From the IMG/VR virus record IMGVR_UViG_3300021959_006017, positions 172,752-236,751 of that record: 64,000 nucleotides of DNA. One strand, 5' to 3'. The notes beneath the pieces were generated by a model. That model saw only the letters and a program-made list of their open reading frames with translations. It had not been told where the DNA came from and made no database searches. This DNA is from a virus. The position numbers were made by a program, and so were the translations under genes. Shown here one piece after another: positions 1 through 64,000 of this stretch (its first letter is position 1; each line of letters begins with the position of its first letter).

Positions 1-1796
1 TTATACACAATGCTGAAGCAGATGACTTTACATTTGAAAGCGGATTAGGTATTGCAGAACTAAATGCTGTCGCAGACTTATTATTAAAAGCAGGCAACAG
101 AATAAGGGTAGTAGACACTCCAGTACGCTTTGCTAGATTTACAGATGCAGAAGCAGCATTAGTAGTTGCACAAAACGGTGATGTTATTTACAACACTGAT
201 CAAAATAGATTGCAGATATATCAAAATGATGCATGGATAGATTTACACAAAGGCGAGTTTGACGGTAACGTAACAACAGCAACAGGTGAATCAAACTTTA
301 ATGACGTTGTTATTGCAGGCGACTTAACTGTACAAGGTACAACTACAAGCGTTGAAACAACAAATACAACTATAAGCGACAATGTAATCGTACTTAATAA
401 CGGTGAAACAGGCGCAGGTATTACTAACACAACTGCTGGTATTGAAATAGACAGAGGTTCTGCTGCAAACGTAACTTTCGTATATGATGACAGTATTGAC
501 AAGTGGACACTTGGAACAGAAAGATTAGTAGCAGCAACATTCGAAGGCGATTTGATAGGTAACGTAACCGGTGATGTTACAGGAGATGTTACAGGCGACT
601 TAACAGGTGATGTTACAGGTAACGTAACTGCTAGTTCTGGAACAAGTACATTTACAGATGTTTCAGTTACAGGATCAATCACAGTTGATGGCGCACTTGA
701 AGCAGCAGCATACAAAGGTACTTTTGTAGGTGACGATAGTACAATACTTGTTGACGGTGTTAACAACCAAATAACAGGTGACTTGTACGGCTCTATTAGA
801 GGCTATAACTGGATGTACGGTGGTGATGCTATATTGTCTATTGTACACGGCGGAGCACCAGATGATGGTATTATTAGAGTTCTTGCTACAGGCGATGTGC
901 GTATAACTTCATCAAATAGAAATGTTGACATTGAAGCAACAACTGGTGTTATTAACTTAAACAGCAACGTAAATGCAAAAACAATTACAGGTGACTTAAT
1001 AGGATCAGTCTTTGGTGATGATAGTACTCCTATTATAGATGCTGTTAACGGAACACTAAGTGGTAACTTAACTGGCAACGTAACAGGAAACGTAACTGGT
1101 AACATTGATAATACTACATTAGATATAGGTGTAGACGATGCTACTGCAATCACAATAGGCAACAGCGGAAGTACAACTACAGTAGAAGGTACTATCCAGT
1201 TTACAAATGCATTGATTGCAAACAACTTAAAAGCAGATGATAGTATTAGTATTACTACAAACGGACTTACATCAGGCGAAGCTATTAGTATTGGCCCAGG
1301 AGGCTCAAATACATTTATTAACTTAACTGCAACAAACATTAGATTCTTTGGGAACATAACAAATAATATTAATGCTACAGCAGGTATAACAGGTGATTTA
1401 AAAGGTAGTGTTGTTGCAGATGATAGCACAGTTATTATTGACGGTGTTAGCGGAACAGTATATAAAGCAAATATTGAAGGTGCAACAAACTGGGATACAG
1501 CATACAGTTGGGGCGATCACAGTACAGTTGGTTACTTACAAGACGGTGGATCATTTACAGGTGATGTAAAAGGTAGTGTGTTTGCAGATGACTCAAGTGT
1601 AATGGTTAACGCTGTTGACTTTACAATGACGAGTGACTTGCTTACTCTAACACCGCTGAATGCAGAACCTACAAATCCTGTAAATGGCATGATAGCAGTA
1701 GCAGATGGTACTGGTTGGGATCCGCATACTACAGGTGTAAACACAATGACAGTATACTTAGGCGGCGCTTGGAGACAAATAGCAAGTGCTGTATAA
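1..1796 (+). CDS. Tail fibre-like virion protein (5' end outside window)
   Basis: The reading frame is open from the first complete codon at position 3, so the apparent TTG start at 210 is internal and the gene is cut by the window edge; about 597 residues are visible. The product is rich in G, T, N, D and V. It holds two runs of a GDVT/GNVT tetrapeptide and at least four copies of a longer module containing a G(D)DST...D.V motif, the low-complexity beta-rich pattern of marine T4-like phage fibres. Its C-terminus (LTPLNAEPT...GMIAVADG...W) closely resembles that of the fibre at 61459-62679. Role in host attachment is inferred from composition and context. Confidence 0.8.
   Translation, partial: IHNAEADDFTFESGLGIAELNAVADLLLKAGNRIRVVDTPVRFARFTDAEAALVVAQNGDVIYNTDQNRLQIYQNDAWIDLHKGEFDGNVTTATGESNFNDVVIAGDLTVQGTTTSVETTNTTISDNVIVLNNGETGAGITNTTAGIEIDRGSAANVTFVYDDSIDKWTLGTERLVAATFEGDLIGNVTGDVTGDVTGDLTGDVTGNVTASSGTSTFTDVSVTGSITVDGALEAAAYKGTFVGDDSTILVDGVNNQITGDLYGSIRGYNWMYGGDAILSIVHGGAPDDGIIRVLATGDVRITSSNRNVDIEATTGVINLNSNVNAKTITGDLIGSVFGDDSTPIIDAVNGTLSGNLTGNVTGNVTGNIDNTTLDIGVDDATAITIGNSGSTTTVEGTIQFTNALIANNLKADDSISITTNGLTSGEAISIGPGGSNTFINLTATNIRFFGNITNNINATAGITGDLKGSVVADDSTVIIDGVSGTVYKANIEGATNWDTAYSWGDHSTVGYLQDGGSFTGDVKGSVFADDSSVMVNAVDFTMTSDLLTLTPLNAEPTNPVNGMIAVADGTGWDPHTTGVNTMTVYLGGAWRQIASAV
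558..629 (+). repeat. Six tandem GDVT-type tetrapeptide repeats
   Basis: Seventy-two bases encode six consecutive tetrapeptides of the form G-(D/N)-(V/L)-T. The units differ at third codon positions, so the repeat is conserved at protein rather than DNA level, as expected for a beta-structured fibre shaft. Confidence 0.85.
1062..1109 (+). repeat. Second GNVT tetrapeptide run
   Basis: Forty-eight bases encode GNLT, GNVT, GNVT and GNID, a second copy of the tetrapeptide pattern found at 558-629 of the same fibre gene. Confidence 0.8.
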
Positions 1797-1802
1797 TAAA
1801 TA
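1795..1802 (+). promoter_or_regulatory. Late-promoter-like box AATAAATA
   Basis: AATAAATA overlaps the stop of the upstream fibre gene and sits 20 bases before the protease start codon. It resembles the T4 late consensus TATAAATA and recurs before other late genes in this window. Confidence 0.5.
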
Positions 1803-1821
1803 TATTAAATAGGAAAAACAA

Positions 1822-3681
1822 ATGAGCGAAAGAGAATATATTGTTACGTTAAAGAAAGGTGTAGACTACACTGCATTTAATGCAGAAATGATTGCTACAA
1901 CTGGCGCAGGTGACATACCAGGTAGAAGTGTTACGGTTGCTAACGCTCGTCCAGCATCACAGCGTAATACACACTATATGCTTACTGATGCAGAAGCAAC
2001 AGCACTTAACAATGATGCAAGAGTAGTTGCATGCGAGTTACGTCCAGATCTAAGAGATGACATTGAACTAGTCCGTTTCGCTCAACAGACTGGTGATTTT
2101 AGTAAGACTGAAGATACACGTGGTGAATATGTTAACTGGGGATTGCGTAGAGTTAACGAAATAAACAATCCTTACTTTGGATATAGCATTTCAGGAGGAT
2201 ACAACTACACACTTGACGGTACAGGTGTAGACATTGTTATCCAAGACAGTGGTTTACAAATAGATCATCCTGAGTTCCAAGATAGTTCAGGTACTACACG
2301 AGTAGTACAACAAGACTGGTATAGCGGATTCAGTGGCGGCGGATCTATGCCAACAGAACACTACACTGATTATGACGGACACGGTACTCACTGTGCAGGG
2401 ATTGCAGCAGGTAAAACATATGGTTGGGCTAAAAATGCACGTATCTATGCTGTAAAAGTTAATGGCTTACAAGGAGCGAGTGATCCTAACAGCGGTATTC
2501 CAATCACAAATGTTTTTGATGTTATTAAAGAATGGCATGCAGCTAAAGCAGTTGACCCTGTTACTGGCGCAAAACGTCCGACTATTGTTAATATGAGTTG
2601 GGGATACACGTCTGCTTTTGCAAACATCACTGGAGGAGAATATAGAGGAACTCCTTGGACAGGCACTGCTAGAGATACTGCTAAAGGTATGGTAGGAAAT
2701 TTAGTTAGCGGACTTTATAGATATCCTACAAGAGTTGCTTCTGTAGATACAGATGTTGAAGAACTAATCGATGCAGGAGTACATGTTTGTATTGCCGCAG
2801 GTAACTACAAACAAAAGATTGATGTAGATGGTGGCGCTGACTATGACAACTACTTTACAAGTAGCCTATACGGAACAAGATACTATCATAGAGGAGGATC
2901 ACCGTATGGCCAAGAAGCATTTATTGTAGGCAATATTGATACTGATCTTGCAAGCAATGGTAGAGAACAAAAAGCAACTAGTTCAGAAACAGGCCCGGGT
3001 GTAAATGCATGGGCTCCGGGGACTAGAATCTTTAGTAGTTTAAGTACAACTACAGCATATACTAGTGGACCATATCCACTAGACAGCGATTTTAATATTG
3101 GTAGCTTAGGTGGTACTTCAATGGCTTCTCCACAAGTAGCAGGTGTACTTGCATTATGGTTGCAAGTAAATCCAGGTGCAACTCCTGCACAAGCTCTTAG
3201 TTATTTTAAAAGTAGCTCTAAAACAGATAGAGTATATCAAACAGCAAACAACGATACAGACTACACAGACAATAGAAGTTTATTAGGTTCTAGTAACAGA
3301 TTTCTTTGGAATAAGTTTAACCGTAAAACTCAACTTTCTATCGGAAGTGTATTTACAGAAGCAGAAACAGATACTAGTATAATAAAAACTTACTCTTTGG
3401 CTTCGAGTGCAGCAAGTGTAAATGAAGGTGATAGTTTTACTATTACTTTAACTACAACAAATGTTCCAGATGATACTGTTATAAACTACGGTATTACTGG
3501 TGTTTCTAGCGGAGATATCGGCGTACCACTAGACGGAACATTTACTGTATCATCTGACTCAGCAACAGCAGATTTTACAGTGTCAGCTGACACAACACTA
3601 GAAGGTGCAGAAACTTTTACTATGACATTAGAAGGCATAAATGTTTCAGTTAGTGTAACTATAAATGATACTAGTACATAA
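1822..3681 (+). CDS. Subtilisin-like serine protease, virion-associated
   Basis: This 619-residue protein carries the S8 (subtilase) catalytic triad: D142 in IQDSGLQIDHPEF, H187 in YDGHGTHCAG and S433 in GGTSMASPQVAG. Residues 1-75 may be an I9-like propeptide. The last 100 residues (VNEGDSFTITLTT and following) look like a Calx-beta-type adhesion domain. No secretion signal is visible. It lies between two fibre/virion genes and follows a late-type promoter box, so a virion-borne protease is likely; it could process fibre proteins or digest host surface protein. Family assignment is firm, the biological target is not known. Confidence 0.93.
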   Translation: MSEREYIVTLKKGVDYTAFNAEMIATTGAGDIPGRSVTVANARPASQRNTHYMLTDAEATALNNDARVVACELRPDLRDDIELVRFAQQTGDFSKTEDTRGEYVNWGLRRVNEINNPYFGYSISGGYNYTLDGTGVDIVIQDSGLQIDHPEFQDSSGTTRVVQQDWYSGFSGGGSMPTEHYTDYDGHGTHCAGIAAGKTYGWAKNARIYAVKVNGLQGASDPNSGIPITNVFDVIKEWHAAKAVDPVTGAKRPTIVNMSWGYTSAFANITGGEYRGTPWTGTARDTAKGMVGNLVSGLYRYPTRVASVDTDVEELIDAGVHVCIAAGNYKQKIDVDGGADYDNYFTSSLYGTRYYHRGGSPYGQEAFIVGNIDTDLASNGREQKATSSETGPGVNAWAPGTRIFSSLSTTTAYTSGPYPLDSDFNIGSLGGTSMASPQVAGVLALWLQVNPGATPAQALSYFKSSSKTDRVYQTANNDTDYTDNRSLLGSSNRFLWNKFNRKTQLSIGSVFTEAETDTSIIKTYSLASSAASVNEGDSFTITLTTTNVPDDTVINYGITGVSSGDIGVPLDGTFTVSSDSATADFTVSADTTLEGAETFTMTLEGINVSVSVTINDTST

Positions 3682-3690
3682 GGATTAATA

Positions 3691-4389
3691 ATGGCAGTAC
3701 AACTAATAAACATAGGTAATGTTGCAAATGATGGTACAGGTGATGATCTAAGAGAAGCATTTATCAAAGTAAACCAAAACTTTGAAGAGCTTGATCTAAG
3801 AGATGACGAAAAAACTACAGGTAGTAATCTTGGGCCAGACGGCGAAGGTCTTTTTGCAAATAGAATCAACTATGATCTACAGTTTAAAAAAATCGTAGGC
3901 GGAGATAACATTACACTTACTGCTACAGATAATAATATTACTATAAGTAGTGAAAGCACACTTACAATAGCAAGTGATTCTGGAGATACTGACTTAGTTG
4001 GATCTACTACTTTGAATATTTTAGGCGGAGACGGAATAAGCACATCTGCTACAGATAATACTCTTACAATCACAAATGATTATAATGCAGAACTAGTAGA
4101 AGATCTTACACCCCAACTAGGTGGCAATCTAGATGCACAAGGGTTCAACCTTACAAATGTTGGAAATATAGATGCAGCACAAGTATCTGGTTCGTTTGTA
4201 GGTAACTTAACAGGACTAGTACACGGTTACGATATGAGAGATTGGGCAAGCTGGAACGAAGGTTGGGACTTTGGTGCTGTTTCAGAAGATTATACTAGTG
4301 CTATACAGTTTATCGTTGCAAACACAGCCGTTGATTTCGGTAGCTTTAGTGCTCCAGCAGTAGGTAATGTAGATTTAGGAAGTATTTGA
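3691..4389 (+). CDS. Virion structural protein, fibre-associated
   Basis: A 232-residue protein beginning INIGNVANDGTGDDLREAF, a short motif that recurs at the N-terminus of marine T4-like virion proteins; a related pattern is seen at the start of the protein at 9522. The rest is acidic and beta-prone, with two repeats around T-A-T-D-N-(N/T)-(I/L)-T-I and a fibre-like GSFVGNLTGLVHG segment. It follows the protease with a 9-base gap and has no recognisable enzyme motif. Structural role is inferred from composition and neighbours. Confidence 0.7.
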   Translation: MAVQLINIGNVANDGTGDDLREAFIKVNQNFEELDLRDDEKTTGSNLGPDGEGLFANRINYDLQFKKIVGGDNITLTATDNNITISSESTLTIASDSGDTDLVGSTTLNILGGDGISTSATDNTLTITNDYNAELVEDLTPQLGGNLDAQGFNLTNVGNIDAAQVSGSFVGNLTGLVHGYDMRDWASWNEGWDFGAVSEDYTSAIQFIVANTAVDFGSFSAPAVGNVDLGSI

Positions 4390-4393
4390 TTCC

Positions 4394-4402
4394 GATAAAT
4401 AC
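4394..4402 (+). promoter_or_regulatory. Late-promoter-like box GATAAATAC
   Basis: GATAAATAC lies just after the stop of the previous gene and 21 bases before the ATG of the 1176-residue virion protein. Confidence 0.55.
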
Positions 4403-4422
4403 TACTGTAGAAGGAATCACGT

Positions 4423-7400
4423 ATGGCCAATCCCGATAGTTTATGGAGTATCCAAACAGGTAAAAAGATTGCAACACTGATCGAAAGATCTAATGTTAAT
4501 CTTTTACTCCCGTTAAATGTAAATATCCCAAGTACAGTTAAAATTATAACAGGATCCTTGCCTGCCGGGTTAAGATTATCAGCAGACGGAAAGTTTATTG
4601 AAGGCACAGTTTACGAAGTAGCTTATAATACTACAAGTAAGTTTGTATTAAGGGCAGAATATCAAGGTCAGTTTGAAGATAGAACTGTACAGATAGATGT
4701 AAGCGGACCTGATGACCCTGTATGGCAAACAAACGAAGGGTTATTACCAGTAGGAAGTAATCAATCTTTGTTTATACTTGATAACGAGCAAGTTGACTTT
4801 CAACTACAAGCAACAGATACTGATCTAAGTGCAGGCGATATTTTAGAATATTTTATAGCAGAAGGAGACGGCGAGCTTCCTCCAGGCATTACGCTATCTT
4901 TAGATGGAAAACTTACAGGTATAGTAGAACCTCTATTAAGTTTAGATAAAAGGTATCAAGCAGGAGGCTATGACGGTGCGCCGTATGGAGCACTTCCTGC
5001 AGATTATGGCACAATATCTTCAAATGGTTATGGTAGTTTCTTTTACGATACTGTAGATTTTGATTACAACGAACCAGTTGTTAATCCTAGAAAACTTAAT
5101 AGATTTTATCCTTTTAGAGTAACTGTTACAGACGGCGAAAACTTTGTTAAACGAGAGTTTAAAATATATCTTGTCGGCGATGATTATTTAAAAGCAGATA
5201 ACACTATTATGCAAGCAGGAACAGGAGTGTTTACTGCTGATACAACTAATGTTAGAACTCCAGTTTGGCTTACACCTAGAGACTTAGGATTTAAACGTGC
5301 TAATAACTATACTACAATCAACTTAGATATTATTGATAATCCAAACTTAGAAGGTGTAGTAACATATACATTAGATAGTACAAACGATGACGGTACTCCT
5401 AGCATATTACCTCCAGGGACTTCACTAGATAGTCAAAGCGGAGAAATAGTTGGTCGTATTCCGTACCAACCAGCAATAACAAAAGATTATAAGTTTACTG
5501 TTAGAGCAACAAGAATAACAACAGATTTAGATACTGTTTCTATTAATGCCAACTACTATGAAGATACTTTGTTAGGTAAAGATAACTTTAAAATTTATAA
5601 AATAGATTTAACTGGCGATATCGACGGTATAAACGATTTATTAGAGCTTATTGGTAGAGACATACTTTTAGAAAATAGAACGTATAGAGTAACCAACGTT
5701 GATGCTAGAAATACTGATTATGACATTATTTTCTTAGATAGTACTTTATCTCCTAGCATCAGTTTAATAACTAGCAGAACTGCACTTAAAAATCAAGATG
5801 CTGTTTTTGTTAATAGATTAAACGAATCTCAAAAAGAAAAGTACAGAGGACGTACTATACGTCTTAGTGACAGTGAAGCATATGTTATAAATGATATTGT
5901 TCCTTATATAGAATGGGACATTCAACAAGTAACCCCGGGTAATGATCAAATATATCCGAACGGATCTCCAAGAAGAATGGAAGCAGGAACAAACTATTTC
6001 TTAGGAGATCTTGTCATTTACGGAACAGAAGTAGGTGGCAATGATAGAGTTTACAGGGCAACATTTACTCATAACTTAGAAGCTCAAACTGATCCTGTAA
6101 CAGAAGTTCCAATCACAGTAGATGGTGTTGTACAAGTTGTCTTTAATCCTGCTAACTGGACTGAAGTAGTTGAAAACCCAGATGATCTATCACTGTCTGA
6201 TAGAGTTCTTGCACTTAAACAATCTTTAGAAGCAGCATACGGACACACAGCATATGTAGATGTATTTAATCAGCAAAACTGGAGATTACGCATTCCTAGT
6301 ACAAGTTTAAGTAGAATCGCAAAAAATATTGAGCAGTTCTTCTTACTAGGCGATGATAGTACAAGAATGAAAATCACTACAGTTAGAGATAATGAAGACA
6401 GAATAAAGTTTGATGTAAATCTTTCTACACAATTTAACCAAGGACGAAACATAGGTATTGCACTATTTAGAAATGAAGGATTTGTAGAAAATGTTATTGT
6501 TGCAGCAAATGACGAAGTAGATATTCCAAGCACATCTAAAACTTTTGAGATTAAAGTTATAGGAGAAATAGACAGTAATATATCTTGGATAACAGCAGCA
6601 GATCTTGGAACTATACGTGCAAACTTCAACAGCTACTTAAAAGTAGTAGCAGAAACTACAGTTCCAGATAGTCCTATGATTTATACATTAAAGTCGGGTA
6701 AACTTCCTTTTGGTATGCAACTAAGTTATAACGGAGATATTACCGGTAATCCTAGACAATACCAAACTAGCGAAGGACTTGGTCTTACAATATTTGATAA
6801 TAAGGCAGTAACATTCGATGGCTTTATTCCGGGCGATACTTCCTTTGACAGAAGATATAACTTTACTATTGAAGCTCGTGATAGATTTGGATATACAGCA
6901 ATAGAAAGAGAGTTTACACTTTTAGTTGAAGATTTAGACAATACTGTGTATACAGACATATATGCAAAACCGTTAATCCCTGCAGAACAAAGAACTGCAT
7001 TTAGAAACTTTACTAGTAATCCGGACATATTTCCACCAAATAGCATTTATCGTCCAAACGATCCTTCGTTCGGTGTTAAAACAAGTTTAGAAATGCTAGT
7101 ATATGCAGGTATAGAAGCAAAAACTATTGAAAACTTTGTAGCGGCAGCAGCTAAAAACCATAAAAGAAAAACTTACGCAGTTGGTGAGATAAAAAGTGCT
7201 AAAGCTATTGAACCAGGAACTACCGACACTGTTTATGAAGTTGTATACTTAGAAGTTGTAGATCCTAGTCAGCCTACTACAGGAAAAACAAGAAAAAGTT
7301 TTAGCATAGAAAACAAAAAGAAACTTACTGTTGACAGTATACAGTATGCTCTTAAAGATGACGAAACTAGAACTGGTGCAGGTTATGAACTATTACCAGT

Positions 7401-7953
7401 GTATGGTAGAGCTCAAGTAAGATTTATTTACGCTGAAGACGGAAAGATAATAGTAGAAACTAGAGATAGTGATGTACTACTCGATGTTGACAATGCAGAT
7501 TTTGAACTTGATTTAAGAGTAGGCGAAGATGCAGTTATAAGATTACAACAATCAGATTCAGAACCTTATAGATTCCGTCCAGATACTAATACAATAAAAA
7601 CAGACAGTGATGCAATCAAAGTAAGTCAAAGCAATGATAATGTGAGATATATATCTAACATAGACAATATGCGAGACAATATAAAAGCAATAGGAAAAAA
7701 TGAAAGAAACTATTTACCACTATGGATGCGTACATCACAAGAAGGGTTTCAAGAGCTTGATTATGTAACTGCTATTCCTATTTGTTATGTTAAACCGGGT
7801 GAAGCAGAAAACGTAATAGATAATATAACCAATAGTGGATTTGATTTTAGACAGTTTAATATTGATATTGATCGTTATATTGTTAAAAGAACTGACGATT
7901 ATGAAACTGAACAATACATTCTTTTTGCAAACTATGCATACAATGTAGGATAA
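4423..7953 (+). CDS. Large virion protein with Ig-like (He_PIG-type) modules
   Basis: At 1176 residues this is the largest protein in the window. Four segments fit the putative Ig/cadherin-like pattern LP.G..L...G.I.G: GSLPAGLRLSADGKFIEG near residue 45, ELPPGITLSLDGKLTG near 150, LPPGTSLDSQSGEIVG near 330, and KLPFGMQLSYNGDITG near 755. Such modules are common in secreted or surface adhesins. No catalytic motif or membrane segment is evident. It lies between fibre-like genes after a late box, so a baseplate or fibre role is likely but not proven. Confidence 0.75.
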   Translation: MANPDSLWSIQTGKKIATLIERSNVNLLLPLNVNIPSTVKIITGSLPAGLRLSADGKFIEGTVYEVAYNTTSKFVLRAEYQGQFEDRTVQIDVSGPDDPVWQTNEGLLPVGSNQSLFILDNEQVDFQLQATDTDLSAGDILEYFIAEGDGELPPGITLSLDGKLTGIVEPLLSLDKRYQAGGYDGAPYGALPADYGTISSNGYGSFFYDTVDFDYNEPVVNPRKLNRFYPFRVTVTDGENFVKREFKIYLVGDDYLKADNTIMQAGTGVFTADTTNVRTPVWLTPRDLGFKRANNYTTINLDIIDNPNLEGVVTYTLDSTNDDGTPSILPPGTSLDSQSGEIVGRIPYQPAITKDYKFTVRATRITTDLDTVSINANYYEDTLLGKDNFKIYKIDLTGDIDGINDLLELIGRDILLENRTYRVTNVDARNTDYDIIFLDSTLSPSISLITSRTALKNQDAVFVNRLNESQKEKYRGRTIRLSDSEAYVINDIVPYIEWDIQQVTPGNDQIYPNGSPRRMEAGTNYFLGDLVIYGTEVGGNDRVYRATFTHNLEAQTDPVTEVPITVDGVVQVVFNPANWTEVVENPDDLSLSDRVLALKQSLEAAYGHTAYVDVFNQQNWRLRIPSTSLSRIAKNIEQFFLLGDDSTRMKITTVRDNEDRIKFDVNLSTQFNQGRNIGIALFRNEGFVENVIVAANDEVDIPSTSKTFEIKVIGEIDSNISWITAADLGTIRANFNSYLKVVAETTVPDSPMIYTLKSGKLPFGMQLSYNGDITGNPRQYQTSEGLGLTIFDNKAVTFDGFIPGDTSFDRRYNFTIEARDRFGYTAIEREFTLLVEDLDNTVYTDIYAKPLIPAEQRTAFRNFTSNPDIFPPNSIYRPNDPSFGVKTSLEMLVYAGIEAKTIENFVAAAAKNHKRKTYAVGEIKSAKAIEPGTTDTVYEVVYLEVVDPSQPTTGKTRKSFSIENKKKLTVDSIQYALKDDETRTGAGYELLPVYGRAQVRFIYAEDGKIIVETRDSDVLLDVDNADFELDLRVGEDAVIRLQQSDSEPYRFRPDTNTIKTDSDAIKVSQSNDNVRYISNIDNMRDNIKAIGKNERNYLPLWMRTSQEGFQELDYVTAIPICYVKPGEAENVIDNITNSGFDFRQFNIDIDRYIVKRTDDYETEQYILFANYAYNVG

Positions 7954-7956
7954 ATA
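7949..7956 (+). promoter_or_regulatory. Late-promoter-like box GATAAATA
   Basis: The box contains the TAA stop of the upstream gene and lies 24 bases before the glycine-rich adhesin ATG. Confidence 0.55.
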
Positions 7957-7979
7957 TGTGTAAGGATATGGAATAAACA

Positions 7980-9491
7980 ATGAGTGGTATATTAGGAACA
8001 CACGATTTAACAGGCGGCGTTACACAGTCAATTTACGCTTGTGACACTGATCAGTTTACAACTGCAAACATTAGTCTTTGTAATAGGCATAATGTTGCTG
8101 TTAAAGTAACACTTGCAATCACAGATGCAGAAAATGCATTTGATGATGCACGTTATATAGAATACGAAACTGAACTAAAACCTAAAGGTGTTTTAGAACG
8201 CACAGCGGTTATTGTTCCAGTTGGAAAGTTTATTACAGTATTAAGTACACACAATGCAGTTTCAGCAGCAGCATGGGGTATAAGAGCAGGTAATACTGTT
8301 TCAGTAAGTGCTATTACAGATGCAACAGATGCAGTAGCACCTACATTTATTGTAAACACAGTGGCATTTTTACCGGGCGCATTAACAAATACCCAACTTG
8401 AAACTAACGAGATAGGTGCAGTAACTTTTGAACTGACAGCAGGAACACTTCCTACAGGACTATCACTTACTTCAGATGGAGTAGTCACAGGAACAACTGA
8501 TGCAGCTGATTACGGAATATACGCTGTTACAATAACAGCGACTGATCAAAGTGGAAATAGCACAGCTAACACTGTTAGTATAGGACCTGGGTTGAAAGGT
8601 GTTGCAACTTCAGGAGATTTATCTCACATCTTTTTAGGATCTGGATCAACTCCTGGTGTAATTTCAGCAGAGCATAATCCTACTCTTTCTGGTTACGGTT
8701 ATGATGATATTACATGGATACCAGATACTAATATTACTTGTGATATTTACTGTTGGGGCGCAGGCGGCGGCGGCACTAGAAGAACTGCTGCTATAACAGG
8801 AGGACCCGGTGGCTTTTCAAGTGGTAGATATACATTTACCAGCGGCACAACTTATAAAATTGTTGTCGGGGGTGCAGGCGAAGCAGGAGACGAAACGCCT
8901 GCTACTAATACTATATATAATGGAGCAGCAACGGGCGGCGGAACAGCAGGCGGAAACTCTAGCGCCGATTCCGACGGCGGTGGTGGTGGAGGATATACAG
9001 GTATATTTGAAACTAGTGTAGCAGTTGGTAATGCTATTATTATTGCAGGAGCCGGAGGCGGCGGAACAGGAGACACCGCCTATGGTGGTGGTGGTGGTGG
9101 CAACACCGGCGGAGATGGTTCTAACGGAGCTAGAGGCGGCGACGGCGGCACCCAAAGTGCTGGTGGTGCGCAAGGTACTGATGGTACAGCGGGCACAGCA
9201 GGCGCGGCACTATTAGGCGGCAATGGCGGATCTGGTGGCGGAACATCAGAAGGTGCTGGCGGTGGCGGTGGCTACTATGGCGGTGGTGGTGGCGGATCGA
9301 CAGGTCCAGGCGCCGGCGGCGGTGGATCTGGATATATCGGCGGTACTGGGCTCACTAATGGTGTAACTACACAATCTGGAACCAACACAACACCTGCACA
9401 GTCAAGCAATGCCTTTTATATAGATGGTGTAGCAGTAGGCGGCAACCAAAACAGAGGCGGCGGCGGTCTTATAGTTCTTGTAGAAGTATAA
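7980..9491 (+). CDS. Glycine-rich tail adhesin-like protein
   Basis: A 503-residue virion protein in three parts. Residues 1-115 are a small beta domain of unknown type. Residues 135-205 contain an Ig-like He_PIG module (GTLPTGLSLTSDGVVTG). From about residue 255 the chain becomes glycine-rich, with many G4-G7 tracts separated by short variable segments. Poly-glycine tracts with variable loops recall receptor-binding gp38 adhesins of T-even phages, but no direct homology is claimed. The glycine tracts make this stretch locally GC-rich and create spurious long frames on both strands. Confidence 0.7.
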   Translation: MSGILGTHDLTGGVTQSIYACDTDQFTTANISLCNRHNVAVKVTLAITDAENAFDDARYIEYETELKPKGVLERTAVIVPVGKFITVLSTHNAVSAAAWGIRAGNTVSVSAITDATDAVAPTFIVNTVAFLPGALTNTQLETNEIGAVTFELTAGTLPTGLSLTSDGVVTGTTDAADYGIYAVTITATDQSGNSTANTVSIGPGLKGVATSGDLSHIFLGSGSTPGVISAEHNPTLSGYGYDDITWIPDTNITCDIYCWGAGGGGTRRTAAITGGPGGFSSGRYTFTSGTTYKIVVGGAGEAGDETPATNTIYNGAATGGGTAGGNSSADSDGGGGGGYTGIFETSVAVGNAIIIAGAGGGGTGDTAYGGGGGGNTGGDGSNGARGGDGGTQSAGGAQGTDGTAGTAGAALLGGNGGSGGGTSEGAGGGGGYYGGGGGGSTGPGAGGGGSGYIGGTGLTNGVTTQSGTNTTPAQSSNAFYIDGVAVGGNQNRGGGGLIVLVEV

Positions 9492-9521
9492 TTTAACTAA
9501 ATGAAAATGTAAGGATAAAAT

Positions 9522-10130
9522 ATGGCAAGTTCAATAATAAGCACAACATTAGATGCGAACTATCCTGTAGCTGGTGTTGATAATGATACCCAAGGATTTC
9601 GTGATAACTTTCAAATCATTAAAGATGGTTTAACAACAGCAGCAAGTGAAATAACATCGTTGCAGAACAATACTGCAAAACTAAACGAATCAAACGATTT
9701 TAACGGTACAAATATTTCAGATGCTAATCTTGTAACAAATACCGAGCAATATCATAACATCGGTACAGTTATTAGTGACCAAAACATTAGTTTCTTAAAT
9801 GGTCATTATCAAGTAATGACTATTAATCCAGCAGATAATGATATTACATTTACCCTAGCTGATTGGCCTGATAGAGATGGACTTGCAAAAATAACTGTCC
9901 AGATTAGTACACTATCAAAAGACCCAGAGCCAGAAGTAGATCAAACTATTACATGGTTATCAGCAGGCGGCGGCACAATCAAGGCTAGCCAAAATTTTCC
10001 TAGCCCATTTGTTTTAAACACTGCTACAAACGATGTTGATGATGGTGGTCCAGCTATTATTGAGTTTTGGACTTACAATCAAGGAACAACTGTTTTTGCT
10101 AACTATTTAGGTAGATTTAACGCAATCTAA
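9522..10130 (+). CDS. Virion structural protein of fibre module
   Basis: A 202-residue protein whose N-terminus (NYPVAGVDNDTQGFRDNF) resembles the N-terminal element of the virion protein at 3691: a short beta start, then DNDTQGFRDNFQIIK. It lacks enzyme motifs and membrane segments. It closes the fibre/adhesin block and overlaps the next start by one base. Function is assigned by context only. Confidence 0.65.
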   Translation: MASSIISTTLDANYPVAGVDNDTQGFRDNFQIIKDGLTTAASEITSLQNNTAKLNESNDFNGTNISDANLVTNTEQYHNIGTVISDQNISFLNGHYQVMTINPADNDITFTLADWPDRDGLAKITVQISTLSKDPEPEVDQTITWLSAGGGTIKASQNFPSPFVLNTATNDVDDGGPAIIEFWTYNQGTTVFANYLGRFNAI

Positions 10131-10366
10131 TGCATCCATTTATAAACAACTTATCAGAACTAAGCGACAACGAAGTAGAAGAAAAAATATTTCTACTTCA
10201 ACGCCGCTTTTTTCAAACTTCTAATCCAGATCTACAAGGGCAAATCCAACTTGCTCTTGACACGTATAAACAAGAAATAAACACAAGAAGAGCTCTAGCA
10301 GCCCAACGTCAAAAAGATCAACAAGACGGTAATAAAGGTCTTGACAATCTTATAAATGTATCGTAA
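10130..10366 (+). CDS. Conserved-type small phage protein, unknown function
   Basis: A 78-residue, charged, mostly helical protein starting at the ATG that overlaps the preceding stop (TAATG). Residues 8-60 form a likely coiled coil (LSELSDNEVEEKIFLLQRR). I do not recognise a named family. Tight coupling to the upstream virion gene suggests co-expression late in infection. Confidence 0.65.
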   Translation: MHPFINNLSELSDNEVEEKIFLLQRRFFQTSNPDLQGQIQLALDTYKQEINTRRALAAQRQKDQQDGNKGLDNLINVS

Positions 10367-10375
10367 AATACATTA

Positions 10376-10933
10376 ATGCTTATGAAAACAGACGAACTAG
10401 GTATACCACGATTCTCTAACCGCGATCTTATCGATATGATCTATAGCGGCAATGCTGACAAAGTACACGTTGTACTATGTAGCGAATCTGACGAAATTGA
10501 CAAGTTCAATAGTGCAATGGAAGAACAAGGTATGAATCCATTGCAAAGGTATATTCCACTAGATGTAGATCAAAAGACATTTGACGGTGTATGTCAAGGT
10601 GAATGGTTTATGCCACAAGAGTATAAAGAACTTAATCCTAACAAATGGCTTGAAGCAAAACTAATGGAAAAACTACAAATAGAAGATCCTGTGGCGTTGC
10701 GTGATACACAAGAATGGATCCGTGTAACCGAAGAACTTACAGAATATTCTGCTCGTGGTATGTATCCATTATTACAATATATGATATATTTGGTAGACTT
10801 TATGCGTGAGAACGATATTGTATGGGGTGTAGGACGTGGATCAAGTGTGGCTAGTTATGTGTTATACTTAATAGGTGTACACAAAATAAACTCAATCCAA
10901 TATGGCCTAGATTGGCGTGAGTTCCTTCGATAA
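10376..10933 (+). CDS. DnaE/PolC-like partial polymerase protein
   Basis: A 185-residue protein whose C-terminal 50 residues match the bacterial DNA polymerase III alpha (C family) palm entry: IVWGVGRGSSVASYVLYLIG followed by YGLDWREFLR parallels VGPGRGS..GSLVAY.L.I and LLFERFLNPER of DnaE. The protein ends just before the point where DnaE carries its catalytic PDFDID aspartates, so it is not expected to polymerise. Start could be ATG 10376 or ATG 10382. It may bind DNA or nucleotide or act on the host replisome; that is speculation. A family B polymerase at 37 kb is the replicative enzyme. Confidence 0.65.
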   Translation: MLMKTDELGIPRFSNRDLIDMIYSGNADKVHVVLCSESDEIDKFNSAMEEQGMNPLQRYIPLDVDQKTFDGVCQGEWFMPQEYKELNPNKWLEAKLMEKLQIEDPVALRDTQEWIRVTEELTEYSARGMYPLLQYMIYLVDFMRENDIVWGVGRGSSVASYVLYLIGVHKINSIQYGLDWREFLR

Positions 10934-10936
10934 ATA
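10929..10936 (+). promoter_or_regulatory. Late-promoter-like box GATAAATA
   Basis: The box overlaps the TAA stop of the DnaE-like gene and lies 25 bases before the ATG of the following gene. Confidence 0.55.
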
Positions 10937-10960
10937 AGTACGTAGTTTAAGGAGTCTATA

Positions 10961-11344
10961 ATGGCGAAAAATAACCAAGTTAAAGCACAGCATAGAAGTA
11001 TGCGTGGTAAAATAGTAGATATGGATCTACTAAGAAAAAGAAATGAGCTTACACCAGCAGTAGGTAATGCTCGTGTAAATGCACGTGGTGACGAACTAGG
11101 ACCAGGCGGAAAGATTATCCGCAAAGCAGATGATCGTGTACGCGAACATTATAAAGTAGCGGGTAAAGTTCGTAGCAGTTCGGGTCGTGCAAAAGCAAAA
11201 GCAGACGAAGTTGTTTCAACACCAGAAGAAACTGTTGCTATCACTGAAGAAGTTTCTGTAGAAGAACAAGCAGAACTTGAAGCAATGGATGAAGAATGGG
11301 TTGAAGACAAAGAAGGAAATTTTGTACCTAAGAGCGAGGCATAA
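10961..11344 (+). CDS. Conserved-type phage protein, basic N-terminus and acidic tail
   Basis: A 127-residue protein with a strongly basic first half (MAKNNQVKAQHRSMRGKIVD, then many K/R) and an acidic second half rich in E. This charge split is typical of nucleic-acid or head-interior proteins, but I recognise no family. It has a good AAGGAG ribosome-binding site and follows a late box. It is directly followed by the co-chaperonin gene with no gap. Confidence 0.65.
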   Translation: MAKNNQVKAQHRSMRGKIVDMDLLRKRNELTPAVGNARVNARGDELGPGGKIIRKADDRVREHYKVAGKVRSSSGRAKAKADEVVSTPEETVAITEEVSVEEQAELEAMDEEWVEDKEGNFVPKSEA

Positions 11345-11755
11345 ATGGCAGTACACTTACAAAAGTTCAAAGGAAATTTAAAAGCAATAGGGGACCGTGT
11401 GTTAGTTACCGATATGTATTTTGGTGAACAAAAAACAGCAAGCGGCCTTATCATTAACAACGATGACGGGACCACACGTGGCATTTACCCACGTTGGGGC
11501 AGAGTATATTCAAAAGGTTCAAGAAACGAAGACATCTATGAAATCGGTGATTGGATCTTAATCGAACACGGTCGTTGGACTCGTGCAATGGCATTAGAAA
11601 CAGATGATGGCGAACTTGAAGTAAGAATGGTAGACAGTGAATGTGTACTAGCATATAGTAAAGAAAAGCCGGATGATGTACAGATTGGTGCAGAGTACAA
11701 CGATGGTGCTCATGCAACTATTGATCCAACTAACTTTATGGGACAACAGCATTAA
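11345..11755 (+). CDS. GroES-like co-chaperonin (gp31-type)
   Basis: A 136-residue protein with a GroES pattern: IGDRVLVTDMYFGEQKTASGLII corresponds to the GroES N-terminal strand and mobile loop (DRV...EEKTASGLI), and GIYPRWGRVYSKGS...YEIGDWILIEHGRWT to the V.AVG.G and GD.V.F strands. T4 gp31 replaces GroES to fold the major capsid protein with host GroEL, and the same role is likely here. The mobile-loop sequence is closer to bacterial GroES than T4 gp31 is. The stop overlaps the next ATG by one base. Confidence 0.82.
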   Translation: MAVHLQKFKGNLKAIGDRVLVTDMYFGEQKTASGLIINNDDGTTRGIYPRWGRVYSKGSRNEDIYEIGDWILIEHGRWTRAMALETDDGELEVRMVDSECVLAYSKEKPDDVQIGAEYNDGAHATIDPTNFMGQQH

Positions 11756-12114
11756 TGACAAATCCATTTAAAGATATTGACACGTTTGGTTCTGCGTGTG
11801 ACCAAGAACCAAGTGAAGCAAACTATAAAATGTATCTTAGTTTGATCAAAGAAGAGTACGAAGAACTACAAGAAGCAGTCGAAGCAAATGACACTGTAGA
11901 ACAACTTGATGCACTTGTTGATATTCTTGTTGTTACTATGGGTGCGATCCGTGCCGCAGGTTGGGACGGAGAAGGTGCTTGGAAAGAAGTAATGGACACA
12001 AACTTTGCTAAGATTGATCCAGACACAGGCAAAGTTCGCAAACGTGAAGACGGCAAAGTGCTAAAGCCGGAAGGCTGGAAGGCTCCAGAACTTGCACAGT
12101 TTATAGGAGATTGA
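11755..12114 (+). CDS. MazG/HisE-like all-alpha NTP pyrophosphohydrolase
   Basis: A 119-residue protein with the all-alpha NTP-PPase metal motif: EEYEELQEAVE (E-E-x-x-E type) followed by QLDALVDILVVTMGAI supplying the D-x-x-x-D element. A C-terminal segment (NFAKIDPDTGKVRKREDGKV) is common in phage members of this fold. Such enzymes hydrolyse NTP or dNTP to NMP and pyrophosphate and may adjust nucleotide pools or (p)ppGpp. The exact substrate cannot be told. It is translationally linked to the co-chaperonin upstream and the membrane protein downstream. Confidence 0.75.
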   Translation: MTNPFKDIDTFGSACDQEPSEANYKMYLSLIKEEYEELQEAVEANDTVEQLDALVDILVVTMGAIRAAGWDGEGAWKEVMDTNFAKIDPDTGKVRKREDGKVLKPEGWKAPELAQFIGD

Positions 12115-12115
12115 T

Positions 12116-12799
12116 ATGAATACAAGAACTATGACAGGTGCAGCATACGATGAATATTTACGGCAGTTTATGCTGGCCCTTTATAACTATACAGCACTAG
12201 GCTTAGGTATTACTGGTGTTGTTGCATACCTTACATATGCAAGTGGATTAATGTTTGCTATGGGTGGGTTAATGTGGGTATTTGTTTTTGCACCTTTGGG
12301 GATGATCCTTTACTGGAGTTTTGCAGGACAAAACTGGTCGTTTGAAAGCACACGGATGTTTTACTTGATCTTTACAGCAGTAATGGGTGTAAGTATGAGT
12401 ACGATATTTGCTGTATATACAGCTATGAGTATTGCACAAGTATTTTTTATTACTGCTGCAACATTTGCAAGTGCTAGTCTGTACGGATACACTACCAAGA
12501 AAGATCTTAGCGGTTGGGGTAGTTTCTTACTAGTAGGATTGATTGGTATTATTATTGCAAGTATTGTAAACATCTTTATGCAAAGTAGTGCAATGATGTT
12601 TACTATTAGTGTATTAGGCGTCTTAATATTTACCGGCCTCACTGCATACGATACACAAAGAGCAAAGACCACTTTTCTTAGTGGAATGCTAGGTACAGAA
12701 GAACTAGCAAAGTTTGCTATTTCAACAGCGTTAAGTTTATATCTAAACTTTGTCAATATGTTCCAAATGCTACTAAGTTTATTAGGCAATCGAGAATAA
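12116..12799 (+). CDS. Bax inhibitor-1/YccA-family membrane protein
   Basis: A 227-residue polytopic protein with about seven hydrophobic segments. It carries BI-1 family features: an N-terminal YDEYLRQFMLALYNYTALGLG stretch, and late motifs GVLIFTGLTAYDTQRAK and ALSLYLNFVNMFQMLLSLLG, equivalent to the TAYDTQ.IK and L.LYLDF.NLF..LL.LLG signatures. Bacterial YccA binds and restrains the FtsH protease; BI-1 proteins can also act as pH-sensitive cation channels. A phage copy may protect phage membrane proteins or modulate host stress. It ends about seven bases before a strong promoter/hairpin. Confidence 0.85.
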   Translation: MNTRTMTGAAYDEYLRQFMLALYNYTALGLGITGVVAYLTYASGLMFAMGGLMWVFVFAPLGMILYWSFAGQNWSFESTRMFYLIFTAVMGVSMSTIFAVYTAMSIAQVFFITAATFASASLYGYTTKKDLSGWGSFLLVGLIGIIIASIVNIFMQSSAMMFTISVLGVLIFTGLTAYDTQRAKTTFLSGMLGTEELAKFAISTALSLYLNFVNMFQMLLSLLGNRE

Positions 12800-12805
12800 A
12801 AACAC

Positions 12806-12834
12806 TTGACTCCTTAGCATTTATACGCTATAAT
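12806..12834 (+). promoter_or_regulatory. Sigma70-type promoter inside a hairpin
   Basis: TTGACT (12806-12811), 17-base spacer, perfect TATAAT (12829-12834). The expected transcript start is near 12841, inside the inverted repeat 12809-12853 and upstream of a GGAG ribosome-binding site. Confidence 0.8.
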
Positions 12835-12853
12835 ATGTATAAAGCTAAGGAGT
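12809..12853 (+). promoter_or_regulatory. Long inverted repeat, RBS-sequestering hairpin or terminator
   Basis: The arms are 12809-12826 and 12837-12853: ten perfect pairs, one bulged A, then seven perfect pairs, with a ten-base loop holding the -10 box. The right arm contains the AAGGAG ribosome-binding site of the small gene at 12858 and is followed by TTTT. A read-through transcript would form the stem and hide the RBS or terminate; a transcript from the internal promoter lacks the left arm. Confidence 0.75.
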
Positions 12854-12857
12854 TTTC

Positions 12858-13016
12858 ATGAAAATAACAAATCAAACAGCAGGTATTGGTACTACGGGTG
12901 CTACAGGGTTAACACTCATGATACTACATACCACAGGATATCTCACAGGTTGGGCATGGCCTTTACTGTATGTATTCTTAATAATCGCAGGTATTGGACA
13001 AGAGAATAGGAAATAA
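12858..13016 (+). CDS. Small membrane protein, 52 residues
   Basis: An ATG at 12858 preceded by AAGGAG opens a 52-codon frame ending in TAA at 13014. The product has a short polar N-terminus, then two hydrophobic stretches (GLTLMILHTTGYLTGWAWP and LLYVFLIIAGI) and a charged tail QENRK, consistent with one or two membrane spans. No family is recognised. It is the first gene after the embedded promoter, and its RBS lies in the hairpin, so its translation is probably controlled by which transcript is made. Confidence 0.7.
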   Translation: MKITNQTAGIGTTGATGLTLMILHTTGYLTGWAWPLLYVFLIIAGIGQENRK

Positions 13017-13017
13017 T

Positions 13018-13557
13018 ATGGCAACTCATGCAATGATCGACTTAGAAACACTAGACACAAAACCTAGTTGTACTATTCTAAGTTTAGGTGCAGTAAAGTT
13101 TGACCCTATGTCAGATTCAGAACCTCATAGTGAACTTTACTTTAAGATTAATATCGACGAACAGAGTCAACTAGGACGTACTGTTAGTGATGACACTATT
13201 AAATGGTGGAGTCAGCAAGATCCTAAAGCACAAGAAGAAGCATTTAGCGAACACGGCCGTGTTGGTGTAGAAACTGTAGCGAACGAACTAACCAAATGGA
13301 TTCATAATACTGATGTTATTTGGGGACATGGATATGGATTTGACATTACAATCTTAGAAGATTATTTCCGTATGTTAAAGCGTCCTATTCCGTGGCAGTT
13401 TTGGCAAGTGCGAGACAGTCGTACATTGTTTAGTGCAATGAAGAACGGAGATCCTCGCAAGGGTATGCAAACAGATCTTCACAATGCGCTTGCGGATGCA
13501 TACTATCAGGCTAAATCAGTACAAATGGCATATAAAGAATTAGGAATAACTCGATGA
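13018..13557 (+). CDS. dexA: DexA-like 3'-5' exonuclease (DEDDh)
   Basis: A 179-residue nuclease. I place the start at ATG 13018, since an upstream in-frame codon at 12994 lies inside the small membrane gene. The DEDD pattern is clear: MIDLETLDTKPSC (D8, E10) at the N-terminus, GHGYGFDITIL in the middle, and HNALADAYYQAKSV near the C-terminus giving the H-x4-D motif. T4 DexA and Rv2179c-type exonucleases share this layout. It probably trims single-stranded DNA or RNA. It overlaps the clamp-loader gene by four bases. Confidence 0.85.
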   Translation: MATHAMIDLETLDTKPSCTILSLGAVKFDPMSDSEPHSELYFKINIDEQSQLGRTVSDDTIKWWSQQDPKAQEEAFSEHGRVGVETVANELTKWIHNTDVIWGHGYGFDITILEDYFRMLKRPIPWQFWQVRDSRTLFSAMKNGDPRKGMQTDLHNALADAYYQAKSVQMAYKELGITR

Positions 13558-14468
13558 AAGAACTATGGGTAGAAAAGTATCGTCCAAAGACAGTAGACGG
13601 TTATGTGTTTCGTGATGATGCACAACGCAATCAGGTAAAGACATGGATAAAAGACAAAACAATCCCGCACTTGCTGTTCTCAGGCAACGCAGGTATAGGA
13701 AAAACTACCCTGGCAAAGCTATTATTCAACGAGTTAGACGTGAACGATCTAGACGTCTTGGAAATCAACGCTAGTCGTACGAACAGTGTAGATGACGTTC
13801 GCGATAAGATTGTAAACTTTGTACAGATGATCCCATTTGGGGACTTCAAGGTGGTACTACTAGATGAGGCTGATTACTTATCTCCAAACGCACAAGCCGC
13901 ACTTCGTGGAGTTATGGAAGAATATCATACTACTGCTCGTTTTATTCTTACCTGTAATTATCCTAACAGGATTATTCCTGCTATTCACAGTCGTTGTCAA
14001 GGCTTCCATATTGCCAAAATCGATCAGACAGAGTTTACAGCAAGGGTTGCAGAGATTCTTATAACAGAAGGTGTTACTCCAGACTTAGATACATTAGACA
14101 CATATGTGAAAGCAACTTATCCAGACTTGCGCAAATGTATCAATATGGTGCAAATGAACAGTACAAACGGACAGTTACTTGCACCAAACGAAGGTGATAC
14201 AGGAGACAGTGACTGGAAACTAGAAATGGTTGAGCTGTTTAAAGCAGGTAAGATCCAAGATGCACGTAAACTACTGTGCGGTGCTATTCGTCCAGAAGAA
14301 ATGGAAGAAGTTTATCGTTGGTTGTATGACAACATTGAACTGTTCGGAACTGAGGAACAACAGGATCAAGCAGTACTAACTATTAAGCAGGGTATGGTTG
14401 ATCATACCCTAGTAGTTGATCCGGAGATTAATCTAGCGGCAACATTGATTAGATTAGCGAGACTTTAA
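13554..14468 (+). CDS. 44: Sliding-clamp loader large subunit (gp44-like, RFC-type AAA+)
   Basis: A 304-residue AAA+ ATPase. Walker A is GNAGIGKT (44-51), Walker B is LLDEAD (D104-D107), and an RFC-type box is present (AALRGVMEEY, then FILTCNYPNRIIPAIHSRCQ with the SRC arginine finger motif). The N-terminal WVEKYRPKT is the hallmark start of RFC small subunits and T4 gp44. It loads the clamp encoded at 42665 onto primer-template for the polymerase at 37084. The gp62 partner is not recognised in this window. Confidence 0.93.
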   Translation: MKELWVEKYRPKTVDGYVFRDDAQRNQVKTWIKDKTIPHLLFSGNAGIGKTTLAKLLFNELDVNDLDVLEINASRTNSVDDVRDKIVNFVQMIPFGDFKVVLLDEADYLSPNAQAALRGVMEEYHTTARFILTCNYPNRIIPAIHSRCQGFHIAKIDQTEFTARVAEILITEGVTPDLDTLDTYVKATYPDLRKCINMVQMNSTNGQLLAPNEGDTGDSDWKLEMVELFKAGKIQDARKLLCGAIRPEEMEEVYRWLYDNIELFGTEEQQDQAVLTIKQGMVDHTLVVDPEINLAATLIRLARL

Positions 14469-15361
14469 TGATCAATCCTTTATTATACCTTTATCTTCAT
14501 ATACCTCGAACAGGTGGCACAACATTTCAGTGGAGTGTTGGACATCCGGGCGACAAAGAAAATGATAGACATTTAGCACACTATCTTTATGTAGACAGTT
14601 GGTCAGAAACAGCATACGAAGACTGGCTTGTTCCTACACTTAGCAAAAGAACAAAAGAACAACAGCAAAAACTTAAAATAATGAGTGGTCACAGTGTGTT
14701 TTGTAATAGCCATAGATGGCTTAGAGAAAAACGTGAGCCCAGATATATTACAACTGTAAGACATCCTATTGAAAGACTGTTGAGCGACTTTAACTATAGA
14801 TATGTAAAACAACACTATTGTCAAGATCCAGCACTTTTTAGTAGATGCGCACCAAGAAGTGACGAACACGCTATTAGACAAAAGAAAAACGTAGAAGATT
14901 ATGACACACTTTATGAGTTTTATCAAGACAACAGTTTTCAACACAACATTCAATGTAAATGGATAATTAAAAGTTTTCTAACATACGAAAACGACATATG
15001 GAAGGCACACAAAGATTATATATACGGTCCTGACACAGGTATAGCAAACGACGAAGCAATACCTATGACATGGCCAGACTGGTGCAGATATGAAAGTGGC
15101 ATTGATTGGCACGAGTTTTTACAAAGTTTAATGGATCGTATGTGGTGGATTGGTACAACAGAAACACTAGCAAAAGATATTCCTGCGTTTTGTAAGCATT
15201 CAGGGCTTGAAAACACTTATGAGAAAACAAATGAAAGTAAGTTGCAGTACTGGACTATGGATGATATACGCAAGCAGCCAGACATTGATAAACTTTTAAA
15301 AGCAGAGCGTTATGACATGAAGTTATATGAGTATGCTAAAACAAGAATACGACCGTTTTAA
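14468..15361 (+). CDS. PAPS-dependent sulfotransferase family protein
   Basis: A 297-residue protein with the sulfotransferase fold signatures: IPRTGGTTF (residues 12-20) matches the 5'-phosphosulfate loop, and TVRHPIERLLSDFNYRY matches the 3'-phosphate-binding segment with its conserved arginine and serine. These enzymes move sulfate from PAPS to hydroxyls of glycans, lipids or proteins. It is cotranscribed with two 2OG oxygenases. Its target could be a host surface glycan or a phage virion glycan; nothing in the sequence decides this. Confidence 0.82.
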   Translation: MINPLLYLYLHIPRTGGTTFQWSVGHPGDKENDRHLAHYLYVDSWSETAYEDWLVPTLSKRTKEQQQKLKIMSGHSVFCNSHRWLREKREPRYITTVRHPIERLLSDFNYRYVKQHYCQDPALFSRCAPRSDEHAIRQKKNVEDYDTLYEFYQDNSFQHNIQCKWIIKSFLTYENDIWKAHKDYIYGPDTGIANDEAIPMTWPDWCRYESGIDWHEFLQSLMDRMWWIGTTETLAKDIPAFCKHSGLENTYEKTNESKLQYWTMDDIRKQPDIDKLLKAERYDMKLYEYAKTRIRPF

Positions 15362-15942
15362 TGCAAGTAATAGAAACTACACTTGAGCTGACAAAAATAA
15401 TGCACTTTAAGGGTGCATTATCTAGTTCTGATTGTGCTGATATTGTTCAACAGGTAAAAAATGCAAAACTTAAAGGTATGCATAATATACAAGGCGGCAG
15501 TCCTAATACTTGGCGAGCTATAAACGAAAATATTCTTTTAGTAGAATCTGCTAACGCTCTAGCTAATAGTATATACAACTGTGTAGATATATATTTTGAA
15601 AGTTTAGATACTAAAATAGATCTAAACAAATACAATATAAACAGTTGGTTTAATATAAACAGCAAAGATGGGTACAATCTTTTTCATACACATGCTGGTA
15701 GTTTGTTAAGTGGAGTTGTTTATTTCCAAGGCACAGGTACTGGTCCTATACAGTTAAACACACTAAACAATATCTATAAGCTGACACATCCTGATTGGCC
15801 TTTTTCAAGCGGACACTCTATTGATCCAGAAGAAGGAGATATAATACTATTCCCATCTTATCTAGGTCATAGCGTAAATCACAATACTAGCGATAAAAGC
15901 AGAGTAAATCTTGCGTTTAATATTATGGATAGACTACAATGA
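15361..15942 (+). CDS. 2OG-Fe(II) oxygenase family protein, first of pair
   Basis: A 193-residue double-stranded beta-helix protein. YNLFHTHAGSLLSGVVYF gives the H-x-H-like iron ligands, GDIILFPSYLGHSVN supplies the distal histidine, and SRVNLAFNI the 2-oxoglutarate-binding arginine. Proteins of this kind are frequent in marine T4-like phages. The substrate is unknown; hydroxylation of protein, nucleic acid or small molecules is possible. It overlaps both neighbours by 1-4 bases and is paralogous to the next gene. Confidence 0.75.
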   Translation: MQVIETTLELTKIMHFKGALSSSDCADIVQQVKNAKLKGMHNIQGGSPNTWRAINENILLVESANALANSIYNCVDIYFESLDTKIDLNKYNINSWFNINSKDGYNLFHTHAGSLLSGVVYFQGTGTGPIQLNTLNNIYKLTHPDWPFSSGHSIDPEEGDIILFPSYLGHSVNHNTSDKSRVNLAFNIMDRLQ

Positions 15943-16598
15943 TAACAAACTATAAAAATATGGATATATTGTGGCCTACACTTGTGTTTACATACGAGTA
16001 TGAAAAATACTGGCAAGATAAAAACAGTTTAGTAGAAGAAATATATGCAGAATCTAACAAACAGAATAAAGACATTGATAGTGGTGTTGCCCCCACAATA
16101 AAAAATAACTTGAAAGAAAGCAAGTTTGATTTTTTAAATAGAGATAATCCTGCTACAAAAAAACTTCGACAGTTTTTTGAACAATCTTTAGCACATCTTA
16201 TTACACAGGCTTTGCCCGCAAGTGGTTATTATAACTTGACAGATGATAAGATAGGCTGTAGAATAAAAGAAAGTTGGTATCATATTGCAAACAATAATGC
16301 TAGACACGGTATACATACTCACCCTAACACTAGTTGGGCTGGTATATTTTATGCGCAAACAGGAGATTGCAATATTGAAACACTTAATGGTATAAACACA
16401 ATGTTTAACTTTAATGTAGAACATATTCAAGGAGACCCTGGAGCAGAATGGGCTGGACAACCTAGCCATAGTTTTGTTCCTAAGGAAGGACAACTTTTAT
16501 TGTTTCCTGGTTGGATACCACACGAAGCCACTCCATATATTGGAGACAAAGATAGAATAATAGTGAGTGCAAACTCAAATTTTTATTATGAGAGGTAA
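15939..16598 (+). CDS. 2OG-Fe(II) oxygenase family protein, second of pair
   Basis: A 219-residue protein with the same layout as its neighbour: [17 protein letters not shown] (iron ligands), [18 protein letters not shown] (distal histidine) and [12 protein letters not shown] (2OG arginine). The pattern matches the putative 2OG-Fe(II) oxygenases annotated in cyanophages. The start ATG at 15939 overlaps the upstream stop. The two enzymes may act on the same target in sequence; this is inferred from adjacency. Confidence 0.75.
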
Positions 16599-16600
16599 TA

Positions 16601-16948
16601 ATGACATATCTAGTTAATGACAACTGTATTAAATGTAAACACACAGATTGTGTCGAAGTTTGCCCAGTAGACTGTTTCTATGAAGGTGAAAACTTTTTAG
16701 CAATCAATCCTGACGAATGCATCGACTGCGGTGTATGTGAACCTGAATGCCCAGCAAACGCAATCATACCTGACAATGCTATTGAAGGGGCTGAACTTGA
16801 AAAATGGATGGATATCAATACTAAGTACAGTCAAATCTGGCCAAATATTACACAAAAGAAAGACCCATTACCAGATCACGAACAGTGGGACGGTGTACCT
16901 AACAAATATGAAGAACACTTTTCAGAGGAGCCCGGTACAGGTGATTAA
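16601..16948 (+). CDS. fdxA: Seven-iron ferredoxin, FdxA type
   Basis: A 115-residue ferredoxin with cysteines at 9, 12, 17, 21, 25, 40, 43, 46 and 50, matching the [3Fe-4S][4Fe-4S] Azotobacter FdI / alphaproteobacterial FdxA layout ([18 protein letters not shown] and [16 protein letters not shown]). The C-terminal extension ([20 protein letters not shown]) is also family-typical and intact. It is a low-potential electron carrier, distinct from the plant-type 2Fe-2S ferredoxin of cyanophages. Possible partners include radical-SAM QueE or host reductases. It overlaps DHFR by eight bases. Confidence 0.93.
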
Positions 16949-17423
16949 AGCAATCTTAGCATGTGATGACACTGGTGGTGTAAGTAAAAAAGGAACACTG
17001 CCTTGGCCTAATAATAGCACAGACTTAAAATGGTTTAAAGACAATACAGCCGGACATATTGTTATTATGGGATCTACTACATGGAATGATCCTCATATGC
17101 CTAGACCGTTACCTAACAGATTGAACTATCTTGTAACAAGTAAACCAGAAAATTATAAAGGTGCTGATCATTATATACAAGGTGATCTTAAAAAAATAAT
17201 AAAAGAAGTTGAATATTCTAACCTTGGTATAATCACATGGATTATTGGCGGACCTAATATTATTGAACAAACATTAGATATTATCGATGAGTTTTATTTA
17301 AGTCGTATTCCAGGAGAATATAACTGTGACACATTTTTAAACTTGGGCGAAATAACAAAAGGTAGAGATTTAATATTTGAAGAAGCTCATCCAGAAGTTA
17401 CATTTCAAATTTGGAGAAAATAA
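16941..17423 (+). CDS. folA: Dihydrofolate reductase
   Basis: I place the start at GTG 16941, ten bases after a GAGGAG ribosome-binding site and inside the end of the ferredoxin gene; longer in-frame extensions only re-read ferredoxin sequence. The 160-residue product has DHFR features: [21 protein letters not shown] (substrate loop with LPW), [12 protein letters not shown] (the MGR.T.E equivalent), LNYLVTS, and [12 protein letters not shown] (IGG cofactor loop). It recycles dihydrofolate made by the ThyA gene that overlaps its stop by one base. Confidence 0.88.
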
Positions 17424-18289
17424 TGAAACAATATATAGATGCTCTAAAACATATACTTGAAAATGGTAAAGATCGTAATGACAGAACTGGTGTAGGAACA
17501 CGATGTGTATTTGGATATCAAATGCGTTTTGATTTGCGAAACGAGTTTCCTGCTGTTACAACCAAAAAACTTGCTTGGAAAAGTGTTGTAAGTGAGCTAC
17601 TATGGATGTTAGAAGGATCTAGTGATGAGCGTAGGCTAGCTGAAATACATTATGGTAAGCCTAGAGAAGAACTAGTAGGCAAAACAACTATTTGGACTGC
17701 AAATGCCGATGCTCAAGGTAAAGAACTAGGTTATATAAACGACGATACTACAAAAGATCTAGGACCAGTATATGGCCACCAGTGGCGAAACTGGGACGCA
17801 CAGCTAGGATTTGTTGATCAGATTGCTGAGGTTTTAGAAAATATGTATTACAATCCGGATAGCCGTAGACACATTGTAAGTGCATGGAATGCTGACCGGA
17901 TCAACGTAATGGCTTTACCTCCTTGTCATACTATGTTTCAATTTCACATACATGATGGAGAACTAAGTTGCCAACTATATCAGCGTAGTGCAGATATGTT
18001 CCTTGGCGTACCGTTTAATATTGCATCGTATAGTTTGCTTACACATATGTTTGCACAACTATTAGAACTTAAAGTAGGTGATTTTGTTTGGACAGGTGGC
18101 GATTGCCACATATATAACAACCATTTTGATCAAGTAAAAGAACAGATACAACGTGTTCCAGTAAAAGGTCCTATATTAGAAATGCCTACGTTTGCAGATT
18201 TAGATCAGCTTGTAAAAACAACACCTGAACAATATAAACTATTAAACTATAATCCTATGGACAGTATTAAGGCTCCGATGGCAGTATGA
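17423..18289 (+). CDS. thyA: Thymidylate synthase
   Basis: A 288-residue ThyA. ATG 17423 overlaps the DHFR stop and is preferred over an upstream TTG at 17411. The catalytic cysteine is C168 in LPPCHTMFQFH. N199 in PFNIASYSLL is the asparagine that selects dUMP; dCMP hydroxymethylases carry aspartate there, so the enzyme should make dTMP rather than hydroxymethyl-dCMP. RSADMFLGVPFN and DCHIYNNH are also present. With DHFR it forms a dTMP synthesis pair for phage DNA. Confidence 0.95.
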   Translation: MKQYIDALKHILENGKDRNDRTGVGTRCVFGYQMRFDLRNEFPAVTTKKLAWKSVVSELLWMLEGSSDERRLAEIHYGKPREELVGKTTIWTANADAQGKELGYINDDTTKDLGPVYGHQWRNWDAQLGFVDQIAEVLENMYYNPDSRRHIVSAWNADRINVMALPPCHTMFQFHIHDGELSCQLYQRSADMFLGVPFNIASYSLLTHMFAQLLELKVGDFVWTGGDCHIYNNHFDQVKEQIQRVPVKGPILEMPTFADLDQLVKTTPEQYKLLNYNPMDSIKAPMAV

Positions 18290-18555
18290 AACATATAAGT
18301 GCTATATTAGGATCACCTAAAGAAACTATTACTGAAAAATTTGCTTGGTGGCCTGTACGCAGTACCTGGAGTAAAAAAGTTATTTGGTTGAAAAAGTATA
18401 TGCACATGGAACTTTACTACGATAGCGAAATGTCCCATCCTATACGTTCAAATACATTTACATTCGTTTACACAAAAAACGAATATCTATTATATCTATT
18501 AAGAAAGAAAGAAGGGAGTGTTTCAAGAGATCCACTCCCTAAAGTTAGTTATTAA
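18286..18555 (+). CDS. Hypothetical protein, unknown function
   Basis: An 89-residue basic, aromatic-rich protein starting at an ATGA overlap with the ThyA stop. No motif is recognised. Its end overlaps the convergent PhoH gene by four bases, and its last codons contain the hairpin that appears to terminate the minus-strand transcript. Confidence 0.55.
   Translation: MKHISAILGSPKETITEKFAWWPVRSTWSKKVIWLKKYMHMELYYDSEMSHPIRSNTFTFVYTKNEYLLYLLRKKEGSVSRDPLPKVSY
18500..18540 (-). terminator. Intrinsic terminator for the minus-strand phoH transcript
   Basis: AGGGAGTG (18513-18520) pairs perfectly with CACTCCCT (18533-18540) around a 12-base loop. Read on the minus strand, the stem is followed by TCTTTCTTTCTT, a T-rich tail, just past the phoH stop. 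Confidence 0.65.
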
Positions 18556-19274
18556 GCGTCTCCGTATACCTGGAGTACTTCTTTAACTGCTTCGTGTCTT
18601 TCTATATCTCCTTGTCCAAAGTTGACTATGTCTATATGATTTGCACTTGATTGTTCTAGTAGTTTTGTAAAGTTTATTAGCCCATTATCGTTAAGTCTAT
18701 CTGCTTGCGCAAGATCGCCTGTTACAGCCATCATAGACCCTTCACCTAGACGTGTAAGCAACATTTTCATTTGGTTTTGTGTTGCATTTTGCATCTCATC
18801 TGCTAGAATAAAAGCATTTTTAAAAGTCCGTCCACGCATATATGCTAATGGAGCGATTTCAATAATACCTTCTTCTATCATTCCTTCTATTTCCCGTGCA
18901 TTAAAATACTCACGTAAAACATCAAAAATCGGCCGTGTCCACGGTGCCATTTTTTGTTCTAATGTGCCGGGTAAGAAACCTAGATCTTCGTCAACGCTCA
19001 CTGCTGGGCGTGTAACAATAATCTTGTCTACTGCACCTTCCTTGAACATTTTTACTGCAACTTGTACAGCCAATAAAGTTTTACCAGTACCAGCTGGACC
19101 AATACCGAAAACGATATCTTTGGTATCATCTAGTAACTTTAATACGTAACTTTCTTGGTTTCTATTTCTTGGAAGTATTTGAACTTGTTTCTTTTTTTGG
19201 AATGTATTGAACTTAATAACGTTATCTACGTTTGCGTTTGAATGCTGCCGAGCAGCCTTTCTTTTTGCACCCAT
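18552..19274 (-). CDS. phoH: PhoH-like P-loop ATPase
   Basis: A 240-residue PhoH-family protein, one of only two minus-strand genes. Walker A is GPAGTGKT (59-66), followed by IIVTRPAVSVDEDLGFLPGT, a PhoH signature, and Walker B FILADEMQNATQNQMKMLLT with GDLAQ. PhoH proteins are RNA-binding ATPases or helicase-like proteins, very common in marine phages. An AAAGGAGG ribosome-binding site precedes the ATG. A GATAAATAC box lies about 70 bases upstream on the same strand, and a terminator follows. Confidence 0.93.
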   Translation of the reverse strand: MGAKRKAARQHSNANVDNVIKFNTFQKKKQVQILPRNRNQESYVLKLLDDTKDIVFGIGPAGTGKTLLAVQVAVKMFKEGAVDKIIVTRPAVSVDEDLGFLPGTLEQKMAPWTRPIFDVLREYFNAREIEGMIEEGIIEIAPLAYMRGRTFKNAFILADEMQNATQNQMKMLLTRLGEGSMMAVTGDLAQADRLNDNGLINFTKLLEQSSANHIDIVNFGQGDIERHEAVKEVLQVYGDA

Positions 19275-19342
19275 TAAGTGTCCTCCTTTGGGTTAGATTG
19301 GAGTAGGGTAGTATGTTCCGTAGAACACTTTGCCCTACAAAA

Positions 19343-19351
19343 GTATTTATC
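19343..19351 (-). promoter_or_regulatory. Late-type box GATAAATAC on minus strand
   Basis: On the minus strand, GATAAATAC lies about 70 bases upstream of the phoH start, in the divergent intergenic region 19275-19416. Confidence 0.45.
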
Positions 19352-19387
19352 ACCAGTTCTCGAATAATAACTTATAAGTTAAATCCT

Positions 19388-19395
19388 GATAAATA
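19388..19395 (+). promoter_or_regulatory. Late-promoter-like box GATAAATA
   Basis: GATAAATA is 22 bases before the ATG at 19417, followed by an AAGGA ribosome-binding site, and begins the late operon that runs toward the lysis genes. Confidence 0.55.
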
Positions 19396-19416
19396 AGTAT
19401 ACAAGGAATAATAAAC

Positions 19417-19950
19417 ATGCGTGACGTAGAAGACATTCTAAAAAATATCGAATCTATTTACGATTCAAACACTTCATTCAATGTTCTGAAAGACTTTGAA
19501 AGAGTTCTAGATTCACTAGATTTATATGTGTACGATAACTGGAGTGATGGCGAACTTTGTGAAGGTCCTAAAATGGAACGTCATTGGGTAACTTGTTGCT
19601 TTATATGGGATAGAGACAATATGCCTGATCCGATGGGAGGCAAGCGTCTACTAGATTATGACTGTAAAGTAAAGTTTGAAAAAACGCACGTTATTGAACC
19701 AAGAAAAATTAAATCACAAGACGATTTCCGTCCTAATACTAAAAAAGGTAAACTAGATCGTAAGCCGGTTTGGGTAGTAGAAATACAAATGCCAAAAAGA
19801 TTAATAGCAGATATTTACAGCGGTTATTACGAAGACGTTTATATCGAGCCAACACAAACACCAGAAACAAATGCAGAACCGCAAGCAGCAGATGAAACAG
19901 CAGCAGCAGCACCTGCACCAGAAGCAGGAGCGGAGGCACCAGCAGTATGA
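19417..19950 (+). CDS. Conserved-type marine phage protein, unknown function
   Basis: A 177-residue protein: a folded N-terminal 130 residues rich in aromatic residues and a disordered Ala/Pro/Glu tail. The hydrophobic-charged mix (ERHWVTCCFIWDRDNMPDPM) suggests a compact cytosolic or virion domain, but I do not recognise a family. It has a late box upstream and overlaps the next gene by four bases, so it is probably a late or virion-assembly protein. Confidence 0.65.
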   Translation: MRDVEDILKNIESIYDSNTSFNVLKDFERVLDSLDLYVYDNWSDGELCEGPKMERHWVTCCFIWDRDNMPDPMGGKRLLDYDCKVKFEKTHVIEPRKIKSQDDFRPNTKKGKLDRKPVWVVEIQMPKRLIADIYSGYYEDVYIEPTQTPETNAEPQAADETAAAAPAPEAGAEAPAV

Positions 19951-20663
19951 CACTAGAAGCAAACTCACTTAGAAATCTTGTTGACCATATCGTTGAAATA
20001 GATAGTTTCAAAAGCAAAATGGGATCTGATGACAGCATTGTTACTCTTGCATTTAAAGTAAAAACTGAAGAAAGTGCAAAAGATCTAGCAGGATTTATCG
20101 AGCGTGGTTATCCTTTTGTACTAGATGCTGATAAAACAGCAGGTGAACAAGCAGATGGGTTGTATCGCGTGTTTATTGAACTAGAAAGAAATCGTCATGC
20201 TGTTGAACAAATAATGGAACTTGTAGACGGTGTAGGTAAACTTGCACAACTAGAAGATATGAAGTATAGATACTACAAAAACTTCCGCAGTGAGCCTATT
20301 ACACAAGAAGCATTAGAAAATAGTATTCCTAAAAATAGTGATGAATATAATAATCGTGTTACTGAAACACGTATGTCAAACTACAAAAACTTCTTTAGTG
20401 ATAGTTTTGTAGAAGATGTAGATATGACAGGCGATACTCTTACTATTAAGAAAAAGTATGCTGAGCCTGTACACTTTAAGTTTGTAGATTTCGGCGATAC
20501 ACAAGAAACACTAGATGCTATTAAAGAATCCTTTAACCCTTGGGACTTTGCAGAAATAGTATACCTGTCAAAATATATAGGTGACTATAATATCACAAAG
20601 TATGGTGACAAACTTACATTCGAAAATGCCGGAAAGACCCTAGTAGTTGAAAGGATCCAATAA
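19947..20663 (+). CDS. Conserved-type marine phage protein, unknown function
   Basis: A 238-residue soluble acidic protein with an alpha-beta N-terminal domain (residues 1-90, SIVTLAFKVKTEESAKDL) and a C-terminal part rich in aromatic residues. No catalytic motif is visible. It is translationally coupled to the preceding gene. A late-stage role is inferred from the late box at 19388 and the downstream lysis genes. Confidence 0.6.
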   Translation: MTLEANSLRNLVDHIVEIDSFKSKMGSDDSIVTLAFKVKTEESAKDLAGFIERGYPFVLDADKTAGEQADGLYRVFIELERNRHAVEQIMELVDGVGKLAQLEDMKYRYYKNFRSEPITQEALENSIPKNSDEYNNRVTETRMSNYKNFFSDSFVEDVDMTGDTLTIKKKYAEPVHFKFVDFGDTQETLDAIKESFNPWDFAEIVYLSKYIGDYNITKYGDKLTFENAGKTLVVERIQ

Positions 20664-20666
20664 ATA
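20659..20666 (+). promoter_or_regulatory. Late-promoter-like box AATAAATA
   Basis: The box overlaps the upstream TAA stop and lies 39 bases before the endolysin ATG. Confidence 0.5.
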
Positions 20667-20674
20667 GCTATAGT

Positions 20675-20686
20675 CGGGCATGCCCG
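20675..20686. repeat. 12-base GC-rich perfect palindrome
   Basis: CGGGCATGCCCG is a perfect palindrome in an AT-rich setting, placed between the late-type box and the endolysin start. It could be a protein-binding site or form a small hairpin in the leader RNA. Confidence 0.6.
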
Positions 20687-20704
20687 CAAAGCAGGATTGG
20701 AAAT

Positions 20705-21562
20705 ATGGCAAAAGAACATTTCAAATTTAATTTTGAACCTTGGATGGCTGAAGAGTTAATCCATCGTGACGATTGGGAAGACTGGTACGAAGCAATGTGC
20801 GAGATTCTTCCACTATGGGAAGTAGACACTATTGAACGTGTAGCAATGTTTGTTGCACAGTGTGGTCATGAAAGCGGCGGCTTCCGAGTACTAAGTGAAA
20901 ATCTTAACTATAGTGCAAAAGCTCTAAACACTATCTTCCCTAAGTACTTTAAAAGAGCAGGAAGGGATGCCAATGAGTATCACAGACAGCCTGAAAAAAT
21001 TGCGAACGTTATTTACGCAAATAGAATGGACAATGGCGACACCGATTCCGGTGACGGTTGGATGTTTAGAGGTGGCGGTATTCTACAACTTACCGGACGC
21101 TATAACTACACCAAGTTTGGCGAAGCAGTCGAAATGTCAGCAGAAGAAGCAGTCGACTACGTCAGAACGAAAAAAGGCGCACTAGATAGTGCTTGCTGGT
21201 TCTGGGATAGCAACAATATTAACCGTTGGTGCGATGATATGGATGTTGTTGGTGCAACAAAACGCATTAATGGTGGTACTATTGGTTTAGATGATCGTAA
21301 AAAGCATTACCTACATGCAATGGATGTACTAGGTGGCGATTATGAAGAGCCTGAAGAACAAGAACTTAATCTTAATCAAACTATACGCAAAGGCAGCAGA
21401 GGACCACTAGTTGCAGAAGTACAAGAAAAACTTGATATTTCTCCAGCAGACGGTATCTTTGGTCCAGGCACAGAGCGCATTGTAAAAGAATGGCAAAGTG
21501 CAAACGGATTAACAGCTGATGGCATAGTAGGACCCAAGACATTGGGAAAATTACTGGGGTAG
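20705..21562 (+). CDS. Endolysin: GH19 chitinase-like lysozyme with peptidoglycan-binding domain
   Basis: A 285-residue two-domain lysin. Residues 25-205 are a glycoside hydrolase 19-type catalytic domain: AMFVAQCGHESGGFRVL with candidate catalytic E56, then MFRGGGILQLTGRYNYTKFG. Residues 217-285 are a PG_binding_1 domain (IRKGSRGPLVAEVQEKL, DGIFGPGT, DGIVGPKTLGKLL). There is no signal peptide, so access to the wall needs a holin. It heads the lysis cassette followed by spanin-like genes. Confidence 0.9.
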   Translation: MAKEHFKFNFEPWMAEELIHRDDWEDWYEAMCEILPLWEVDTIERVAMFVAQCGHESGGFRVLSENLNYSAKALNTIFPKYFKRAGRDANEYHRQPEKIANVIYANRMDNGDTDSGDGWMFRGGGILQLTGRYNYTKFGEAVEMSAEEAVDYVRTKKGALDSACWFWDSNNINRWCDDMDVVGATKRINGGTIGLDDRKKHYLHAMDVLGGDYEEPEEQELNLNQTIRKGSRGPLVAEVQEKLDISPADGIFGPGTERIVKEWQSANGLTADGIVGPKTLGKLLG

Positions 21563-21567
21563 GTGGT

Positions 21568-22065
21568 ATGGGTGCCAAGTTAGCAATCGTTTTTTTCTTT
21601 TTAATGACTGGAATGGCAGGCGCAGGGTATCTCTATTATCAAGATACTCAGGAGCGTATACAAATTCTTACGGAAAATAATGCTAAGTTGGAGACAGCCG
21701 TACAAACTAACGAAGAAGCTCTAGCAACACAACAGGCTTCATTTAAAGCAATGCAAGCAGAAAACAGTAGATTGCAAACTGAATTCCAAGCAATCAATGA
21801 TCGTAATAGAGCTTTAGAAAATAGATTGTCGCGACACGATATAGGTGCCGCGGCAGTAGCTAAACCAGGGCTAACAGAACGTGTACTAAACGGTGCAACT
21901 AGAAATGCACAACGTTGTTTAGAAATACTAAGTGGGGCAGACCTGACAGAAGCAGAACTGTCAGCAACAAAGCCAAGCGAGATAAATCCAGAGTGCTGGA
22001 GAGATGCAAATCCAAACTTTGATCCAAATATTCAATCAGATGCTTGGAAAAGGAAGAATCTATGA
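21568..22065 (+). CDS. Inner-membrane spanin-like protein (i-spanin candidate)
   Basis: A 165-residue protein with a single N-terminal transmembrane segment (residues 4-24, LAIVFFFLMTGMAGAGYLYY) and then a long coiled coil rich in E, Q and A (about residues 28-95), the layout of Rz-type i-spanins. The C-terminal part carries two cysteines (about 112 and 142). It follows the endolysin by five bases and overlaps a lipoprotein gene by four. Spanins have little sequence conservation, so the call rests on topology and position. Confidence 0.7.
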   Translation: MGAKLAIVFFFLMTGMAGAGYLYYQDTQERIQILTENNAKLETAVQTNEEALATQQASFKAMQAENSRLQTEFQAINDRNRALENRLSRHDIGAAAVAKPGLTERVLNGATRNAQRCLEILSGADLTEAELSATKPSEINPECWRDANPNFDPNIQSDAWKRKNL

Positions 22066-22517
22066 AGACACTAGTTGTAGCATTGCTCGGACTTACACTG
22101 TTAGTTGGTTGTACTACACAACCTCAACGTATTGAAATAAGTGCAAAACCTATTGACAAACCTCAACTTATATTACCTCCGGTAGAACCGTTGAGACTAA
22201 AAGATGTTGAGTGGGTCATTATTACAGAAGAAAACGCACAAGAAGTTTTCGAACAATTACTAAAAGACAGAAAAGATCCTATGCTCATAGGACTTACAGA
22301 TGATGGGTATGAAATTCTATCACTTAATATGAGTGATATAATGAAACTGATTGCACAACAAAGGCAAATAATTGCTGCCTATCGCAACTACTACGAAGAA
22401 TCTGAGCAAGCACTTGATGATGCAAATGCAAATATAGAAGGTGCTCAAGCAGAAGTAGAAGCACAAAATAATAAACCAACTGAATCTATCCTCGGAAATC
22501 TTAATCCTTTCAAATAA
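22062..22517 (+). CDS. Lipoprotein, outer-membrane spanin candidate
   Basis: A 151-residue protein starting at ATG 22062, which overlaps the i-spanin stop. MKTLVVALLGLTLLVGCTTQ is a lipoprotein signal peptide with lipobox LVGC and cleavage before C17. The mature part is rich in P near its start, as in Rz1, then forms a helical segment (residues 85-130). With the i-spanin candidate it would bridge the envelope during lysis. It is longer than most Rz1 proteins, so an alternative lipoprotein role is possible. Confidence 0.68.
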   Translation: MKTLVVALLGLTLLVGCTTQPQRIEISAKPIDKPQLILPPVEPLRLKDVEWVIITEENAQEVFEQLLKDRKDPMLIGLTDDGYEILSLNMSDIMKLIAQQRQIIAAYRNYYEESEQALDDANANIEGAQAEVEAQNNKPTESILGNLNPFK

Positions 22518-22521
22518 ATAC
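22513..22521 (+). promoter_or_regulatory. Late-promoter-like box AATAAATAC
   Basis: The box overlaps the TAA stop of the lipoprotein gene, 24 bases before the next ATG, which has a GGAGG ribosome-binding site. Confidence 0.5.
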
Positions 22522-22544
22522 ATATAGTAAAACGGAGGGTTACT

Positions 22545-22841
22545 ATGTGGGAAATGATACAAGAGATGGCAGGAGACCGTCTTTGGATTTATACTAGTAT
22601 TGCTGGTTCGCTATTAGGCGCAGCATTTTTATTCTGGTTTAAAGACACAAGAATGGCAACATGGGGCGTAACTAAATTTGACGCAACACTAGAGTATCTA
22701 GCAATACGCTGGGGTTGGACTTGGTTACAAAATGATCCAAATGCATGGCGTGTAAAGTATCCCAAAATAACTTCCAAAATTGATGAGCTCGAAGCTCGAT
22801 TAGAAAAATTGGAGGCCAAAAATGCCAAGAAAAAAACTTGA
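22545..22841 (+). CDS. Small membrane protein of the lysis region
   Basis: A 98-residue protein with one N-terminal membrane segment (about residues 12-32, LWIYTSIAGSLLGAAFLFWF) and a C-terminal coiled coil ending in KNAKKKT. It sits between the spanin candidates and a holin candidate and overlaps the next gene by 20 bases. It could be an accessory holin/antiholin or a structural membrane protein; no family is recognised. Confidence 0.6.
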   Translation: MWEMIQEMAGDRLWIYTSIAGSLLGAAFLFWFKDTRMATWGVTKFDATLEYLAIRWGWTWLQNDPNAWRVKYPKITSKIDELEARLEKLEAKNAKKKT

Positions 22842-23244
22842 AGATTTAGATACTAAACCAGCAGCGAAGCCAGCAGCGGCGCCAGCGCCAACAAGGACAG
22901 AACCTATGAAGTACGAAGAACAAAAATATGAAGCAGAAGTAGTTTCAAGTAGCGATTCAACAACACGTAAAGTAAAACTTGATCTAGAAGTAGATACAAG
23001 TGTTAAAGACTTAGGTCCAAATCCTTATGCTAAAATTATTCATCTAGCAAAAGCAGTAGATGCTTGGAGGATCTTCCCACGTTTGTTCTTAACAGTTTAT
23101 ATTATACTACTTTACAAAACTGTTATATGGTACATGGAACTTCCTGCACCAAGCATGGAACAAAGTGGATTAATTTCAGTTGTAGTAGGTGCGGGTGCAG
23201 CATGGTTTGGCTTGTACACCGGATCTAGCAAAAAGGACAAATAA
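22822..23244 (+). CDS. Holin candidate
   Basis: A 140-residue protein: a disordered, charged N-terminal 65 residues with an AAPA-rich stretch, then two hydrophobic segments (RLFLTVYIILLYKTVIWYM and LISVVVGAGAAWFGLYTG) separated by a short turn, and a basic tail SSKKDK. Two spans, a G-A-G-A-A-W-F-G-L-Y type second helix and a short basic C-terminus are typical of class II phage holins. Location next to endolysin and spanins supports the call; it is still topology-based. Confidence 0.65.
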   Translation: MPRKKLEDLDTKPAAKPAAAPAPTRTEPMKYEEQKYEAEVVSSSDSTTRKVKLDLEVDTSVKDLGPNPYAKIIHLAKAVDAWRIFPRLFLTVYIILLYKTVIWYMELPAPSMEQSGLISVVVGAGAAWFGLYTGSSKKDK

Positions 23245-23259
23245 TCCGATAAGTACTGT

Positions 23260-24066
23260 ATGGACTTATATACAGTATTGGGCATCCCACGAACAGCATC
23301 TCCAGATGAAATAAAAAAGGCGTATAAGAAACAAGCCATGCGACACCATCCTGACAGAGGTGGTAATCCTGATGAGTTTCGTAAAGTGACTGAAGCATAT
23401 GACGTTCTAAGTAACAGTGATAAAAAGGCAGCATACGACAATCCACAACCAGGATTTAGTTTTAGATCACAGGACTTTGCACAAGGAAATCCTTTCGAAG
23501 GTACACCTTTTGAAAGTATATTTAGGCAAAGGCAAACACCTCGTAATAGAGATGTTCAAATGCCTGTTAATGTTACACTAAGAGATATTGTAACAGGGAA
23601 TCGAGTTGCTATAAACTACCAACTTAGTACAGGTAGAATCGAAACTGTAACTATTGATATTCCACCTGGTGCAAAACACGGTGATCAAATACGTTACGAA
23701 GGATTAGGCGATGAAGGCAATAAAAATTATCCTAGAGGAAACTTAATAGTTCAAATAAGAGTTCGAAAACATCGAGATTGGGCTAGAGATGGAGATAACT
23801 TAACTACAAAAAAATCTGTAAATTTGTTTGACTTTTTAACAGGAGGTGTTATAATAGTTAATACAATAGATGAAAAAAGTGTTAAACTTAACATACCACC
23901 AGGCACTAAACCAGGCACAACATTTAGTATATCAGGATATGGCATTCCTAATATTAACACAAGAAAACCTGGTAACTTATACGTCAAACTTGAAGCAGAA
24001 ATGCCAAAGATAAAAGATGCAAAGTTACTTGAAGAAATAGAAGATTTAAAAAGGAAAATAGGGTAA
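23260..24066 (+). CDS. DnaJ/CbpA-like co-chaperone
   Basis: A 268-residue Hsp40. Residues 1-62 are a J domain with the HPD motif (QAMRHHPDRGGNPDEF). A G/F-rich linker follows (PQPGFSFRSQDF...NPFEGTPFE), then C-terminal substrate-binding beta domains (VTIDIPPGAKHGDQIRYEG and NIPPGTKPGTTFSISGYG). There is no zinc-finger, so it is a type II (CbpA-like) J protein that would stimulate host DnaK. It directly precedes the ClpA-like gene, implying a combined protein-quality or head-assembly role. Confidence 0.9.
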   Translation: MDLYTVLGIPRTASPDEIKKAYKKQAMRHHPDRGGNPDEFRKVTEAYDVLSNSDKKAAYDNPQPGFSFRSQDFAQGNPFEGTPFESIFRQRQTPRNRDVQMPVNVTLRDIVTGNRVAINYQLSTGRIETVTIDIPPGAKHGDQIRYEGLGDEGNKNYPRGNLIVQIRVRKHRDWARDGDNLTTKKSVNLFDFLTGGVIIVNTIDEKSVKLNIPPGTKPGTTFSISGYGIPNINTRKPGNLYVKLEAEMPKIKDAKLLEEIEDLKRKIG

Positions 24067-24070
24067 AATA

Positions 24071-26320
24071 ATGGTAGAACCATCAAAGGATTTACAACTG
24101 GTTTTTGACAAAGCTATCAAAGATGCACAGAAGTTGCGTCACGAATATGTTACACTTGAACATATGATGTTTGCTATGATGTGTGAAGATAACTTTGTTA
24201 AGTTATTAGAAATGTATGGTGCAGATATTGATTATATCAAAGCCAACCTCGAACATCATTTAAAAACAAACAGCGATGATATTATTCTCCCCGAGGATAT
24301 TAAAAAATACAAGCCAAAGAAAACACAGGGTGTAGAACGTGCTTTGAATAGAGCATTTACACAGGTTCTTTTTGCAGGGCGTAGCCATATTGAGTTAAAA
24401 GATCTTTTGCTTAGTATTCTACATGAGAAGAAAAGTATTAGTGCTTACATCTTAGAAAAAGGTGGCGTTGGAAAAGATAAATTCAGTGACTTTGTAAACA
24501 ACGAAGTAGATGAAACACTACTGGAAGATCCTGAACTAACTAACGAAATGCGTAGAGCTATTAAGAGCTTTACAACTAACTTAAACGATCAAGTAAAACG
24601 TGGCAAGGTTGATCCTATTATTGGACGGGCTGACGAACTAGAAAGCCTTTGTTTGGCATTAGGTCGTCGAAGCAAAAATAATGTGCTAATGGTAGGTGAT
24701 CCGGGTGTTGGTAAAACTGCTATTGCAGAAGGACTTGCGTTTAATATCGAACAAGGTAATGTTCCAAGTTTCCTCAAAGAGTATAAAGTCTACAATCTAG
24801 ACATTGGTGCTATGCTTGCTGGTTCAAAATACCGCGGTGACTTTGAAGAACGTTTTAAACTTGTACTAAACGGACTTATCCGTGAAGGCAAGACTATTAT
24901 GTTTATCGACGAAGCACATATGATGAATGGTGCAGGTGCAGGCGGCAGTGGCAACTCAAACGATCTTGCTAATATGCTCAAGCCGGCACTAGCAAAAGGT
25001 GATCTAAAAGTTGTTGCTTCGACTACTTGGGAAGAGTTCCGCAAGTACTTTGAAAAAGATCGTGCGCTGATGCGTCGATTCCAGCGTGTAACTATTGGGG
25101 AACCTTCAAAAGAAACAACATCAGACATTCTAAGAGGTTTACGCAAGTACTATGAAGACTACCATGGAACAACTATTACTGATGACGCTATTGATGCGGC
25201 TATTAAACTAAGCGTTAAGTACCAAAGCGATAAGAAACTGCCAGACAAGGCTATTGACTTGATCGATGTTGCTTGTGCTAGATTTAAAGTTAACGATGAC
25301 GAAAACGAAGAAAAAACTGTAACTGAAGATAGTATCTTTTTTGAGCTTTCAAAAATGCTAAACTTGCCTACAGAACAAGTAGCACAGCGTGAATCAGAAA
25401 ACCTACAACATCTTGAAGACAATCTCAAGAAAGTTGTGTATGGACAAGACGATGCTATTGAAAGTATTGTTGATAAGATTCTTGTTAGCCAAGCAGGACT
25501 TAAACCAGATGATAAACCAGTAGGTGCATTTGTGTTTATGGGTCCAACAGGCACAGGTAAAACTGAAACTGCTAAACAGCTTGCAAATCAACTGGGTGTT
25601 AAACTTGTACGATTTGATATGAGTGAATACATGGAGAAACATAGTGTTGCAAAACTTATTGGCTCACCTCCAGGTTATGTAGGACACGAAGAAAACGCAG
25701 GTCAGTTGATTACTAAACTACAAGAGTCTCCTAACTGTGTACTCCTATTGGATGAGATCGAAAAAGCACACCCTGATGTTGCGCAGATTCTACTACAGAT
25801 TATGGACAACGGCTTGGTTACAGGCTCAAACGGTAAGGAAGCAGATGCACGTAACTGTACACTTATCCTTACAACTAACCTAGGTGCAGCACAAGCTGAA
25901 AAAGGTAGCATTGGTTTTGGTGATGACGAAGACTTTGGTTACGAAGATACAGAGTTTAAAAAGTATTTTGCTCCAGAGTTCCGCAATAGACTTGACGGTG
26001 TTATTACGTTTGCTAAACTTGGCAAAGAAGTAATGATGAAGATTGTTGGCAAGTTCCTTGTTGAACTTAAAGATATGGTCAAAGACAAAGGTATTGCTAT
26101 CGAAGTAACAGATGACGCACTTGACTATTTGGTAGACAAAGGTTTTGATCCTAAAAACGGTGCTCGTCCGCTACAACGTGTGATTGACAAAGACATTAAA
26201 CGTCCTCTTTCAAGACAGATGTTATTTGGTGATCTAAAAAATGGTGGCAAAGTAACAATCGATGTTAAAGATGACGAAGTAGTTCTTTCTGTAGAGGAAC
26301 TTGCAGTTGAAATATTATAA
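24071..26320 (+). CDS. clpA: ClpA-type AAA+ unfoldase
   Basis: A 749-residue double-AAA+ Hsp100 of full ClpA length. Residues 1-145 are the Clp N domain. D1 has Walker A GDPGVGKT (209-216) and IMFIDEAH; D2 has Walker A GPTGTGKT (491-498), VLLLDEIEKAHPDV and a GARPLQR sensor 2. There is no ClpB-type middle coiled coil. The D2 loop carries I614-G-F616, an IG(F/L) motif used to dock on ClpP, in the same position as in ClpA (just before the PEFRNRLD motif). No ClpP gene is in the window, so it probably recruits host ClpP. Confidence 0.92.
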   Translation: MVEPSKDLQLVFDKAIKDAQKLRHEYVTLEHMMFAMMCEDNFVKLLEMYGADIDYIKANLEHHLKTNSDDIILPEDIKKYKPKKTQGVERALNRAFTQVLFAGRSHIELKDLLLSILHEKKSISAYILEKGGVGKDKFSDFVNNEVDETLLEDPELTNEMRRAIKSFTTNLNDQVKRGKVDPIIGRADELESLCLALGRRSKNNVLMVGDPGVGKTAIAEGLAFNIEQGNVPSFLKEYKVYNLDIGAMLAGSKYRGDFEERFKLVLNGLIREGKTIMFIDEAHMMNGAGAGGSGNSNDLANMLKPALAKGDLKVVASTTWEEFRKYFEKDRALMRRFQRVTIGEPSKETTSDILRGLRKYYEDYHGTTITDDAIDAAIKLSVKYQSDKKLPDKAIDLIDVACARFKVNDDENEEKTVTEDSIFFELSKMLNLPTEQVAQRESENLQHLEDNLKKVVYGQDDAIESIVDKILVSQAGLKPDDKPVGAFVFMGPTGTGKTETAKQLANQLGVKLVRFDMSEYMEKHSVAKLIGSPPGYVGHEENAGQLITKLQESPNCVLLLDEIEKAHPDVAQILLQIMDNGLVTGSNGKEADARNCTLILTTNLGAAQAEKGSIGFGDDEDFGYEDTEFKKYFAPEFRNRLDGVITFAKLGKEVMMKIVGKFLVELKDMVKDKGIAIEVTDDALDYLVDKGFDPKNGARPLQRVIDKDIKRPLSRQMLFGDLKNGGKVTIDVKDDEVVLSVEELAVEIL

Positions 26321-27005
26321 AACACAAAAACTTTTCTACGGCAAGTACTTGTATAAGGTTTACTTTTACAACGAACTAAATGGCTTCTTTAGAACAGAGT
26401 TCCAGAAAAAAGGAACTCTGAGCTATGCTAGAGAAAAAATAGATCAACTTACAGAATACTATAGACAGGGAATGCCTATGCAAACACCTATCTATAGAAC
26501 ATTTAAACATATTGATGAAGAAACTTATTTAGATGCACGGTTTTTATACGCTACGCTAATACGAAGCAAAGAAGAATACCGTGTTAGAGTTGAAAGTTGC
26601 AACAGAATAAGTATTTTTTCAAACGATGAAAAGTTCATTGACAAGACCGCCAACGGTGTAAGGACTCGATTAGTAGAAGTTCATAAACCTGATGATGTTG
26701 TTAAAGATGAAATACTTGCAAATAAAAACATTATTGTATCACCTAACCCAGTATATTGGCCTATTAAAGTAACACTAGGTAAAAACCGTAGAGATTACAG
26801 TGGTTTGGCTAACTGGATTGAAGCAAATCCAGACAAAGTAAAAATAGGCGAAGTTGCATTAAAATCGTTAAAATCACATGGCTTTGTAAGTGGCTACTAT
26901 TTGTTTGTAAAAACTGACAAAATATTAAATCTTATCAATATAATGATAGGCGATAATATACGCCGTATAGATCAGATTGTTTATAAAGCAGATTTAGATA
27001 AATAG
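26307..27005 (+). CDS. Hypothetical protein, unknown function
   Basis: A roughly 232-residue basic protein overlapping the ClpA end. No ATG is available near the start; TTG 26307 (nine bases after GAGG) or TTG 26301 are the candidates. It is rich in Y, K and R, with two putative halves (residues 1-75 and 80-230). I recognise no motif. A late-type box overlaps its stop. It could be a nucleic-acid binding protein given its basic character, but this is not shown. Confidence 0.6.
   Translation: MKYYKTQKLFYGKYLYKVYFYNELNGFFRTEFQKKGTLSYAREKIDQLTEYYRQGMPMQTPIYRTFKHIDEETYLDARFLYATLIRSKEEYRVRVESCNRISIFSNDEKFIDKTANGVRTRLVEVHKPDDVVKDEILANKNIIVSPNPVYWPIKVTLGKNRRDYSGLANWIEANPDKVKIGEVALKSLKSHGFVSGYYLFVKTDKILNLINIMIGDNIRRIDQIVYKADLDK
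26997..27004 (+). promoter_or_regulatory. Late-promoter-like box GATAAATA
   Basis: The box overlaps the TAG stop of the upstream gene and lies only six bases before ATG 27010, so transcripts from it would be close to leaderless for that gene and would mainly serve the downstream genes. Confidence 0.45.
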
Positions 27006-27009
27006 TTAT

Positions 27010-27378
27010 ATGCCGAGTAATAGTGAAACAATATTAACACAAAACGTACATCCAGGAGATAGTCAAACAGAAACTATCACAGGAGATGCAGCCAAGGGCG
27101 ATGGATATTATGGACGTTCCGACGGGTTCCATACAGTTCAGTATGATCTAGATAACTTTCTAGGAACTGTTATTGTCCAAGGCACATTGGCAACTACCCC
27201 TACAGCAGATGATTGGTTTGATATAACTGATACCGAACACGTAAGCACATCAAATGACAGTTCAAGTTCAACTAGTGATGGTGGATTTGTTTACAACTTT
27301 ACCGGTAACTACGTATGGGTAAGGGTATATGTTGAGTATACAGACGGCGCAGTAAACTCAGTAAAGCTAAATCACTAA
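27010..27378 (+). CDS. Putative virion protein, beta-rich
   Basis: A 122-residue T/S/D/G-rich protein without membrane or catalytic motifs (TGDAAKGDGYYGRSDGFHTV, then a beta-sandwich-like pattern ending NFTGNYVWVRVYVEYTDG). Such small beta proteins in marine T4-like phages are often head decoration or fibre-related. It begins the block of presumed head-interior and virion genes. Confidence 0.55.
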   Translation: MPSNSETILTQNVHPGDSQTETITGDAAKGDGYYGRSDGFHTVQYDLDNFLGTVIVQGTLATTPTADDWFDITDTEHVSTSNDSSSSTSDGGFVYNFTGNYVWVRVYVEYTDGAVNSVKLNH

Positions 27379-27387
27379 GGACACATA

Positions 27388-27957
27388 ATGGAACACTTTG
27401 TAAACATAGTAATGGAAAAGAATGATAACCTAACTGAAAGCCTAGATGAAAGTATCTTTCCAGGCAATATTGTTACAGAATCAGAACAAGGTGCTACTGT
27501 TATTCAAATACCTTTGCCTCGTCATCTAAGCGAACAAGAATCAGATGAATATGCTAACAGACTAGCAAACTATATGTTTGAAAATGGCTATGACGATTTT
27601 GACATTGAAATAAGTTCAGATGAAGAACTTGATGAAATAGAAGAAACATATGACAGTGATGAGTTTTTTGAAAACTATGGTGTTATGTGGTTCAACGAAG
27701 ATGATGAAATGGACGAGGCAGAATATCAAGGACGTAAAGTTAAGCTAGGCAAGCCAATGCGTGGCGATGTTAAAAAGTTTAAAGTATACGTTAAGGATCC
27801 AAAGACTAAGAACGTTAAAAAAGTAAACTTTGGCGATCCTGACATGAAGATTAAAAAATCAAATCCGGCACGTAGACGTTCATTCCGTGCTAGACACAAC
27901 TGTGATAACCCAGGTCCACGTACTAAGGCACGTTACTGGTCATGTAGGAAATGGTAA
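27388..27957 (+). CDS. Acidic/basic two-part phage protein (head-region type)
   Basis: A 189-residue protein. The first 110 residues are very acidic, as in scaffold or prohead-core proteins. The last 75 are basic and end in a distinctive motif, ARRRSFRARHNCDNPGPR followed by TKARYWSCRKW, which I associate with a recurrent phage protein family of unknown function. The two cysteines and histidine there could bind metal. It has an AAGGACAC ribosome-binding region and precedes a run of related head-region genes. Confidence 0.65.
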   Translation: MEHFVNIVMEKNDNLTESLDESIFPGNIVTESEQGATVIQIPLPRHLSEQESDEYANRLANYMFENGYDDFDIEISSDEELDEIEETYDSDEFFENYGVMWFNEDDEMDEAEYQGRKVKLGKPMRGDVKKFKVYVKDPKTKNVKKVNFGDPDMKIKKSNPARRRSFRARHNCDNPGPRTKARYWSCRKW

Positions 27958-27958
27958 T

Positions 27959-28285
27959 ATGCGTATTGACGAGTTTGCACCACGAGTAGATAATAGCTTA
28001 CCCTATGATGTAGTAGACGATGTAAAATCATATATGATAAACGATAAGGATTTTTATCGTAGATCTCTATATCCAGCAATGTGTAAGTTACAAGATCAAA
28101 TGAAAAGTGGAAAAATGTCACCACTTACACTTGCTCCTGTAATAGATAAAGCATGTGCAGGATATTGTTCAAAGTTTAATATTCCAAAAGAACCTAAAGA
28201 CCTGTTGGATAAGTCAGAAAAAGTAGAACTTATGCAGCGTCTTATAGCAGATGAAAGAGAGAACTTAGAAAAAGGAGAGTTTTGA
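27959..28285 (+). CDS. Hypothetical protein with short leader
   Basis: A 108-residue mostly helical protein starting at ATG 27959 (two bases after the previous stop); an in-frame upstream codon at 27887 lies inside the previous gene and is rejected. The N-terminus MRIDEFAPRVD resembles the short leaders on several neighbouring proteins. The C-terminal part includes two cysteines in DKACAGYCSKF. No family is recognised. Confidence 0.6.
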   Translation: MRIDEFAPRVDNSLPYDVVDDVKSYMINDKDFYRRSLYPAMCKLQDQMKSGKMSPLTLAPVIDKACAGYCSKFNIPKEPKDLLDKSEKVELMQRLIADERENLEKGEF

Positions 28286-29271
28286 TGCTCCTTAGACAAC
28301 TCTTCGAAGAAAAAGCTCGTAAAGTAGTAGCAGTTATGCCAGGTGGGTTTCATCCATTTCATCCTGGACATAAAAGTTTATATGATTGGGCAGTCAAAAC
28401 ATTCGGACAAAGCAATGTTTACGTGGCAGCAACTAATGACACTGCTACAAGACCTTTCCCATTTGAAGTTAAGAAGAAACTAGCAGCAATGGCTGGTGTT
28501 CCTGAAAGCAACTTTATGCAAGTTAAATCCCCATTTAATAATAGAGAGTATGCCGGCCTTGTAGATGCAGACACTGCCTTAGTATTTGTACGCAGTCAAA
28601 AAGATAAATCAGAACAACCTTTGCCAGATCAAACTAAGAAGAATGGCGAGCCAGGTTACTTGCGTACTTACACAGGCAAAGACCTAAACACTTCAGATGA
28701 AATGGGCTATATGGCATACGGTCCTACTATTAACTTTGACTTTAGTGGTATGCAGATAAAGAGTGCAAGTGAACTTAGAGCCACTTGGCCTGAAATGTCA
28801 GATGATGATAAACTAAAGGCTGCACAACTAATGTACGGAAATGGTGCAGAAGCAGCAGTACAACTTCTAAACAAAGCATTAGGCGATACAGAAGCACCAG
28901 TAGGCGAAAGTGAAGTAGTACTAGACAAAACTAGTTTACGTGGATATATTCGTGATATGATTATAGATCATATTAACCAAGTCGACGATATTAAAAAACT
29001 GTCAGAAATATTATACAATCTAGTAGGCAAGCAAGTTAAGCACCGCGGACAAAGATTTACTGTTACTGATGAAGATATTACAGAAATACTAGGCTTTGCT
29101 ACTAAACGTCCTAAGCAAGCAACAAAAACAGTAAAGCGTAGACCGCCTGAAGAAGATAGTGTACAAGATAAGTTAGCCAAGCGTAGAAAACTAGCAAGTA
29201 GAGTAGGCGTAGATAAAGCATTTACAAGCAAAAGTGTTGATAAAGATTTAAACAAATATTTTGGAAAGTAA
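28285..29271 (+). CDS. Nucleotidyltransferase-family protein with leader and C-terminal extension
   Basis: A 328-residue protein starting at ATG 28285 after AAAGGAG. Residues 1-10 (MLLRQLFEEK) form a leader like that of adjacent proteins. A nucleotidyltransferase core follows: VVAVMPGGFHPFHPGHKSLY carries the HxGH motif of cytidylyl/adenylyltransferases, and VDADTALVFVRSQKDKSEQP may be the ISSTxxR-like region. From about residue 210 a second, basic helical region is present. Substrate is unknown. Marine T4-like phages often carry such a protein in the head-gene region. Confidence 0.75.
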   Translation: MLLRQLFEEKARKVVAVMPGGFHPFHPGHKSLYDWAVKTFGQSNVYVAATNDTATRPFPFEVKKKLAAMAGVPESNFMQVKSPFNNREYAGLVDADTALVFVRSQKDKSEQPLPDQTKKNGEPGYLRTYTGKDLNTSDEMGYMAYGPTINFDFSGMQIKSASELRATWPEMSDDDKLKAAQLMYGNGAEAAVQLLNKALGDTEAPVGESEVVLDKTSLRGYIRDMIIDHINQVDDIKKLSEILYNLVGKQVKHRGQRFTVTDEDITEILGFATKRPKQATKTVKRRPPEEDSVQDKLAKRRKLASRVGVDKAFTSKSVDKDLNKYFGK

Positions 29272-29272
29272 A

Positions 29273-29494
29273 ATGGATGAGCTAGAATATATTAAAAAAC
29301 TAGCTGGTGTAAATGAGTTTAAAGGTTACACAGAATATCAAATAGACGAAAACCCTAGCATTACTGCCACAGCAATCAAACAAAAAGAACGAGAAATGGG
29401 AGTTAAGCCAGGCGATCAAGAATGGTTTAAACTTTGGTTCTCTAAACCTTATATGACCGGTGTTCCAAATTTTAGAGGACGCAAGAAAAAATGA
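29273..29494 (+). CDS. Small conserved-type protein, unknown function
   Basis: A 73-residue protein starting at ATG 29273, one base after the previous stop. MDELEYIKKLAGVNEF is a helical leader; the end is basic (NFRGRKKK). It resembles a DNA- or RNA-binding tail, but no family is assigned. It overlaps the next gene by four bases. Confidence 0.55.
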   Translation: MDELEYIKKLAGVNEFKGYTEYQIDENPSITATAIKQKEREMGVKPGDQEWFKLWFSKPYMTGVPNFRGRKKK

Positions 29495-30198
29495 AAATAA
29501 CTGACTTGCTGGAAGATGGACGTATTGTTAAAGGTGTTAATACTACAGTTGATGTAGGTGTTAATCAGATTCCTATCGAAGCAAATAAGTTTGGCAACAA
29601 AGTAGACAAAGACGGGCGGCCGCCCACCCTAAGCAAAAAAGTCAAAGGCTCTAGTACAAATGTACTGTTTAATCTAGGACTTGCAGAAGGCTACAAACTA
29701 CAACTAGAGCGTGACAAGCAAATGCTTGTTCTAAATATTAAGAATACAAAAACAGGTCAACGCACAGAAGTCCGTGGTAAACCGGGTTACGAAAGTGGTA
29801 ACTACGATCCAACTGACGATTTACATCAACTATTAGACACACTAGGTAAAAGTGTTGATATTTCACAACTGATGAATGGAGAACCTGTAGGTATACGTCC
29901 TGATCATCCCGATGGAAAGAAAGCAAAAGCAGCTACTCACAGAGCATTTAGTAAAATGGAACTTGCATACATGGAGGGTGGACATAGTCTAGATGATTTA
30001 GACAAGCCTACTCCTAGTGTTGCAGACATCGCTAAAATGCACGATGTTAGTGTAAGTCATATTGTACGTCAACTTGAAAAAGGCATTGAAGCAGAATACG
30101 AACACACATCAGACTTTGATCTTGCAAAAGAAATAGCACTTGATCATCTAGCAGAAGATCCTGACTACTACTTTAAACTTGGGATATTAGAGCTATGA
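29491..30198 (+). CDS. Head-region protein with DUF5661-like C-terminus
   Basis: A 235-residue protein. The leader MKITDLLEDGRIVKG is similar to those of neighbouring proteins. Residues 165-235 form a compact domain (VSVSHIVRQLEKGIEAEYEH, then LAKEIALDHLAEDPDYYFKL) with the pattern E-H-T..D..LA.EIA.DHL.E.P.YY of the DUF5661 type, whose function is unknown. The region between is basic and polar. It is coupled to both neighbours by four-base overlaps. Confidence 0.62.
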   Translation: MKITDLLEDGRIVKGVNTTVDVGVNQIPIEANKFGNKVDKDGRPPTLSKKVKGSSTNVLFNLGLAEGYKLQLERDKQMLVLNIKNTKTGQRTEVRGKPGYESGNYDPTDDLHQLLDTLGKSVDISQLMNGEPVGIRPDHPDGKKAKAATHRAFSKMELAYMEGGHSLDDLDKPTPSVADIAKMHDVSVSHIVRQLEKGIEAEYEHTSDFDLAKEIALDHLAEDPDYYFKLGILEL

Positions 30199-31463
30199 GA
30201 TGGTCAGAAGTTACAGAAAAGTGGTCACAGAAATACAAGCGTAGTATTAACTGTTCAAATCCAAAAGGATTTAGTCAAAAAGCTCATTGTGCTGGACGCA
30301 AGAAAACAAATGAAGCATTTGTTAAGCCACAGTTTGATGTAGAATGGGACGAAGCGGCTCGCTATCCAGAGTTTCAAAAGATTGGCAAAGAAGCGTGGAT
30401 TGAACTTGCTAAAACTGGTAAGGCTATAACTATTAAAAGTGCTAAGGGTATTGAGAACACAGATGCCGCAGATCCAGATAGTTTTAAAAGTTTAGATCCA
30501 GCAAAGCAGAAAAGAGCGTTAGCACAACTAGAAAAAGGTTCGGTTGAAATGCCTATTGTTGCTGTTTACAGTGACGGATACAAAGAACTTGTAGGCGGTA
30601 ATACAAGACTTACTGCTATGATGGCACAAAACGGCAAAGCAACTGTGTGGGCATTTAAAGTGCCAGACGAAGTTGCCGAACTAGCTGAAAACTTTGCTGA
30701 TGGTAAAAGTAAAGCAAAGCGTAGACAAATGGATGAAAAAACATACCATGAGTCATTAGAAGAAGCACTAGGTGAAATTGCTCCTAATACAGAAATATAT
30801 GTTGATATGGATGGCGTACTTGCTGACTTTTTTGGCGAATGGTCAAAGTCGCAAGGTGTTGATAACTGGAAAGACATCAAAGATCCTGCAAAAGCAATTG
30901 GTGATATTAAAAGCATAGAAGACTTTTGGTTAAACTTACCAATACTACCTAAAGCAAAAGAATTACTAGGACTAATAAAACAAGTTAAAGGCAAGTATAA
31001 GATATGTACAAGTCCATTGGCAGACGATCCACGTAGTGAACCACACAAACGTGAGTGGGTAAAGAAGAATTTATCGTTTTTCCCACCAGAAGAAGTCATT
31101 GTTACACATAACAAGCCGCAGTTTGCAAAACAAAAAGACGGTACTCCTAACATACTAATAGATGACTATGGTGTTAATATAAACGCTTGGGAAGAAGCAG
31201 GCGGCATAGGATTTAAATACAAAGACTATAAGTTTAATAGAACAGCAAAGGCAATAAAAAATAGAATAGAAGATCCTGTAGAAGAAAACTTTGCTGACGG
31301 TAAGAAAAAAGGAAAGAGCCGCCCAGGGCGTGTAAAACGTGCTGGTGCAAGTTGTAATGGCAGTGTAACTGCACTCCGCAAACGAGCAAAAAATAGCTCC
31401 GGAGAAAAAAGGAGGATGTATCATTGGTGCGCAAACATGAAATCGGGAAGGAAGAAAAAATAG
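30195..31463 (+). CDS. Modular protein: ParB-like plus 5'-nucleotidase (HAD) domains
   Basis: A 422-residue fusion. Residues 10-38 hold a Cys-containing motif (INCSNPKGFSQKAHCAGRKK). Residues 95-160 resemble the ParB/Srx-type fold (PIVAVYSDGYKELVGGNTRL, with GGNTR at 134-138). Residues 198-360 form a HAD phosphatase close to 5'(3')-deoxyribonucleotidases: VDMDGVLADFF with D204 and D206, KICTSPL as motif II, and LIDDYGVNINAW as motif IV. The tail is a basic Cys motif (GASCNGSVTALRKRAK, MYHWCANMK). Domain linkers look protease-accessible; a packaged polyprotein is possible. Confidence 0.78.
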   Translation: MRWSEVTEKWSQKYKRSINCSNPKGFSQKAHCAGRKKTNEAFVKPQFDVEWDEAARYPEFQKIGKEAWIELAKTGKAITIKSAKGIENTDAADPDSFKSLDPAKQKRALAQLEKGSVEMPIVAVYSDGYKELVGGNTRLTAMMAQNGKATVWAFKVPDEVAELAENFADGKSKAKRRQMDEKTYHESLEEALGEIAPNTEIYVDMDGVLADFFGEWSKSQGVDNWKDIKDPAKAIGDIKSIEDFWLNLPILPKAKELLGLIKQVKGKYKICTSPLADDPRSEPHKREWVKKNLSFFPPEEVIVTHNKPQFAKQKDGTPNILIDDYGVNINAWEEAGGIGFKYKDYKFNRTAKAIKNRIEDPVEENFADGKKKGKSRPGRVKRAGASCNGSVTALRKRAKNSSGEKRRMYHWCANMKSGRKKK

Positions 31464-31660
31464 TAGAACTATATCCAGACGGATATAGCAGAAAATGGAG
31501 AGAATATGAAAGTGTTCCTGTAGAACACTATATCGCCAAACACAAAGAACACGAAGCACGAAGAGCAAGTTTTAATGAACGTGCAGAGTACTGGAAAACA
31601 TACAAAAAATATTTAAAAAATACTAATCCCGAAACTGGTTTTAACATGAATGACTTCTAA
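31427..31660 (+). CDS. Small charged protein overlapping the modular gene
   Basis: A 77-residue protein rich in E, K, Y and R. GTG 31427 (or TTG 31424) lies 8-11 bases after GGAGG at 31411, which is inside the end of the upstream gene; overlap is 37 bases. VELYPDGYSRKWREYESVP and the following helix (HYIAKHKEHEARRASFNERA) show no recognised family. The GGAGG supports translation. Confidence 0.6.
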   Translation: MRKHEIGKEEKIVELYPDGYSRKWREYESVPVEHYIAKHKEHEARRASFNERAEYWKTYKKYLKNTNPETGFNMNDF

Positions 31661-31672
31661 GGTAAATACAAT

Positions 31673-32020
31673 ATGAAGATGAAAGAACTATTAACAGAAG
31701 AAGAGTTTAAGGATGTACATAGTAGTACACTTCCTCATGCAAGTTATTATCCGGAAATGCCTGCAAGTAGTCCTTACTACGCATACCGTTTCGGAATGGG
31801 CATGGCGGATCATACTACTTTTCATCCCAACGGACCATCAAAAAACTCAGCAGTTATAGTTCAGTATTCAAAAGGGGAAGAAGAAATAGTCGCCGCAACA
31901 GAAAAGAAACTAGGAAAGTTTGGTAAAAAGACCTTAGCAGATGGTGGAAGTAACGAACCAGAAGGCACAAACAAAACCAGTCCTGTTGCAAAGAAAAAGA
32001 AAAACAAATACGGTGTATAA
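31673..32020 (+). CDS. Head-region protein with capsid-targeting-like leader
   Basis: A 115-residue protein starting MKMKELLTEEEFKDV, a short amphipathic leader followed by a Glu-rich site, like T4 internal-protein leaders. The middle is rich in P, Y, H and M (SSTLPHASYYPEMPASSPYY), and the end is lysine-rich (SPVAKKKKNKYGV). The basic tail fits DNA binding inside a head. Function inferred only from leader and context. Confidence 0.6.
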   Translation: MKMKELLTEEEFKDVHSSTLPHASYYPEMPASSPYYAYRFGMGMADHTTFHPNGPSKNSAVIVQYSKGEEEIVAATEKKLGKFGKKTLADGGSNEPEGTNKTSPVAKKKKNKYGV

Positions 32021-32022
32021 CT

Positions 32023-32364
32023 ATGAGATTTCGTGAACTAATAAAAGAAGAAGGATATGACACACAACGTGATGCAGATGCTGTAAGTGGTAAGCCTCGT
32101 AAAACATCTGTAGGTGGTGGCAAAAAGCCTAAAGGTTATAGCAAAGACAAAGCAGAGAAAGCCGCTATGGATAATGTTAAAAAAGCCTTAGCAAAAGAAT
32201 CAGCAACAGGTATGGGTGCAGCAAGTATTGCTACAGCAGTAGGAAATGTAGGCCCAACTATCAGTAGAAACATGTATAACGACGATGGCACTATGAAAAA
32301 CGGCGTTGACTTTGATAATCTAATGGGTGGCAAAAAGAAATCAAAGAAGCGTAAAAAGGCATAA
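32023..32364 (+). CDS. Small basic head-region protein
   Basis: A 113-residue, lysine-rich protein (ending GGKKKSKKRKKA) with leader MRFRELIKEEGYD. LIKE-E recalls the gp21-type prohead-protease site (L/I-x-E). High K content throughout suggests DNA association in the capsid. Two bases separate it from the upstream stop. No enzyme motif. Confidence 0.6.
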   Translation: MRFRELIKEEGYDTQRDADAVSGKPRKTSVGGGKKPKGYSKDKAEKAAMDNVKKALAKESATGMGAASIATAVGNVGPTISRNMYNDDGTMKNGVDFDNLMGGKKKSKKRKKA

Positions 32365-32367
32365 ATA
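32360..32367 (+). promoter_or_regulatory. Late-promoter-like box CATAAATA
   Basis: CATAAATAC overlaps the upstream TAA stop, 28 bases before ATG 32396. A TATAAT sequence follows at 32371, without a clear -35 partner. Confidence 0.45.
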
Positions 32368-32395
32368 CTATATAATGCGCATTACGGAGTAATCA

Positions 32396-33145
32396 ATGAG
32401 AGAAAAAGATTTAAAAGAAGGTTTAGGCGATCTAGCTCATAAAGCAGAAAAAGACCATGAAGTACAAATGGCTCGTGCTGACCTATACAAACTAGCAAAG
32501 TATGCTATCAAGTTACACGATATGCTCAAGCAAGTACCTGAAGAAGCAGGACTAGAAGGTTGGGTACAATCAAAAATCACAAAAGCAGCTGATTACATTG
32601 GCAGTGTTTATCACCATCTTGATTACGAAGAAGCAACAGGCGAACTAGGTGAAAGCGCAGTAAAAGAAGCAAGTTGCGGATGCGATGAAAATAGCTGTTC
32701 ACACTGCAAAGGTAAGCACACACTAGACGAAGTAGGTCAAAAGTGTGAGTGCTGTGGCAATATGATTAAAGAAGTAACTGCTGAAGGCAAGTTCAAATCA
32801 GATGCACAACGTAAAGCTATTCATGCAGCAAAAGCAAGTGGCAAGCGTAGCAAAAAGAAACTCCGTGACCACAGTGACTTATCAGATAGACTAGCAGCAA
32901 AACTCGAATCAAAAAAAAAGGTAGCTGAACGCAGTCTTTCCAAAGGCGAAGAAAAAGACAAAGAAAAGTACGTCAAAGGCATGAAAAAAGCCAAAGGCGA
33001 CTTTAAAGATCGCTACGGCAAAGATGCAGAAGCAGTTATGTATGCAACTGCTACCAAAATGGCTAAAGAGGCAACTAAGATTACACCAAAACAAATCAAA
33101 GCAGATAAAATAAAATCTCAAAAGATTACAGCAAAGACGGAGTAA
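32396..33145 (+). CDS. Head-region protein with Cys cluster and basic C-terminus
   Basis: A 249-residue protein with leader MREKDLKEGLGDL. Residues 5-85 are helical. Residues 93-123 contain a likely zinc site: ASCGCDENSCSHCKGKH followed by KCECCGNM. The C-terminal 120 residues are lysine-rich and include KFKSDAQRKAIHAAKASGKR and a KDRYGKDAEAVMYATATKMA segment that recurs in marine phage proteins. Several L/V-x-E sites flanked by small residues (LGES, VKEA, TAEG) could be processing sites. Function unknown; nucleic-acid binding in the head is plausible. Confidence 0.62.
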   Translation: MREKDLKEGLGDLAHKAEKDHEVQMARADLYKLAKYAIKLHDMLKQVPEEAGLEGWVQSKITKAADYIGSVYHHLDYEEATGELGESAVKEASCGCDENSCSHCKGKHTLDEVGQKCECCGNMIKEVTAEGKFKSDAQRKAIHAAKASGKRSKKKLRDHSDLSDRLAAKLESKKKVAERSLSKGEEKDKEKYVKGMKKAKGDFKDRYGKDAEAVMYATATKMAKEATKITPKQIKADKIKSQKITAKTE

Positions 33146-33148
33146 CAC

Positions 33149-33457
33149 ATGTCAGAGTCATTTAAAGCACTTATGCAAAAGATTGCAGAAATAGAAGAAC
33201 GCAAAGAAGACGACAAAGACGGAGATTTAAAAGGCTTTGACAGTCGTACAATGCGAGCATTAACTCGTATTAAGGCACAGTATCCAAATGCTCCAAACGA
33301 CCTTGCAGCACTTCTACGCCATGTAACTAACGTTGATAAAGACAGTGATACTAATGACGATGAACATATTAGCAGAATCAAAAAACTAGAAGATAAAGTA
33401 GAAGAACTAGAAAAGAAACTTACACTATTGTTAAGGAAAAAAAGTAATGGACTTTAA
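33149..33457 (+). CDS. Small coiled-coil protein
   Basis: A 102-residue protein with a charged N-terminal helix, a central globular stretch (DSRTMRALTRIKAQYPNAPN) and a C-terminal coiled coil (ISRIKKLEDKVEELEKKLTL). It overlaps the next gene by 11 bases. It could oligomerise with neighbouring head-region proteins; no family recognised. Confidence 0.6.
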   Translation: MSESFKALMQKIAEIEERKEDDKDGDLKGFDSRTMRALTRIKAQYPNAPNDLAALLRHVTNVDKDSDTNDDEHISRIKKLEDKVEELEKKLTLLLRKKSNGL

Positions 33458-35003
33458 CGCACTACAACATAAACTTTTTGCACTAGATCCAAGCGATCTT
33501 GCAGCTGACAAACAAGCACTTATAGCACAAGCACAAGGAGCAGTTGTAGATACGCCAAAAGTAGATTATGTAACAGAAAGTACAGAAGTTCCAAAAGGCA
33601 GTATGCCTATTGATTTAGATCTAGCAGGACTTACAGCACTTGCAGGTGTAAGACTAGATGAAAAACAAAAGATGGGTAGTGCAGGACAAGCAAAAGGCAA
33701 AGACCCTATGCCAAAAGCAGAACCTGGACGTACAAAGCATCCATTAAAAGATAAACTTGTAGGCGAAGCAGAAACCTCAACAGGTTTTGAACCTCAAGGA
33801 TTCAAAGCAGCATTTAAAAACTATAATAAAGTTGATCCGTGGTTAGGTACTAGTACTGACGATGATGGTAAAAAGAAAGACGAACCAAAAACTCCACCTA
33901 AAAAAGGTGAAAAGCCAGCACCAGGACCAACACCAGGACCAACTCCAAAACCTACTCCAAGTCCGTGGCCTACAAGTAAAGAAGGTTATACACTAAAAGT
34001 AGGAGACTTAGTCACTTACGCAAACAAAAAAGGACAAACACGAGAAGATGTTCCAGTTGTTAAACTTTTAAAAGGAACAAAAGACGGTAAAGGTCGTCCA
34101 CAGATACAGCTACAACTACGTGGTGCAACTTATGCTATTAGTAGAGAACAAATACAAAAAGTAAATGGTAAAACATTTACACTAGATGATGCTGAAGCAG
34201 GTACAGGTACACTAAAAGACCAACTGTTACAAGCTCTAGAAGCGTACAAGCAAAAGCCACAGATTAAACCACGTGATCCAAATGCACAAGCAATGAATGA
34301 CTTGCGCAGAAGTGGTGCAATGGGTGCGCACAAAGACAAAAAGCGTGATGCTAAGATGGGCAAAGTTAAGCACAAAGGCAAGATAGACGAAAGCAAAATG
34401 TCGTTTAACGACATGATGAAAAACAGAGAGTTTTATTACACATATAAACAATATGTAAGTGGTAACGCTAATGTAGATCAAGTGGCTGAGTTAGTAAGAG
34501 GCCGTGTTGATAAAGAAAAGTTTGCTGACGAAATACATAGAAAAGGTGTTGAGTACGGTGGCGCAAAAGGTAAACGAATCAAAGATCTTGCAGATATTAT
34601 AAGAAAAGATTCTAACGTGCTTGATTTACCAGGAAAAGCATTTAGTAAGATTAAAAAAATGGTAGGTATGGGCGAAGGTATGGACGAATCTTATACTAAA
34701 GTAGATGGTATGGAAGCTGAAGAACTACGCAAACAGTATGCCAAAGACTGGGAAATACGTAAAGGCAAGTATCTTTATAAAAAAGTAGCCTTTGACGACT
34801 ACAACACTGTACTACGTTTCTTAATGGTTATCGAAAAACCACAGATTGAACTAGATCATTTTGCAAATATTAAGTTCTTTTACAATGAAGCAGAGCTTGT
34901 TGTATACACACACGACACAAAAGGTCTTACAACACTTGACTTTAAACTTGCTGTGCAAATAGATCGTGCGTTAGATCGAATGGGAGCGAAAGAGATAGGA
35001 TGA
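33447..35003 (+). CDS. Large head-region protein with C-terminal pterin-4a-carbinolamine dehydratase-like domain
   Basis: A 518-residue modular protein. Residues 1-140 are polar with VTESTEV and VGEAETS segments like protease sites; residues 145-175 are Pro/Lys-rich (PAPGPTPGPTPKPTPSP). A small domain at 178-235 (YTLKVGDLVTYANKKGQTRE) follows, then a helical region. Residues 449-515 match the PCD/DCoH fold: FDDYNTVLRFLMVIEK, ELDHFANIKFFYNEAELVVY, THDTKGLTTLDFKLAVQID. The canonical HH pair is reduced to D470-H471, so catalysis may be weak or lost. It overlaps the next gene by four bases. Confidence 0.72.
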   Translation: MDFNALQHKLFALDPSDLAADKQALIAQAQGAVVDTPKVDYVTESTEVPKGSMPIDLDLAGLTALAGVRLDEKQKMGSAGQAKGKDPMPKAEPGRTKHPLKDKLVGEAETSTGFEPQGFKAAFKNYNKVDPWLGTSTDDDGKKKDEPKTPPKKGEKPAPGPTPGPTPKPTPSPWPTSKEGYTLKVGDLVTYANKKGQTREDVPVVKLLKGTKDGKGRPQIQLQLRGATYAISREQIQKVNGKTFTLDDAEAGTGTLKDQLLQALEAYKQKPQIKPRDPNAQAMNDLRRSGAMGAHKDKKRDAKMGKVKHKGKIDESKMSFNDMMKNREFYYTYKQYVSGNANVDQVAELVRGRVDKEKFADEIHRKGVEYGGAKGKRIKDLADIIRKDSNVLDLPGKAFSKIKKMVGMGEGMDESYTKVDGMEAEELRKQYAKDWEIRKGKYLYKKVAFDDYNTVLRFLMVIEKPQIELDHFANIKFFYNEAELVVYTHDTKGLTTLDFKLAVQIDRALDRMGAKEIG

Positions 35004-35638
35004 GACTTCAGGACTTATATCCTAAGTTCAATCCAGACCCTTACTTACGCAAACCAATAGCACGACATCAAGTAGAAAATCTTCCATTTAAAGACTTTGA
35101 TAAGGACGGATATGAAGTTCCGACTCCTTTAGAGTGGTTACACTACGAAGCAAACAATATTAATCTTAATAGAGAAATACAATACCATATTGCACCTGTA
35201 CAAGAATGGTATACAGACGTAGAACAAAGTGAACACGGGCTTGTGCTAGATCATTGTATGCTATTAACACGTTATGCGTTCGCAGGTGAAGCAAGAGAAC
35301 AAATCATAGAAGTTTCAAAAAACAGACCAATCTTACAAAAACTGTTAAATATCAAACCCAAGTGGGGTATAGACTTTAGTCTTGATTATGTAACACACGA
35401 TATTGTTATGGAAGTGATACATATAGAACAAGACTTTGATGATATTAACGAAGCAGAGCAAGCAAAGGCAAAACTTGAATACATTATTGATTCAACAGAT
35501 TGGTATGATGGAGCAATGCGTTTATGGCAACGCAAAGACGAATGGATCAACCTTTCTTCAGACGATCATTCGGACTATAAAGCACAGTTCTTTGGCTGGC
35601 ATCGTGCTTTTGACAACAAAAAAGTATTTTCTACTTGA
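35000..35638 (+). CDS. Hypothetical head-region protein with leader
   Basis: A 212-residue acidic protein, rich in D, H, W and Y, with N-terminus MRLQDLYPKFNPDPYL. LVLDHCMLLTRYAFAGEAREQ and the following helices form a compact alpha-helical domain. No named family is recognised. It ends the 27.4-35.6 kb block and is followed by an early-type promoter that begins inside its last codons. Confidence 0.6.
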   Translation: MRLQDLYPKFNPDPYLRKPIARHQVENLPFKDFDKDGYEVPTPLEWLHYEANNINLNREIQYHIAPVQEWYTDVEQSEHGLVLDHCMLLTRYAFAGEAREQIIEVSKNRPILQKLLNIKPKWGIDFSLDYVTHDIVMEVIHIEQDFDDINEAEQAKAKLEYIIDSTDWYDGAMRLWQRKDEWINLSSDDHSDYKAQFFGWHRAFDNKKVFST

Positions 35639-35663
35639 CAAATACCTAAATATATCATATACT
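35635..35663 (+). promoter_or_regulatory. Sigma70-type promoter, twin of 51031-51059
   Basis: TTGACA (35635-35640), 17-base spacer, TATACT (35658-35663). The whole 29-base element differs at only two positions from the promoter before folE at 51031, including the spacer, which also holds CTAAATA (35646-35652). Confidence 0.8.
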
Positions 35664-35688
35664 TAATGTAACTTAACGGAGGTAATAC

Positions 35689-35949
35689 ATGAGTGACCGT
35701 ACCTATGGTGCTGAAGAAAAAGCAAAACTAGAACGTCTAGTACGTGAAGGTGTAACTGTTATGCAGGAAGTTGAAGATCTGCAAACAGGTCTTAAAGAAA
35801 CTGTAAAAGCAGTTGCCGAAGAGCTTGATATTAAACCAGCACTTATTAACAAAGCGATTAAGATCGCAAAGAATCGTGATTGGGACACACACGCTGACGC
35901 ACACGAAGATTTAGAAACACTTATAGCAACACTAGGCTATGACAAATAA
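35689..35949 (+). CDS. dsbA: DsbA-like double-stranded DNA-binding protein
   Basis: An 86-residue, mostly helical protein with a GGAGG ribosome-binding site. Its size, helix pattern and segments (VKAVAEELDIKPALINKAIK followed by AKNRDWDTHADAHEDLETL) resemble the T4 DsbA family, a small dsDNA-binding regulator that affects late transcription. The assignment is based on remembered similarity and is moderate. It is the first gene behind a strong early-type promoter. Confidence 0.65.
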   Translation: MSDRTYGAEEKAKLERLVREGVTVMQEVEDLQTGLKETVKAVAEELDIKPALINKAIKIAKNRDWDTHADAHEDLETLIATLGYDK

Positions 35950-36230
35950 TGCAAAAAGTAAAAGACTTTTGGGTAAACAGCTATCGTAGTGATAAAACTG
36001 CATTTTGTTTTGAACTAATCAGTTTTATATTTACTGTAGGCGCAAGCATGACTCTTGCTATAAATGCAGATGATCCAAATATGCTTGTTGTTTATCCAGG
36101 ATTCTTTGTAGGAAGTGTAACACAAGTATATGCAAGTTGGCGTAGAGGAGCAGCATGGATTATGCTCCTCACATCATATTTTGCTTGTATAAATGTATTC
36201 GGATTTGGAGTGGCAGCAGGATGGTGGTAA
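35949..36230 (+). CDS. Small polytopic membrane protein
   Basis: A 93-residue protein with three hydrophobic segments (CFELISFIFTVGASMTLAI, VVYPGFFVGSVTQVY, WIMLLTSYFACINVFGFG) and an N-terminal cytoplasmic charged stretch. It starts at an overlap with the upstream stop. Function unknown; it forms a pair with the next membrane protein. Confidence 0.65.
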   Translation: MQKVKDFWVNSYRSDKTAFCFELISFIFTVGASMTLAINADDPNMLVVYPGFFVGSVTQVYASWRRGAAWIMLLTSYFACINVFGFGVAAGWW

Positions 36231-36439
36231 AACCCTATCAATGGTTAGCATGGCTTAGTACAGCATGTTTGTTAACAGCGGCCACTTTAGCCGCATTTAA
36301 TGTTTACCCTTTGTACATTTGGGCATTCATTATTAGTAATAGTCTATGGATACTTGTAGGTATTCTGTGGAAAGAAAAAAGTCTTATTGTAATGAATGCT
36401 GGACTAACTGTAATCTATGTAGCAGGGCTGTTATTTTGA
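36221..36439 (+). CDS. Small polytopic membrane protein, second of pair
   Basis: A 72-residue protein starting at ATG 36221, inside the end of the previous gene; in-frame codons upstream to 36155 are rejected since they only re-read it. It has about three hydrophobic segments (WLSTACLLTAATLAAF, YIWAFIISNSLWILVGILW, LIVMNAGLTVIYVAGLLF). The pattern N-V-Y-P...W-I-L-V-G-I-L-W resembles small phage membrane proteins of unknown function. Its TGA stop overlaps a TTG start. Confidence 0.62.
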   Translation: MVVKPYQWLAWLSTACLLTAATLAAFNVYPLYIWAFIISNSLWILVGILWKEKSLIVMNAGLTVIYVAGLLF

Positions 36440-37011
36440 ATATACTACTTGCTGGCGACAGTTTTGCAGCAAAGTGGCCAGAAGCTGGCGGTTGGCCAGA
36501 ACTTCTCGCACAACAACACACTGTAAAAAACGTAGCCCAAGCAGGTATAAGCGAATACAAAATACTTAGACAAATACAAAATGCTAATCTTGACGATTTT
36601 GATAAGATTATTGTAAGCCACACTAGTCCAACAAGAGTACATACACGTAAACATCCAATACACGAAAGCGGACTACACGCAGACTGTGACTTGATATACA
36701 ATGATATTGTTGATAGAAACAGTTGGTTTAATCCTAGTTTACGTGGTGCTAAAGATTGGTTCAAATATCATTATGACGAAGATTATCAAACAGATATTTA
36801 CTTGCTTATCCGTAAAGAGATAAGAAAAATACTTGGAAAATCTAAATACATTAGCATAATACATCTGCCAATAAGTACAAAGTATGCAATAGAACATAAT
36901 AATATTAGTTTTAGTACTGTTTGGCAACAACACAAAGGCACAGTAAATCATTACACAGAACAAGGCAACCAGATTGTATATAAACAAATACTTGACATTA
37001 TTAACAAATGA
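36436..37011 (+). CDS. SGNH/GDSL hydrolase-like protein
   Basis: A 191-residue protein starting at TTG 36436, which overlaps the upstream TGA; earlier in-frame codons lie in the membrane gene. MNILLAGDSFAAKWPEAGG contains the block I GDS motif with its candidate nucleophile serine, and IIVSHTSPTRVHT could supply block III-type residues, but the block V D-x-x-H is not obvious. A similar GDS-start protein is at 50219. Both may be deacetylase or esterase-like enzymes acting on glycans; substrates unknown. Confidence 0.6.
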   Translation: MNILLAGDSFAAKWPEAGGWPELLAQQHTVKNVAQAGISEYKILRQIQNANLDDFDKIIVSHTSPTRVHTRKHPIHESGLHADCDLIYNDIVDRNSWFNPSLRGAKDWFKYHYDEDYQTDIYLLIRKEIRKILGKSKYISIIHLPISTKYAIEHNNISFSTVWQQHKGTVNHYTEQGNQIVYKQILDIINK

Positions 37012-37020
37012 TGTTATATT
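36992..37020 (+). promoter_or_regulatory. Sigma70-type promoter of DNA polymerase
   Basis: TTGACA (36992-36997), 17-base spacer, TATATT (37015-37020), with about 60 bases of leader before the polymerase start. Confidence 0.75.
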
Positions 37021-37083
37021 AATAATAACGCCGCATAGGCATGTAGAAGGTTAAGTTGGCCACAAGCAACGTAGGAGAAACAT

Positions 37084-39753
37084 TTGAGTTACGTAGACGC
37101 ATTCTTTGATCGTGATCAAGATATTATTCGAGTAGTCGAACGCAGAGATGGAAAGCGACATTTCCACGAATACCAAGCAAAATATACGTTTTACTACGAA
37201 GACCCGAGAGGCAAGTACAAAAGTGTGTACGGAGATCCTTTGACTCGTGTCGTATGTAAAAACACAAAAGACTTTCGCAAAGAAGTTGCTATTAACAAAG
37301 GCAAAAACTTGTTTGAAAGCGATATCAATCCAATATTCCAATGTCTAAGTGAAAACTATCTCAATCAAGACGCACCTAAACTAAACATTGCGTTCTTCGA
37401 TATTGAAACAGACTTTGATCCAGAACGTGGATTTGCTGATCCAGCAGATCCCTTTATGCCTATTACAAGTATCTCGGTATACTTGCAATGGATGGAGACA
37501 ATGATTTGTTTAGCAGTTCCACCTAAGACACTTACAATGGACGAAGCTAAAAAAGAACTTGAAGGCATTGAAAATGTAATGCTGTTTGAAAAAGAAAGTG
37601 ACATGATTGACACTTTCTTGACACTGATTGAAGATGCTGATATACTATCAGGTTGGAACAGTGAAGGTTATGATATTCCGTATACTGTAAATAGAACAAG
37701 TCGTGTACTAAGCAAAGATGACACAAGACGTTTTTGTTTGTGGGGACAACTTCCTAAGAAACGTGAATATGAAAAGTATGGCAAATCAGCTGTTACCTTT
37801 GACCTAATAGGCAGAGTGCATTTAGATAGTTTGGAATTATATCGTAAATACACATATGAAGAAAGACATACATATAGACTTGATGCCATTGGCGAAATCG
37901 AAGTTGGGGAGAATAAAGTTCCTTATGAAGGCACTTTGGACCAGTTGTACAACAATGACTTTAGAAAGTTCATCGAATACAACATACAAGATACCGCACT
38001 ACTGGACAAGCTGGACAAAAAACTAAGATTTATTGACCTAAGTAATGAGCTGGCTCATGCAAATACGGTTTTGCTACAGACCACTATGGGTGCTGTTGCT
38101 GTTACAGAGCAAGCTATTATTAACGAAGCACATCATAGAGGACTACAAGTTCCTAATCGTCCAAGACGTGATGACGAAAATACACAAGCCGCAGGTGCTT
38201 ATGTTGCATTTCCGAAAAAAGGCTTACACAAGTATATTGGTTCAATGGACTTGAACTCACTGTATCCGTCGGTGATTCGTGCGCTCAACATGGCTCCAGA
38301 AACTATTGTAGGACAACTTCGTCCTGAGATTTCAGATGCCCGTGTACACGAAGATATGACGCTGAAGAAAAAGAGCTTTGCAGGCAGTTGGGAAGGACGT
38401 TTCAATGTTGAAGAATACGATATGGTTATGGAAAAGCGCAAAGACGTTGCACTAACTATCGACTGGGAAGATGGACGTTCAGATGTACTAAGTGGTGCAG
38501 AGATTCATCAACTTATATTCGACAGTAATATGCCATGGATGCTAAGTGCAAACGGCACAATATTTACAACAGAGTTTGAAGGAGTTATTCCTGGTATTCT
38601 AAAGAGGTGGTATGCAGAACGAAAAGATCTACAGAAGATGCTCAAGAAGGCAAAAGACGCTGGCAATGAAGCGGAGATTGCATTTTGGGACAAACGACAA
38701 CTTGTTAAAAAGATTAATCTTAACTCTCTTTATGGGGCCATTCTTAATCCTGGTTGCAGATTTTTTGACAAACGTATAGGACAGTCAACTACACTTACTG
38801 GTAGACAGATTGTTAAGCATATGAGTGCAGAAGTAAACAAAGTTATCACAGGCGAATATGATCACGTAGGTAAAAGTGTTATCTATGGCGACACTGACTC
38901 TGTGTACTTTAGTGCGTGGCCTGTGCTTAAAGATGATGTAGAAGCAGGACGTCTTGATTGGAACATTGACAAGTGTATTACACTTTATGACCAAGTAGCA
39001 GAACAAGCAAATACAACATTTACAGACTTTATGGCAAAAGCATTTCACTGTCCAAAGAGTCGTTCAGATGTTATTGCGGCAGGTAGAGAGATTGTTGCAC
39101 AGTCAGGTTTGTATATTACTAAGAAGCGTTATGCGGCTCTTGTTATCGACTTAGAAGGCTTTAGAGCAGACACAGATGGCAAGCCAGGCAAAGTAAAAGC
39201 AATGGGCTTGGACTTGCGTAGATCAGACACACCTGTGTTCATGCAAGAGTTTCTAAGTGAACTATTACTTATGGTTCTTACTGACAAGCCTCAAGAACAA
39301 GTATTAGAACGTATTACAGAGTTCCGTAAAGAGTTTGAAGAACGTCCAGGACATGAAAAAGGTTCGCCTAAACGTGCAAACAAGATTGGACACTATCAGC
39401 GTCTTGAGCAGAAACAAGGTAAAGCAAATATGCCTGGACATGTAAGAGCAAGCATTAACTGGAACACACTAAAACGTATGAATGGTGACAAGTACTCGCA
39501 AGAGATTGTAGACGGTATGAAAGTTATTGTTTGCAAGCTCAAGCAGAATCCGCTGGGCTATACAAGTGTTGCATATCCGACAGATGAGTTGCGGTTGCCA
39601 GAGTGGTTTAAAGAACTGCCATTTGACGATGCAGCTATGGCTGAAACTATTATTGATAATAAGTTAGACAACTTAATCGGTGTGCTTGACTATCCATTAG
39701 AGGATACAAAACAACATAATACATTTAACAGTTTGTTTGACTTTGGAGATTAG
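37084..39753 (+). CDS. 43: DNA polymerase, family B (gp43-like)
   Basis: An 889-residue replicative polymerase starting at TTG 37084, six bases after GGAG; the N-terminal alignment with gp43 supports this start. Exo I is IAFFDIETDFD (D106, E108), Exo II lies in ILSGWNSEGYDIPY, motif A is SMDLNSLYPSVI (D389), motif B is KKINLNSLYGAILN, and motif C is YGDTDS (D603, D605). Proofreading and polymerase residues are all present. It should work with the clamp at 42665 and loader at 13554. Confidence 0.97.
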   Translation: MSYVDAFFDRDQDIIRVVERRDGKRHFHEYQAKYTFYYEDPRGKYKSVYGDPLTRVVCKNTKDFRKEVAINKGKNLFESDINPIFQCLSENYLNQDAPKLNIAFFDIETDFDPERGFADPADPFMPITSISVYLQWMETMICLAVPPKTLTMDEAKKELEGIENVMLFEKESDMIDTFLTLIEDADILSGWNSEGYDIPYTVNRTSRVLSKDDTRRFCLWGQLPKKREYEKYGKSAVTFDLIGRVHLDSLELYRKYTYEERHTYRLDAIGEIEVGENKVPYEGTLDQLYNNDFRKFIEYNIQDTALLDKLDKKLRFIDLSNELAHANTVLLQTTMGAVAVTEQAIINEAHHRGLQVPNRPRRDDENTQAAGAYVAFPKKGLHKYIGSMDLNSLYPSVIRALNMAPETIVGQLRPEISDARVHEDMTLKKKSFAGSWEGRFNVEEYDMVMEKRKDVALTIDWEDGRSDVLSGAEIHQLIFDSNMPWMLSANGTIFTTEFEGVIPGILKRWYAERKDLQKMLKKAKDAGNEAEIAFWDKRQLVKKINLNSLYGAILNPGCRFFDKRIGQSTTLTGRQIVKHMSAEVNKVITGEYDHVGKSVIYGDTDSVYFSAWPVLKDDVEAGRLDWNIDKCITLYDQVAEQANTTFTDFMAKAFHCPKSRSDVIAAGREIVAQSGLYITKKRYAALVIDLEGFRADTDGKPGKVKAMGLDLRRSDTPVFMQEFLSELLLMVLTDKPQEQVLERITEFRKEFEERPGHEKGSPKRANKIGHYQRLEQKQGKANMPGHVRASINWNTLKRMNGDKYSQEIVDGMKVIVCKLKQNPLGYTSVAYPTDELRLPEWFKELPFDDAAMAETIIDNKLDNLIGVLDYPLEDTKQHNTFNSLFDFGD

Positions 39754-40147
39754 TTATCTTTTTTGAATGTAAACTGATATTAATAAAATCACTAAGAAAC
39801 TCGAAATGGTTTGATAGGTCGTTAAAAAGCTCACCTGTAACTTGGCTGTAAGAGGTTTTACCTATGTTTTGGAAATATGATCTAGGAAGTCCTTTGTTAG
39901 ATCCAAAAGACGGAAACACACCAGAAACAAAAAGGCAAGTATCACCAAGTTCTTTTGCATTTGATCTATTGTTGATTTTTAAATATGCTTCTGCAAAAGA
40001 GTTTTCAGGATGCCAGTTAGGTTTATCTATGTGTACTGCAAGTACCATAACAACATAATGCTCAAGATGCACCGGCAACTCATAGCCCGATGTTTCCTGA
40101 GCTTCTCTAACTATACCAAAGAAGGCATTAGTAAAAGCATCGTTCAT
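39725..40147 (-). CDS. Hypothetical minus-strand protein, unknown function
   Basis: A 140-residue frame on the minus strand from ATG 40147 to 39725, overlapping the polymerase end by 29 bases. No plus-strand gene occupies the gap, and the protein is well balanced (VREAQETSGYELPVHLEHYV, VFPSFGSNKGLPRSYFQNIG). A TTG 21 bases upstream is an alternative start. A GATAAATAC box lies only a few bases before the ATG, which would make the mRNA nearly leaderless. No family recognised. Confidence 0.68.
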   Translation of the reverse strand: MNDAFTNAFFGIVREAQETSGYELPVHLEHYVVMVLAVHIDKPNWHPENSFAEAYLKINNRSNAKELGDTCLFVSGVFPSFGSNKGLPRSYFQNIGKTSYSQVTGELFNDLSNHFEFLSDFINISLHSKKITNLQSQTNC

Positions 40148-40151
40148 AAAG

Positions 40152-40159
40152 TATTTATC
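40152..40159 (-). promoter_or_regulatory. Late-type box GATAAATA on minus strand
   Basis: On the minus strand the box GATAAATA ends four bases before the ATG at 40147. If used as a late promoter the transcript would start at or just inside the coding region. Confidence 0.4.
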
Positions 40160-40161
40160 GG

Positions 40162-40193
40162 TTGACAAACTAACCTAAATACTGTATTATAAT
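40162..40193 (+). promoter_or_regulatory. Sigma70-type promoter with CTAAATA in spacer
   Basis: TTGACA (40162-40167) with TATTAT after 17 bases (40185-40190) or TATAAT after 20 bases (40188-40193). The spacer contains ACCTAAATA, as in the promoters at 35635 and 51031. An AGGAG ribosome-binding site follows. Confidence 0.7.
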
Positions 40194-40209
40194 ATTAGGA
40201 GTATAGAGA

Positions 40210-40629
40210 ATGAAAGTAGGTTTTACCTGTTCAACATTTGATTTATTGCATGCAGGGCACGTACAAATGTTACGTGAAGCAAAAGAGCAGTGTGAATATT
40301 TGATCTGCGGACTACAAGTAGACCCTAGTCAAGATAGAGCAGAAAAAAACGCTCCTATACAAACTATTGTTGAACGTTATACACAACTAAAAGCAGTAGG
40401 TTATGTAGACGAGATAGTTCCATATGGTACAGAACAGGATCTAGAAGATATTTTAACAATGTATCATATTGATGTTAGAATACTGGGAGAGGAGTATAGA
40501 GATAAAGACTTCACAGGCAAAGATATTTGCCGTAGACGTGATATTGATCTATACTTCAATAAACGAGACCATCGCTTTAGCTCAAGTGGGTTGAGGAAGC
40601 GTGTAGCAGAAAGACAAAATAGTGCTTAA
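40210..40629 (+). CDS. Cytidylyltransferase-like protein (TagD/glycerol-3-phosphate type)
   Basis: A 139-residue nucleotidyltransferase with VGFTCSTFDLLHAGHVQML carrying the HxGH motif, RYTQLKAVGYVDEIVPYG as the R-Y-x-x-L block, and FSSSGLRKRV as the ISSTxLR-type C-terminal motif. This is the complete small CTP-transferase fold found in TagD, TarD and RfaE C-termini. It may make CDP-glycerol or an ADP/CDP-sugar. It heads an operon with several tiny genes and sugar-nucleotide enzymes. Confidence 0.83.
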   Translation: MKVGFTCSTFDLLHAGHVQMLREAKEQCEYLICGLQVDPSQDRAEKNAPIQTIVERYTQLKAVGYVDEIVPYGTEQDLEDILTMYHIDVRILGEEYRDKDFTGKDICRRRDIDLYFNKRDHRFSSSGLRKRVAERQNSA

Positions 40630-40756
40630 CCAAGATCCTACTATTAACGAACTTAGAAGAATCTTTATTGATGCTGGTTTAGAGTTTTACATCAAGAAAG
40701 AAAAAGGCAATGTAGCTAAAGTACACTTTATTATTAAGGAGAAAGAAAATGGCTAG
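40622..40756 (+). CDS. Tiny protein, 44 residues
   Basis: GTG 40622 overlaps the end of the cytidylyltransferase and opens a 44-codon frame (LNQDPTINELRRIFIDAGLE) ending at TAG 40754. It bridges the gap to the next small gene and overlaps it by eight bases. The composition is protein-like; there is no strong ribosome-binding site. Function unknown. Confidence 0.5.
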   Translation: MLNQDPTINELRRIFIDAGLEFYIKKEKGNVAKVHFIIKEKENG

Positions 40757-40919
40757 ACCCGAAAGAACAGCAGAAGATCAAAGGTTAATCGACGAATGGT
40801 TAAGCAAGAACAAAGTCACAGTGTTAGCACCAAATGCTCGCACAGACGCAAACGAGATTAGGTCCCTTTGGGGCAAAAAGAAAAAGGCTGGCAGACCAAA
40901 AAAGGAGAGTAATGTATGA
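40749..40919 (+). CDS. Tiny basic protein, 56 residues
   Basis: ATG 40749, preceded by AAGGAGAAAG, encodes a 56-residue protein that ends with a lysine/arginine cluster (WGKKKKAGRPKKESNV). GRPKK is an AT-hook-like motif (G-R-P-K), suggesting minor-groove DNA binding. It overlaps the next start by four bases (ATGA). Confidence 0.65.
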   Translation: MARPERTAEDQRLIDEWLSKNKVTVLAPNARTDANEIRSLWGKKKKAGRPKKESNV

Positions 40920-41065
40920 AACTTACATTAACGATAACATTCTTAGCAGGGTTTGTATTAGGTGGTTTACTAGTAACACTTACACACCCTTATGAAGAAT
41001 GTAAGCGTATGTATACAACACCAGAAGATATTTCAGAATGTGTTTGGATCAAGGAGAATCCATAA
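40916..41065 (+). CDS. Tiny membrane-anchored protein, 49 residues
   Basis: ATG 40916 (ATGA overlap, AAGGAGAG upstream) encodes a 49-residue protein with an N-terminal hydrophobic segment (LTITFLAGFVLGGLLVTL) and a short outside part with two cysteines (EECKRM and SECVW) that could form a disulfide. It is probably a single-span membrane protein. No family recognised. Confidence 0.62.
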   Translation: MKLTLTITFLAGFVLGGLLVTLTHPYEECKRMYTTPEDISECVWIKENP

Positions 41066-41229
41066 TGTGGGCATTATTTGTTATTAGCACAGTTGTTGGA
41101 TTAGAAGAACCTAAAGTAACACGCTATGCAGAGTTTGACACTAAGCATGAGTGTTATGTCGAATGGTATAACCTAACCGAAAAGTTTACGCAAAATGAAA
41201 TTGCGTATTGCAAGGAATCAAATGGATAA
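41065..41229 (+). CDS. Small putatively exported protein, 54 residues
   Basis: ATG 41065 overlaps the upstream TAA; AAGGAGAATC upstream is a ribosome-binding site. The 54-residue product starts MWALFVISTVVG, a short hydrophobic start, then a mixed domain with cysteines at HECYVEW and AYCKESNG. It resembles small phage proteins of unknown function. An in-frame codon further upstream at 41038 is inside the preceding gene. Confidence 0.6.
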   Translation: MWALFVISTVVGLEEPKVTRYAEFDTKHECYVEWYNLTEKFTQNEIAYCKESNG

Positions 41230-41929
41230 CTTTATATTTGATGTAGACGGCACACTAACGCCAAGTAGACAAGAAATAGTTCCTCAGTTTAGAGAGTACT
41301 TTAAACACTTTTGTGACGAACATGCTGTATATCTTGTAACTGGTAGCGACTACGCAAAAACTCTTGAGCAGTTAGGTCCCGAAATATGCAACAAAGTAAA
41401 GCGCATCTATAACTGTTCAGGCAATGATGTTTGGGAAAAAGGTGTAAATGTTCGCACAAATGAATGGACACTGCCAGAAGATGCACACGAATGGTTAAGT
41501 GAACAACTAACTGCAAGTGCATTTCCGTTGCGTACTGGGTTACACTTTGAACATAGGCCCGGATTAGTAAACTTTAGTATAGTAGGACGTAACGCTACAC
41601 TAGGCGAACGTAAGCTATATGTTGAATGGGATACAGAGCATAACGAACGAGAAGTTATTTCACATAACTTTAATAAACTATTTAAAGAACTAGAAGCAAG
41701 GCCTGGTGGCGAAACAGGAATAGATATTGCACCCGAAGGTGCAAATAAAAGTCAAATAATCAATGACTTTACAAAATATGAATGGATAAACTTTTTTGGT
41801 GATAGAATGGATCCAGCTGGAAACGACTATCCTTTAGGAAGTATTATCAAATACGGCATGGCCTATCATGTGAAAGATTGGATGGATACCTGGGAGAGAC
41901 TACGTGCATATACTGATTACGGGAAATAA
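41222..41929 (+). CDS. Phosphomannomutase-like HAD protein (eukaryotic PMM type)
   Basis: A 235-residue protein starting at ATG 41222. FDVDGTLTPSRQ gives HAD motif I (D7, D9), YLVTGSDYAKTLEQLG the motif II threonine/serine, GLVNFSIVGRNA the substrate-binding region equivalent to LNVSPIGR, and INFFGDRMDPAGNDYPLG motif IV. This is the alpha-PMM (PF03332-type) signature rather than bacterial ManB. It would convert mannose-6-P to mannose-1-P or a related sugar phosphate. It overlaps the downstream epimerase by 26 bases. Confidence 0.82.
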   Translation: MDNFIFDVDGTLTPSRQEIVPQFREYFKHFCDEHAVYLVTGSDYAKTLEQLGPEICNKVKRIYNCSGNDVWEKGVNVRTNEWTLPEDAHEWLSEQLTASAFPLRTGLHFEHRPGLVNFSIVGRNATLGERKLYVEWDTEHNEREVISHNFNKLFKELEARPGGETGIDIAPEGANKSQIINDFTKYEWINFFGDRMDPAGNDYPLGSIIKYGMAYHVKDWMDTWERLRAYTDYGK

Positions 41930-42668
41930 AGGCTTCGTAGGAAGTGCTTTATACGATAGATTGAGTTTACGTAACGATGTACAAGCGGTACACGGTATAG
42001 ACTTAAAAGACGGACAAGATTTACTTACATTTGATCGATGGCGTGAAGTAGATCTTGTTATTCATCTTGCAGGTAAAAGCGGTGTACGTGAAAGCCTAAG
42101 TGATCCTAGTTCTTATTGGTTTAATAATGTAGAAGCAAGTCGTAAACTATTTGAACGTTATGCAGATACACGCATACTATATGCGAGTAGTTCGAGCGCA
42201 TACGAACCCGATCTAAATCCTTATGCGGCTAGTAAGTTTTGTTTGGAAGAACTTGCAGAACGTTATCCAAATACACTGGGTATGCGTTTCCATACAGTGT
42301 ATTCAGAAAAATGTCCCAGAGAAAATATGTTCTTTAACAAACTATTAAATGGTAAACTAGAATATGTAACTAGGCACTATAGAGATTTTATACATCTAAA
42401 CGACATACTAGATGCAATAGAAATACTAATCAACGCTACACATGTCAAGGGTGTAGTTGATATCGGAACAGGCAATCCTGTAAAGATCCAAGACTTGGCG
42501 CCGGACTTACCTGTCCGTCTAAATACCCCAGGAGAGAGAAGTTGGACTTGTGCTAACATAGAAAAAATGAAAGCACTAGGCTTTAAACCTAAATACTCAG
42601 TAGAAAACTTCTTGACAAACAAAGGCAAAGATAATATAATAAACTTATTCAATGGAGAAACAGTATGA
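41904..42668 (+). CDS. NAD-dependent sugar epimerase/dehydratase (SDR)
   Basis: A 254-residue extended SDR starting at GTG 41904 within the end of the PMM gene. ILITGNKGFVGSAL is the GxxGxxG NAD site, VIHLAGKSGVRES the second SDR signature, and NPYAASKFCLEEL the YxxxK catalytic pair. ASSSSAYEP contains the catalytic serine. The C-terminus is shorter than in GalE. It probably makes a GDP- or UDP-linked sugar together with the PMM-like protein. The promoter of the clamp gene is embedded in its 3' end. Confidence 0.83.
   Translation: MHILITGNKGFVGSALYDRLSLRNDVQAVHGIDLKDGQDLLTFDRWREVDLVIHLAGKSGVRESLSDPSSYWFNNVEASRKLFERYADTRILYASSSSAYEPDLNPYAASKFCLEELAERYPNTLGMRFHTVYSEKCPRENMFFNKLLNGKLEYVTRHYRDFIHLNDILDAIEILINATHVKGVVDIGTGNPVKIQDLAPDLPVRLNTPGERSWTCANIEKMKALGFKPKYSVENFLTNKGKDNIINLFNGETV
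42612..42640 (+). promoter_or_regulatory. Sigma70-type promoter of sliding clamp
   Basis: TTGACA (42612-42617), exactly 17 bases, TATAAT (42635-42640), lying inside the last codons of the epimerase gene and 25 bases before the clamp ATG. Confidence 0.85.
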
Positions 42669-43405
42669 AAGATATCTTACAAGACGTAGTTGCTCACACA
42701 CACGCACTTGGCTTCCTTAGCTTAGTAAAAGTAAGCAACGACGAAGGCACACAGATTGATGCTATGGCAGAAGATCGTTCAGTTATTTTGAGCGCAACTG
42801 CACATGCACCTGTTGCTGAGTTTAAAGGCACATTTGGTATGCCTAACTTAGACAAGTTAGCGTTACACTTAAAGAATCCGGAGTATCAAAAAGATGCAAA
42901 GATTAATGTAGTTGAAGCAGAGCGTAATGGCGAAACTGTTCCAACACACATTCACTTTGAAAATGATGCTGGTGATTTCCAAAACGACTATCGTTTTATG
43001 AACAAAGCGATTATCGAAGAAAAACTTAAAACAGTTAAGTTTAAAGGTGCAGCATGGAATGTAAAACTGCAACCTAGCATTGGTGCTATTGGACGTTTGA
43101 AGTTGCAAGCGGCAGCACATTCAGAAGAGCCTACATTTAATGTTACTACTGCTGAAACTGGCGGTGTTAACGATCTAGTGTTTAGCTTTGGTGATGCAAG
43201 CACACACGCAGGTAAGTTTGTATTTGAAACAAATGTAGAAGGTACACTTACACATACTTGGAGTTGGCCGGTAGCGCAAGTTCAAGCAATTCTTAACTTG
43301 GACGGTGATGTTACAATGAGTATTTCAGATCAAGGTGCTATGCAGATCACTGTTGATTCAGGACTAGTAAAGTACGACTACATTCTACCAGCACAGAGCA
43401 AGTAA
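42665..43405 (+). CDS. 45: Sliding clamp (gp45-like)
   Basis: A 246-residue protein with the two-domain beta-rich pattern of T4/cyanophage clamps. IDAMAEDRSVILSATA and FKGTFGMPNLDKLALHLK match the first domain, and GDVTMSISDQGAMQITVDSG near the end corresponds to the second. There are no catalytic motifs, as expected. It tethers the polymerase to DNA and in T4 also activates late promoters. It has its own strong promoter and is directly followed by DpdA with a one-base overlap. Confidence 0.85.
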   Translation: MKDILQDVVAHTHALGFLSLVKVSNDEGTQIDAMAEDRSVILSATAHAPVAEFKGTFGMPNLDKLALHLKNPEYQKDAKINVVEAERNGETVPTHIHFENDAGDFQNDYRFMNKAIIEEKLKTVKFKGAAWNVKLQPSIGAIGRLKLQAAAHSEEPTFNVTTAETGGVNDLVFSFGDASTHAGKFVFETNVEGTLTHTWSWPVAQVQAILNLDGDVTMSISDQGAMQITVDSGLVKYDYILPAQSK

Positions 43406-44955
43406 TGAACAGAGATTTAACTGCAACACAAAATGACTATGCTGTTTTTCTTCCAGCGTTAAGTGGCTTCTATGCCACTTACGTTGGTAAACAGCGTCAT
43501 GATGAATACGTAGACAAAAATCGTATTCCAAGCAACTTTGCTAATGGTGTTGAGAGTTTAAACTATCTTAATGCACAAGAAGGTGCATTTACTTACAAAT
43601 GGACTCTATACTCTGCAGGACACGCTGACTTAGACACAACTAAGTTTGTTCCAAAAGAAGATATGGTGCGTAACAGAGATAGAGAGAACACTTGGCTACT
43701 AGGCGACTCAGGCGGCTTCCAGATTGGTAAAGGCGTTTGGGAAGGTGATTGGAAGGATCTTAACTGTCCAAAAGCACAAAAGAAACGTGATGGTGTGTTA
43801 CGTTGGATGGATGCTTATATGGACTATGGTATGATCCTTGATATTCCAGCATGGGTTGCACGTAGCCCAGAAGGCGCAAAAGCAACAGGCATTTCAACAT
43901 ACCAAGAAGCAGTAGAAGCAACACGTATTAACAATGAATACTTTATGAAACATCGTACTGGTGCTTGTAAGTTCTTAAACGTACTACAAGGCGAAAACCA
44001 TGTGGAAGCAGATGACTGGTACGAGCAGATGAAAGACTTTTGTGATCCAGTTAAGTATCCCGATAATCATTTTAATGGCTGGTCAATGGGTGGACAAAAC
44101 ATGTGTGACCTAGAGCTTGCACTAAGACGTATTGTAACACTACACTACGACGGCTTGCTACAAAAAGGTGTACACGATGTAATGCACTTCTTGGGTACTT
44201 CAAAACTCGAATGGGCATTGTTGTTAACAGACATTCAACGAGCAGTAAGGAAGTATTATAATGAAAACTTCACTATCACTTTTGACTGTGCTAGTCCTTT
44301 CCTTGCAACCGCAAACGGACAGGTATACATACAGAATGAAACTACGGACAGGTCGAAATGGACATATCGAATGGTGCCGTCAGTTGACGATAAAAAATAT
44401 GCTACAGACACCCGTCTGTTTAGAGATGCTACTGTATCAGATGGGGTATTTAAAAACTTTGAAGACAGTCCCATCACTGCCGAACTCAAAGTATCAGACG
44501 TTTGTACATATGCTCCCGGAGATCTAAATAAAATAGGTAAAGAAGGAAAAACATCATGGGATAGTTTTTCATATGCGATCCAAATGGGTCATAACGTGTG
44601 GAGTCACATTAATGCAGTTCAAGAAGCGAACAGACAATACGACAATGGAGTTATTCCGAAAATGCTTGTACAAGAGCGATTTGACAGGGTTCTATTTAGA
44701 GATGTTGTGGAAGAAATATTCTCAAAGACTACGCTAGAAGATTCACTTGCAGTTATTAAAGAACACGAAAAGTTCTTTATGAGTATCAGAGGCACACGCG
44801 GTTATACTGGCAAAAAGATTGTTAGTGCTAGACCTAAGTTTGCTGAACTATTTGATGTAGAAGAAGTAGAAGTAGATTCGGAAGAGTTTACTGAAGCACA
44901 AATACAAAAACTTGAGGAACTAGAAGATGAGCAACTTCACGGAGAAACACAATAA
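43405..44955 (+). CDS. dpdA: DpdA-like DNA 7-deazaguanine transglycosylase (TGT superfamily)
   Basis: A 516-residue TGT-fold enzyme. LLGDSGGFQIGKGVW contains the TGT signature DSGGFQ with D101 as the expected proton acceptor, and ITFDCASPF contains D294 as the candidate nucleophile. SMGGQNMCDL and MHFLGTSKLEWALL fit substrate and glycine-rich regions. The length and lack of the tRNA TGT zinc site suit phage DpdA, which swaps guanine in DNA for a 7-deazaguanine. FolE, QueD-like and QueE genes in the same region support this over tRNA modification. Confidence 0.87.
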   Translation: MNRDLTATQNDYAVFLPALSGFYATYVGKQRHDEYVDKNRIPSNFANGVESLNYLNAQEGAFTYKWTLYSAGHADLDTTKFVPKEDMVRNRDRENTWLLGDSGGFQIGKGVWEGDWKDLNCPKAQKKRDGVLRWMDAYMDYGMILDIPAWVARSPEGAKATGISTYQEAVEATRINNEYFMKHRTGACKFLNVLQGENHVEADDWYEQMKDFCDPVKYPDNHFNGWSMGGQNMCDLELALRRIVTLHYDGLLQKGVHDVMHFLGTSKLEWALLLTDIQRAVRKYYNENFTITFDCASPFLATANGQVYIQNETTDRSKWTYRMVPSVDDKKYATDTRLFRDATVSDGVFKNFEDSPITAELKVSDVCTYAPGDLNKIGKEGKTSWDSFSYAIQMGHNVWSHINAVQEANRQYDNGVIPKMLVQERFDRVLFRDVVEEIFSKTTLEDSLAVIKEHEKFFMSIRGTRGYTGKKIVSARPKFAELFDVEEVEVDSEEFTEAQIQKLEELEDEQLHGETQ

Positions 44956-45130
44956 ACTTGCTACACACCTGCAAGAACTTTATCGCAAGCACAGAGCACT
45001 TGACGAAGAAGTAAAAGACATGTATACTAAGTTTGCAGATGACGGTGCTATTAACCGTAAGAAAACTCAAAAGCTATGGCTCAAAGATGAAATACACAGA
45101 TTAGAAACAGAACTAAAGGCACTAGGATGA
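44927..45130 (+). CDS. DUF465/YdcH-like small coiled-coil protein
   Basis: A 67-residue helical hairpin protein (HNKLATHLQELYRKHRALDEE ending LKDEIHRLETEL) matching the YdcH/DUF465 pattern of H..L...Y..H..LD and LKDEI. It overlaps DpdA by 29 bases and the nuclease-like gene by four. YdcH function is unknown in bacteria too. Position suggests it is co-made with DpdA. Confidence 0.7.
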   Translation: MSNFTEKHNKLATHLQELYRKHRALDEEVKDMYTKFADDGAINRKKTQKLWLKDEIHRLETELKALG

Positions 45131-45729
45131 CATTAAATGTAGTTAAACTAAACAAAGCAATCGAAGTCGGAACTGTGATTCCTCTAAAAGAATGCGGTGG
45201 TAATATCGGCCGATGGGTTGAAGATCAGCTTGAAGATAACGGATACTCTGTTAACAGAGGCAAAGGTATTGATTTGCAAAAGTTAGGTATTGAAGTCAAA
45301 ACTCGTAAAGTTGATAGCGGAAGCGGACATACAGTAGGTGCAATGTTACCACAAGACATTGTTCAAGAAGATTGGCAAGCTGGTAATAATATGTTTGACA
45401 AAGTACAACGTCAGTACAGAGTTAAACATAAAGTAAACGAACTTACAGGCGATAACATTGTTGTAAGTGCGAAAGTACATGACTTTACTGACGATACAAT
45501 CCAAACGAAACTTAAAGAAGCATGGAGCCATTGTCGAAATGTTCTTGTGCAGAACTCCGGACATGACTTTTCTTATATTAGAGGAGAAGGTATGTGGGCT
45601 TATTTAGAACTACAAGAAAATGGTTCCTATCAGTTCCGTATTACTGACAAGTATATGAATGAAATGGAAAACATTGCAAACCTTAATCGAACAAAAATGT
45701 TTTTTGTAGAGGCACAGTATGAAGCGTGA
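45127..45729 (+). CDS. MutH-like PD-(D/E)XK nuclease candidate
   Basis: A 200-residue protein with a MutH/Sau3AI-like start: GGNIGRWVEDQLEDNGYSV (E32), then GIDLQKLGIEVKTRK giving D49-x6-E56-V-K58, a PD-(D/E)XK active site. KTRKVDSGSGHTVG follows as in MutH-type enzymes. The C-terminal half is unassigned. Being adjacent to DpdA, it could be a nuclease that attacks host DNA lacking the phage base modification. Nuclease fold is a sequence inference. Confidence 0.65.
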   Translation: MTLNVVKLNKAIEVGTVIPLKECGGNIGRWVEDQLEDNGYSVNRGKGIDLQKLGIEVKTRKVDSGSGHTVGAMLPQDIVQEDWQAGNNMFDKVQRQYRVKHKVNELTGDNIVVSAKVHDFTDDTIQTKLKEAWSHCRNVLVQNSGHDFSYIRGEGMWAYLELQENGSYQFRITDKYMNEMENIANLNRTKMFFVEAQYEA

Positions 45730-46252
45730 TTATGAAACTGGTGTAGCAGATGATGCAGTTTTCTTCATAGGCGTAGAAGTAGAAAAGACTCCTGCATTTG
45801 GATTAAAAACATTATTTGTTACAGGTGTACAACCTTGTGATGTTATTCAAAAACATTACGATGAAGAACAATGCGAACATATCTTCTTTGGTGCTAATCA
45901 TAGTTTTAATCCAGGTGTAAACTTTCCAGAAGATAATGATCAATGGGATCCTTGGGACAATATGATCAAAGCATTTTTAACAGCAGGCAAACTGTGTAGT
46001 TTAGATATTCCCATTTCACTTGCAGAAGCATTTTTAGAATCACCATTGATCGAATACGACAACTTTATCCCACAACTACGCATTCCATTGCCTTATGCAA
46101 AACTGTGGAACTACAACACAATGTTGAAGATTGATGATAAAGACTTTAAGGCAACTAATCCTGGTGTTTGGTGTCATAGTTTACACGATCTAATGGACAG
46201 AGAAAAGTTTACAGATTGGGGCAAATATGGGCTTGACAAAGTTATTGAATGA
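45719..46252 (+). CDS. Conserved-type protein of the modification region, unknown function
   Basis: A 177-residue soluble, aromatic-rich protein (AVFFIGVEVEKTPAFGLKTL, FFGANHSFNPGVNFPEDNDQ). It overlaps the nuclease-like gene by 11 bases and is followed by a promoter and the QueD-like gene. No motif is recognised. Its placement suggests a role linked to deazaguanine synthesis or use. Confidence 0.6.
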   Translation: MKRDYETGVADDAVFFIGVEVEKTPAFGLKTLFVTGVQPCDVIQKHYDEEQCEHIFFGANHSFNPGVNFPEDNDQWDPWDNMIKAFLTAGKLCSLDIPISLAEAFLESPLIEYDNFIPQLRIPLPYAKLWNYNTMLKIDDKDFKATNPGVWCHSLHDLMDREKFTDWGKYGLDKVIE

Positions 46253-46261
46253 AAGTATACT
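46233..46261 (+). promoter_or_regulatory. Sigma70-type promoter of queD-like gene
   Basis: TTGACA (46233-46238), 17-base spacer, TATACT (46256-46261). The predicted transcript start is within about three bases of ATG 46271, and no ribosome-binding site precedes that ATG. Confidence 0.75.
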
Positions 46262-46270
46262 ATAAAAACA

Positions 46271-46741
46271 ATGGAACAAGAACGTTACGAAACTTATATG
46301 AAACGTAGAATGAAAGAAGAAGATTTTAAAATGGCTCAAGACAATGTAATGAGTAAAGCAGATCGTAGTATTTGGGTAACCTTCCGCAAAGAAGGTGTGC
46401 ATATGTATCCAGGTGCTGACAAAGATCCTAAACTAGCAACAGGCGATTGGGATGATGTATCATTCCTTGGCATTCCACATCGTCATATCTTTCACTTCAA
46501 AGTACGTATTCAGGTATTTCATAATGATCGTGACATTGAGTTTATTCAGTTTAAACGTTGGATGGAGCGTCTTTATGATGTAGAAGGTGTACTAGAACTT
46601 AATCATAAATCATGTGAGATGATCGCAGATGATCTCTATGAAGCTATTTCTGCAAAGTATCCCGGCCGCTTTGTTGAAATTGATGTAGCCGAAGATGGCG
46701 AAAATGGCTGTTCAATCTTTTATCCTAAACCGCAACTTTAA
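46271..46741 (+). CDS. queD: QueD/6-pyruvoyl-tetrahydropterin synthase-like protein
   Basis: A 156-residue protein resembling cyanophage PTPS-like proteins. PHRHIFHFKVRIQVFHNDRD supplies an H-x-H zinc pair (H70, H72), with H44 as a possible third ligand, and LNHKSCEMIADDLYEAI matches the P-(T/S)-x-E helix with its conserved glutamate. The usual catalytic cysteine after the first histidine is not evident, so activity is uncertain. QueD turns dihydroneopterin triphosphate from FolE into carboxytetrahydropterin, the QueE substrate. Confidence 0.65.
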   Translation: MEQERYETYMKRRMKEEDFKMAQDNVMSKADRSIWVTFRKEGVHMYPGADKDPKLATGDWDDVSFLGIPHRHIFHFKVRIQVFHNDRDIEFIQFKRWMERLYDVEGVLELNHKSCEMIADDLYEAISAKYPGRFVEIDVAEDGENGCSIFYPKPQL

Positions 46742-46757
46742 TGCAGAGGAACCTAAA

Positions 46758-46970
46758 ATGGCAATCGAGTTTAATCGAGAAGCATATAATAAAGTCTTTA
46801 ACGACTTGGATAAGTACCGCGACTACTGTCGCTTTGAAGGTAAGGTCTTTGATGAAGCAGACCTTTTTAAAAAGGATTCGCCAAGATGGCAAGCCTATCA
46901 AAAGTACCAAGGTTGGCTACGAGCAAAAGCTCGAACTGCCGGAAGGAAATTTAACAATCGGAGAAACTAA
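46758..46970 (+). CDS. Small conserved-type protein, unknown function
   Basis: A 70-residue protein starting at ATG 46758 with AGAGGA upstream; in-frame extension to 46695 lies in the previous gene. It is helical and charged (KVFNDLDKYRDYCRFEGKVF, WLRAKARTAGRKFNNRRN) with a basic end, perhaps nucleic-acid binding. It sits between the QueD-like and glycosyltransferase genes with a one-base gap to the latter. Confidence 0.62.
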   Translation: MAIEFNREAYNKVFNDLDKYRDYCRFEGKVFDEADLFKKDSPRWQAYQKYQGWLRAKARTAGRKFNNRRN

Positions 46971-48029
46971 ATGACTATCTATATCGTAGACATCGAAGCA
47001 GTTGATACACGTTACACTAAACAATGGAAGGACTATCTTCCAAAGCAACTGCAACGGGCTACGAATAAAGAAGTTGTAGTTATTAGTGGAGGAGAAACGC
47101 CTCAGGCTACTACGCCTGGGGCTTTTCTTAACTTCGGTGGTACAAATGTTTATAAGTCAAAACAACTAGAACAGATTGGAGAAATGTTCTGCAATGGTGA
47201 AGTTAAGAACGGCGATTATTTTTTGTATACCGATGCCTGGAATCCTACAGTTATACAACTACGCTACATGGCAGAGTTACTTGGTGTTAATGTTAGCATT
47301 GGTGGCCTCTGGCATGCTGGTAGTTATGACCCACAAGATTTCTTGGGCAGACTAATAGGTAGCAAACCTTGGGTCAGACATGCTGAGATGTCAATGTTTG
47401 AATGTTACGATGACAACTTCTTTGCAAGTGATTTCCATATTGATATGTTTACAGATGTATTTGACGAAGATTATGCAGTTGACTGGAATAGAATACATCG
47501 TGTAGGTTGGCCCATGGAGTATCTAAAGAACAGTTTAGATAGCTATAAAGGTATGGAAAAACGAGATCTTATTCTCTTTCCGCATCGTGTTGCTCCTGAA
47601 AAACAAGTTGATATTTTCCGTGATCTAGCAGAGCAACTTCCTGAGTACGAGTTTGTTATCTGTCAAGAACGTGAACTTACTAAAAATGAATACCATAACT
47701 TGTTAGGTGAAGCAAAACTTGTGTTTAGTGCTAACCTACAAGAGACACTGGGCATTAGTTGGTATGAAGGTGCTCTTGTAAATGCTATTCCTATGGTTCC
47801 TGATAGATTAAGTTATTCAGAGATGGCACTACCCGAGTTTAAGTATCCAAGTGTGTGGACTGAAGACTTTACAAGTTACAGACAGCATAGAAATAAAGTA
47901 GTTGCACAAATACGTGAGTACATGGAAAACTATGACGATTTCTTAGTAAGCCTTGAGAAGCAACGTACTAAACTAAACAAAGAATTTTTTTCAGGAGCAG
48001 CATTGTATGACGCAATCAAAGAAAGATGA
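46971..48029 (+). CDS. GT-B fold glycosyltransferase-like protein
   Basis: A 352-residue protein with a GT-B layout: an N-terminal domain (MTIYIVDIEAVDTRYTKQW) and a C-terminal nucleotide-sugar domain with ILFPHRVAPEKQVDIFRDLA and the GT4-type signature ETLGISWYEGALVNAIPMVP, where E-x7-E residues normally hold the sugar-nucleotide donor. It could add sugar to modified DNA bases, to the virion or to host surface. An intrinsic-terminator-like hairpin lies within codons 43-53. Confidence 0.75.
   Translation: MTIYIVDIEAVDTRYTKQWKDYLPKQLQRATNKEVVVISGGETPQATTPGAFLNFGGTNVYKSKQLEQIGEMFCNGEVKNGDYFLYTDAWNPTVIQLRYMAELLGVNVSIGGLWHAGSYDPQDFLGRLIGSKPWVRHAEMSMFECYDDNFFASDFHIDMFTDVFDEDYAVDWNRIHRVGWPMEYLKNSLDSYKGMEKRDLILFPHRVAPEKQVDIFRDLAEQLPEYEFVICQERELTKNEYHNLLGEAKLVFSANLQETLGISWYEGALVNAIPMVPDRLSYSEMALPEFKYPSVWTEDFTSYRQHRNKVVAQIREYMENYDDFLVSLEKQRTKLNKEFFSGAALYDAIKER
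47099..47129 (+). terminator. Terminator-like hairpin inside the glycosyltransferase gene
   Basis: GCCTCAGGC (47099-47107) pairs with GCCTGGGGC (47114-47122), eight canonical pairs plus one wobble pair with a six-base loop, followed by TTTTCTT. It lies in the first sixth of the coding region. It may attenuate transcription or be a chance effect of coding sequence. Confidence 0.45.
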
Positions 48030-48387
48030 TACCTTTACTATTAGTGTTGGTGATACTATTTGGCATTCTAATGAATCCCCTAATATTACATTCGACACTA
48101 TGATAACAACAGCAGATACATTTACTATCAGTGATCCTGCAGATACAGTTACTATTGACATAAACGATTATGTAAGTGATGATACTTTTGATATCAGTAA
48201 CATTACATTTGGTAGTGTTCCATTTGTAGATACTATGCCTAGTTTAGATCGTGTTAATAATATGTGCGAAGAATATCCTGCACTTGCAAAGGCATACGAA
48301 AACTTCAAAACAATATACAAAATGACTGAACAAGACTACAAAGGCAAACTAAAAGAAAGAGGCTTAGACGATGACATTCCGTTCTAA
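48007..48387 (+). CDS. Acidic T/D-rich protein, unknown function
   Basis: A 126-residue protein with a repetitive beta-rich first 85 residues (DTFTISVGDTIWHSN, ADTFTISDPADTVTI, DDTFDISNITFGS: repeated D-T-F-(T/D)-I-S units) and a helical end. The repeats look like a small beta-solenoid or structural protein. It overlaps the glycosyltransferase by 23 bases and the cupin by 17. No family recognised. Confidence 0.62.
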   Translation: MTQSKKDDTFTISVGDTIWHSNESPNITFDTMITTADTFTISDPADTVTIDINDYVSDDTFDISNITFGSVPFVDTMPSLDRVNNMCEEYPALAKAYENFKTIYKMTEQDYKGKLKERGLDDDIPF

Positions 48388-48808
48388 ATTTTTATCCTGG
48401 TTAGACAAGCTAGGACGCAAGCGAGTAATTATGGACCGTTATGAAAACGAGCCGTACTTAACTCGCTATTATCTTTTCTTAAAAAACCGTAAATGGTTTC
48501 CGTTTAACGTGTTTCTACACAATTTTCACAAAGGAGATTTAGATGATTTACACGATCACCCTTGGCCTTATCTTACTATCATTTTGCGTGGCGGGTATTG
48601 GGAGCATACTCCCCGAGGACGCTTTTGGAGAGCACCGGGACACATCAGAATTAGTACTCCAAGTAGTTTGCATCGGATTGAGCTTGAGCCTGGTGTTGAT
48701 GCTTGGACACTCTTTATACCAGGTCCTAAAATAAGAGAATGGGGATTCATTCGCAAAGGCGAGTGGGTTCAAAATGAACAATATCTAAAAGAGAAATATG
48801 AACAATGA
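48371..48808 (+). CDS. Cupin-domain protein
   Basis: A 145-residue protein with a double-stranded beta-helix pattern: LHDHPWPYLTIILRGGYWEH (metal-binding H-x-H and the G.Y.E strand) and HIRISTPSSLHRIELEPGVD with a distal histidine, then WTLFIPG. Such single-cupin proteins are often sugar-nucleotide epimerases/isomerases or dioxygenases. It sits among sugar and nucleotide genes; the substrate is unknown. Confidence 0.7.
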   Translation: MTFRSKFLSWLDKLGRKRVIMDRYENEPYLTRYYLFLKNRKWFPFNVFLHNFHKGDLDDLHDHPWPYLTIILRGGYWEHTPRGRFWRAPGHIRISTPSSLHRIELEPGVDAWTLFIPGPKIREWGFIRKGEWVQNEQYLKEKYEQ

Positions 48809-49365
48809 TTAAGAAACATTATTATTCGTGGCAAGACATTGAACGTGCTTGCCTAAACATTGCATTGCAAATGTATAAAGATAACTGGCGTCCTGACTAC
48901 ATTGTAGGTATTACACGTGGCGGCAATGTACCAGCTACTATCCTTAGCAATATGTTAGGTGTACGTGGCGATGCCCTTAAAGTAAGTTTAAGGGACAATC
49001 AAGGCGGTGAAAGTGAATCTAACTGTTGGATGAGCGAAGATGCATTTGGTTATGTTGACGAAGAACAACGAGACTTGTTTAAAACTCGTTGGGATATTAG
49101 TAAACGTAAAAACATTCTCGTTGTAGATGACATTAACGACACTGGTGCTACATTTAACTGGATCAAAGAAGATTGGCGCAGTACATGCTTGCCAAATGAA
49201 GATAAGGCTTGGGAAAGTGTTTGGCATCGTAACGTTCGGTTTGCTACTATTACAGATAACTTGTCAAGCGAGTTTAACGGTAAAGTAGACTACACTACAC
49301 ACGAAGTAAACAAAGCAGAAGAAGATGTATGGTTAGTTTACCCATGGGAGAATGTAGGACAATGA
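48805..49365 (+). CDS. Phosphoribosyltransferase-family protein
   Basis: A 186-residue type I PRTase. YIVGITRGGNVPATILSNML corresponds to the pyrophosphate loop region and KNILVVDDINDTGATFNWI is the PRPP-binding motif (V-V-D-D-I-x-D-T-G-A-T). These enzymes link PRPP to a base such as guanine or xanthine. In this setting it could salvage or prepare purine-like bases, but the substrate cannot be read. It overlaps the next start (ATGA). Confidence 0.85.
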   Translation: MIKKHYYSWQDIERACLNIALQMYKDNWRPDYIVGITRGGNVPATILSNMLGVRGDALKVSLRDNQGGESESNCWMSEDAFGYVDEEQRDLFKTRWDISKRKNILVVDDINDTGATFNWIKEDWRSTCLPNEDKAWESVWHRNVRFATITDNLSSEFNGKVDYTTHEVNKAEEDVWLVYPWENVGQ

Positions 49366-49541
49366 ACAAAGAATATATTGAAGCTTTAGAAAAAACTATA
49401 GCTCGTAAAAAAGCTGAACTTGAGCAAATGTATAAAGACGGAGTAAAGATGCAAGCATGTATTAACTTTCGAGAAGAAATCACAAGAAAGCAAAAAACAC
49501 TTGCAAGAGCTAAAAAAGAAATGCAAGGCAAAAGAAAATGA
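49362..49541 (+). CDS. Small coiled-coil protein
   Basis: A 59-residue helical, K/E-rich protein from ATG 49362 (YIEALEKTIARKKAELEQMY, then CINFREEITRKQKTLARAKK). Likely a coiled-coil; function unknown. It overlaps both neighbours by four bases. Confidence 0.6.
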   Translation: MNKEYIEALEKTIARKKAELEQMYKDGVKMQACINFREEITRKQKTLARAKKEMQGKRK

Positions 49542-49924
49542 CATTTAATGAAATACCTTGGAAGGACGTTTTAGTTGATACAAGAGAATATACAGTTTTT
49601 AAAGATGGTTTTCCAGTTACCGAAGGCCATGTTCTTTTTGTGCCTAAGGTGGAAGATTGGGATCACTTGGCTAAATGCTATAAAGCAGCTTATGCTTGGG
49701 GCTATGACTGGGTTCAAAAGGGTTATTGTGATAGTTACAACATCGGACAAAATGTAGGCGAAGAAGCAGGACAAACTGTTATGTGGCCTCATGTACATTT
49801 GATTCCACGCCGTAAAGGTGATATGGATGATCCTCGTGGCGGGGTGCGTCACGTTATACCAGAGAAAGGAAACTATAGACTATGGCATGTGGATGCGGAA
49901 GATCGCCAACCGGAAAATGCATAG
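49538..49924 (+). CDS. HIT-family (histidine triad) protein
   Basis: A 128-residue protein with HIT-like features: EGHVLFVPKVEDWDHLAKCY as the first part and GQTVMWPHVHLIPRRKGD as the triad region, where H-V-H is kept and the first histidine position is tryptophan-proline-H. HIT proteins hydrolyse or transfer nucleotides, for example Ap4A or AMP-lysine. The triad appears slightly degenerate. Its 3' end overlaps the next small gene by 43 bases. Confidence 0.75.
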   Translation: MTFNEIPWKDVLVDTREYTVFKDGFPVTEGHVLFVPKVEDWDHLAKCYKAAYAWGYDWVQKGYCDSYNIGQNVGEEAGQTVMWPHVHLIPRRKGDMDDPRGGVRHVIPEKGNYRLWHVDAEDRQPENA

Positions 49925-50019
49925 GTTGGCATAAACTAAGTGAAGACGAGTATCGTCAAAAACTTGCAGAATACGAAGAAAAACAACTACAAAAAAGATT
50001 AAAGGAGTCAAAAGAATGA
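49882..50019 (+). CDS. CDGSH-like mini iron-sulfur or zinc protein, 45 residues
   Basis: ATG 49882 opens a 45-codon frame overlapping the HIT gene by 43 bases. The product starts MACGCGRSPTGKCIGWHKL, a C-x-C-x7-C-x-G-x-H arrangement close to the CDGSH cluster motif (C-x-C-x2-S-x3-P-x-C-D-G-S-H). The rest is a charged helix (EYRQKLAEYEEKQLQKRLKE). Three cysteines and one histidine could hold a [2Fe-2S] cluster or zinc. It overlaps the next ATG by four bases. Confidence 0.68.
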   Translation: MACGCGRSPTGKCIGWHKLSEDEYRQKLAEYEEKQLQKRLKESKE

Positions 50020-50219
50020 AAGAACAACTAGTCAAAGCAGCACGTATGCACGCCGAAGGTGAACTAGAACGTGCAAAAACAAACATCCTAGTTTATATGA
50101 ATCAAAGTGTAGGTATTGGTGAACACAGCGATATTGTTGAAGCTATTCAAGAAGAACTTGATAAAATGGCTTCTGCAACAGATCGTATTGAGATGCTAGA
50201 TAAGTATTTCTCAGCATAA
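50016..50219 (+). CDS. Small helical protein, unknown function
   Basis: A 67-residue helical protein with AAAGGAG upstream (VKAARMHAEGELERAKTNIL, then IVEAIQEELDKMASATDRIE). It is similar in size and style to conserved small proteins of marine T4-like phages. The stop overlaps the next ATG by one base. Function unknown. Confidence 0.6.
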   Translation: MKEQLVKAARMHAEGELERAKTNILVYMNQSVGIGEHSDIVEAIQEELDKMASATDRIEMLDKYFSA

Positions 50220-51034
50220 TGTCTATTACACTTTTTTTAGGCGACAGTCACAGTGCAGGGTATACCATTAACAAAGAAGGTATACCTCTATACTGGACTG
50301 AAAATAACTATGCAGAAATATACGCTGAAAAAAATAGTACACCAAGTGTTATTTACGCACAAGCGGGAGGCTGTAATAGAAAGTTTCCTATATGGCTAAG
50401 TTGTATGCTAGATAGGTATGATATTTCAAAAATATTTATACAAAGCACACACTGGAATAGATATCTTGTTGCGAATGATCCTAGTTTAGACTTAGGCGAA
50501 AGTTACAAAAACGATACTTTTTTAGAAAGAAGTGAAGATAGTAAAAACGGTTTAGTCCATAGATATACTGATAAAAAATATGCAGGTAATAGATTTGAAA
50601 ATCTAATGGGACAGTATGAAGAATACTGGGACAAGTTTAAAGGTTTTAAAGGAAGTTTAGACAATCCAAAAGGAGAGTTTGAAATATTAGAAAACCAATA
50701 CCGCTATACAAAACTTTGGCACGAAGCACTAACGTATCTACAACTACGTGAATACCTTATGGATTTTACTGTAATAGATCATATGGTAAGAAAAACAAAT
50801 ATTCCTGTTTATGTTTGGACTATTAATAATAGAATACATTTGCCTAAGAATACAAACTTATACAAAGATTTTGACAATGTTAGGTTTGTATATACTTCTG
50901 CCGAAGATTTCTTGTTTGAAAGACATCGAATGAAGATATCTAAAATGGTCGTAGTAGACAAAGAACATTATACATATGATGTACATAGTGCAATAGCAGA
51001 ACACTACTTGCCGTATATTGAAAAAAACTATTGA
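50219..51034 (+). CDS. SGNH/GDSL-like protein, second copy
   Basis: A 271-residue protein starting MSITLFLGDSHSAGYTINKE, with the block I G-D-S motif. QAGGCNRKFPIWLSCML gives an N/G-containing block II/III-like stretch and VDKEHYTYDVHSAIAEHYLP ends with D-x-x-H as in SGNH block V. It is more complete than the 36436 protein and shares only the general layout. Likely an esterase or deacetylase of unknown target. Confidence 0.65.
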   Translation: MSITLFLGDSHSAGYTINKEGIPLYWTENNYAEIYAEKNSTPSVIYAQAGGCNRKFPIWLSCMLDRYDISKIFIQSTHWNRYLVANDPSLDLGESYKNDTFLERSEDSKNGLVHRYTDKKYAGNRFENLMGQYEEYWDKFKGFKGSLDNPKGEFEILENQYRYTKLWHEALTYLQLREYLMDFTVIDHMVRKTNIPVYVWTINNRIHLPKNTNLYKDFDNVRFVYTSAEDFLFERHRMKISKMVVVDKEHYTYDVHSAIAEHYLPYIEKNY

Positions 51035-51059
51035 CAAAAACCTAAATATATCATATAAT
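51031..51059 (+). promoter_or_regulatory. Sigma70-type promoter of folE-queE
   Basis: TTGACA (51031-51036), 17-base spacer, TATAAT (51054-51059). It differs from the promoter at 35635 at only two of 29 positions, including the ACCTAAATATATCATATA core (51040-51057). Confidence 0.85.
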
Positions 51060-51104
51060 AAAACAATAAGACATCCTCGTCTTTAACTCGGAGTATAAAA
51101 ATTG

Positions 51105-51791
51105 ATGAGCAAAGCAGAACAAATAAAAGCAAAACTAGAAGATGCTGGCATCCGCTATTGGGCAGGTGACAACATCTCAGAAGTCCTACAAGCAGGTGAC
51201 AAAGAAGCACTTATTGAAGATGCCACACTAGCATTTAATCAAGTACTAGATGCACTAGTTATTGATCGCTATAACGATCCTAACTCGCAAGGTACAGCAA
51301 GACGTCTTGCAAAAATGTACTTTAATGAGATTATGGCAGGACGCTATGATCCTAAACCCGACGCAACAGCATTTCCAAATGATAGCGATGACCGTTATGA
51401 AGGTATGCTAGTTGTACGTTCAGAACTAAAAAGTATATGTTCACATCATCACCAGCCAGTTACTGGTGTAGCGTACATTGGTATTATTGCCGCAGACAAA
51501 CTTATCGGACTTAGCAAGTACACACGTATTGCACAATGGTGTGCTAGACGTGGTACACTGCAAGAAGAACTTGCAAACGATATTGCACGTGAGATTAAGG
51601 CTGCAACTGGTGCTCAAAACTTAGGTGTATACATTCAAGCAACACACGGTTGCTGTGAAAATCGTGGCATTATGGCACATAGTTCACTTACACAGACAAC
51701 TGTACTTGAAGGTAGTTTTAAACACGATCCAGGTGCAAAGAAAGAGTTCTTTGACAACATTAAACTACAACAGGAGTTTGCACCACGATGA
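51105..51791 (+). CDS. folE: GTP cyclohydrolase I
   Basis: A 228-residue FolE starting at ATG 51105 (the adjacent TTG at 51102 is less likely). ELKSICSHHHQPVTGVAYIG carries the zinc/active-site C112 and histidines 114-116, GLSKYTRIAQWCARRGTLQE matches the GLSK..R.v......R.Q.QE block, and ATHGCCENRGI contains the second zinc cysteine (C183). It makes dihydroneopterin triphosphate from GTP, the first step to 7-deazaguanines and folate. It overlaps queE by four bases under its own promoter. Confidence 0.93.
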   Translation: MSKAEQIKAKLEDAGIRYWAGDNISEVLQAGDKEALIEDATLAFNQVLDALVIDRYNDPNSQGTARRLAKMYFNEIMAGRYDPKPDATAFPNDSDDRYEGMLVVRSELKSICSHHHQPVTGVAYIGIIAADKLIGLSKYTRIAQWCARRGTLQEELANDIAREIKAATGAQNLGVYIQATHGCCENRGIMAHSSLTQTTVLEGSFKHDPGAKKEFFDNIKLQQEFAPR

Positions 51792-52681
51792 AGTTAAGAT
51801 ATTCAGAAGCATTTTATAGTGTACAGGGCGAAGGCAAGTTTGTTGGAGTCCCTAGTGTGTTCTTAAGAACATTTGGTTGTAACTTTCGTTGCATGAACTT
51901 TGGCACAGGCGAAACAAAAGATCGATGGACACTGCACAAAGAAGGTAAGAAGTATAACGATGAAGTTAAAGCTCTTATCGATGCTGGTGTTCATAAGACT
52001 ACAAAAGAGTTTAATGACTTGCCTATCATTCACACAGGCTGTGACACATATGCAAGTATCTATCCAGAGTTTAAAGACTTCAACAAACTAGCAGAAGTTG
52101 ATGAAGTAGTTGAACATTTGCTGTCACTTACTCCAGAAGGTAAGTGGACACAGGACAATGGTCAAGACATTCATTTGATTATGACCGGTGGAGAGCCTTT
52201 GTTAGCGTGGCAAAAGCTCTACATTGATTTGTTCGAACATCCACGTATGCAGGATTTAAAAAATGTCACATTTGAAACAAACACTACACAACATTTACAC
52301 GACGATTTCTTCAACTATCTCACAGACCAAGACAGATTTGCGGTCACGTGGTCTTGTTCCCCAAAACTTAGTGTTAGCGGAGAACCTTGGGATACTGCTA
52401 TACTGCCTGCTGTCGCTCGCGAGTATAGCCTTGTTGACGGCAGTGACATGTATCTCAAGTTTGTTGTCGCTACTGCTGACGATTTCGAAGAAGTTACAAG
52501 AGCTGTCGAAGAGTATCGTAGCGCCGGGGTCGAGTGTCCGGTATATCTTATGCCGCTTGGAGGACGTAGCGAAGAATACAACCTCAATGTTAAAGAAGTC
52601 GCCGAAGCATGTATGGAGCGAGGTTGGAGGTTCAGCCCCCGACTACACATCAGCCTATTCGGAAATGCATGGGGGACCTAA
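51788..52681 (+). CDS. queE: 7-carboxy-7-deazaguanine synthase, radical SAM
   Basis: A 297-residue QueE. RYSEAFYSVQGEGKFVGVPS is the QueE-specific start (E..F.SIQGEG...G.P..F.R). The cluster motif is unusual: C31-x3-C35 is followed by F38 where the third cysteine of C-x3-C-x2-C normally lies, while C85 (in HTGCDTYAS) after an insertion may be the third ligand. LIMTGGEPLL is the SAM-binding GGEP. It forms 7-carboxy-7-deazaguanine from carboxytetrahydropterin. Coupled to folE. Confidence 0.87.
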   Translation: MKLRYSEAFYSVQGEGKFVGVPSVFLRTFGCNFRCMNFGTGETKDRWTLHKEGKKYNDEVKALIDAGVHKTTKEFNDLPIIHTGCDTYASIYPEFKDFNKLAEVDEVVEHLLSLTPEGKWTQDNGQDIHLIMTGGEPLLAWQKLYIDLFEHPRMQDLKNVTFETNTTQHLHDDFFNYLTDQDRFAVTWSCSPKLSVSGEPWDTAILPAVAREYSLVDGSDMYLKFVVATADDFEEVTRAVEEYRSAGVECPVYLMPLGGRSEEYNLNVKEVAEACMERGWRFSPRLHISLFGNAWGT

Positions 52682-52826
52682 GACATTGGAAAAAGCAAAG
52701 AAACACGAACAAGCATTTGAAGCACCGGTATTCGAAAAAGGTTATCCTTCTTACGATGCAGTAAATCGTAAAGAAAAAGAATATGATGTAGATTTAGAAA
52801 AACGTGCTAGGGAGGCAGGACTATGA
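52665..52826 (+). CDS. Small charged protein downstream of queE
   Basis: A 53-residue frame from ATG 52665, overlapping the queE end by 17 bases; the longer frame back to 52263 is out-of-frame queE sequence. The product is charged and helical (GPKTLEKAKKHEQAFEAPVF, DVDLEKRAREAGL). It overlaps the next gene by four bases. Function unknown. Confidence 0.55.
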   Translation: MHGGPKTLEKAKKHEQAFEAPVFEKGYPSYDAVNRKEKEYDVDLEKRAREAGL

Positions 52827-53023
52827 AAGATCCAAAAGTAACAAAACTTGTTAATGAGTTTAAAAAGCAGTTGAAAGACTTAAACACTCTTTGGGCTACA
52901 TTGCAAAAGGAAGGTATGTATATTGATCTAAGAGCAGAAGGTACACATACCTATAACGATCCTAAGTACTTTTCAATAACACGTATGACACAAAGCGTGG
53001 AATACTTAAAGGATGAAAAATAA
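52823..53023 (+). CDS. Small helical protein, unknown function
   Basis: A 66-residue protein, helical in its first half (VTKLVNEFKKQLKDLNTLWA), with AGGGAGG upstream of the ATG. The second half contains a short basic-aromatic stretch. No family recognised; it is embedded in a run of overlapping small genes. Confidence 0.58.
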   Translation: MKDPKVTKLVNEFKKQLKDLNTLWATLQKEGMYIDLRAEGTHTYNDPKYFSITRMTQSVEYLKDEK

Positions 53024-53409
53024 TGGGTTGGTGGAACAAACTCGTAAGAGACAAAAAGAAAGAGCAGGCTACAGAAGAAGTAAAGACTTCTGAAGAACTA
53101 CGTCGTGAAGCACTAGAAGCAGAAAAAGAAGCGGCTACTGCAAAAGGCGAACCTTGGGTTGCTGTACTAGATACCCAAGTTAATCCTGAAAACATTCGTA
53201 ATGGTTTCTTTGAACTAGATTGGAATAATGAGTTTATTGAACAACTGCTTGATGCAGGTTATAAAGGTGAAACAAACGAACAGATTGTTGATGCTTGGTT
53301 TAAAACTATTGTTATTCAAATGCTTGAAGAAGACGGTCAGTCAACTGACCGAGGTATGGGACACATTAATGTTGTTCCGATTGATAAAGGCCGCTCGGAG
53401 GTATCATAA
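53023..53409 (+). CDS. Conserved-type marine phage protein, unknown function
   Basis: A 128-residue protein: a basic-acidic helical start (MGWWNKLVRDKKKEQATEEV) and a globular acidic C-terminal half with WVAVLDTQVNPENIRNGFFE and ELDWNNEFIEQLLDAGYKGE. I recognise the general type from T4-like marine phages but no function. Coupled by one-base overlaps to both neighbours. Confidence 0.62.
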   Translation: MGWWNKLVRDKKKEQATEEVKTSEELRREALEAEKEAATAKGEPWVAVLDTQVNPENIRNGFFELDWNNEFIEQLLDAGYKGETNEQIVDAWFKTIVIQMLEEDGQSTDRGMGHINVVPIDKGRSEVS

Positions 53410-53654
53410 TGTCTTTTAGTTGGGATAGAATGTATAAGCACGAAGAAAATATAGAAAGAGATGTTATCGATCGTGTAGAAGAATATGTATGTGAGTTTTA
53501 CGAAGTAAGTGAAGTTGAGTTGTTATCTCCTTCACAGTTTGAAGAACTTGAAATGTTTTACAGAGAAATGAACGAATATAGTGTTATGTACTGTGGATTT
53601 ACAAATGTAATAAATCGTTGGCTAGATAACCAAGAGTTTGATCATGATGCGTGA
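53409..53654 (+). CDS. Small acidic protein, unknown function
   Basis: An 81-residue acidic, helical, aromatic-rich protein (WDRMYKHEENIERDVIDRVE, then FEELEMFYREMNEYSVMYCG). It overlaps the glycosylase-like gene by 11 bases. No motif recognised. Confidence 0.58.
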   Translation: MSFSWDRMYKHEENIERDVIDRVEEYVCEFYEVSEVELLSPSQFEELEMFYREMNEYSVMYCGFTNVINRWLDNQEFDHDA

Positions 53655-54054
53655 TGATTTAATGGTACAACAGCAAGTGTCTACTGTGTGGCAACACATG
53701 GTAGGTGTTATTTGTTTGAATCAAACAAACCGTAAACAAGTAAAGCGTGTTCTTCCTATGCTGTTAGGCATTTGTCCTACACCTGTACACTTAATAAATA
53801 CTGCTCCAGACACAATCAAAATGATTATACAACCTTTGGGCATGTTAAATGTCCGAGAGAAGCGTCTTCGCCAAATGTCAAAAGATTACTTGACATGGGA
53901 CGGAAATGATGCTACAATGTTATATGGCATTGGGAAGTACGGTAGTGATAGCTATAGACTTTTCTATAAGAATGAGATTCCCGACAACATCGGTGATCAT
54001 GAACTGAAACGATATGTGGAAGAAGAACTAAATGGCAACTTATATACTAGTTGA
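53644..54054 (+). CDS. MBD4-like HhH-GPD DNA glycosylase
   Basis: A 136-residue minimal glycosylase; start is ATG 53644 or 53647. VGVICLNQTNRKQVKRVLPM parallels the MBD4 LVATIFLNRTSGK segment, LGMLNVREKRLRQMSKDYL matches LGLYDLRAKTIVKFSDEYL, and MLYGIGKYGSDSYRLFYKNE matches the MBD4 hairpin [20 protein letters not shown]. D118 in GDHELKRY aligns with the MBD4 catalytic aspartate (EDHKLNKY). MBD4 removes T or U opposite G. It overlaps the 5' nuclease gene by 23 bases. Confidence 0.8.
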   Translation: MMRDDLMVQQQVSTVWQHMVGVICLNQTNRKQVKRVLPMLLGICPTPVHLINTAPDTIKMIIQPLGMLNVREKRLRQMSKDYLTWDGNDATMLYGIGKYGSDSYRLFYKNEIPDNIGDHELKRYVEEELNGNLYTS

Positions 54055-55015
54055 TACAGCAAACACTTTCTTTAGAGCTCGGCACGTTGTACGTGGTGAC
54101 TTAGATACAAAAGTAGGCATGGCCCTACATATTACACTTAGTGGCGTTAAGAAAGCATGGCGTGACTTCGATGCAGATCATGTTGTGTTCTGCCTAGAAG
54201 GTCGTAGCTGGCGCAAGGATTATTACGAACCTTACAAGCGTAATAGGCAAGAAACTCGTGATGCGATGACTCCTGCACAGCAAGAAGAAGATACTGTGTT
54301 TTGGGAAATCTTTGACGAGTTTAAAGACTTTGTAAGTACAAAGACTAACTGTACTGTTATGCGTCATTCGCAACTAGAAGCAGATGATTTGATTGCAGGC
54401 TGGGTACAATCACACCCTAATGACAATCATGTTATTATTAGCACTGACGGTGATTTTGCACAACTGATTGCACCTAATGTACGTCAATACAACGGTATAC
54501 AAAACGTTACTATTACACACGAAGGTTACTTTGACGATAAAGGTGCGCCTGTAGTAGATAAGAAAACTAAAGAAGCAAAGCCTGCGCCTGAGCCTGACTT
54601 TATGCTGTTTGAAAAGTGTATGCGTGGCGATACTAGTGATAATGTGTTTAGTGCTTATCCTGGTGTACGCAAGAAAGGCACAAAGAACAAAGTCGGACTT
54701 ATTGAAGCATTTGCAGACAAGACTACAAAAGGCTATAACTGGAATAACATGATGCTACAACGTTGGGTAGATCATGAAGGTGTTGAACATCGTGTGCTAG
54801 ATGACTACAATCGCAATGTTACACTTTGTGACTTAACTGCACAGCCAGCTGACATAAAAGAGATAATTAATAATACCATTGCAGAAGTAGAACCTAAAGA
54901 CATTACACAAGTTGGTATGCGTCTTATGAAGTTCTGTGCTAAGTGGGATATGCAACGTATTGCAGATCAAGCAGCATCTTTTGCAGAACCATTACAAGCG
55001 AGGTATCCTAAATGA
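54032..55015 (+). CDS. rnh: FEN-family 5'-3' exonuclease/RNase H (T4 rnh-like)
   Basis: A 327-residue PIN/FEN nuclease. ILVDTANTFFRARHVV has the first metal aspartate, VVFCLEGRSWRKDYYEPYKR the second acidic site and the clamp-region R/K, RHSQLEADDLIAGWV the EADD motif, ISTDGDFAQLI the TxDxDxxQL motif and GDTSDNVF the helix-3-turn metal site. T4 Rnh removes RNA primers from Okazaki fragments. Length and order match this family. Confidence 0.92.
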   Translation: MATYILVDTANTFFRARHVVRGDLDTKVGMALHITLSGVKKAWRDFDADHVVFCLEGRSWRKDYYEPYKRNRQETRDAMTPAQQEEDTVFWEIFDEFKDFVSTKTNCTVMRHSQLEADDLIAGWVQSHPNDNHVIISTDGDFAQLIAPNVRQYNGIQNVTITHEGYFDDKGAPVVDKKTKEAKPAPEPDFMLFEKCMRGDTSDNVFSAYPGVRKKGTKNKVGLIEAFADKTTKGYNWNNMMLQRWVDHEGVEHRVLDDYNRNVTLCDLTAQPADIKEIINNTIAEVEPKDITQVGMRLMKFCAKWDMQRIADQAASFAEPLQARYPK

Positions 55016-55494
55016 CATTAAAAGCTAAACCTGTTTTAAAAGATAAGTTCTGGATTGTAGAACAAAATGGCGAACGTGTAGGAACTATGTCATATAACGA
55101 AGAACAGCGTTATATGTTTAGTAGTGCTGCCGAAACATGCTTCTTTGATAATACAAGACAAATGAAACGTAAGTTTGGCATTGATATCGAATGGGGTGAT
55201 GCAACAACAAATATCGAATCTGTTACACCTGATAAAGAAGTTCACGGATTTCCTACTAGTGTTTGTCCGTACAATAGTATGTATGATGTTAAACATAAGT
55301 TACCGTTGTTTACTAAAAGTGAAAAATCTAAAAGCCTTTATTGTGCAGGTTATTATATCATTCATTTCGACAAAGGATGGGTTAAAAGTTTTTGTCCTAA
55401 ACTAATCACAATCGAACGTTATGAAAGCCAAGGTCCATTTAAAACTGATATAGAAATGAAACAAGCATTGAGTAAAGCAAATGGATCCTCTTAA
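55012..55494 (+). CDS. Conserved-type marine phage protein, unknown function
   Basis: A 160-residue protein with several cysteines and aromatic residues (GERVGTMSYNEEQRYMFSSA, HGFPTSVCPYNSMYDVKHKL, SLYCAGYYIIHFDKGWVKSF). It resembles a small beta-rich protein known from cyanophages by sequence style; function unknown. It overlaps neighbours by 4 and 14 bases. Confidence 0.62.
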   Translation: MTLKAKPVLKDKFWIVEQNGERVGTMSYNEEQRYMFSSAAETCFFDNTRQMKRKFGIDIEWGDATTNIESVTPDKEVHGFPTSVCPYNSMYDVKHKLPLFTKSEKSKSLYCAGYYIIHFDKGWVKSFCPKLITIERYESQGPFKTDIEMKQALSKANGSS

Positions 55495-55711
55495 CACAAG
55501 TGAAATAGAACGCTTTATATCAGCAGTAAAAAATGCTGAAAACAGTCGTGCAAAAGAACTTCGTATTGATATACAAAATGCAAAGAACCTTGCGTACACA
55601 CTAGGTATTGTAATGAGTCGTCTACACGGAGACTTAGAAAAACTAGTAGTATCACAAGAAGATAATCAAACAATCGAAATAAAACTCGATCAAGGATCTG
55701 GCTGGGGTTAA
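55481..55711 (+). CDS. Small helical protein, unknown function
   Basis: A 76-residue helical protein (ISAVKNAENSRAKELRIDIQ, then LAYTLGIVMSRLHGDLEKLV) with a short beta tail. It ends this early operon; a late-type box follows. No function recognised. Confidence 0.6.
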   Translation: MDPLNTSEIERFISAVKNAENSRAKELRIDIQNAKNLAYTLGIVMSRLHGDLEKLVVSQEDNQTIEIKLDQGSGWG

Positions 55712-55726
55712 ATAGTCTGTTAAAGA

Positions 55727-55734
55727 GATAAATA
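55727..55734 (+). promoter_or_regulatory. Late-promoter-like box GATAAATA
   Basis: GATAAATA in the 52-base gap, 30 bases before ATG 55764. Confidence 0.5.
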
Positions 55735-55763
55735 TATACGTAGTTAATAAGGATTACGTATAT

Positions 55764-56057
55764 ATGAGTAGACCAAAGCCCAATGTACTTTTAGAGTATG
55801 TAGATAATAAAACCTATCGGTCTGAACAAGTTCTTGAAGCAGATGCCATATGGGCAGTGTTTCATCAGAACAAGCCGTTTAACTTAAAAAGCTCAAACGC
55901 ACTTACAAACTACCCCGGACCTAAATATAAAAAGACTTCCTTTTCCAATCCAGGTCATGCTTTTAATCTTGCAGAAAAACTAAACAAGATGTTTAACTCA
56001 CAGGATTTTACTGTGGTAAAACTAACTGAGGGCGAGTTAGTTGTTGAAGAAGAATGA
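55764..56057 (+). CDS. Conserved-type small phage protein, unknown function
   Basis: A 97-residue basic protein (KPNVLLEYVDNKTYRSEQVL, TNYPGPKYKKTSFSNPGHAF, LAEKLNKMF). It resembles a frequently seen marine T4-like small protein, but I can give no role. The late box and four-base overlap with the next gene suggest a late two-gene unit. Confidence 0.6.
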   Translation: MSRPKPNVLLEYVDNKTYRSEQVLEADAIWAVFHQNKPFNLKSSNALTNYPGPKYKKTSFSNPGHAFNLAEKLNKMFNSQDFTVVKLTEGELVVEEE

Positions 56058-56437
56058 ACTGGAAAGAAACATATACTAAGGTATTTTTAAAAGAACTTGG
56101 CAAAAGTACAACAGATGCCAATGTAAAAGAGTATATGCCATTATGGTGGCAAAACACTAGAAACAAAGAAACAGGCGGTCTTCGACTTACAGATCGGGGA
56201 TACGAAGTGCTACAGCAAATAGAACTTGCTACATATGATATCCCTTACCCAAAGGATATGCCACTTACAACACAAGTTATAATATTTTTAGATCAGTTTA
56301 TTGATTGTCCATACTATCTTACAAACAGAAGTATTACAGTAACTAATGAAAGGAAAGCAGTTGAGCTTACTCTTTTTAGCGGTGATTTACGTAAATATGG
56401 GCTAACAAAAGCAATGAGCAGATCTAAAAAAGGTTGA
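56054..56437 (+). CDS. Conserved-type small phage protein, unknown function
   Basis: A 127-residue mixed alpha-beta protein (KELGKSTTDANVKEYMPLWW, GGLRLTDRGYEVLQQIELAT, IIFLDQFIDCPYYLTNRSIT). GLRLTDRGYEVL looks like a winged-helix type segment, which could indicate a DNA-binding fold, but the match is weak. A sigma70-type promoter lies at its 3' end. Confidence 0.58.
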   Translation: MNWKETYTKVFLKELGKSTTDANVKEYMPLWWQNTRNKETGGLRLTDRGYEVLQQIELATYDIPYPKDMPLTTQVIIFLDQFIDCPYYLTNRSITVTNERKAVELTLFSGDLRKYGLTKAMSRSKKG

Positions 56438-56461
56438 CTTATACCGTAGTTGTGTTATACT
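56434..56461 (+). promoter_or_regulatory. Sigma70-type promoter with downstream repeat
   Basis: TTGACT (56434-56439), 16-base spacer, TATACT (56456-56461). The -10 region and next bases, TATACTATATGTATAGTT (56456-56473), are identical to those at 57389-57406. Confidence 0.75.
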
Positions 56462-56496
56462 ATATGTATAGTTGAAAATGCAAGAGGGAATCAAAA

Positions 56497-57363
56497 ATGT
56501 ATACAACCATCCTAACAAGAGCAGAAGCTCTATTAGAGAAACGCGGTATTACCGGACATACAGCCGCGGATCGGTTTGTAAAAGACTTCAAAGCATATCT
56601 TGTCTATTATGATGCAACTGGTTTAGGTAATGCAGAAAACACTATTGATCTTTTAGAAGATGATAGCAATCTTACAGATAGTTCCATACTTAATAAAAAC
56701 TTTCGTTGTACATTAGACGACCTTATATCTCCAGCACTACGAAACGATAAAGTTTTTATGGAACTTTTTACTGTGTTAATGGATAACAACGGTAAAGGTG
56801 TAGGTGCTGGTGAACTTGCTCTTCCTTTGATTTTAGCAAACTATCGGTTTTCAAATGATTCAGACGGTGTATTTGATAGCGACAAAAAAGTTGAAATCAA
56901 AAAAGATGGTGCAAGTTTAAAGCCTGTTAAGACCGGACTTACTAAAAAGGGATTGGTAGACACTTTAAACAAAAAGTATTGGAGCGGTACAGTACCTGGT
57001 AAAAAGTCAAAGAAGCTATTTGGAGAGCACCAGAGCGCAGTTCACAATCCAGAACTATACGAAGATTACTTCAAAGAGTTATATGTAGATTGTGATATAA
57101 AAGAACTAGCAAAAGAAGTTATTAGCGGCGCATATAAAGATCCAGTAAAGTTTAATACAGCAGTTGGCAAGTTTGCGCTTCGCGAATACCAAAAAGTTGA
57201 TGGCTGGAATAACATTATTTACATTAACCAAGAAAATCGTAAAGTTGTAAACATTGCAGATCCGTCAAATATAGACGATTTAAACTTAAAATTTAGTCCT
57301 GTAATGCGTCGCGGTAACGATACACAAGCGATTGCAGATGGATATGTAAATGTTAGCATTTAG
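56497..57363 (+). CDS. Unknown protein with nuclease-like segment
   Basis: A 288-residue protein. Around residues 99-147 the sequence GVGAGELALPLILANYRF followed by DGVFDSDKKVEIKKDGASLK has the spacing E...D...E-I-K seen in some PD-(D/E)XK nucleases; this is suggestive only. The remainder is basic and helical. It has its own promoter, sharing an operator-like element with that of the MoxR gene just downstream, so the two may be co-regulated. Confidence 0.6.
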   Translation: MYTTILTRAEALLEKRGITGHTAADRFVKDFKAYLVYYDATGLGNAENTIDLLEDDSNLTDSSILNKNFRCTLDDLISPALRNDKVFMELFTVLMDNNGKGVGAGELALPLILANYRFSNDSDGVFDSDKKVEIKKDGASLKPVKTGLTKKGLVDTLNKKYWSGTVPGKKSKKLFGEHQSAVHNPELYEDYFKELYVDCDIKELAKEVISGAYKDPVKFNTAVGKFALREYQKVDGWNNIIYINQENRKVVNIADPSNIDDLNLKFSPVMRRGNDTQAIADGYVNVSI

Positions 57364-57366
57364 GGG

Positions 57367-57394
57367 TTGACAAACAATCTAATGATGCTATACT
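57367..57394 (+). promoter_or_regulatory. Sigma70-type promoter of MoxR gene
   Basis: TTGACA (57367-57372), 16-base spacer, TATACT (57389-57394). It overlaps the inverted repeat 57388-57404. Confidence 0.8.
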
Positions 57395-57404
57395 ATATGT
57401 ATAG
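57388..57404. promoter_or_regulatory. Operator-like inverted repeat over the -10 box
   Basis: CTATAC (57388-57393) and GTATAG (57399-57404) form a perfect six-base inverted repeat with TATAT between, covering the -10 element. A nearly identical site (TATAC-TATAT-GTATA) lies at 56456-56470. Confidence 0.55.
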
Positions 57405-57442
57405 TTAGAAATAAGCACTGATGACTAAGAAGGGTAATACAA

Positions 57443-58528
57443 ATGGAAAACTCAGCACTACGCACTGTAACGCCTAACAAGGCTAAGAAATCAATCCAAC
57501 GAGCTTTTGCTAAAAAGCGTCCTATCTTCCTTTGGGGACCTCCAGGCATTGGCAAATCAGATATTATTCACCAGATTGGTGATTATATGGATGCTCACGT
57601 TATTGACATTCGTTTGTCACTTTGGGAGCCAACAGATATTAAGGGTATTCCTTATTATGCGGCTAACGATAACAAAATGGTGTGGGCAGCTCCGTCAGAA
57701 CTGCCAGACGCAGAACTGGCTGCAAAACACAAATACGTTATTTTGTTCTTAGACGAAATGAACTCGGCAGCGCCAGCAGTACAAGCGGCAGCATACCAGT
57801 TGATTTTGAATCGTAAAGTAGGACAATATGTACTGCCAGACAATGTTCTTATTGTTGCGGCAGGTAACCGCGAAGCAGATAAAGGTGTTACATATCGTAT
57901 GCCTGCTCCGTTGGCAAACCGTTTTGTTCACTTGGAAATGGCAGTTGACTTTGACGACTGGTTCCAGTGGGCTGTTAACAACGATATTCACAAGGATGTT
58001 GTTGGTTACTTGACGTTTGCTAAGAAGGACTTGTATGACTTTGATCCTAAGTCACCGAGCCGTTCTTTTGCAACACCTCGTTCTTGGTCGTTTGTATCAG
58101 ACTTACTTGACGACGAAGGCGATGAAGAAACAACAACAGATCTTGTATCAGGTTCAGTTGGTGAAGGTTTGGCTGTCAAGTTCATGGCGCACCGTAAAGT
58201 TGCGTCAAAGATGCCCAACCCAACTGATATTTTGGCAGGTAAGGTCAAAGAGCTACAGAACAAAGAAATCAGTGCTATGTATTCCCTTACTGTTTCTCTT
58301 TGCTATGAGTTGAAAGAAGCATCAGACAAAAATGACAAAAAGTTTGATGACAAAGTCAACAACTTCCTGCGCTTTGCAATGGATAACTTTGATACTGAGT
58401 TAGTTGTTATGGGTATTAAACTCGCACTAACACAGTATGCATTGCCCATTGATCCAGACGAAGTGGAATGCTTTGATGAGTTCCACGATCGTTTTGGCAA
58501 ATACATTAAGGCTGCTCAATCAGTATAA
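57443..58528 (+). CDS. MoxR-type AAA+ ATPase
   Basis: A 361-residue AAA+ protein. Walker A is GPPGIGKS (32-39), Walker B is VILFLDEMNSAAPAVQAAAY, sensor 1 is VLIVAAGNREADKG, and the arginine region is MPAPLANRFVHLEM, all in MoxR arrangement. MoxR proteins usually act with a von Willebrand factor A protein as chaperone for metal or cofactor insertion or protein assembly. The VWA/metallopeptidase protein is encoded next door after a strong terminator and promoter. Confidence 0.9.
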   Translation: MENSALRTVTPNKAKKSIQRAFAKKRPIFLWGPPGIGKSDIIHQIGDYMDAHVIDIRLSLWEPTDIKGIPYYAANDNKMVWAAPSELPDAELAAKHKYVILFLDEMNSAAPAVQAAAYQLILNRKVGQYVLPDNVLIVAAGNREADKGVTYRMPAPLANRFVHLEMAVDFDDWFQWAVNNDIHKDVVGYLTFAKKDLYDFDPKSPSRSFATPRSWSFVSDLLDDEGDEETTTDLVSGSVGEGLAVKFMAHRKVASKMPNPTDILAGKVKELQNKEISAMYSLTVSLCYELKEASDKNDKKFDDKVNNFLRFAMDNFDTELVVMGIKLALTQYALPIDPDEVECFDEFHDRFGKYIKAAQSV

Positions 58529-58533
58529 TGTAC

Positions 58534-58570
58534 AAAAGAGTGGGTTCTTTTGAGCCCACTCTTTTTTTTT
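58534..58570 (+). terminator. Strong intrinsic terminator after MoxR gene
   Basis: AAAAGAGTGGG (58534-58544) pairs perfectly with CCCACTCTTTT (58555-58565), the stem extending inward by three more pairs including one G-U, followed by a run of nine T (58562-58570). Confidence 0.92.
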
Positions 58571-58574
58571 ATGG

Positions 58575-58602
58575 TTGACAAATCCTGTAAATAATGTATA
58601 AT
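58575..58602 (+). promoter_or_regulatory. Sigma70-type promoter of VWA/metallopeptidase gene
   Basis: TTGACA (58575-58580), 16-base spacer, TATAAT (58597-58602), immediately after the terminator; leader of about 25 bases with AGAGGA before ATG 58636. Confidence 0.85.
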
Positions 58603-58635
58603 ATAAGTATAAAGTAAGATAGAGGACATAGCACA

Positions 58636-59937
58636 ATGAGCGATATGAGTAAAACAAGTTGGACTCCAGACCCCAACATTACTCCTGAACAACTTGACGA
58701 AATGCGTGTAGAAGTACTTGACCGCATTATTGTTGCACGAGTAGGTTTGCTACTACGTCATCCTTTCTTCGGTAACATGGCAACACGACTGCGTATTTTA
58801 TCTGCAGACGACTGGTGCCCTACTGCCGCTGTAGACGGACGTAACCTTTATTTCAACACACAGTTTTTTAATGCAATGTCAAACAAAGAAATCGAGTTTG
58901 TTATTGCACACGAAATCCTGCACTGCGTATTTGACCACTTAGATCGTAGAGAAGACCGTGATCCTATGATCTTCAACATTAGTGCAGACTATATTGTAAA
59001 CAACACACTAGTACGTGATCGTATTGGCGAAATGCCCAAACTAGTAAATTGTTTCCAAGACTTTAAATACGAAGGTTGGACTTCAGAAGAAGTTTACGAT
59101 GACATCTTTAAAAAATATGATGAAGAACAACTTAAACAACTAGGCGAACTGCTTGATGAGCATCTTGACTGGGGTGATGATGGTGATGGTAACGAAGGCG
59201 GTAGCGAAGGCCAAGAAGGCGAAGATTCAAACGGTAACAAAACTAGCAAGAAGCGTCCTAGTTATTCTAAAGAAGATTTACGCAAGATTCGCGATGAAGT
59301 AAAAGAAAGTATGCTTAGTGCCGCACAATCGGCAGGCGCAGGTAACGTTCCTGCAGGTGTTGAGCGCATGATTAAAGAGCTTACAGAACCTAAAATGAAC
59401 TGGCGTGAAATACTACGTCAACAAATCCAATCAACAATCCGTAACGACTTTACATTTAGTCGTCCATCACGCAAAGGCTGGCACACTGGTGCTATTTTGC
59501 CTGGTATGAACTTTGACACAACTATTGATATTTGTGTTGCACTTGATATGAGTGGTAGTATTGGTAACCCGCAGGCTGCTGACTTCTTAGGTGAAATCAA
59601 AGGCATTATGGACGAGTTTAAAGACTACAATATCAAGATTTGGTGTTTTGATACTAAAGTTTATAACGAGCAAGACTTTAGTGCAGACGGCGGTGAAGAT
59701 CTTATGGACTACGAAATCATGGGCGGTGGCGGCACCGACTTTATGGCTAACTGGCACTACATGAAAGAAAACGATATTGTTCCTAAAAAGTTCATTATGT
59801 TCACAGACGGCTATGCTTGGGATAGTTGGGGTGAAGATGATTACTGTGAAACAATCTTTGTTATTCACTCACACCATGACAAAAATGTACAGGCACCATT
59901 TGGTATAACTGCACACTACGAAGAAAATGTTGCATAA
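58636..59937 (+). CDS. Metallopeptidase-like and VWA-domain protein (MoxR partner)
   Basis: A 433-residue protein. Residues 25-160 form a putative zinc peptidase domain with IEFVIAHEILHCVFDHLDR (H92-E-I-L-H96). A linker rich in G, E, D and S follows (about 178-205). Residues 295-433 are a VWA-like domain with VALDMSGSIGN (MIDAS D304-x-S306-x-S308), GGGGTDFM and FIMFTDGYAWD. This is the VWA-like/DUF2201 arrangement that pairs with MoxR ATPases. ATG 58645 is an alternative start. Target unknown. Confidence 0.85.
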   Translation: MSDMSKTSWTPDPNITPEQLDEMRVEVLDRIIVARVGLLLRHPFFGNMATRLRILSADDWCPTAAVDGRNLYFNTQFFNAMSNKEIEFVIAHEILHCVFDHLDRREDRDPMIFNISADYIVNNTLVRDRIGEMPKLVNCFQDFKYEGWTSEEVYDDIFKKYDEEQLKQLGELLDEHLDWGDDGDGNEGGSEGQEGEDSNGNKTSKKRPSYSKEDLRKIRDEVKESMLSAAQSAGAGNVPAGVERMIKELTEPKMNWREILRQQIQSTIRNDFTFSRPSRKGWHTGAILPGMNFDTTIDICVALDMSGSIGNPQAADFLGEIKGIMDEFKDYNIKIWCFDTKVYNEQDFSADGGEDLMDYEIMGGGGTDFMANWHYMKENDIVPKKFIMFTDGYAWDSWGEDDYCETIFVIHSHHDKNVQAPFGITAHYEENVA

Positions 59938-60208
59938 GAAAGAACCAAATCCTTTAAATGTATTCAAAGTGAGGCAAGTAAAGTCTGCTCCGCCTCACTT
60001 TGACTATATAAACCTACCACAAAAATACAACTTAGAAGAAAGTCTAGCTAAATGGATTAAAAAGAACTGCAAACACAGATTCTATTTAGGTAAAAATATT
60101 GTATTAGACAATGAAAGAAAGATGGTAAATGTTCTTACTGTAGGGTTTGAACAAAACAAAGACATGAGTTATTTCATGTTGGCTTGTCCACATTTGAAAT
60201 ATAATTAA
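59927..60208 (+). CDS. Conserved-type small phage protein, unknown function
   Basis: A 93-residue basic protein overlapping the VWA gene by 11 bases (FKVRQVKSAPPHFDYINLPQ, KWIKKNCKHRFYLGKNI, LTVGFEQNKDMSYFMLACPH). Two cysteines are present. The type is common in marine T4-like phages. Function unknown. Confidence 0.6.
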   Translation: MLHKKEPNPLNVFKVRQVKSAPPHFDYINLPQKYNLEESLAKWIKKNCKHRFYLGKNIVLDNERKMVNVLTVGFEQNKDMSYFMLACPHLKYN

Positions 60209-60245
60209 ATAAAGTACGCATATATATTAGTAAGGAGTTAAAAAT

Positions 60246-60494
60246 ATGAGCGACGAAAAGAAAGTTTCTGAAACAACTGCGCCAGAAGCGGCAACAGAAG
60301 CACCTGCGGTACCGCAACAACAAGGTCCAGATTTAACTGTACAAGATTTGCAAAATCTTAAAAGTATTATCGATGTTGCAAGTCAGCGCGGCGCATTTAA
60401 GCCAAATGAAATGATGACAGTTGGTCAGACATATTCAAAACTAGAAATGTTCTTAGAAGCAGTATCTAAGGCACAACCACAACAAGGAGCATAA
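60246..60494 (+). CDS. Small conserved-type protein, unknown function
   Basis: An 82-residue protein with a disordered Ala/Glu/Pro start (residues 1-27) and a helical C-terminal half (LTVQDLQNLKSIIDVASQRG, MMTVGQTYSKLEMFLEAVSK). It has AAGGAG upstream and a weak late-like TTAAATA box at 60205. It directly precedes the next gene. Probably a late gene; role unknown. Confidence 0.6.
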   Translation: MSDEKKVSETTAPEAATEAPAVPQQQGPDLTVQDLQNLKSIIDVASQRGAFKPNEMMTVGQTYSKLEMFLEAVSKAQPQQGA

Positions 60495-60495
60495 A

Positions 60496-61110
60496 ATGGC
60501 ATTTAAACATGTAGGCAGAATTGCCTCAAACAGAAGAAAGGTTGTTGTAGCATACAGAGTAGTTCCGGATGAACCAGAAAACTGTGTTGTTGTACAAACA
60601 GAAAACCTTTCTGCAGACGAGCATGATGCACTTATTAAAGCAGTCGAATCAGCTGCTGGACAAGAAGCAGAAGAGTTTGCGGTAGCAATGGCTCGTGCAT
60701 ATCTTCCAGACGGGCGTAATATGCTTGCTGGATTCCATACTACAGGAAAGATGCGCAAAGTACCGTCAGCAGACATTGAAATGACACCAAACGGTAACAC
60801 TACAATTAATCTTGCAGAGCTTAACAAGATGATTGCAGAGCAAAAAGGTGTCACGGTAGGCGATCTTGCAATGCGTACAACACCAGCAACTGATACTCCT
60901 GTAGAAACAGAAGTAGATCCTGTTGCACAGTATACAACAGAGGCTACACCAGCACCTGCTACAGATGGCGTACTTACTGACGAACAACTAGCGGCACAAT
61001 ATCGGTCACAAGCTGATGCTTTATTTAAAGAAGCAAAGGCTCTAAGAGAACAAGCAGAAGAACTCGTTCCTACTAAGAGAAAAAAGAAGACCGAAGAAAG
61101 TGTCCAGTAA
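60496..61110 (+). CDS. Conserved-type phage protein, unknown function
   Basis: A 204-residue protein. Residues 1-115 form a compact alpha-beta domain (GRIASNRRKVVVAYRVVPDE, NMLAGFHTTGKMRKVPSADI). The remainder is a disordered T/P/E segment followed by a lysine-rich coiled coil (ALFKEAKALREQAEELVPTK). The layout resembles neck or tail-associated small proteins in marine phages, but I cannot assign a role. Confidence 0.62.
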   Translation: MAFKHVGRIASNRRKVVVAYRVVPDEPENCVVVQTENLSADEHDALIKAVESAAGQEAEEFAVAMARAYLPDGRNMLAGFHTTGKMRKVPSADIEMTPNGNTTINLAELNKMIAEQKGVTVGDLAMRTTPATDTPVETEVDPVAQYTTEATPAPATDGVLTDEQLAAQYRSQADALFKEAKALREQAEELVPTKRKKKTEESVQ

Positions 61111-61411
61111 TGGTAAACTACCTCCCGACGTAGTAAGACACTGGCCTGAAATATTTAGTGATGTTGAAATACAGACTATTCCTGTACAATATCTAGTGTC
61201 TATACGTGTGGAATTTAATGACGGTAAAATATGGGAAATAGATTTAGATCGCACTAAGTTAACAGGCGATGAAACTGTAGAAGACAGTTTAACATCGTTT
61301 TTTGACGAATATAGCGAGTCTATTTCCAATATTGACTTTCGCTTGGACACCCAAAAAGTCATCAAAGATGTTAAAGAACGTACTAGACTATTTATGAAAA
61401 AACGTAAATAG
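61100..61411 (+). CDS. Small acidic protein, unknown function
   Basis: A 103-residue protein starting at GTG 61100, overlapping the previous gene by 11 bases. PPDVVRHWPEIFSDVEIQTI and VEFNDGKIWEIDLDRTKL form a short beta-hairpin domain; the end is basic. No family recognised. The next gene is the fibre, after a late-type box. Confidence 0.6.
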   Translation: MSSNGKLPPDVVRHWPEIFSDVEIQTIPVQYLVSIRVEFNDGKIWEIDLDRTKLTGDETVEDSLTSFFDEYSESISNIDFRLDTQKVIKDVKERTRLFMKKRK

Positions 61412-61420
61412 TCAATATGA

Positions 61421-61428
61421 GATAAATA
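61421..61428 (+). promoter_or_regulatory. Late-promoter-like box GATAAATA
   Basis: GATAAATATATATAAG lies 31 bases before the fibre ATG 61459, which has a TAGGAG ribosome-binding site. Confidence 0.55.
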
Positions 61429-61458
61429 TATATAAGAGAATATTCTAGGAGTATTATA

Positions 61459-62679
61459 ATGGCTTTACGTCTAAGACGCGGTACAGACGCACAACGACAA
61501 CTTATAACGCCGAGCGAGGGCGAGTTAATCTATGTTACAGACACCACAGAACTATATGTAGGTGATGGAACCACATTAGGTGGTATTAGAATATCAGGAG
61601 AAGTTGTTGATACACTTAATCAACTAGATGACGTTGATGCCGCATTACCGCAAGACGGTGACGTTCTAGTTTACGATAGTGCAACAGGCGATTGGGTAGC
61701 AGGTGAGCTTCCATTAGGTGATTTATCAGACGTAGAAGTTAGCGGAGTACTAGACGGACAAGTTCTTGCATTTGATGCAGCAACTACTTCTTGGGTTCCT
61801 GCAAACAATGTAGGAGGTGGAGATACTACCTTTAGCGGTGATTTAGTAGGTAGTGTATTTGCAGACGATTCTACTATAATGGTAGATGCAGTATCTGCTC
61901 GATTCTTCGGAAGACTCGAAGGCACTACAGTCGGACAACATATTGGTAATGTAGACGGAGATCTTTCAGGTAATGTTAATGGTACAGTATTTGGAGAACT
62001 TTCGGGGTCTGTATTCGGCGATGATTCAAGTTTAATCGTAGATGGACCAACAGGATTTATAAATTCTCGTAAAATAGATGCAGGAGCATCTAGATTACAC
62101 CTACAAGGTGATACTTTGGGTATTGTTGCAAATGACGGAAATACTGTACAGATTGGCGGAACAGACTACGACGGAACATTCAAAAATAATACTTTAAGCA
62201 TAGCTAGAAATGGAACTAGTGGCATTGCTTTTAGTATAGAAACATATCACGAAAGTGATAATGTTGCTGATTTTAGAAGTGTTAAATATAGAGGAACAAC
62301 TAGTGCTCCTGCAACATATCAAAACGGTGACAGATTACTAGAGTTTGTAGCTTCAGGCTACGATGGTTCAACCATTTCAGACGGCGGATTTATTAAATTT
62401 ATTGCAGATGGTTCAGCAGCAAATAGTTTAATACCAGCTAAAGTTCAACTTCAAGTTCCAAACGCCACAGCAACTGCCGGTATTACATATGAAGGTAACA
62501 AATACGGCACATGGTCTGCTTCACAGTTAATGTTAACTCCTTTAGATGCAGAACCAACAGACGTTGCAGAAGGAATGATTGCTGTTGCTGATAGAGCAAC
62601 TTGGGATCCTGCTGCAAAAGGTTCGGGCGGAAGTTATGTTGTTTATTACGACGGTTCAGCTTGGAACGCAATGTCCTAA
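61459..62679 (+). CDS. Tail fibre-like protein
   Basis: A 406-residue fibre. ALRLRRGTDAQRQLITPSEG followed by ELIYVTDTTELYVGDG is a common phage fibre N-terminal (hyaluronidase/tropism-determinant-like) domain. Two copies of a GSVF(A/G)DDS module (near residues 132 and 182) and a GNVNGTVFGELSG stretch match the fibre at the window start. The C-terminal 60 residues (LMLTPLDAEPT, GMIAVADRATWDP, YYDGSAWNAM) are clearly related to that fibre's end. Receptor-binding role is inferred. Confidence 0.83.
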   Translation: MALRLRRGTDAQRQLITPSEGELIYVTDTTELYVGDGTTLGGIRISGEVVDTLNQLDDVDAALPQDGDVLVYDSATGDWVAGELPLGDLSDVEVSGVLDGQVLAFDAATTSWVPANNVGGGDTTFSGDLVGSVFADDSTIMVDAVSARFFGRLEGTTVGQHIGNVDGDLSGNVNGTVFGELSGSVFGDDSSLIVDGPTGFINSRKIDAGASRLHLQGDTLGIVANDGNTVQIGGTDYDGTFKNNTLSIARNGTSGIAFSIETYHESDNVADFRSVKYRGTTSAPATYQNGDRLLEFVASGYDGSTISDGGFIKFIADGSAANSLIPAKVQLQVPNATATAGITYEGNKYGTWSASQLMLTPLDAEPTDVAEGMIAVADRATWDPAAKGSGGSYVVYYDGSAWNAMS

Positions 62680-62695
62680 TACTTAAATAAGTATT
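62678..62695. repeat. AT-rich inverted repeat after fibre gene
   Basis: AATACTT (62678-62684) and AAGTATT (62689-62695) are perfect inverted arms with an AAAT loop, overlapping the fibre stop codon and ending four bases before the next ATG. The stem is too weak for a clear terminator. Confidence 0.4.
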
Positions 62696-62698
62696 TTA

Positions 62699-63652
62699 AT
62701 GAAATATGTAAATCTTCCAGAACACATATGGTGGTCTGTTAATAATGTTCCATATGCAAACTTTAAGAGTTTTTTAGATAAATCAGAAAAACTAGAAAAG
62801 TTTGATTATCAAATATTAAATAATATTTCTATTGAATCTAAATCCTTTAGAGAAGAATGCATCAGTGCTGCATCTCTTCTTCCAGATCTACATCTAGCAA
62901 TACCTGTAAGCGGAAGTGATAGTGAAATAGTAGCACGTTCTGCTCATGCTAACGGAAAAAAGGCTACTATATATTACGAAGACTATCCTTGGGCTGATTC
63001 TAGTTATAAAGAAAAAAGTATGAAACTAGCATATGATCTTGGTTATGATTGGATTGGGTTCGAAGCCGACTACGACGAATGCTTAGAACGAATGAAATAT
63101 TACAGTGTAAAACTAGGTAATATGAGTAGAGGGTTCCTTATTAGCATGGGTATGTTTGATAAGATTCCAAATGAGCAGTTTATTGTAGGAGGACTAGGCG
63201 AACTTGAAAAAGATGGCTGGATATATCGTAAAACTATAGAAAACTGTATAGGTGAAGACTGGGACAAAGAAGTAGTTATACCGTGTCCTCCTACAGAAAT
63301 GATTTGGTGGTTATACGGTGAAGAAACAGGAAAACAAGGTATGTGGACTTTTTTTAATAGCACCCTACCTTTAATAAAAAGTCAAGCAACACACCCTTTG
63401 CTAAGTTATGGTAAACAAAACAAAGGAGTGTGTAATACTATTGCTTTAAAAAACAGCGAATGGCCTGAACTTATATTCAAATCAAAAACAGATCATTTTC
63501 ATCCATCAGATGATTTTTATTTAGAAATTTATTATAAAATGGAGGAAAATATGTATAAACATTATCCTCGAGAGTTGTTTAGTTTAGTTAAGAATGGATT
63601 TTGTGGATTTGTTAATTACACAAAAATATTTGACACTTCCTCAGTTTTATAG
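62699..63652 (+). CDS. PP-loop/asparagine-synthase-like protein
   Basis: A 317-residue protein. LHLAIPVSGSDSEIVARSAH contains an S-G-x-D-S-E type PP-loop as in the asparagine synthase C-terminal domain and other ATP pyrophosphatases. KKATIYYEDYPWADSSYKEK follows as the substrate region. It lacks the zinc cysteines of QueC, so it is not a clear QueC. A possible amidotransferase-like or sugar/virion modification enzyme. It sits right after a fibre gene. Confidence 0.65.
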   Translation: MKYVNLPEHIWWSVNNVPYANFKSFLDKSEKLEKFDYQILNNISIESKSFREECISAASLLPDLHLAIPVSGSDSEIVARSAHANGKKATIYYEDYPWADSSYKEKSMKLAYDLGYDWIGFEADYDECLERMKYYSVKLGNMSRGFLISMGMFDKIPNEQFIVGGLGELEKDGWIYRKTIENCIGEDWDKEVVIPCPPTEMIWWLYGEETGKQGMWTFFNSTLPLIKSQATHPLLSYGKQNKGVCNTIALKNSEWPELIFKSKTDHFHPSDDFYLEIYYKMEENMYKHYPRELFSLVKNGFCGFVNYTKIFDTSSVL

Positions 63653-63658
63653 TATAAT
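63630..63658 (+). promoter_or_regulatory. Sigma70-type promoter of tctA
   Basis: TTGACA (63630-63635), 17-base spacer, perfect TATAAT (63653-63658), located in the last codons of the upstream gene. The expected transcript start coincides with ATG 63665. Confidence 0.85.
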
Positions 63659-63664
63659 AGTAAT

Positions 63665-64000
63665 ATGTTAGAAGTTCTACTTATTATTGTTCTAGGAGTA
63701 TTATGGGGATTGGTTTTTGGTGTGATTCCAACAGCAGGTCCTACCACAGCACTTCTAACATCATATGCTTTCTTTCCATTGTTCTATGACAATCCTTATC
63801 TAGGTGTTGCATTTTATACAGCAATGATAGCAGCCTGTACCACAGGTGATACATGGAGTAGTATCTTACTCGGCATACCTGGGTCAAGTTCAAGCGCCGC
63901 AACTATTGTGGACGGATATCCTTTGGCACAAAAAGGCAAAGCTACAATGGCTCTGAGTGCAGCTTTTACCAGCAGTACATTTAGTGGCTTGTTGTTTGGT
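63665..64000 (+). CDS. tctA: TctA-family tricarboxylate transporter permease (3' end outside window)
   Basis: The frame from ATG 63665 is open to the window end, giving 112 residues of a TctA-type large permease. VFGVIPTAGPTTALLTSYAF matches the TctA GVLPG.GP..G signature, and WSSILLGIPGSSSSAATIVD with GYPLAQKGKATMALSAAF matches the second conserved block (S.LL..PG..A....DGY..A..G.A..AL). TctA is the 12-helix permease of TctABC transporters for citrate and similar acids. TctB or TctC are not visible. No ribosome-binding site precedes the ATG. Confidence 0.9.
   Translation, partial: MLEVLLIIVLGVLWGLVFGVIPTAGPTTALLTSYAFFPLFYDNPYLGVAFYTAMIAACTTGDTWSSILLGIPGSSSSAATIVDGYPLAQKGKATMALSAAFTSSTFSGLLFG

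Follow-up and report, generated by a model that had tools for sequence, protein, structure and literature searches.

How might a virus without a recognizable QueC place a 7-deazaguanine base in its DNA? This question is raised by a window of 64,000 nucleotides, the whole stretch of DNA analysed here, within a viral contig of 236.8 kb (236,751 bases). The window holds a cassette that includes DpdA-like, QueD-fold, FolE and QueE genes, and the contig around it was examined by searches together with reading of selected stretches. The first-pass annotation had recognized a 7-deazaguanine DNA-modification pathway without QueC at this locus, and this reading is supported by the sequence, with the DpdA-like enzyme belonging to the TGT family. 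We suggest that a modified guanine probably replaces guanine in the DNA of this large virus of bacteria or archaea by way of a conserved gene block, and that an unannotated enzyme in the cassette is probably a stand-in for the QueC of other phages. Unless the contig is named, coordinates refer to the window, and all features so given are on the + strand.

Among environmental relatives with enough flanking sequence, the order clamp, DpdA, QueD-fold protein, GT4-type glycosyltransferase, FolE and QueE was kept in 29 of 30 long loci, and the grouping is therefore not due to chance. Relatives are many, since a scan with the DpdA-like protein returned at least 599 matching stretches. Found in 30/30 loci were the sliding clamp gene (42665–43405), whose Phosso homologue is annotated as a sliding clamp, a conserved protein with no assigned function (45719–46252), the glycosyltransferase (46971–48029) and a purine-type phosphoribosyltransferase (48805–49365; PF00156, E = 5e-13). 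Among named phages, the function-unassigned protein is restricted to the PA5oct group and ACP17, where the QueD-fold gene and the glycosyltransferase are present as well. Homologues of the phosphoribosyltransferase came from just 8 named phage records, and 6 of these phages encode the QueD-fold protein. A cupin-like protein (48371–48808; phrog_4786, E = 1e-38; 20/30 loci) and a HIT-domain protein (49538–49924; PF01230, E = 2e-10; 25/30 loci) are more loosely linked. Thus, of the genes earlier proposed to add further steps, the phosphoribosyltransferase and the glycosyltransferase proved to be constant members, whereas the cupin is less tightly associated. Relatives of the cupin in phages come for the most part from groups such as the mycobacteriophages, and cysteine dioxygenase is a frequent annotation for them.

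FolE, a GTP cyclohydrolase I (51102–51791, ATG at 51105), matches PF01227 (E = 2e-37; 128.9 bits versus a cut-off of 27) and overlaps by 4 bases the gene for a QueE-like radical SAM enzyme (51788–52681; phrog_2076, E = 2e-50). The radical SAM cluster cysteines of QueE, C31, C35 and C85, are invariant with the spacing C-x3-C-x49-C, and the insert between the second and third of these is present in other phage QueE proteins too. An exact sigma-70-type promoter match (TTGACA-17-TATAAT, 12/12, spacer 17) precedes folE-queE at 51031–51059, in agreement with the earlier description of the two genes as adjacent under one strong promoter, and another exact match (12/12, spacer 17) lies before clamp-DpdA at 42612–42640. 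Promoter-like matches in total numbered 28 versus 30 by chance, and so are not above chance; a chance origin of the two exact 12/12 sites, both at gene starts, is unlikely.

Immediately behind the clamp, as previously annotated, is the gene for a DpdA-like base-exchange enzyme of the TGT superfamily (43405–44955; 516 aa), which carries DSGGFQ and FDxxSPF motifs. The TGT catalytic Asp/Gln set is present: across the window group and a distant DpdA2-type group, D101, D146 and D294 are invariant and Q195 nearly so. Although the structural model was poor (mean pLDDT 50), its six best PDB matches were all TGTs, none at E<=1e-3. No Pfam or PHROG family matched the protein, including PF01702, with which the search for a tRNA TGT found none, and reading of the sequence showed that the tRNA TGT zinc site C-x-C-x2-C...H is absent, the region after D294 having only scattered single cysteines. 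A family profile gave no match among PDB sequences, a comparison restricted to the DpdA of phage 9g showed no meaningful similarity, and a scan for relatives of the Vibrio phage 2.275.O DpdA found none. The profile link to the nt-1/ACP17 type was weak (E = 0.04); the motifs nevertheless align.

The protein that we propose as the stand-in for QueC, acting on 7-carboxy-7-deazaguanine (CDG), is a QueD-fold (T-fold) protein at 46271–46741 that matches phrog_17812 (E = 8e-33), a family whose PHROG label is "unknown function". Structure prediction confirmed the QueD fold anticipated for it (pLDDT 84), with E. coli QueD as the best PDB match (TM to target about 0.70, probability 1.00). In 20 diverse members, H44, H70, H72, H84, R87, E90, S114, C115, E116 and E141 are invariant. 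Matched to QueD positions through sequence motifs and predicted secondary structure, the putative zinc-binding histidines H44, H70 and H72 appear to be kept. Both Glu residues of the fold are retained as well, and the protein has acquired an invariant His/Arg pair together with a Ser-Cys, while the catalytic residues of QueD are missing, with Leu66 at the Cys position and the Asp-His loop absent. The first-pass annotation had described a QueD-like gene with its own promoter; the fold and a promoter-like site before the gene (46233–46261; 11/12, spacer 17) agree with this, but with the catalytic Cys and Asp-His lost, the protein does not fit the part of the pathway's QueD. A PTPS/QueD-family gene was found 13.5 kb upstream of the window (contig 158839–159219; PF01242 over cut-off). 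In its product C30, D73, H74, E108 and E139 are invariant, so the catalytic Cys, Asp-His and Glu are present, although TIGR03367 is below cut-off and the third zinc His is a Tyr (HGY, not HGH). Judging by these residues, this gene, and not the in-window one, is the best QueD candidate. The QueD-fold protein is accompanied by a PTPS/QueD-family gene here, as it is in 10 of the 11 named phages encoding it.

Consistent with the earlier reading, no QueC was detected in the window using PF06508 at E<=1e-3. The same search extended over the 236,751-base contig, which may be incomplete, gave no match either. QueF was likewise not found in the contig, nor was canonical QueC within 80 environmental loci. 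We also considered that QueC might be disguised as a diverged PP-loop protein, but the QueC-like PP-loop protein of relatives G004 and G007, when used as a query, had no homologue in the contig at E<=1; in both relatives it lies next to radical SAM-like ORFs. Weak QueC matches in G012 and X1 resemble TilS and NAD synthetase by sequence and were set aside. Some relatives have divergent QueC-family proteins elsewhere, which weighs against the QueC-free reading. In a hand-picked comparison set of 21 phages that are not independent of one another, QueC passed the cut-off in all 10 of the named phages that have a 7-deazaguanine pathway but no QueD-fold gene, versus 1 of the 11 with this gene (Fisher p = 3.4e-5). 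The only phage to depart from the pattern, D479, encodes a divergent QueC paralogue with a broken SGGxDS motif, and is counted as an exception because the in-cassette QueC-like protein of Moby is distantly similar to this paralogue; phage QD01 carries a paralogue of the D479 type beside a true QueC. We also read the sequences of small proteins encoded next to QueC or FolE in Moby, GR11A and PhiXhv-12, and none has the QueD-fold motif.

The gene families, their conserved order and the anticorrelation with QueC are thus read from sequence or fold; what the QueD-fold protein acts on and which reaction it carries out, that the exchange takes place on DNA, and what the glycosyltransferase does are our inferences. 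We put at about an even chance a QueC-free route by which the cassette produces a 7-deazaguanine base and places it in the phage DNA, with the QueD-fold enzyme converting CDG. In this route FolE, the QueD-family enzyme encoded at contig 158839–159219 and QueE would produce CDG, which the QueD-fold protein would bind and convert. The most likely, and simplest, reaction would be decarboxylation to 7-deazaguanine, as suggested by the fold, the residues kept and lost, and chemistry. The DpdA-like enzyme would then swap DNA guanine for the converted base, and the phosphoribosyltransferase may recycle the guanine set free, possibly as a salvage reaction. Cui et al. reportedly named a CDG decarboxylase, DpdL, in 2023; its reaction would be that proposed here for the QueD-fold protein, and part of the present reading may thus already be known.

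A sugar may be attached later by the GT4-type glycosyltransferase, some members of which match Pfam glycosyltransferase families. Its homologues occur in 19 phage records, 19/19 of them from 7-deazaguanine phages, and it is close by in 6/6 QueD-fold gene loci in genome bins. Upstream are nucleotide-sugar-type genes, with conservation counted over the 44 relatives that have enough upstream sequence: a cytidylyltransferase-like protein that could supply NDP-sugar (40210–40629; PF01467, E = 1.5e-13; 42/44), a HAD-IIB hydrolase that may be a sugar-phosphate enzyme (41195–41929; TIGR01484, 47.8 bits, over cut-off; 40/44) and a protein of the NAD-dependent nucleotide-sugar epimerase/dehydratase family (41904–42668; PF01370, E = 1.9e-20; 35/44). 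A tentative and somewhat unlikely elaboration is a glycosylated 7-deazaguanine, with the QueD-fold enzyme turning CDG into the acceptor base, DpdA placing this base in the DNA and the glycosyltransferase attaching a sugar supplied through the upstream genes. We know of no glycosylated 7-deazaguanine DNA hypermodification in the literature. Hydroxymethylcytosine could be an alternative target of the glycosyltransferase. A plain 7-deazaguanine would give the linked glycosyltransferase nothing obvious to act on, a point that runs against decarboxylation as the product-forming step.

If CDG itself were inserted by the DpdA-like enzyme, as the first-pass annotation had suggested, the QueD-fold protein would have some other role. 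QueE yields CDG, QueC is absent, the carboxyl group could serve the glycosyltransferase as a handle, and Cui et al. are said to have described a dCDG base in phages in 2023. However, direct insertion leaves no role for a QueD-fold protein that is present in 30/30 loci, anticorrelates with QueC and probably acts on CDG, and we regard this weakened proposal as unlikely. The QueD-fold protein is missing from Bipper, a phage without QueC in which CDG has been suggested (PMC6884629), as would fit a protein that adds a step beyond CDG. Alternatively, QueC may have been lost since the host supplies preQ0, through its own QueC or by import aided by a phage transporter. Rescue by a host QueC, also raised earlier, is possible in that the host may have the gene, and a queuosine-precursor transporter is encoded in the contig (55967–56413; TIGR00697/PF02592, over cut-off). 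Yet this transporter was found in only 1 of 26 related or comparison records, that of Vibrio phage 2.275.O, the relatives in general have the cassette with no QueC close to it, and import of preQ0 would render FolE and QueE superfluous, which makes this explanation quite unlikely.

The in-window QueD-fold protein could instead be a working, divergent QueD, with the PTPS-family gene at contig 158839 doing something else. E. coli QueD is its best fold match, the contig gene has HGY for HGH, and Paride has a canonical QueD together with an HGY-type gene. Against this, the catalytic Cys and Asp-His are missing from the in-window protein and kept in the HGY type, and the QueC-bearing phages Moby and PhiXhv-12 carry the HGY type only; we consider a divergent QueD doubtful and distinctly improbable. 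TGT-family enzymes modify tRNA in cells and FolE also functions in folate synthesis, so the enzymes might act on tRNA or in folate/pterin metabolism rather than on DNA. This is very improbable, given a DpdA-like protein that is far from the tRNA TGTs, having neither the PF01702 match nor the C-x-C-x2-C zinc motif, and that is encoded behind a sliding clamp, like the DpdA of phage 9g, whose DNA is modified (PMC6884629).

The QueC-free route that we favor has FolE, a QueD-family enzyme, QueE and a DpdA-type enzyme in common with the preQ0/archaeosine DNA modification of Enterobacteria phage 9g and Vibrio phage nt-1 (Hutinet et al. 2019; PMC6884629), and in 9g dpdA likewise adjoins the clamp gene. 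Unlike these phages, the window virus is without QueC or Gat-QueC and encodes, in addition, the QueD-fold protein and a glycosyltransferase linked to the cassette, and BLAST with the window DpdA-like protein did not reach the DpdA of 9g or nt-1. The cluster of Cellulophaga phage phiST encodes QueD (gp36), QueE (gp37), FolE (gp38), MazG (gp39) and gp40, which is of the same QueD-fold family and stands beside a separate QueD, with QueC absent; its gene order differs, and BLAST found no homologue of the window glycosyltransferase or DpdA-like protein. Pseudomonas jumbo phages of the PA5oct/Paride group and Sinorhizobium phage Phosso have QueE and homologues, mostly unannotated, of the DpdA-like protein, the QueD-fold protein and the glycosyltransferase. 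QueC is absent from Paride and Phosso, as here, and Paride additionally has a canonical QueD.

If true, this proposal would explain how a 7-deazaguanine base is formed without QueC in many environmental phages, would give phrog_17812, listed as "unknown function", a testable role, and would draw attention to a family of glycosyltransferases whose members in named phages were found only alongside 7-deazaguanine pathways. Since 7-deazaguanine-type bases shield phage DNA against restriction enzymes (PMC6884629), a new base would extend the ways in which phages are known to escape restriction, and might provide new nucleic-acid tools.

The window covers positions 172752–236751 of a virus contig of 236,751 bases. 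The cassette occupies 42.6–52.7 kb of the window, with all of its genes on the + strand in the order sliding clamp (42665–43405), DpdA-like gene (43405–44955), a conserved gene with no assigned function (45719–46252), QueD-fold gene (46271–46741), glycosyltransferase (46971–48029), cupin, phosphoribosyltransferase, HIT protein, a hypothetical protein present in few relatives (50219–51034), FolE (51102–51791) and QueE (51788–52681). FolE and QueE overlap by 4 bases and have an exact TTGACA-17-TATAAT site upstream; a second exact match precedes the clamp-DpdA pair, and an 11/12 match lies before the QueD-fold gene. This confirms the 7-deazaguanine gene set of the first-pass annotation, including the FolE-QueE and QueD-fold promoters and the position of DpdA behind the clamp. 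Thirty environmental loci had sufficient flanking sequence for comparison. The clamp, DpdA, 45719–46252, QueD-fold, glycosyltransferase, phosphoribosyltransferase and QueE genes were present in every one of them; 29 had FolE, and 29 kept the same core order. Upstream genes, counted over 44 loci, encode a cytidylyltransferase (42), HAD hydrolase (40) and nucleotide-sugar epimerase (35). In genome bins, all six loci with the QueD-fold gene carry the glycosyltransferase close by, and polymerase and clamp genes in 4/6 suggest that these are phage contigs. Among named phages, the 45719–46252 protein was seen in the PA5oct group and ACP17 only, both with the QueD-fold gene and glycosyltransferase. 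QueE has ~48 extra residues between its second and third cluster Cys, an insert common to the large phages Moby, X1, GR11A and Paride and absent in phiST, ACP17 and 9g.

Phage 7-deazaguanine modification and DpdA/DpdA2 have been described previously (PMC6884629). The DpdA-like protein (516 aa) matched no Pfam or PHROG family; its tRNA-guanine transglycosylase (TGT) active-site positions D101, D146, Q195 and D294 align with those of the nt-1/ACP17 (DpdA2) type. AlphaFold2 gave a poor model (pLDDT 50), whose six best PDB matches are TGTs, none of them at E≤1e-3, and the tRNA-TGT zinc motif is absent. Its DpdA relatives (PMC6884629) and the position of its gene after the clamp gene, an arrangement shared with phage 9g, point to DNA as its probable target.

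Using PF01242, we found one PTPS/QueD-family gene in the contig, at 158839–159219, outside the window. Aligned with other phage members, its product keeps the catalytic Cys (C30), Asp-His (D73/H74) and Glu residues (E108/E139), and has HGY where HGH is expected. This change of the zinc-binding HGH to HGY is a feature of some phage QueD-family proteins (L120:6777-7226), and Paride carries both kinds. Near the out-of-window gene lies an ORF that, read by eye only, resembles a UV-damage endonuclease (L120:8114-9241). The 46271–46741 protein had no Pfam match and belongs to phrog_17812, listed as "unknown function". E. coli QueD relies on a catalytic Cys, an Asp-His pair, zinc-binding His and Glu residues. 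The AlphaFold2 model of the 46271–46741 protein (pLDDT 84) has E. coli QueD as its best PDB match, and residues invariant in 20 diverse members include H44, H70, H72, H84, R87, E90, S114, C115, E116 and E141. Judged by motif and secondary structure, H44/H70/H72 correspond to the QueD zinc site and E116/E141 to its two Glu. The catalytic Cys and Asp-His loop are missing, so the "QueD-like" label given to this gene earlier holds for the fold, while a defining feature of QueD is lacking.

The first-pass annotation had also noted the lack of QueC in the window. This was borne out, and a PF06508 search of the whole 236,751-base contig, which may be incomplete, likewise gave no match at E≤1e-3. A divergent QueC-family relative used as query found nothing at E≤1 in the contig, and QueF was absent from it. 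Two relatives (L121, L123) have divergent QueC-family PP-loop proteins adjoining radical SAM-like ORFs, outside the cassette. The contig does encode a queuosine-precursor transporter of the YhhQ family at 55967–56413 (L139:1342-2040; PF02592 E=1.5e-21; TIGR00697 96 bits, cut-off 51), found in 1/26 other records searched, Vibrio phage 2.275.O; cupin-like and KDO-8P-synthase-like ORFs lie near it.

We compared 11 named phages carrying phrog_17812 (phiST, Paride, Phosso, RHph_I1_18, ACP17, X1, Bakedbeans, Ahp1, BUCT-ZZ01, D479 and MA9V-3) with 10 that do not (9g, Vibrio 2.275.O, Moby, GR11A, PhiXhv-12, CP220, nt-1, HVTV-1, phiSM and QD01). PF06508 scored over cut-off in 1/11 versus 10/10 (Fisher p=3.4e-5; 3.5e-4 including Bipper, which has neither gene), a value that serves as a guide only because the comparison phages were hand-picked and are related to varying degrees. 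The exception, D479, has SGI instead of SGG in the QueC motif SGGxDS (PMC13329287), and its protein is 41% identical to the second QueC-like protein of QD01, which also has a true QueC.

This anticorrelation suggests that the QueD-fold enzyme takes 7-carboxy-7-deazaguanine (CDG) onward; CDG would be made by FolE, the out-of-window QueD and QueE. A T-fold enzyme that keeps the Glu of the fold and the zinc-site His, and has gained a His/Arg pair, would be suited to bind CDG. Our best guess is the simplest reaction, decarboxylation of CDG to 7-deazaguanine. Cui et al. 2023 (Nucleic Acids Res. 51, 9214) reportedly described dDG and dCDG in phages and predicted a CDG decarboxylase, DpdL; phrog_17812 may be DpdL itself or may be a separate family. 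For Bipper, a phage lacking QueC, earlier work had raised CDG as one possibility (PMC6884629).

Nineteen phage records contain the glycosyltransferase (PA5oct group, Phosso, ACP17, X1, PhiXhv-12/15/16 and Ep032), all 7-deazaguanine phages as judged by QueE or QueC genes. No such glycosyltransferase was found in some phages with the QueD-fold gene, such as phiST, so the QueD-fold step does not need it. PhiXhv-12 (L137:2669-5903) and Ep032 (L136) have Gat-QueC, a PIG-L-type deacetylase and a glycosyltransferase relative in one row, the latter two resembling the bacillithiol BshB/BshA pair; the row suggests an amino-sugar on a 7-deazaguanine base. In the present cassette, DpdA would insert the QueD-fold product, and the phosphoribosyltransferase, present in just 8 named phage records (6/8 with the QueD-fold gene), may salvage the released guanine. 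The glycosyltransferase may add a sugar; as plain 7-deazaguanine has no obvious attachment point, this would call for a different product of the QueD-fold step or another site for the sugar.

Follow-up and report, generated by a model that had tools for sequence, protein, structure and literature searches.

Tripartite tricarboxylate transporters (TTT), such as TctCBA of Salmonella (TC 2.A.80), combine a TctA permease and a small TctB membrane subunit with a TctC-type solute-binding protein. The TctA family is characterized by a duplicated motif, G-Hy3-G-Hy3-G-Hy2-P-G-Hy-G, which lies in TM1 and TM7 and has been modelled near the pocket, while the TctC pincer contacts the substrate carboxylate via two waters (PMC5812351). 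No solved structure of a TctA was found. Fusion of TctA to TctB was reported as rare, with one case, in a 2018 review (PMC5812351). In viruses, tctA has been listed on SUP05 viral contigs as a 'protein domain hit only' of unknown role (eLife 2014, PMC4164917), and a myovirus scaffold from an oxygen-minimum zone has 'tricarboxylate transport' among its tabulated annotations, next to norB/nirK (PMC8115048). In the text consulted, neither of these two reports describes a TctC partner, a loss of TctB, selection on the gene or its phylogeny. The TctA-TctC pairing, the absence of TctB, the phage clade and the motif changes described below are apparently undescribed in the literature searched.

The window analysed here is a stretch of 64,000 nucleotides at the very end of a virus record of 236,751 b (G000). 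It would end inside the first gene of a phage transport cassette, tctA followed by tctC, and we consider it likely that these auxiliary metabolic genes encode a phage-adapted, TctB-less TctA-TctC carboxylate importer. TctA permease homology and an adjoining TctC-type fold are common to the phage and the Salmonella system. The phage differs in that no TctB was found, in its gene order (tctA-tctC versus tctCBA), in altered TM1/TM7 and pincer motifs, and in being encoded on phage genomes. By sequence, the permease is a TctA-family protein and the system as a whole would work like a TTT transporter, but it is not classed as a canonical one, since TctB was sought and not found and two signature motifs are changed.

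The tctA gene, its promoter and its phage setting

The following features of the window are relevant to the locus.

57443 to 58528, + strand: AAA ATPase gene, syntenic with PA5oct EST35_0335 (50.5% identity); viral context
58636 to 59937, + strand: DUF2201/VWA protein gene (PF13203), syntenic with PA5oct EST35_0340 (42% identity, E 8e-105); viral context
61459 to 62679, + strand: tail-fibre-like protein gene with an Mtd_N domain (PF18454, E 1.5e-10); viral context
62699 to 63652, + strand: gene just 5' of tctA, with an SGxDSE PP-loop-like motif in its family alignment
63630 to 63635, + strand: tctA -35 box, TTGACA (12/12 consensus with a 17-b spacer)
63653 to 63658, + strand: tctA -10 box, TATAAT, ending 6 nt before the ATG
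63665 to 64000, + strand: 5' part of the phage tctA (aa 1-112 of about 473; PF01970, E 3e-23), continued in L008

The tctA frame is open through the last base (112 aa) and is cut at 64000 because the contig ends there. Its product matches profile positions 1-104 of 423 in PF01970 with 82.6 bits (cut-off 28.9), in agreement with an earlier note, made from the letters alone, that had read a TctA N-terminus at this place. The closest sibling contig, L008, starts inside tctA; its first 217 b are 97.7% identical to window positions 63784-64000, and the overlapping proteins are identical at 72/72 aa. Because this continuation is open for 433 aa and then reaches a stop, the full-length window-phage TctA would comprise about 473 aa. 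A broken gene past 64000, which the note had named as the outcome that would speak against it, was therefore not seen in the closest sibling. The L008 and L002 proteins match PF01970 at positions 37-423 (293 bits, E 3e-87) and 2-423 (317 bits, E 3e-94), both above the same cut-off. In all, nine viral contigs encode tctA, with 70-83% identity to the window part (100% for L008), and full-length frames of 439-481 aa free of internal stops are present in L002, L003, L004, L005, L006, L007 and L009. A tblastn search of 50,697 phage records with the window TctA gave no match. Comparison of the siblings gave a tctA dN/dS of about 0.06-0.19, with many pairs near synonymous saturation; the close pairs L002/L003 and L006/L007 gave 0.13 and 0.07, respectively. 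These sequence comparisons show the phage tctA to be under purifying selection.

The near-consensus sigma70 promoter that had been proposed before tctA proved to be a perfect TTGACA-N17-TATAAT. On the + strand of the window, 4 such 12/12 sites were observed versus 0.03 expected, and sites of at least 11/12 numbered 16 on the + strand (2.9 expected) versus 1 on the - strand. As the sites exceed expectation on the + (coding) strand, we regard promoters of this type as real features of the window phage. Besides the tctA promoter, the coding strand has perfect TTGACA/TATAAT pairs at window positions 42612, 51031 and 58575, their boxes 16-17 b apart. In L002 and L003, TTGACT-N17-TATAAT is found at the same place before tctA, with diverged spacers, and 5-6 nt separate the -10 box from the tctA start in the window (63653-63665), L002 (8995-9012) and L003 (5362-5379). 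A start 7 nt past the -10 box would coincide with the ATG, and no Shine-Dalgarno sequence before tctA was visible on inspection, which suggests that the tctA mRNA is leaderless, with transcription starting on the start codon or right beside it. The arrangement is different in L005, L006 and L009, where the preceding gene runs up to or into tctA.

In the part of Pseudomonas phage PA5oct (Arenbergviridae) that was compared, 26 window genes find matches, with gene order largely conserved as far as the ATPase and DUF2201 genes. Contig G000 is, by sequence, from a jumbo phage of marine type related to PA5oct, and the two share a syntenic replication/structural block before the tctA site. Beyond the ATPase and DUF2201 genes, PA5oct is without tctA, whereas the window phage carries it there. 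The gene at 62699 to 63652 has no match in Pfam, NCBIfam or PHROG; gene clustering indicated that its family recurs near or upstream of tctA in other phage loci. In L009 the terminase large subunit lies 2.5 kb from tctA, and L005 has an endolysin gene on its tctA-bearing contig; these two contigs have little else in common with the examined parts of G000. On this sequence evidence there are at least two phage contexts for the tctA-tctC pair, which probably moves as a cassette. A search for the T4 Gp23 capsid family had no match in six records, nor in its controls, and no overlap was found between the far end of L008 and the start of G000. The PA5oct synteny, the L009 terminase near tctA and the low dN/dS identify tctA as an auxiliary metabolic gene, that is, a metabolic gene of cellular origin that is maintained in a phage genome.

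As the contig ends inside tctA, the gene could in principle be a passenger host gene fragment or the product of a chimeric assembly. This explanation is very improbable, given that siblings have the same gene and promoter place, that the phage genes upstream are the same in L002 and L003, and that the frames are intact with low dN/dS. A chimera at the contig end was rejected in particular because siblings, too, have tctA and its promoter joined to these upstream phage genes.

The TctC-type partner and the search for TctB

In all loci that reach far enough, the gene directly 3' of tctA encodes a 339-344-aa protein with an export-signal-like N-terminus. These proteins are 66-83% identical to that of L008, and the gene has a dN/dS of 0.05-0.19 (again with many pairs near synonymous saturation). 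Pfam, NCBIfam and PHROGs gave the protein no name, and a search of the phage records with PF03401 found no match. A structure model of moderate confidence (pLDDT 64, pTM 0.60) was compared with known structures; every one of its best 16 PDB matches is a binding protein of the TctC/Bug type, with the malate-binding MatC in first place (E 1.5e-9) and TphC, Bug27 and BugD among the others. A profile of the phage protein searched against the PDB matched nearly exclusively TctC-type chains, weakly (best E 0.0075), and the same profile finds the TctC beside cellular TctAB with E values down to 6e-27; those cellular genes match Pfam TctC. Sequence and model together indicate that the protein is a divergent TctC. 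The siblings thus encode a TctC-type solute-binding protein with the permease, so that the phages have TctA and TctC as a pair instead of the permease alone. Since contig G000 ends before tctC, we infer the pairing in the window phage itself from its siblings.

The TctB family, PF07331, had no match in the ten phage records, all of which are fragments. Because TctB is poorly conserved, a TctB-like profile was built from 17 fused TctB-like domains of cellular proteins. In cellular controls it gave E values of 1e-65 to 1e-75; in the fragmentary phage records it matched only by its first 30-38 positions, which correspond to the last TctA helix. The phage TctA ends where TctB would begin, and the small membrane subunit of TTT transporters was thus not found in the phage records. 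The earlier note had advised looking past the window for both partner genes; in the siblings, tctC was found directly 3' of tctA and TctB was not found.

These results bear on the suggestion, also made in the note, that the phage swaps its large permease onto host TctB/TctC. The suggestion is not supported, because the phages encode their own TctC in the next gene. In a related form, the phage permease would be a replacement subunit on host TctB, perhaps with host TctC too, and the phage TctC would act as an extra specificity adapter. The missing TctB in the phage records would fit such an arrangement, as would the terephthalate TTT system, the sole one with reported deletions, in which both membrane subunits are essential (PMC5812351). 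We nevertheless consider it unlikely: every locus reaching that far has its own phage TctC, the host may have no separate TctB to act as partner because the close cellular systems fuse TctB to TctA, and cross-assembly with host subunits is doubtful because identity is only 32-39%.

Cellular relatives and likely substrate

Cellular relatives were drawn from about 780 sampled genomes. Among 385 alphaproteobacterial genomes, the class of the metagenome-assembled genome (MAG) MED657, the best 20 cellular matches to the phage TctA are frames of 646-746 aa with 32-39% identity, in which TctA is followed by a C-terminal TctB-like domain, beside TctC. The phylum-wide genome sample gave the same fused TctA-TctB picture among its matches. 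The sampled Pseudomonadota matches commonly have TctA fused to TctB, beside TctC (L031-L049, L060-L070), in several cases with PrpF/TcuA/TcuB.

A scan of the genome collection with the TctA alignment had a sole find, a viral contig inside MAG MED657. This contig, NZHE01000012.1 (L004/L027), placed in a 'Rickettsiales' MAG, is identical with a tctA-tctC contig listed as viral in IMG/VR. MAG MED657 gives weak host evidence because the contig is probably a phage contig binned with it.

The fused TctAB+TctC systems, found in operons with PrpF/4-oxalomesaconate tautomerase, TcuA and TcuB, are the closest to the phage in both TctA (32-39%) and TctC (21-25%), and share with it the loop PGSSSS-[AQ]-ATVLDG-[FY]-P. 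The phage system differs from them in that it has neither the catabolic enzymes nor any of the TctB domain, in its reversed gene order and in its place on a long separate branch. In the tree, the phage TctAs form one clade with support of 100/100, a 99/92 branch parts phage plus fused forms from the single TctAs, and the fused TctA-TctB clade itself has support of 55/77. The phages may have lost TctB, or their branch may be older than the fusion. The note had advised a phylogeny to find the donor; the nearest cellular relatives are the fused forms, and from the sequences we infer that the phage TctA-TctC is no recent copy but a branch of the bacterial TctC/TctAB system that has been remodelled in phages.

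Clustering of the neighbours in ten fused loci found a PrpF-family gene, 4-oxalomesaconate tautomerase in NCBIfam, in 7/10. Among the other neighbours, a TcuA-type flavoprotein and a TctD-like regulator with sensor kinase each occur in 4 loci, TcuB and isocitrate-type dehydrogenases each in 3, and aconitase in one 1.2-Mb genome. The enzymes in this set are those for aconitate- or tricarballylate-like C6 acids. Because the cellular relatives sit with such enzymes, the best guess for the substrate of the phage system is a tri- or dicarboxylate; it is only a guess, because the phage TctC has just 21-25% identity to cellular ones.

Altered motifs and predicted function

At 46/64 cell-invariant TctA positions, all phages are unchanged, and the GIPGSSSS...DGYP loop and FGIPG are kept. 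Clade-wide changes affect PGLGG, which is PTAGP in TM1 and PGVHG in TM7, and GG at 297-298, which is AA or AS. The duplicated TM1/TM7 motif of the family is thus incomplete in the phages, with GxxxGxxxGxxP kept in all of their sequences. In the partner protein, the TctC pincer P-F-x-A-G-G-x-x-D is replaced by P-S-P-[KQ]-G-T-G-T-[AS], a clade-wide loss of 'GGxxD'. As the changes are fixed in both partners under purifying selection, they suggest altered specificity rather than decay. With the TctA glycines and TctC pincer replaced, the phage system may differ in its substrate or in its coupling to ions, or may no longer transport at all.

The clade-wide alteration of signature motifs in both proteins would also fit a membrane/periplasm pair repurposed away from transport, for example in superinfection exclusion, in ligand sensing or in envelope modification with its neighbours; the cassette does adjoin GNAT, TauD-like dioxygenase, PP-loop and radical-SAM genes. 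A non-transporting pair is improbable, however, when so many invariant TctA positions are retained, the two loops among them, and when binding protein and permease are kept as a pair under purifying selection.

Under the preferred reading of a TctB-less importer, the phage TctC would be exported to the periplasm and capture a small carboxylate there, most likely a C6 tricarboxylate (citrate, aconitate, tricarballylate) or a related dicarboxylate. It would hand this to the phage TctA for import by an ion gradient, the importer working without a TctB of its own; the need for both membrane subunits in the terephthalate system speaks against this last point. Such import would give the infected cell carbon and TCA-cycle intermediates, to the benefit of the phage. 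The earlier proposal that phage TctA boosts carboxylate uptake holds insofar as the gene is phage-borne, maintained and furnished with its own sigma70-like promoter, and uptake of a carboxylate is its most plausible role. A fuller version, which we offer only tentatively, is a two-part, TctB-independent importer with a changed pocket and permease signature that takes up an infection-relevant carboxylate and is passed as a cassette between unrelated phage lineages. If the importer is real, phages would equip infected cells with a complete high-affinity importer, made up of binding protein and permease, in place of one subunit, and would feed carbon skeletons into them by it; it would also be a natural TctB-less TTT system, making the unsolved role of TctB testable.

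Further genes accompany the cassette in some siblings. By eye, from the starts of the sequences, long runs of radical-SAM/SPASM-like and glycosyltransferase genes lie before or after it in G007 and G003 (L022-L026). In L008, positions 2330-6463, 3' of tctC, encode a conserved HxD...H protein, a GNAT acetyltransferase, a TauD-like dioxygenase and a PP-loop protein. The HxD...H protein is possibly a 2-oxoglutarate oxygenase; several of these L008 genes may use 2-oxoglutarate, and carboxylate import could feed them.
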